Shown here one piece after another: positions 1-14,031 of a stretch of 14,031 nucleotides of DNA. A model generated the notes under the pieces. It ran no database searches and was not told the origin of the DNA. It was given only the letters and a program-made list of their open reading frames with translations. A program made the translations under genes and the position numbers. Source of the stretch: Cuniculiplasma sp. (GTDB taxonomy: Archaea; Thermoplasmatota; Thermoplasmata; Thermoplasmatales; Thermoplasmataceae); contig JAGDXN010000080.1 of NCBI GenBank assembly GCA_023256455.1, positions 47,539 to 61,569 of the forward strand, written 5' to 3'. The number at the start of each line of letters is the position of its first letter. Position 1 is the first letter of the stretch.

Positions 1-244
1 TTTCTGTAATTTCCTCCAGGGACATTTCCATGATTCTGGAGCATAAATTTCCGATTTCCCAGTTTTGGAAAGATTTTACAGGGCCATGGTTATTTATAAT
101 TTTCCTTATAAAATCATCAGTTTCCCTTATGTTAATAGTTATTTCCCTTTCTATCTCCTCCTTTGATATTCCCGTTTTCTTTGAAATGTATTTTACAGAT
201 TTATTCTGGCACCTTAAAAGGAATATTTCTTCATGCCCTCGCAT
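1..244 (-). CDS. Unrecognised protein, 5' part only (runs off left edge), helix-turn-helix-like N-terminus
   Basis: The minus strand is open from an ATG at 244 to the window edge, giving 81 residues beginning MRGHEEIFLLRCQNKSVKYI. Lys/Glu/Ile-rich composition with AGG, AAA, GAA and ATA codons resembles the other genes here, whereas the competing plus-strand frames over the same bases give a Phe/Ser/Ile-rich composition typical of an antisense shadow. The segment YISKKTGISKEEIEREI at about residues 19-35 reads like a small helix-turn-helix, but I do not recognise the family. The same frame has in-frame ATGs further upstream at 313 and 325, adding a Cys/Phe/Pro-rich stretch. I prefer 244 because an AAATATTT element lies about 26 bases before it, as expected for a leaderless archaeal gene. 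The C-terminus lies outside the window. It is divergent from the NifX-like gene at 408. Confidence 0.55.
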   Translation of the reverse strand, partial: MRGHEEIFLLRCQNKSVKYISKKTGISKEEIEREITINIRETDDFIRKIINNHGPVKSFQNWEIGNLCSRIMEMSLEEITE

Positions 245-262
245 CTTTAGGGAATTATGGCA

Positions 263-275
263 TGGGAAATATTTC
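263..275 (-). promoter_or_regulatory. Putative box A (TATA) for the left-edge gene
   Basis: On the minus strand GAAATATTT is centred about 26 bases before the ATG at 244, the usual box A position for a leaderless archaeal transcript. No Shine-Dalgarno-like purine run precedes that ATG. It is AT-rich by chance in many places here, so this is suggestive only. Confidence 0.3.
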
Positions 276-376
276 TTATCCAGAGCTGTGGAAAAATATG
301 GGAATATTATCATGGTTACAGCCATTGATTACACGAAATGGATAGGCGAAATACAACACCTTACATTTAAGGCATA

Positions 377-386
377 GGTTTAATAG
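377..386 (+). promoter_or_regulatory. Putative box A (TATA) for the NifX-like gene
   Basis: The element TTTAATAG is centred near 382, 26 bases before the ATG at 408. There is no Shine-Dalgarno motif in the bases directly before the ATG, so a leaderless transcript starting at or next to the ATG is the simplest reading. Confidence 0.45.
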
Positions 387-407
387 AATGACCGGGCATA
401 TGAACTT

Positions 408-782
408 ATGAAAGTGGCAGTTACAGTTACTGACGGCATGGTTGAAGGTCCGGGCGAATCTAAGGAAGTTGAAATTTACTCACTGGAAAATGGATCAATA
501 TCACTGGTAGAAAAATATGAAAATCCGGCACTTAAGGCGGAGCATACAAGGGGAATATTCATGATCAAATCCGCTATGGAAAGAAAATGCGATTCCCTTA
601 TATTTGCAGAGGCTGGTGCGCCCGCATTCAATTTTGTTAAGGGCAAAATGAAAATCTACTCAGGCAGGGGAATGAAATCTTCAGAAGCGGTTTTAAAACT
701 TTCCAAAAATGAGCTTCCTGAAATGACCGGGCCTACGGAAACAGGCCATCATATGCATGAACATGAACATCACTCTCATTAA
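408..782 (+). CDS. NifX/NifB-like iron-molybdenum cluster-binding family protein with His-rich tail
   Basis: This 124-residue protein has the small alpha/beta fold signature of the dinitrogenase iron-molybdenum cofactor biosynthesis family (NifX, NafY, NifB C-terminal domain, MTH1175-like). It has an N-terminal strand MKVAVTV, a polar loop, a strand VEIYSLENG at about 21-29, then a segment CDSLIFAEAGAPAF at 61-74 where the family places its characteristic 'ii...g..a' core. Such proteins are widespread in archaea without nitrogenase, where the role is mostly unknown (metal or Fe-S cluster binding or transfer is likely). The last dozen residues hold seven histidines (114-124), a plausible metal-binding tail. 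No nif, fdh or molybdenum genes are visible nearby. It appears to be a single-gene unit, with a TATA element 26 bases upstream and a T-rich end. The family call is fairly firm, the substrate unknown. Confidence 0.75.
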   Translation: MKVAVTVTDGMVEGPGESKEVEIYSLENGSISLVEKYENPALKAEHTRGIFMIKSAMERKCDSLIFAEAGAPAFNFVKGKMKIYSGRGMKSSEAVLKLSKNELPEMTGPTETGHHMHEHEHHSH

Positions 783-786
783 ATTG

Positions 787-808
787 AGTTTTAACATTTT
801 TGTTTTTA
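787..808 (+). terminator. T-rich 3' end between two convergent genes
   Basis: Only 23 bases separate the stop codons of the NifX-like gene and the convergent small gene. They read as T-tracts (TTTT, TTTTT, TTTTT) on the plus strand, the usual archaeal intrinsic termination signal. No stable hairpin is seen. Confidence 0.45.
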
Positions 809-1075
809 TTCATTTCTCTCTTTAGATACATGTTTTTCAACAAGATCAAGGCATTTTTTCATCATTTCATCGGAAACAGACGAAACATTTCCAAGCAATA
901 GCCTTTCCTCTTCAATATCAGCATAAATCTTTCCATTGTCTTCGTGAAAATGAAGTATTCCTCTTCCCTTAAAATAGAAGTGGCCACAACTCCTTTCTCT
1001 GATTCCATTGATTTTCCTTACTTCATTAAGAAGATCTGAAATGACCTTCAGATCCTCCGGCCTTGCATGCCTCAT
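806..1075 (-). CDS. Small uncharacterised protein with GHFYFKGRGILHFHED motif
   Basis: This encodes 89 residues, soluble, with no membrane segment. The start has an amphipathic helix (about 5-22), then a beta-rich core at 30-55 carrying Cys30, His32, His42 and His44 in the pattern C-G-H-F-Y-x-K ... L-H-F-H-E-D, followed by K-I-Y-A-D-I. I associate a similar '(V/H)FYxKxRxFLHFHED..gxYADv' arrangement with small uncharacterised bacterial and archaeal proteins, but I cannot name a domain with certainty. The Cys/His cluster could bind metal or form a ligand pocket (inference). The C-terminus is a second amphipathic helix (about 66-84). The ATG at 1075 is chosen because upstream in-frame extension is blocked, and a TATA-like element lies about 24 bases before it. 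It is divergent from the M13 peptidase and convergent with the NifX-like gene. Confidence 0.7.
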   Translation of the reverse strand: MRHARPEDLKVISDLLNEVRKINGIRERSCGHFYFKGRGILHFHEDNGKIYADIEEERLLLGNVSSVSDEMMKKCLDLVEKHVSKERNE

Positions 1076-1093
1076 TTATATAGCATAGAAATT

Positions 1094-1103
1094 GATTTAA
1101 TAG
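1094..1103. promoter_or_regulatory. Putative shared bidirectional box A
   Basis: The two divergent start codons (1075 minus, 1123 plus) are 47 bases apart. The only strong AT element near the middle is ATTTAATAGT at 1094-1103, which reads TATTAAAT on the other strand. Its centre is about 24 bases from both start codons, so a single element could place TBP for both leaderless genes. Another TATATAA lies at 1076-1082, directly against the minus-strand ATG and too close to act as its box A. Confidence 0.4.
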
Positions 1104-1122
1104 TATTTTCCCATGTTGAGTA

Positions 1123-3117
1123 ATGGACGAACACAAAAAAGGTGGAAAGGAATTAACTCCTGAAAGCATAGGTTTTTCAAAATCAAACATGGACATGTCA
1201 GCCGATCCCTATGAGGACTTTTACAGATATGCAAACGGAAAATGGATTGATAATAATCCTGTTCCTGCAGACAAGTCAAGCTGGGGTGCTTTTTATGAGC
1301 TTCACGAACTGAACATGCACAGGCTGAGGGAAATACTCGAGGAATGTGCTTCAAAATGCACAGAAGATGGAAAAACAAATATTGATCTTGTTGGCAGATT
1401 CTATAAATCTGTGATGAATACAGAAGAGATCGAGAAGAGAAAATTCAATCCTGTAAATGCTTTGCTGGAAAAAATAGATTCAATACAATCCCGTGAATCA
1501 TTAATAGATATGATTACGGAAATGCATAGATCAGGGACATTTCCATTATTCACCGTATTTTCAGAAAATGACCAGAGGAACAGTTCAATTTATGCATTAT
1601 ATTTCTACCAGGGCGGATTAACCCTGCCCAACAGGGATTATTATATTGAGGAAAGATTCAGAGATGTTAAGGAATATTATGGAGAGTACATAAAAAAGGT
1701 CTGGAAGCTCTATGGAATGGCTGAAGAGGACTCAGAAAAATACTCATCAATTATAATGGATGTGGAAAATGCCATAGCGGGATCAAGCAGGAAGCAGGAA
1801 GATCTGAGAGATGCGGAAAAGAATTACAATAAGTTTACAATAGCTGAACTTAATAAAAAATACCCGAACATGGGTTTTGAAAAATACCTTGATAAAATGG
1901 GCATAAGAGGCATTGACTATGTGATTGTGGGCCAGCCTGAATTCTTTGAATTTCTAAACAAATTCCTTGCTTCCATGGATCTGGAAAACTTAAAAATATA
2001 CATGAAATGGATTGCGCTGAACAACAGGATGCCCTATTTGAATAAAGAGGCGGAAGATCTTCATTTCGATATGTTTTACAGGAAGATAAGGGGGCAGAGA
2101 GAAAAGGAGGAAAGATGGAAAAAAGCGGTTCATATTATTGACAGCTCCATAGGAGAGGCTCTGGGTGAAATATATGTGAAAAAATATTTCACTGAAGAAT
2201 CAAGAAAGAGAATGGAAACCATGATCAGCGACATAAGGGAGGTATTTACTGAAAAGGTGAATAAACTTCCATGGATGGGTGAGGAAACAAAGAGGAAAGC
2301 GCTTCAAAAATTCTCAAAATTCCGGGTAAAGATAGGGAATCCACCAAAATTCAGGGATTATTCATCCATTCAAATTCTGTCCGATGATCTGACAGGAAAC
2401 GTTGCAAGGGCATGGGAGTTTGAGGTGAAGAGGCAGGCAGAAAGGGCTGGAAAGGAGGTTGACAGGGATGAATGGTACATGACACCTCCCACAATAAATG
2501 CCTATTTCAATCCAACAGAGAACGAGATCGTATTTCCCGCTGGAATAATTCAGCCGCCATTCTTTGATCCTAATATGGATGACGCCGTCAATTATGGTGG
2601 CATTGGGAGTGTCATATGCCATGAAATAACCCATGGCTATGACGATCAGGGCAGACGCTATGATGAAAACGGAAATCTGGGGGACTGGTGGACAGAGGAG
2701 GACGCAAAAAAGTTCAGTGAAAGAGCTGATAAGATATCAGAACTGTACAGTTCTCTTGAAGTACTTCCAGGATTTAAGGTGAATGGAAAGCTTACCCTTG
2801 GTGAGAATATTGCCGATTTTGGCGGTGTGAGCATTGCATATGAGGCGCTTCAGAAGCATCTCGAAAAGCATCCTGAGTTGCGGAAGGAGATCGACGGCTT
2901 TACTCCTGAACAGAGATTTTTCCTGTCCTGTTCACAGATATGGAGGCAGAACACAAGGGAAGAGACCCTGAAGATGCTGATTTCAATGGATCCCCATTCC
3001 CCTGCAAGATACAGAGGAATGGTTCCGCTTCAAAACCACCCTGAATTCAAATCCGCATTTAAATCAACAAAGGGGCATGATAAACCCGTCTACAGCAGGG
3101 ATATAACCATATGGTAA
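1123..3117 (+). CDS. M13-family (neprilysin/PepO-type) zinc metallopeptidase, apparently cytosolic
   Basis: This 664-residue endopeptidase has the full length of the M13 family. Zinc ligands are H500 and H504 in HEITH and E561 in GENIAD, with catalytic E501 and the supporting D565. The substrate-backbone motif NAYFNP lies at 459-464. The C-terminal HSPARYR (H625, R631) corresponds to the neprilysin catalytic His/Arg pair. The protein ends in TIW, like the family's terminal xxW. The N-terminal M13 domain begins with DPYEDFYRYANGKWIDN at 28-44. Most M13 enzymes are membrane-anchored or secreted, but here the first 27 residues are polar (MDEHKKGGKELT) with no signal peptide or membrane helix, so it should act in the cytosol on imported or internal peptides. 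It is a single-gene unit: TATA-like element about 25 bases upstream, no Shine-Dalgarno, terminator-like hairpin at the stop. Confidence 0.93.
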   Translation: MDEHKKGGKELTPESIGFSKSNMDMSADPYEDFYRYANGKWIDNNPVPADKSSWGAFYELHELNMHRLREILEECASKCTEDGKTNIDLVGRFYKSVMNTEEIEKRKFNPVNALLEKIDSIQSRESLIDMITEMHRSGTFPLFTVFSENDQRNSSIYALYFYQGGLTLPNRDYYIEERFRDVKEYYGEYIKKVWKLYGMAEEDSEKYSSIIMDVENAIAGSSRKQEDLRDAEKNYNKFTIAELNKKYPNMGFEKYLDKMGIRGIDYVIVGQPEFFEFLNKFLASMDLENLKIYMKWIALNNRMPYLNKEAEDLHFDMFYRKIRGQREKEERWKKAVHIIDSSIGEALGEIYVKKYFTEESRKRMETMISDIREVFTEKVNKLPWMGEETKRKALQKFSKFRVKIGNPPKFRDYSSIQILSDDLTGNVARAWEFEVKRQAERAGKEVDRDEWYMTPPTINAYFNPTENEIVFPAGIIQPPFFDPNMDDAVNYGGIGSVICHEITHGYDDQGRRYDENGNLGDWWTEEDAKKFSERADKISELYSSLEVLPGFKVNGKLTLGENIADFGGVSIAYEALQKHLEKHPELRKEIDGFTPEQRFFLSCSQIWRQNTREETLKMLISMDPHSPARYRGMVPLQNHPEFKSAFKSTKGHDKPVYSRDITIW

Positions 3118-3142
3118 ATTTGATTAACAAATTTAATTTTTA
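3115..3142 (+). terminator. Hairpin plus T-tract at the end of the M13 peptidase gene
   Basis: TAAATTTG (3115-3122) and CAAATTTA (3128-3135) form a perfect 8-base-pair stem with a 5-base loop ATTAA, followed by AATTTTTA. The stop codon TAA forms the first bases of the stem. The stem is almost wholly A/T, so stability is low, and the T-tract may be the effective signal. Confidence 0.5.
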
Positions 3143-3162
3143 TAAATAGAAAATAAATTGGA
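3143..3162 (-). terminator. T-rich 3' end of the dehydrogenase gene
   Basis: Read on the minus strand, the bases after the stop at 3166 give AATTTATTTTCTATTTATAAAAATT, a pyrimidine/T-rich stretch lying against the M13 terminator. It is consistent with archaeal T-tract termination of the convergent transcript; there is no hairpin of its own. Confidence 0.35.
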
Positions 3163-3165
3163 GAT

Positions 3166-4125
3166 TTAATCTTTCTTTCTGTGGTCGTAAAAGCCTCTGC
3201 CGGTTTTCATCCCAAGCCATCCGGCGTCCACCATTTGTTTTATTGTTCTTGCCGGCATATAGGCATCTCCAAGTTCCTTTCTGAAGCTTTCCATAACATG
3301 GTAAACAATGTCCACACCAACGTAGTCAGCAAGTTCGAATGGGCCCATGGGCATCCCGGCACCCTTTTTCATTCCTGTATCCACTGTTTCATAATCAGCT
3401 ATTCCCTCTTCCACTACCTTCAGGGCCTCACCGATCATGGGAATAAGTATTCTATTGACAACAAACCCCGGGGCCTCCTTTGCCCTTATGGGAACAAGAT
3501 TTTCCCTGTTATTCCTCTTTCCCTTGAAAAATTCAAACACTGAATCCACAATTTTTCCATCGGTTTGAAGGGCTGGCACAATTTCCACAAGAGGCATCAG
3601 ATAGGGCGGGTTGAAGAAATGTATTACAAGGACTCTTTCCGGATGTTTGTAATGGGATGCCATCTCTGTTATATTCAATGAAGATGTATTTGATGCCATA
3701 ACAGCATCATCCCTGAGATAGTTTGATATTTCCTCAAAGAGGTCATTCTTGACCTTCTGTTCTTCAAAAACAGCTTCTATTACAAGATCCACATCCCTGA
3801 AATCCTCATATGTATCTGTAACTTTCAATCTCTGGATTATTTTTTCCACATCGGGTGGCTCCGGAAAGGAGGACCTTATCTTTGCCTTCTGTTCATCGGA
3901 AAGGCTTATCCCAAACTTTTCTACTCTTTTGATCTCCCTCTCAGGAAGATTCCTGACATATTTTTCCATTTCCTGAAGATATTTGGTGGCATTCTGCTTA
4001 CCTTTCTGAGCAAGTTCCATTGTTCTGTCCTTAATCACGACGTCCAGTCCATTGAGGATCATCACCTCAGCTATGGCTGATCCCATGGCTCCTGATCCAA
4101 CAATACCAATCTTTTTAAACTCCAT
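3166..4125 (-). CDS. 3-hydroxyacyl-CoA dehydrogenase, NAD-dependent
   Basis: This 319-residue enzyme oxidises (S)-3-hydroxyacyl-CoA to 3-oxoacyl-CoA with NAD, in fatty-acid or amino-acid/aromatic carbon breakdown. The N-terminal Rossmann domain shows GSGAMG (G10, G12, G15) and ends its second strand at D33 (VVIKDRT), pointing to NAD. Catalytic-site residues match the family: S148 in SNTSSL, H169 in the HFFNPP motif, E181 (12 residues later, as in the human enzyme) and N224 in FVVNRI. The C-terminal dimerisation domain contains GAGMPMGPFELADYVG (255-270) and ends with KTGRGFYDH. A charged helical stretch at about 40-100 is slightly longer than in the human enzyme, and about five residues are added before N224. 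It stands alone, not with acyl-CoA dehydrogenase or thiolase genes, so the pathway (beta-oxidation versus another route) cannot be decided. Confidence 0.9.
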   Translation of the reverse strand: MEFKKIGIVGSGAMGSAIAEVMILNGLDVVIKDRTMELAQKGKQNATKYLQEMEKYVRNLPEREIKRVEKFGISLSDEQKAKIRSSFPEPPDVEKIIQRLKVTDTYEDFRDVDLVIEAVFEEQKVKNDLFEEISNYLRDDAVMASNTSSLNITEMASHYKHPERVLVIHFFNPPYLMPLVEIVPALQTDGKIVDSVFEFFKGKRNNRENLVPIRAKEAPGFVVNRILIPMIGEALKVVEEGIADYETVDTGMKKGAGMPMGPFELADYVGVDIVYHVMESFRKELGDAYMPARTIKQMVDAGWLGMKTGRGFYDHRKKD

Positions 4126-4145
4126 GGATTAATATGTTATCACCG

Positions 4146-4170
4146 TAATTATGATTTTGCATCTTTTAAA
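4146..4170 (-). promoter_or_regulatory. AT-rich candidate promoter elements before the dehydrogenase gene
   Basis: On the minus strand, TTTAAAAG (about 4170-4163) and AAATCATAAT (about 4155-4146) lie 40 and 26 bases before the ATG at 4125. Either could act as box A. No Shine-Dalgarno motif precedes the ATG. Confidence 0.25.
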
Positions 4171-4216
4171 TCGGGTGAAAATTTAAGGTATAAGGATATA
4201 AAGTATCATCCCAACC

Positions 4217-4242
4217 CATTTATATCCATTCCTATATAAATG
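4217..4242. repeat. Perfect 9-base inverted repeat of two TATA-like boxes
   Basis: CATTTATAT (4217-4225) and ATATAAATG (4234-4242) are exact reverse complements separated by 8 bases. Each arm resembles an archaeal box A (ATATAAAT), facing opposite ways, between the divergent dehydrogenase and DUF998 genes. The plus-facing arm would start RNA near 4263, about 27 bases before the ATG at 4290. The minus-facing arm would leave a leader of roughly 70 bases. It could instead be a symmetrical operator. The repeat is seen directly; the function is inferred. Confidence 0.55.
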
Positions 4243-4289
4243 AAATTTTTTACGGTAAAATATATGAGACATTATTTCTATTGAGATGA

Positions 4290-4865
4290 ATGGAAAGCTT
4301 TAACGACAAAAAACTCGGAGCTCTATTTATTTTGTTAGGTTCGCTGGAATTTTATTTATTTACAAATATTGCGGAATTTGTGCAGCCAGTTTACAGTGTT
4401 TCACATAATTCCATAAGCCATCTTGGAATTGCAACAGATCCTTTCATATTCAATGGGGCAATCATCGTTCTTGGCATTCTGGAAGTAATCGGGGCATACT
4501 TTTTCCGAAAGTACAGTCTTCCCTTCTCCATATTCATGCTTCTTGGCGGAATAGGATCAGCGGGTGTGGGTGTTTTTAACGAGCACTATGGCCTGATCCA
4601 TCTTTTCTTTGCCCTTCTGGCTTTTCTGTTTGGCTCTGGGGCATCATACATAATACTCATGAAAGAAAGGAAGGTTGTAACTTTTATATGGGCCATTCTT
4701 GGAACAATTTCCATTCTTGCCCTGATATTTTTCAGCATAGGGATTGTTGGGAAGGATTCATTCTTCTATTTTGGCCTTGGAGAAGGAGGAATGGAAAGGT
4801 TGATCATGATCCCTGAAATACTGTGGGCCATAGGATTCACATCCTCAATCCTGTTTGAGAAATAA
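4290..4865 (+). CDS. DUF998-family integral membrane protein
   Basis: This 191-residue protein is almost entirely hydrophobic, with about six membrane helices (roughly 12-28, 53-72, 78-96, 104-123, 130-151 and 170-187). Helix 1 and its loop carry the pattern typical of DUF998, with polar YSVSHNSISHLG at 36-47. The C-terminal GGMERLIMIPEILWAIGF (166-183) matches the conserved G-x-x-E-R ... P motif before the last helix. The family is common in archaea and bacteria, and its function is unknown. The ATG at 4290 gives a start with the polar MESFNDKK before the first helix. An ATG four bases upstream is out of frame. AT-rich AAAATATA lies about 26-30 bases upstream. It is a single-gene unit; its neighbours do not suggest a role. 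Confidence 0.75.
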   Translation: MESFNDKKLGALFILLGSLEFYLFTNIAEFVQPVYSVSHNSISHLGIATDPFIFNGAIIVLGILEVIGAYFFRKYSLPFSIFMLLGGIGSAGVGVFNEHYGLIHLFFALLAFLFGSGASYIILMKERKVVTFIWAILGTISILALIFFSIGIVGKDSFFYFGLGEGGMERLIMIPEILWAIGFTSSILFEK

Positions 4866-4872
4866 CTCATCA

Positions 4873-4880
4873 TATTTTTT
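4873..4880 (+). terminator. T-tract after the DUF998 gene
   Basis: ATTTTTT begins nine bases after the stop codon, in the usual place for an archaeal T-tract terminator. No hairpin precedes it. Confidence 0.4.
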
Positions 4881-5079
4881 GTAACCTTTCCATTTTTCCG
4901 GTATTTTGAAATTCACAGGCAGGATCAAAATCATATCCATGCTACAGGGTTAATTTCTCTTTTCATTGAAAATTTCAACCATTCATGATCAGATGACAGC
5001 GAAATATGAAAGGATGCAATACAAAATATTTATCCAGAACCAGATTATGAAATATGCCTATTTACGGTAATTTAAAAAG
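4881..5079. other. Intergenic stretch without a convincing gene
   Basis: The whole gap from 4866 to the tRNA is about 214 bases. I see only very short open frames on either strand, the longest a 31-residue minus-strand frame (4845-4940) overlapping the end of the DUF998 gene. It ends in the T-tract downstream of the tRNA. TTTACGGTAA at 5061-5070 recurs before the DUF998 gene (about 4249-4258). No structured RNA is evident by eye. Confidence 0.4.
5071..5079 (-). terminator. T-tract directly after tRNA-Thr
   Basis: On the minus strand the mature tRNA end is followed at once by CTTTTTAAA, a compact T5 tract suited to end a short tRNA transcript in archaea. Confidence 0.5.
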
Positions 5080-5152
5080 AGCCACTGGAGGGATTTGAAC
5101 CCCCGACCTGCTGATTACAAGTCAGCTGCTCTACCACCTGAGCTACAGTGGC
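5080..5152 (-). tRNA. tRNA-Thr (anticodon UGU)
   Basis: The 73-base cloverleaf is fully paired. The acceptor is GCCACTG with CAGTGGC, the D-stem GCTC/GAGC with loop AGGTGGTA, and the anticodon stem GCTGA/TCAGC. The anticodon loop CTTGTAA reads TGT at positions 34-36 (window 5117-5119). The variable region is AGGTC. The T-stem GGGGG/CCCTC has one G-U pair, and the T-loop is TTCAAAT. The discriminator is U73, usual for archaeal tRNA-Thr. CCA is not encoded and there is no intron. Confidence 0.95.
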
Positions 5153-5172
5153 ACTAAAGGGTTAATCATTCT

Positions 5173-5192
5173 TATTAGAAATACTTTAAGAC
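5173..5192 (-). promoter_or_regulatory. Putative box A for tRNA-Thr
   Basis: The minus strand reads CTTAAAGTATTTCTAATAAG from 5190 to 5171, placing AT-rich elements about 23-35 bases before the tRNA 5' end. This suits an independent promoter rather than readthrough from the transporter operon, but the exact box is uncertain. Confidence 0.35.
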
Positions 5193-5198
5193 TGATGG

Positions 5199-5214
5199 TT
5201 TGAAATTCTTCAAA
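5199..5214 (-). terminator. Small hairpin just after the transporter operon
   Basis: TTTGAA (5199-5204) and TTCAAA (5209-5214) form a 6-base stem with a 4-base loop, four bases past the TAG stop of the last operon gene. It is AT-rich and not followed by a long T-tract, so any terminator role is weakly supported. Confidence 0.25.
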
Positions 5215-5217
5215 TTT

Positions 5218-5616
5218 CTATGAAAGGATCGCAAAAACATAGTTAAGTATTATTCCAGATACTATGAATAAGAGGCCAATTCCCGCATATATGGATGTCA
5301 TTATTAGCTGTTCCCTGTTAATATTTGTTATGTCATCCTCTCTCAGGCGTGCCCCCGTAATAAAAACACCCTCAAGATATTTGTTTGCGCCGAAATCGTA
5401 GAATGCCCCAAAAAATATGATCACCACACCAAGAAGGACAAGAGCGAGAGGGAATACATTGGCGTCTGCATATCTTCCTGTAAAGAAAAAAATGGATGAG
5501 GCAAGGAGAAGGGAAAGCAGAAGGACAAAAAGAGGGAGAGCAAGAAGAAATCTTACCCTCCTTATTTCCGATCTTCTCTGTTCTTCCGGGCCATTCCGAA
5601 GAGAAAGGTCTTTCAT
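5218..5616 (-). CDS. Small membrane protein, last gene of the peptide transporter operon, unknown function
   Basis: This 132-residue protein has three predicted membrane helices at about 22-46, 54-75 and 104-130. A charged N-terminal tail (residues 1-21, rich in Arg and Glu) and a polar loop at 76-103 containing RLREDDITNINREQ flank them. I do not recognise a family. The ATG lies 6 bases after the stop of the dual ATPase gene, and AAGTGAAAGG precedes it as a weak ribosome-binding site, so it is very likely co-translated with the transporter. Possible roles are a small accessory subunit of the importer or an unrelated passenger; nothing in the sequence decides. The codon pattern and the hydrophobic/charged layout support a real gene. 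Confidence 0.7.
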   Translation of the reverse strand: MKDLSLRNGPEEQRRSEIRRVRFLLALPLFVLLLSLLLASSIFFFTGRYADANVFPLALVLLGVVIIFFGAFYDFGANKYLEGVFITGARLREDDITNINREQLIMTSIYAGIGLLFIVSGIILNYVFAILS

Positions 5617-5622
5617 GCCCTT

Positions 5623-8229
5623 TCACTTCTCTTCTGCCAGATCTCCCTCTTCAAGGTTTTCCTCATCTGTCATAATCTCGTTCAGTGTGAGCTCCTCCTG
5701 CCTGAAGTGACACATATAGTATCTATCGCCCACTTTTTGCATTGGTGGGTCCTCCTCGATGCACACCTCTTTCCTGAATACACATCTTCCGTAAAATCTG
5801 CATCCTTTCTTTGGGTTTATGGCGTTCCCTATTTCTCCAACAATCCTGAGATTTTTGTTAACCCATGTTGGATCAACGCTGGGAACAGCCGAAATCAAAG
5901 CCTTGGTGTACGGATGCAGGGGATTTTTCACAACATCTTCAGATTTTCCGAATTCAAGGATCTGTCCAAGATACATCACAATTATGTAGTCTGAAACATA
6001 TCTTGCAGATGCAATATCGTGGGATATATATAGAACAGATATGCCTCTGGTTTCTTTGAGTTCAATGAGCAGATTCATGATGTTTGCCCTTATGGAAACA
6101 TCCAGCATTGATATGGGCTCATCGGCAACTAAAAATGAAGGACTCAGAGTAATTGCTCTTGCAATGGAAACCCTCTGCCTCTCGCCTCCCGAAAGCTCGT
6201 GGGGGAATCTTTCCGCGTATTTCTCAGGCGGCCTCAGATTAGCTGTGGAAAGGGCATTCATAACTTCCCTTTCCATATTGAAATCTTCTTCGATTCCGGA
6301 ATTTGAAGATCTCCTTCTCGATTTTATCTCCTCTTTCTGGATTGAAAGGGGTTCGGCAACAATGTCGAATATGGACATCTTCGGGTTAATGGAATCAAAC
6401 GGGTCCTGAAATATGAGCTGGGCCTCTTTCCTGAAGGTCTTATAATCAGAGCTGTAACGGCTCACCTTGCTTAGCTCAATCTCCATTTTCTCCTTATTTT
6501 CCTTTAAGATATTGAATTTTATTTCACCTTTCGTTGGAGGTATGGAATCCACCAGCAATCTTCCAAGAGTTGTTTTTCCCGAGCCGCTCTCACCCACCAC
6601 TCCAAGTATGCTGCTCCTTGGTATGGAAATGTTCACATCGTCCACTGCGTGAACCACAGGTTTGTTCGTTCCTCCAAACAGGTTGGTGGAAATTGTGGAA
6701 TGCACGGTAAAAAACTTTGTGAGGTTTGAGGTTTCTATAAGATTTTCCTGCTGTATATTCAGGCTGGGTGATTGGCTTATACTTGATTCTCCCATGAATG
6801 ATGAATAGGCATTTTCATCTATGGAATCAAAGTGGCAAAGGGAATAATGGTCACTGTCAAGTTTTTTAATCTCCGGTTTTGTTTCAAAGCATACCTTTTG
6901 GGCCATGAAGCATCTTTCCGCAAAGTAACAGCCCTTTGGCGGGTCGATCATATCCGGAACTGATCCAGGTATTCCCTTTATTCTTGTCTTTGTCTGTTCA
7001 AGAGATGGATAGCTTTTCATCAGAGCGTACGTATATGGGTTTTTTGGTTTCAGGAATATATCCTTTGGTTCTCCATATTCCATAATTCTGCCTGCATACA
7101 TCACGGCGACAAAATTCGCCAGCTGGGATACAACACCCACATCGTGAGAAATCACAATCATTGATTTTATTGTCTTGTTTTCCTTTAGGTTTTTCAATTC
7201 CTTTATAATTTTTGCCTGTGTTATGACATCAAGTCCTGTCGTTGGTTCATCTGCAATCACGATCCTTGGATGCAGGGCAAGAGCCATTGCTATGATTCCC
7301 CTCTGTCTCATTCCCCCACTGAGCTCATGGGGATAGGAATCAAGGAATTTTCTGCTAAATCCAGCCAGTCTGCAGCTTTCCTCGATCCTGTTTTTCTCCA
7401 GCAGTTTTCTCTTTTCCTTATCACTCATATTTGGAAGTTTTGTCTTAATATCCTGAAGCAAATTGTTAAAAATCTCCTCTTTCAGACTGTCCAGGTCCTT
7501 TATATCCCCGGTTTCCCTGTATTCCTGTACAGCTCTTTTATATGCCTCATCTCTGATTCTTTCATAGGCCCCATTCTTTTCCATGTATTCCTGTTTCTGC
7601 TTCTCCCCCATGTCCCTGAGGTTCGATTTGTATTCCTCAACAAGACTCTTAAAAATTTCTTCAGTCCTGCTATCTACCTGCCTCTTTTCGTTATCTGAAA
7701 TTTCCTGGAGAGCTAATTCGTACGCTTCTGCTCTAAGATTATCCTCATCAATGTAGTCCCTCTCTGAAAATTTTGAAAGGTCTGCGAAGGTGCCATGAAT
7801 CTCGAAAACCTCATTTATCTGGTTCCTTATGGTATGCACAGGATTGAAAGCATTCATTGCACCCTGGAATATCATTGATATCTCCTTCCATCTGATTTCG
7901 GCAAGCCTCTGATCCAGGTCCCTTCTGTATTTCTTTTTCAACTTTTTGGATTTGGGATATTCCTTAGAATTGAGGATTTCTCTGTCGAGATAATTTATTT
8001 CCCCCTCGACTATGGAATTTTCCGCAAGGAGTCCAAGGAGCGCCAATGCCGTTGTTGATTTACCAGATCCGCTTTCACCGATTATTCCAAGAATCTCGCC
8101 CTCATTAAGTACGAGATTGATGTCGTCAAGAGCTTTCACGTTTCCATCCAGGGTTCTGAATGTAACATTAAGGTTCTTTATTTCCACGAGTCTGTTTCTG
8201 CTCATTATGTCTATCTGTTCTGTTTCCAT
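5623..8229 (-). CDS. Fused dual ATPase of a dipeptide/oligopeptide ABC importer (DppD-DppF in one chain)
   Basis: This 868-residue cytosolic protein energises peptide import. The first half (DppD/OppD type) has Walker A GESGSGKST at 51-59, Q-loop Q122, signature LSGGMRQR at 303-310, Walker B IVIADEP with E328 and H-loop H362. The second half (DppF/OppF type) has Walker A GESGSGKTT at 546-554, Q608, LSGGERQR at 679-686, Walker B FLVADEP with E704 and H737. Both sites look intact. Each half ends in the oligopeptide-transporter C-terminal domain, with four cysteines (434, 440, 447, 465 and 810, 816, 823, 840), in the pattern that binds an Fe-S cluster in OppD-type ATPases. DppD and DppF are usually separate chains of about 330 residues. 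The excess length comes mainly from an insertion at about 145-285 in the first half. The start at 8229 has a strong GGAGG site 8 bases upstream, inside the end of the permease gene. Confidence 0.92.
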   Translation of the reverse strand: METEQIDIMSRNRLVEIKNLNVTFRTLDGNVKALDDINLVLNEGEILGIIGESGSGKSTTALALLGLLAENSIVEGEINYLDREILNSKEYPKSKKLKKKYRRDLDQRLAEIRWKEISMIFQGAMNAFNPVHTIRNQINEVFEIHGTFADLSKFSERDYIDEDNLRAEAYELALQEISDNEKRQVDSRTEEIFKSLVEEYKSNLRDMGEKQKQEYMEKNGAYERIRDEAYKRAVQEYRETGDIKDLDSLKEEIFNNLLQDIKTKLPNMSDKEKRKLLEKNRIEESCRLAGFSRKFLDSYPHELSGGMRQRGIIAMALALHPRIVIADEPTTGLDVITQAKIIKELKNLKENKTIKSMIVISHDVGVVSQLANFVAVMYAGRIMEYGEPKDIFLKPKNPYTYALMKSYPSLEQTKTRIKGIPGSVPDMIDPPKGCYFAERCFMAQKVCFETKPEIKKLDSDHYSLCHFDSIDENAYSSFMGESSISQSPSLNIQQENLIETSNLTKFFTVHSTISTNLFGGTNKPVVHAVDDVNISIPRSSILGVVGESGSGKTTLGRLLVDSIPPTKGEIKFNILKENKEKMEIELSKVSRYSSDYKTFRKEAQLIFQDPFDSINPKMSIFDIVAEPLSIQKEEIKSRRRSSNSGIEEDFNMEREVMNALSTANLRPPEKYAERFPHELSGGERQRVSIARAITLSPSFLVADEPISMLDVSIRANIMNLLIELKETRGISVLYISHDIASARYVSDYIIVMYLGQILEFGKSEDVVKNPLHPYTKALISAVPSVDPTWVNKNLRIVGEIGNAINPKKGCRFYGRCVFRKEVCIEEDPPMQKVGDRYYMCHFRQEELTLNEIMTDEENLEEGDLAEEK
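7390..7734 (-). repeat. Tandem duplicated helical module inside the first ATPase
   Basis: Residues 166-219 and 226-280 of the dual ATPase align with each other: both start R-x-E-A-Y-x-x-A-x-Q-E, share D-S-x-x-E-E-I-F in the middle and finish with E-K-N. A hand alignment gives about 22 identities in some 54 positions with one gap. The copies have diverged, so this is an old protein-level duplication and not a recent DNA repeat. Confidence 0.7.
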
Positions 8230-8231
8230 TT

Positions 8232-10502
8232 TTATCTCCTCCTCAACCTTGGATTAACTACCTCATCCATTCCTCTCGACACAAATATCAGGGAGAAGAT
8301 AAATGCGCTAAGGGCTATGGCTGGCGGAATTATCCACTGTGGCTCACTTATGAGATAGAACTCATCCTTGAGCACTGCATTGAGCATTCCTCCCCATGTT
8401 GCCGTATTTAATGGAGCAAGGCCCAGGAACTCAAGTCCGGAAACTGCCCCAACGCCTCCGCTTATGGAAAGTGCCAGCAAATAAAGAAGAAGAGGGCCAA
8501 TATTGGGCAGTATGTGCCTTCTCATTATGGATGAAGTTTTAGAACCGAACAGTTTTGATGCTTCCACAAAGGACCTGGAAGATACGCTCCTGACAACTCC
8601 AATCAGTGTGAATGCCGCAAAGGGCCAGCCCGTAAGGCTTACTATCAAAATCAGGTCAATGAAGTTTGCATTGCCCGGCAGGACTGATGACAGTGCTATA
8701 AGCAGTGCTAGGGCTGGAACAAGGAAAAGGGCAAGGGAAAGCGTCTCAATTATCTGCCCTCCAATGCCTCCCTTGTAACCCACATACATGGACACAGCCA
8801 GTGAAATAACTATTGAGAAAAAGCCTATACTTATTCCGAACAGCCAGTCATTATAGAAGCTCTGTAGAAATCTTGCCCACAGATCAGCCTTGGTGTAGAA
8901 TGTAGTTCCGAATGGGAAGGATTGTCCAGTAGGAGTTTTGATCATAGGCGGCAGTGGGGCATAGGAGGATGCGGTTGATCCTATTATGTACAGATAATTG
9001 GCATTGGTAACAAAGGCTATGGCACCCTGTCCGGTGTTGCTGTTTGAGAAATAAAGCACAGGAGAAACATTTGTTGGTGTAGGTGAAACTGTGTAACTCC
9101 AGAGAAAAGCGTTTGCACTTGAGTTAGCACTATCATTGAAGGATAAAGCAATTCCCTTTTGGGCAACAAAAATAAGGGAATTCGTGACGGCATCATAGAC
9201 ACCGTGGCTGATAATTGCCCCAGAGGTGGCTGAAGAAAATGGTACACTATAATATACATATTTGTGAATAGTGCTGTTATAGGATAATATCATTATGTTA
9301 TTGGCCGACATCCCCAGTATATCTGAGGGTAATCCATTTGTTCCCAGTGTTGTAGAAATGGAATCTGCAGGATAGGGGAACCTGTATATGAGGGAAGAAT
9401 TCCCGGTCCCCAAATTCATTGAGTATACCTCAGATTTGTTCACAAGCACATAGGCTGAATTATTTTTTGCCGCTGATACCTGGTAGAATGAAGGTATTAC
9501 CACACCATTCTGTACATCTACACTCTTAAACCTGTCATTCCACATCATTGTACCGTTAAATGGAGAGTAGGCAACCACCGATGTATCATTGTATATAAGA
9601 ATCCTTGAAACATTGAAGGCCTGACTTTGATAAAGCAATTTTCCGTAATATTCTACACCGGATACCTTAGAGATGTTAATTTTTACAGAAATCTCTTTTT
9701 GATATGGATATATGGAAAATCCATTCAGATATGTACCCGTGGAGTTCTTTGTTACTGCAAACATTTCTCCGTTAGTGTATCCTGGTGCCTGATTATAACA
9801 ATATTGAGGCATGGGTGTGCTTGGAGCCTTATCAAAGGAGATTGCATTACTGACAACATTGCCCTCCAGCGTTCCATTTAGTTTAATATTATAAAGATAT
9901 TGAAACTGAGGAGTATTAAGTTGTGACGTTCTATATTCCAGCTCACCCACTGTAATTGAGTCATTGGAATATGGCATAATTATGAACCTGTGGATTACAA
10001 CATCGAATCCTTGAGATCTTGTTAACTCCGCCCCATTTATCAAATCAAAGACCGAAGGTTGATACATGATCTCTGAATTACTTTTAAAATTAGAACTGTA
10101 TATCAATCCTAAAGATCCCAATGGGGTGTTAGGATCTCCAAGTCCCACATAGTATAATGAACCATTTTTATTTGCCAGATATATGGCACCAACATACCCT
10201 TCACCCTCAACCGATGATGCAAGAGGTGTATAGAAGCCCGAATCCTTAAGGTGCGTTGCATTGGTAAGATTTACAACTGCGATTGGGGTAGCAAGGGTGG
10301 AATCTATGGCAGGTGCTGCTGCGTAATATCCTACGTTACCACCAATATAGGGTGCCAGCATTGTAATTATGGCGAAGGCTAAAAGTATATAAAATCCAGC
10401 CCGCCCATATTTACTCTTGTAAAATATGGTGAACTGCCTGTACAGCCTCTTCCAGTAAACAGGGGGGTTAATCAGAGCATATTTATTTTTTTTATCCGTC
10501 AT
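8232..10502 (-). CDS. Peptide ABC importer permease, DppC type, with a very large extracellular insertion
   Basis: This 756-residue membrane protein is more than twice the usual DppC/OppC length of about 300. Residues 1-35 are a basic cytoplasmic tail, followed by helix 1 at about 36-54. The segment 524-540 (PTGQSFPFGTTFYTKAD) stands where DppC proteins have P-x-G-T-D-x-x-G-R-D. The core permease domain then follows: helices at about 552-575, 583-606, 613-636, 667-688 and 725-742. The coupling-helix EAA motif EASKLFGSKTSSIMRRHILPN lies at 647-667. Between lie about 470 residues (55-525) that are beta-rich and rich in Asn, Ser and Tyr, with about 17 N-x-S/T sequons, in short strand-loop units resembling a beta-propeller. 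Topology places this part outside the cell. Translation starts at 10502 with AAGGTG five bases before the ATG. Substrate is probably peptides; the insertion's function is unknown. Confidence 0.9.
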   Translation of the reverse strand: MTDKKNKYALINPPVYWKRLYRQFTIFYKSKYGRAGFYILLAFAIITMLAPYIGGNVGYYAAAPAIDSTLATPIAVVNLTNATHLKDSGFYTPLASSVEGEGYVGAIYLANKNGSLYYVGLGDPNTPLGSLGLIYSSNFKSNSEIMYQPSVFDLINGAELTRSQGFDVVIHRFIIMPYSNDSITVGELEYRTSQLNTPQFQYLYNIKLNGTLEGNVVSNAISFDKAPSTPMPQYCYNQAPGYTNGEMFAVTKNSTGTYLNGFSIYPYQKEISVKINISKVSGVEYYGKLLYQSQAFNVSRILIYNDTSVVAYSPFNGTMMWNDRFKSVDVQNGVVIPSFYQVSAAKNNSAYVLVNKSEVYSMNLGTGNSSLIYRFPYPADSISTTLGTNGLPSDILGMSANNIMILSYNSTIHKYVYYSVPFSSATSGAIISHGVYDAVTNSLIFVAQKGIALSFNDSANSSANAFLWSYTVSPTPTNVSPVLYFSNSNTGQGAIAFVTNANYLYIIGSTASSYAPLPPMIKTPTGQSFPFGTTFYTKADLWARFLQSFYNDWLFGISIGFFSIVISLAVSMYVGYKGGIGGQIIETLSLALFLVPALALLIALSSVLPGNANFIDLILIVSLTGWPFAAFTLIGVVRSVSSRSFVEASKLFGSKTSSIMRRHILPNIGPLLLYLLALSISGGVGAVSGLEFLGLAPLNTATWGGMLNAVLKDEFYLISEPQWIIPPAIALSAFIFSLIFVSRGMDEVVNPRLRRR
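8233..8244 (-). promoter_or_regulatory. Strong Shine-Dalgarno site for the dual ATPase
   Basis: The minus strand reads GAGGAGGAGAT just before the ATG at 8229, matching the archaeal 16S tail complement GGAGGTGA closely. It overlaps the final Arg codons and stop of the DppC gene, supporting translational coupling across a 2-base gap. Confidence 0.8.
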
Positions 10503-10507
10503 TTTTA

Positions 10508-10513
10508 CACCTT
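10508..10513 (-). promoter_or_regulatory. Shine-Dalgarno site for the DppC-type permease
   Basis: The minus strand reads AAGGTG, then TAAAA, then ATG at 10502. It fits the GGAGGTGA consensus with five-base spacing and fixes the start codon. The 22-base gap from the DppB stop is otherwise AT-rich. Confidence 0.7.
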
Positions 10514-10524
10514 AATCATTAAAT

Positions 10525-11511
10525 TTAAACCTTTATCCTTGGGTCAAGGTATGCGTGTATATAGTCTATCAGGGAATAGGCCAGTATGGTCAACAGGGCA
10601 ATTATAAAGGTTGAAGCCTCACTCAGGGGATAGTCTTCGTGAAGGACGGCCTGGTATAGAAGAGGACCCATTCCTGGCCAGTTGAATATTATGGCCACAA
10701 TCAAACTACCGCTCATTAAAAAGGCAATCTGAAGTGCCAGCCTTGTCGTTACCGGTATAACTGCAATCCTTGCAGCATGTTTTCTCAATATACTTTTCTC
10801 CGGAACACCTTTAGCCCTTGCAGTTGTGATGTGATCTTCACCAAGGGTGGAAACCATGGCTGCCCTCATGGTTATCATATGTCCTGCAGTTTCTATGAAT
10901 AGAAGGGAGAAGAAGGGAAGGGCCATATCATACAGCAAAACTCCTATAGTATAGGGGGTGGGCGACTCTATGTAGGATAGTGGAATTTGGGCCTTAATGG
11001 GAAACCATCCCAATGCAACAACAAAGTAAAGGAACAGGAAAACACCTATTATGAAATATGGAACTGAATTCACTATAAGCGAGATTGATAGAACCGCGCC
11101 CTCTTTTTTTGTACCTCTAATCTTGGAAACCCATATACCTAGAGGTATGCCGAAAGCAAATGAGAGAATGGATGTTGTCCCTATCAAAACAAGGGTGTAT
11201 GGAAGGGCCTGCGCAATCTCAGTGGAAACCAGTTCACCGTGATTAATATAATCTGGACCCCAATTAAATGTGAACATCTGATAAAGATAAGTTTCAAAAT
11301 CAGTCAGGGAATATTTCCCATTCTGCAAACCTAGCTGAGCCAGCCTTGCCTGGTATTCGTGTGGATTCACATAACCAGTTCTGGAAACAGTTATGAAAAG
11401 TTCAGCCGGATTACCTGGCATAAGTCTGAACACAACAAAAATTATCACGGTCATTATGAGAACAAGCGATATATCCTGAATAACTTTCCTCATTAACAAA
11501 TATTTATTCAT
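10525..11511 (-). CDS. Peptide ABC importer permease, DppB type
   Basis: This 328-residue protein has the standard length and landmarks of DppB/OppB. Helix 1 at about 12-29 runs into the family hallmark FRLMPGNPAE (28-37). An extracellular segment follows to about 103, then permease helices at about 104-129, 137-168, 189-208, 255-275 and 300-320. The EAA-type coupling motif is EDHITTARAKGVPEKSILRKHAARIAVIP (225-253), with the conserved A-R-A-K-G-V. Downstream FNWPGMGPLLYQAV (276-289) and the final YLDPRIKV are also typical. It pairs with the DppC-type subunit to form the channel. The start at 11511 follows GGAGAG with five-base spacing. The gene lies 50 bases after the binding-protein stop in the same direction. 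Confidence 0.93.
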   Translation of the reverse strand: MNKYLLMRKVIQDISLVLIMTVIIFVVFRLMPGNPAELFITVSRTGYVNPHEYQARLAQLGLQNGKYSLTDFETYLYQMFTFNWGPDYINHGELVSTEIAQALPYTLVLIGTTSILSFAFGIPLGIWVSKIRGTKKEGAVLSISLIVNSVPYFIIGVFLFLYFVVALGWFPIKAQIPLSYIESPTPYTIGVLLYDMALPFFSLLFIETAGHMITMRAAMVSTLGEDHITTARAKGVPEKSILRKHAARIAVIPVTTRLALQIAFLMSGSLIVAIIFNWPGMGPLLYQAVLHEDYPLSEASTFIIALLTILAYSLIDYIHAYLDPRIKV

Positions 11512-11514
11512 CTA

Positions 11515-11522
11515 CACTCTCC
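11515..11522 (-). promoter_or_regulatory. Shine-Dalgarno site for the DppB-type permease
   Basis: The minus strand reads GGAGAGTG then TAG before the ATG at 11511. It is purine-rich, matches GGAGG-type sites and supports this start codon. Confidence 0.65.
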
Positions 11523-11523
11523 T

Positions 11524-11559
11524 GTTTTAAAAGATAAAAATAAAATATAGTTTAAAAAC
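11524..11559 (-). other. AT-only imperfect stem-loop and U-rich stretch between binding-protein and permease genes
   Basis: On the minus strand, GTTTTTAAA (11559-11551) can pair with TTTTAAAAC (11532-11524), eight of nine positions, around a U-rich loop (TATATTTTATTTTTAT). It sits right after the binding-protein stop. It could partly terminate or process the message so that the binding protein outnumbers the permeases, or contain a secondary promoter (TATATTTT). Either reading is inference; a pure AT stem is weak. Confidence 0.3.
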
Positions 11560-11561
11560 TT

Positions 11562-14031
11562 TTACGCCTTTTTATTTTTCTTTTTGACGTTCACCATGTA
11601 TATGACTGCCCCGGCAACAGCTATTATGACAACTATTGCAGCAATTATGTAATAGTCGCCATTATTGCCGGTGACAGGTACTGATGGTTTACTTGGTGTG
11701 ACAGCTGGTTTTGCAAGACTGAACATTGGCTGTATGGTGTAGTTGTTTATGGTATTGTTGTTTGAATAAATCATCGCAGTCAGTGTGGTATTCTTCAGTG
11801 AGCCTATCAATGTGTATGCTGAGAGGTTTTTGTCCACAGTGAAGTTAAACACAGCCATGCCTGATGAGTTTGTCTTTTCAGATGTTGTTGAAACTGTTAT
11901 ACCGTCGAAGGTTGAGCTATTAAGCATCACTGTGGCTCCTGCATAGGCATTTCCTCCATAGGTCACTTCAAAGACCAGCTGGCCGCTCTCAAGAAGGTAC
12001 GCTCCATTCACGCTGGTGTTATTGTATTTGAGGTTCTCAACCTTGTAGTTCGCCTGCAGTATGGTTCCGTTCACCACATCAATGGTTACGTTTCCAGTTG
12101 CAGTTCCAGTCTCAATTGCGTGTGGTTGTGATGCTGCAACAACAATCTGTACAGTCTCGTTATGGACATAGAAGGTTGCACCTGTTGTTTGATTTGTGCC
12201 GGTAAGCAGTGAGCCGATATAGCTTACAACCTTAAACTCCCACACGGCCTGTCCGTTAGCATTGGTTGTGATCTCATTTGGCGTTATATTTACCACACCA
12301 CCATATGTTGATGAGGAGCCAATGTATAAGGTCACTCCAGCTGCAGGTGAGGTTCCGTTCATAACTGTGAATGTTATGTTTCCATAGCGATCACCATTGA
12401 ATGTGTTACCATAGTTCAGTGTTTCGGTTACATTGAGATGGTATTTGTCAACCACCTGGCTCACTGAAGTGTTCTTGTATATTGTGGTATATTCCCAGAA
12501 CCAGTAGAGATAGGTTGCTGCTGAATAGGTTGTGGAGTAGTTTGAAAACTGATCTGACAGGGGTATGAGATCTGTTGCGTATCCTGTGCTTATTACTGGA
12601 TCCTGTTCCACTATGAGTGTCTGCAGTTCCTTGGCAACCTGTGAGGCAACGCTAAAGCTGTCTGTGTTTATGGATTTATTTATAAGAGTGCAGAACAGCT
12701 GCTGAACCTGGTTACCGCTGAGCAACTTTCCGTTCACGGTCATGGATGAGAATGGACCGAGGTAACTTTTGGCCGGGATTCCAACAACAGGTGAAAGATG
12801 AGCCTGGCAATCCAGTATTGGGTCTGAAAGGGCTGTACTCTCTCCTTCTGAGGCTATTTCAAACAGATTATTCTTGTGATGACTCAGTATGGTGTTATCC
12901 ACATTGGACTGAAGTGTTGTGAATGCCTCCTGCTTCAGCACAGTCTTAATTCCCAGCTGATTCCAGTATTCAAATGTCTTTTCAACAGCGGCAACTCCAG
13001 TTGGGTTCTCAGCACCAGTTGTTATTTGGACTGTTAAGGTTACCTGCTTGCCATCATAGAGAAGATTGCCGCTGGATGTGTATGTCATCCCTGGTATGCT
13101 CTCTATAAGGGATTTGGCCTTTGCCATGTTGAAATTGTAGTTTGGTGAACTGGCGTTGAAATAGAGTGTATTACCGGGGTTGATTGGGCTTGAAGAGGGA
13201 TAGCCAAGGCCATCAAGTATAACCTGATTTATGTAATTATAAGGAACAGAGTAGGACAGAGCCTGCCTGAATGCTGTTATGTTTAATGGTGCTACGGCAG
13301 TATTCAACTCCCAGTAACCATATGCGCTGGACAGTTTCTTGTAAATAAAACTGTTGGGCGTAGACTGTAACTGAGGAAGGAAGTTTGGCGGCGGGGCAAT
13401 AGTCATGGTGTCAATCTGTCCTTTCTGGAATGCGGCAACCTCTGATGATACGGAGTCGTATATGGGCATGTAAATCTCATAAATCTTTGGTGTAAACTGT
13501 CTCAAACCACTTGATGCGGGAGTATACTGGGTGAAGTAATACGGGTTAACATAGAGTGTCTCGTGCTGGCCCGGTATTATCTGACCCTGAGGCATTCCGA
13601 AATTGTTTGTAACCATGAATGCTCCTGCTCCGACCATGCCAGGAACGGCTCCAGTTGTGGGATTCCAGCTCAGGTTCCAGCCGCAATAACCGTCTCCAGC
13701 TATGGCTGTGTTCTTGAATGGGGATGCAGGGTTTGATAAATTTGTCCAGTTAAAGTCACCCTGACCAGATGTGGTGTAATCATGGTGGACCCATATGTGA
13801 TAGGGCAATATATCGCAGGCAAGTACATCGGTGAAGAATAGAAGAGTTTGTTTGGTTACAAAGAACTTGACTGATAGATTTCCGTCCGGTACTACACTTA
13901 CAACATTTGGGAAGTCGCCAAAGTATGCCTTTATCCTGTAGTTCAGAACAACGTCTGCAGACTGGAGATAGTATGTTCTCATTACTGTGGGTTTGTATGA
14001 TTTGAAGGTGTGGTTTACAGGTGCACCGCCG
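11562..14031 (-). CDS. Peptide ABC transporter substrate-binding protein (SBP family 5), N-terminus cut by right edge, C-terminally anchored
   Basis: The frame is open to the window edge: 16 codons precede the ATG at 13982, so that ATG is internal and at least 822 residues are present. Counting from that methionine, the DppA/OppA-type lobe includes QSADVVLNYR at 7-16, equivalent to the family's 'TADDV..s..R' segment, and LNTAVAPLNITAFRQALSYS at 226-245, the classical 'N....P..d..vRqAl.yaid' signature, with AKAKSLIES at 287-295. After about residue 515 come two Ig-like domains (about 520-618 and 625-745), each with a turn of the type T-N-x-x-G-x-A-x-(W/F)-x-F (573-583, 704-713). A Pro/Ser linker (760-772), one membrane helix (about 777-797) and the basic tail KKKNKKA follow. 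It should capture peptides outside the cell while anchored by its C-terminus, as in many archaeal binding proteins. Numerous N-x-S/T sequons suit glycosylation. The operon promoter lies beyond the window. Confidence 0.9.
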   Translation of the reverse strand, partial: GGAPVNHTFKSYKPTVMRTYYLQSADVVLNYRIKAYFGDFPNVVSVVPDGNLSVKFFVTKQTLLFFTDVLACDILPYHIWVHHDYTTSGQGDFNWTNLSNPASPFKNTAIAGDGYCGWNLSWNPTTGAVPGMVGAGAFMVTNNFGMPQGQIIPGQHETLYVNPYYFTQYTPASSGLRQFTPKIYEIYMPIYDSVSSEVAAFQKGQIDTMTIAPPPNFLPQLQSTPNSFIYKKLSSAYGYWELNTAVAPLNITAFRQALSYSVPYNYINQVILDGLGYPSSSPINPGNTLYFNASSPNYNFNMAKAKSLIESIPGMTYTSSGNLLYDGKQVTLTVQITTGAENPTGVAAVEKTFEYWNQLGIKTVLKQEAFTTLQSNVDNTILSHHKNNLFEIASEGESTALSDPILDCQAHLSPVVGIPAKSYLGPFSSMTVNGKLLSGNQVQQLFCTLINKSINTDSFSVASQVAKELQTLIVEQDPVISTGYATDLIPLSDQFSNYSTTYSAATYLYWFWEYTTIYKNTSVSQVVDKYHLNVTETLNYGNTFNGDRYGNITFTVMNGTSPAAGVTLYIGSSSTYGGVVNITPNEITTNANGQAVWEFKVVSYIGSLLTGTNQTTGATFYVHNETVQIVVAASQPHAIETGTATGNVTIDVVNGTILQANYKVENLKYNNTSVNGAYLLESGQLVFEVTYGGNAYAGATVMLNSSTFDGITVSTTSEKTNSSGMAVFNFTVDKNLSAYTLIGSLKNTTLTAMIYSNNNTINNYTIQPMFSLAKPAVTPSKPSVPVTGNNGDYYIIAAIVVIIAVAGAVIYMVNVKKKNKKA

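Follow-up and report, generated by a model that had tools for sequence, protein, structure and literature searches.

An eight-bladed propeller predicted in the TM1-TM2 loop of a Cuniculiplasma DppC-type permease, with a possible role beside the binding protein

Large extracellular domains are rare in the permeases of ABC importers. What, then, is the long stretch that parts the first transmembrane helix of a DppC-type permease in Cuniculiplasma sp. from the remainder of the protein, and what might it do there? The gene lies in a window (the whole stretch of DNA analysed, 14,031 nucleotides) as an open reading frame of 756 aa, and its product is laid out as follows:

8232..10502, minus strand: long DppC-type permease (ORF call, Pfam and fold match)
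10341..10412, minus strand: TM1 helix, residues 31-54 (helix at 31-54 in the predicted model; weak OppC_N match at 26-53)
8964..10316, minus strand: predicted beta-propeller of eight blades, residues 63-513, within the TM1-TM2 loop (predicted model and fold matches)
8883..8921, minus strand: degenerate PxGTDxxGxD segment, residues 528-540 (sequence and alignment)
8235..8882, minus strand: permease core TM2-TM6, residues 541-756 (Pfam PF00528 and DppC fold match)
8544..8564, minus strand: coupling-helix (EAA-type) motif EASKLFG, residues 647-653 (sequence)

Pfam places BPD_transp_1 (PF00528) at residues 569-755 (1.2e-17, above gathering) and OppC_N at residues 26-53 under its gathering score (E 0.024). 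OppC_N matches 33 of the 35 members of alignment A3 at E<=1 (best 4.3e-6), and a fold comparison aligns TM1 and the core of the model to DppC over residues 18-753, so the OppC-type N-terminal TM1 is there. None of the named NCBIfam DppC, OppC or NikC equivalogs scores over its curated cut-off (the best, Opp4C, reaches 96.1 against 350 bits), and the genes of a Dpp/Opp operon, i.e., DppB, SBP_bac_5 and oligo_HPY ATPases, are present in the window and in relatives. Judged from sequence, the protein belongs to a peptide-type (Dpp/Opp) ABC importer, as its DppC subunit. Protein searches, in which scoring covered the 7999 candidates with most shared words, gave a relative with 73% identity, P0002 of Cuniculiplasma sp. 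SKW4.

A preliminary description of this DNA had placed a large insert between TM1 and the degenerate segment, and that observation is confirmed: in 82 long DppCs, 447-907 residues (median approximately 500) separate TM1 from TM2, compared with 43-67 in ordinary ones where the gap can be measured. The degenerate segment is where it was described and reads PFGTTFYTKAD, and the three strands quoted at 307, 441 and 493 are correctly positioned. The reported EAA motif stands as a coupling-helix motif but not to the letter, since EASKLFG makes it EAS.

The span then given for the inserted domain, 8928-10340, corresponds to the propeller plus its linkers. Counting blades in the predicted structure gives eight, assigned by hand from the model's strand inventory, with an N-terminal strand taken to complete the last of them:

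10269..10298, minus strand: N-terminal strand, residues 69-78 (strand in the model; pairing deduced from strand order)
10032..10193, minus strand: blade 1, residues 104-157
9873..10001, minus strand: blade 2, residues 168-210
9633..9773, minus strand: blade 3, residues 244-290
9495..9611, minus strand: blade 4, residues 298-336
9345..9464, minus strand: blade 5, residues 347-386
9189..9329, minus strand: blade 6, residues 392-438
9042..9185, minus strand: blade 7, residues 440-487
8961..9032, minus strand: blade 8, residues 491-514

The model has a pTM of 0.67 and does not fix the orientation between domains. In a fold comparison, 315 of 319 residues align to the eight-bladed Tako8, and blades resemble one another at E<0.01 in 11 of 28 pairs, as against 0 of 32 blade-permease controls. 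According to the model, a complete eight-bladed BamB-like propeller sits in the extracellular TM1-TM2 loop of DppC, and the predicted architecture of DppC plus inserted propeller is well supported.

Propeller families of Pfam, including PF13360, give no match at E<=1 in the window's own DppC, and it is among relatives that they appear. At a loose limit of E<=1, PQQ_2 is matched by 21 of the 29 proteins in group 2 (best 6e-11) and by 10 of the 35 in the window's group (best 3.3e-4); for Beta-prop_ACSF4 the counts are 20 (best 9.3e-22) and 6 (best 2.3e-6), in that order. Ten relatives were also taken one by one at E<=0.01: seven matched a propeller family and three (L110, L047 and L035) matched none; the gathering score of PQQ_2 (PF13360) was passed in L069, L079 and L085. 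Inserts of the window's group and of group 2 are homologous from end to end (96.2%, E 2.3e-9, 413 columns; 0.1% in two insert-permease controls). Model, fold matches, relatives' Pfam matches and blade similarity thus bear out the propeller-like domain first proposed from alternating strands and turns, without a Pfam match of the window's own.

The possibility of homologues in related archaea had also been raised, and long DppCs with a homologous insert do occur across Thermoplasmata, alongside genes for DppB and the ATPases and, in most cases, one for a solute-binding protein (SBP). Among 61 genomes searched, one of them the window's own, frames of at least 690 aa were found in at least 18 of the 37 from its genus and family and in at least 14 of the 24 from elsewhere in the order, as judged on frame length with the insert inspected in part of the cases. 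Named genomes gave 256 matches, of which the best 80 were retained, a choice that favours long forms. All but L086 and L094 of these 80 were measured, and in 71 of the 78 TM1 is separated from the permease core by 357 residues or more (L059 and L076 among these being apparent DppB-DppC fusions); four are ordinary (L101, L104, L106 and L109), and three are cut or show no TM1 (L049, L097 and L107). Record titles among the best 80 name Thermoplasmata, Methanomassiliicoccales, DHVE2 and one Bathyarchaeota MAG, whose frame (L097) has 561 aa and no TM1 seen; groundwater MAGs among them carry long DppC as well. A sample of the phylum had a DppC match at E<=1e-20 in 32 of 120 genomes and a frame of at least 690 aa in 15 of the 32. 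Two of those 15 are fusions with ordinary loops, leaving long DppC in 13 of 32, so long DppC is not universal in the family or the phylum.

The window's group forms a single clade (38 rows, 100/100, with L032 in place of the window). The tree does not show a single origin of all long DppCs: with 104 rows it requires five changes, compared with 27 when labels are shuffled, and it carries warnings about joined long branches. Two distribution markers were set aside. The insert-only profile A6 hit 68 of 244 genomes, and most of the hits lay in frames of other lengths resembling PQQ-type proteins generally; the window's own genome gave none, and for most genomes six or fewer candidates were scored. 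Frame length alone is misled by DppB-DppC fusions with ordinary loops, as in G063 and G124.

Several loci depart from the common layout. L144 and L145, from other Thermoplasmatota genomes, are DppB-DppC fusions with ordinary loops, and the apparent fusions L076 (1718 aa) and L059 retain the long DppC loop. In G042, long DppC (L019) is split into frames of 454 and 333 aa by a frameshift or assembly break. A DppC-like ORF of 1171 aa at L078:2968-6480 has a 907-residue loop, with PQQ_2-like matches in part of the ORF. L136, L138 and L140 have another permease pair, distant from Dpp, with a DppC loop of approximately 375 residues and a DppB loop of approximately 300; no ATPase was found nearby. 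The long operon (L151) of G009, a single-contig genome of the same genus, lies approximately 17% along it. A proteome paper places a PepT-family ATPase, CSP5_0340, among 2016 genes (PMC7285479), and it may be the ATPase gene of L151, provided that G009 is that paper's strain.

What, then, surrounds the permease? The window holds these neighbours, the binding protein lacking its 5' end because the window stops at the contig end:

11562..14030, minus strand: SBP_bac_5 solute-binding protein, 5' end missing (Pfam), upstream
11706..12446, minus strand: Ig-like stalk of the SBP, approximately two domains, fragment residues 529-775
11580..11654, minus strand: C-terminal TM anchor of the SBP, residues 793-817 (low-confidence helix in the model)
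10525..11511, minus strand: DppB-type permease of ordinary length, 328 aa (ORF call, Pfam), upstream of DppC
5623..8229, minus strand: fused DppD-DppF ATPases, 868 aa, a Cys motif in each half (Pfam, motif search), downstream
5218..5616, minus strand: hydrophobic ORF of 132 aa downstream of DppDF (locus comparison)

The SBP model is poor overall (pLDDT 44.9), and its C-terminal part alone was used; the C-terminus is hydrophobic in 53 of 63 SBP frames of more than 860 aa. Each half of DppDF has three spaced Cys (from 434 and 810), a putative iron-sulfur cluster motif, with CHF following it in both translated halves. A charged, probably helical insert lies between Q-loop and signature of the first half (approximately 7375-7797) and by eye resembles a tandem duplication of a segment of approximately 62 residues; the window and L032 both have 182 residues from Q-loop to signature, the nearest loci 121-135 and nearly all other readable ones 57-58. 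Nearly every locus of the window's group has the 132-aa ORF, none was detected in group 2 loci, and its Pfam matches are weak DUF ones, nothing stronger. The window also encodes an M13 family metallopeptidase at 1123-3117 (M13_N 1.2e-114, M13 5.9e-66), in which no signal or TM segment is obvious by eye.

Gene order is conserved across most long loci. Where the contig extends far enough, long DppC nearly always has DppB and ATPase genes next to it; the SBP is usually the first gene, sometimes lies downstream and was not found in some loci. To compare operons, we set 82 long against 24 ordinary ones. Nine more DppC frames fall outside both classes, four having no measurable loop (L049, L094, L097 and L107) and five having loops of 207-379 residues (L135, L136, L138, L139 and L140). 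An SBP lies within 7.5 kb in 64 of the 82 long operons, and none was found in the other 18, many of which are close to contig ends. All 53 whole SBPs (43 without near-duplicates) are 872-1700 aa long, often with Ig-like domains, whereas the SBPs of ordinary operons that have one are 528-669 aa (13 of 13), all of these being frame lengths that may include residues upstream of the true start. The 11 SBPs cut by the locus end comprise nine fragments of at least 918 aa and two uninformative ones (L078, 433; L092, 639). Nine of the 13 ordinary operons come from genomes that also carry a long operon and three (L101, L104 and L109) from other phyla; the ordinary operon of L063 was excluded because its nearest SBP belongs to the long operon. 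Enlarged SBPs and long DppCs share operon and ancestry, so their association does not amount to many independent events.

Group 2 operons whose DppB loop spans 211-431 residues have SBPs of 934-1031 aa (9 of 9; also nine without near-duplicates), and those with a DppB loop of 85 or fewer have SBPs of 1473-1700 aa (13 of 13; nine without near-duplicates), a pattern that could stem from few evolutionary events. As a general rule, a strict exchange of DppB insert for SBP length was rejected: it fails in the window's group, whose DppB loops are 65-123 residues at any SBP length. Long DppBs have weak Ig-like matches (Filamin 9e-4, PKD 2e-3). One of the 17 SBPs of the window's group in alignment A7 has propeller-like matches (NHL 3.1e-6 and Vgb_lyase 3.4e-6, one member each).

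The preliminary description offered three functions: capping the translocation path, docking the binding protein or protecting the complex in acid. Docking and gating beside the SBP fits best among those offered, because of the co-occurrence with enlarged SBPs. We propose that the propeller may be an extracellular docking and gating platform for a tethered SBP, comparable to MalF P2, and regard this as an even call. The propeller would be a fixed extracellular domain of the translocator that docks and orients the membrane-tethered, Ig-stalked SBP above the DppB/DppC entrance and, in a cell without an outer membrane or S-layer, helps to wall off the entry cavity. It would probably help to keep the peptide in, the scoop motif of DppB would presumably go on handling that peptide, and the whole would act as a larger analogue of MalF P2. 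In the E. coli system, DppA caps DppB and DppC, two subunits that are unlike each other in TM1 and in the periplasmic regions TM1-TM2 and TM3-TM4 (PMC12136057); the propeller should therefore lie near the docking site. MalF P2, which touches MalE, is a precedent for contact between a permease region and a binding protein (PMC3150292). The proposal also draws on the conserved gene order, on N-glycosylation sequons that in the window's DppC fall within the insert alone and on the purifying selection that acts on it.

The insert itself bears on other explanations. Approximately 17 N-glycosylation sequons had been reported, and residues 55-525 contain exactly 17 N-X-S/T sites, the remainder of the protein none; shuffled inserts have 7.8 +/- 2.4, with at least 17 in 0.05% of 2000 shuffles. 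This density would suit a surface coat, in which propeller and Ig-stalked SBP are abundant in an unordered layer and the insert leaves transport unaffected, and the large SBPs of the window's group also have many sequons. A cryo-tomography study describes C. divulgatum as having no S-layer and an unordered exterior protein layer of approximately 20 nm (PMC12448462). However, long DppC is found outside Thermoplasmatales as well, ordinary SBPs of the family are sequon-rich too and several group 2 SBPs are sequon-poor, so we consider a coat unlikely.

The same 17 sequons could instead make the insert a glycosylated cap that shields the complex from acid or protease, and the genus is acidophilic (PMC7285479). 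Ordinary Dpp operons of the same genome (L121 and L122) and of relatives nevertheless lack the insert. Conversely, it is present in Methanomassiliicoccales and groundwater MAGs, lineages which we take not to be acidophiles, and acid protection is accordingly disfavoured. In archaeal filament proteins, moreover, the number of N-glycans is reported not to correlate with growth pH (PMC12448462). We therefore rate a shield as highly improbable.

Comparison of the window with L032 gives a dN/dS of 0.096 for the insert and 0.012 for residues 526-756, which indicates that the insert is under purifying selection, less strict than in the permease; identity to L060 is 63% in the insert and 93% in the permease. 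Such faster divergence is also expected of a passive spacer or decoration, dispensable and retained through drift, and thus counts against docking. A spacer would likewise fit the family genomes where, among the matches listed, the insert was not seen. It fits poorly with that same dN/dS of 0.096, and with an open frame, a location and an insert homology maintained class-wide, and we judge it improbable.

Rapid divergence could also mirror changing ligands if the propeller were itself a receptor, binding peptides, proteins or glycans and concentrating them at the entrance. The faces of propellers often bind ligands. However, the insert has no conserved polar patch, positions conserved at 85% or more being for the most part Gly, Pro, Tyr and Trp, plus a single Ala and a single Asp, and the operon already has a binding protein, so a receptor is decidedly unlikely. 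The same set of residues makes a scaffold likelier than an enzyme, and an enzymatic role appears unlikely on sequence grounds.

A class-wide propeller linked to SBP build offers a system in which to study docking and substrate retention without a periplasm. DppC and the SBP are also concrete candidates for components of the exterior protein layer of Thermoplasmatales (PMC12448462). A broader and rather unlikely extension is that Thermoplasmata without an S-layer keep a permanent peptide-import antechamber outside the cell, built from the DppC propeller, Ig-like modules on DppB or SBP and the tethered SBP, which would also form a substantial part of the exterior layer.

How does this compare with known systems? 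The initial interpretation, partly supported overall, knew of no named system with this arrangement; that much stands for open-licence PMC, where titles and abstract starts gave no paper describing such a permease, but any uniqueness does not, the arrangement being widespread. With the L085 insert as query, 28 proteins were found among the 7999 candidates scored, 24 of which pair PF00528 with a propeller Pfam in precomputed annotation; those that are named bear a generic permease name or 'hypothetical protein', so the architecture is in databases with no comment seen. The propeller-bearing DppC is a variant of the Dpp/Opp importer for which we found no published description in open-licence PMC.

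E. coli DppC, as seen in DppABCDF (PDB 8z1v-8z1z), has 300 aa and no inserted domain. BamB and PQQ-like eight-bladed propellers share the predicted fold, but the window's propeller is inserted in a polytopic permease, and its DppC has neither a Pfam propeller match at E<=1 nor a Bam complex context. MalF P2 is alike in that it, too, is large, extracytoplasmic and part of the permease of a type I importer, with a fold and loop that are presumably other than those of the DppC propeller. It comprises residues 91-271 of MalF (PMC3150292), far smaller than the propeller. The E. coli DppB scoop motif also belongs to a TM1-TM2 region, but it has approximately 30 residues and lies in the partner subunit, DppB rather than DppC; it enters the DppA cleft as a proposed cavity seal (PMC12136057). 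The loops of 211-431 residues in nine DppBs of group 2, all from operons with a whole SBP, lie in the TM1-TM2 region as well.
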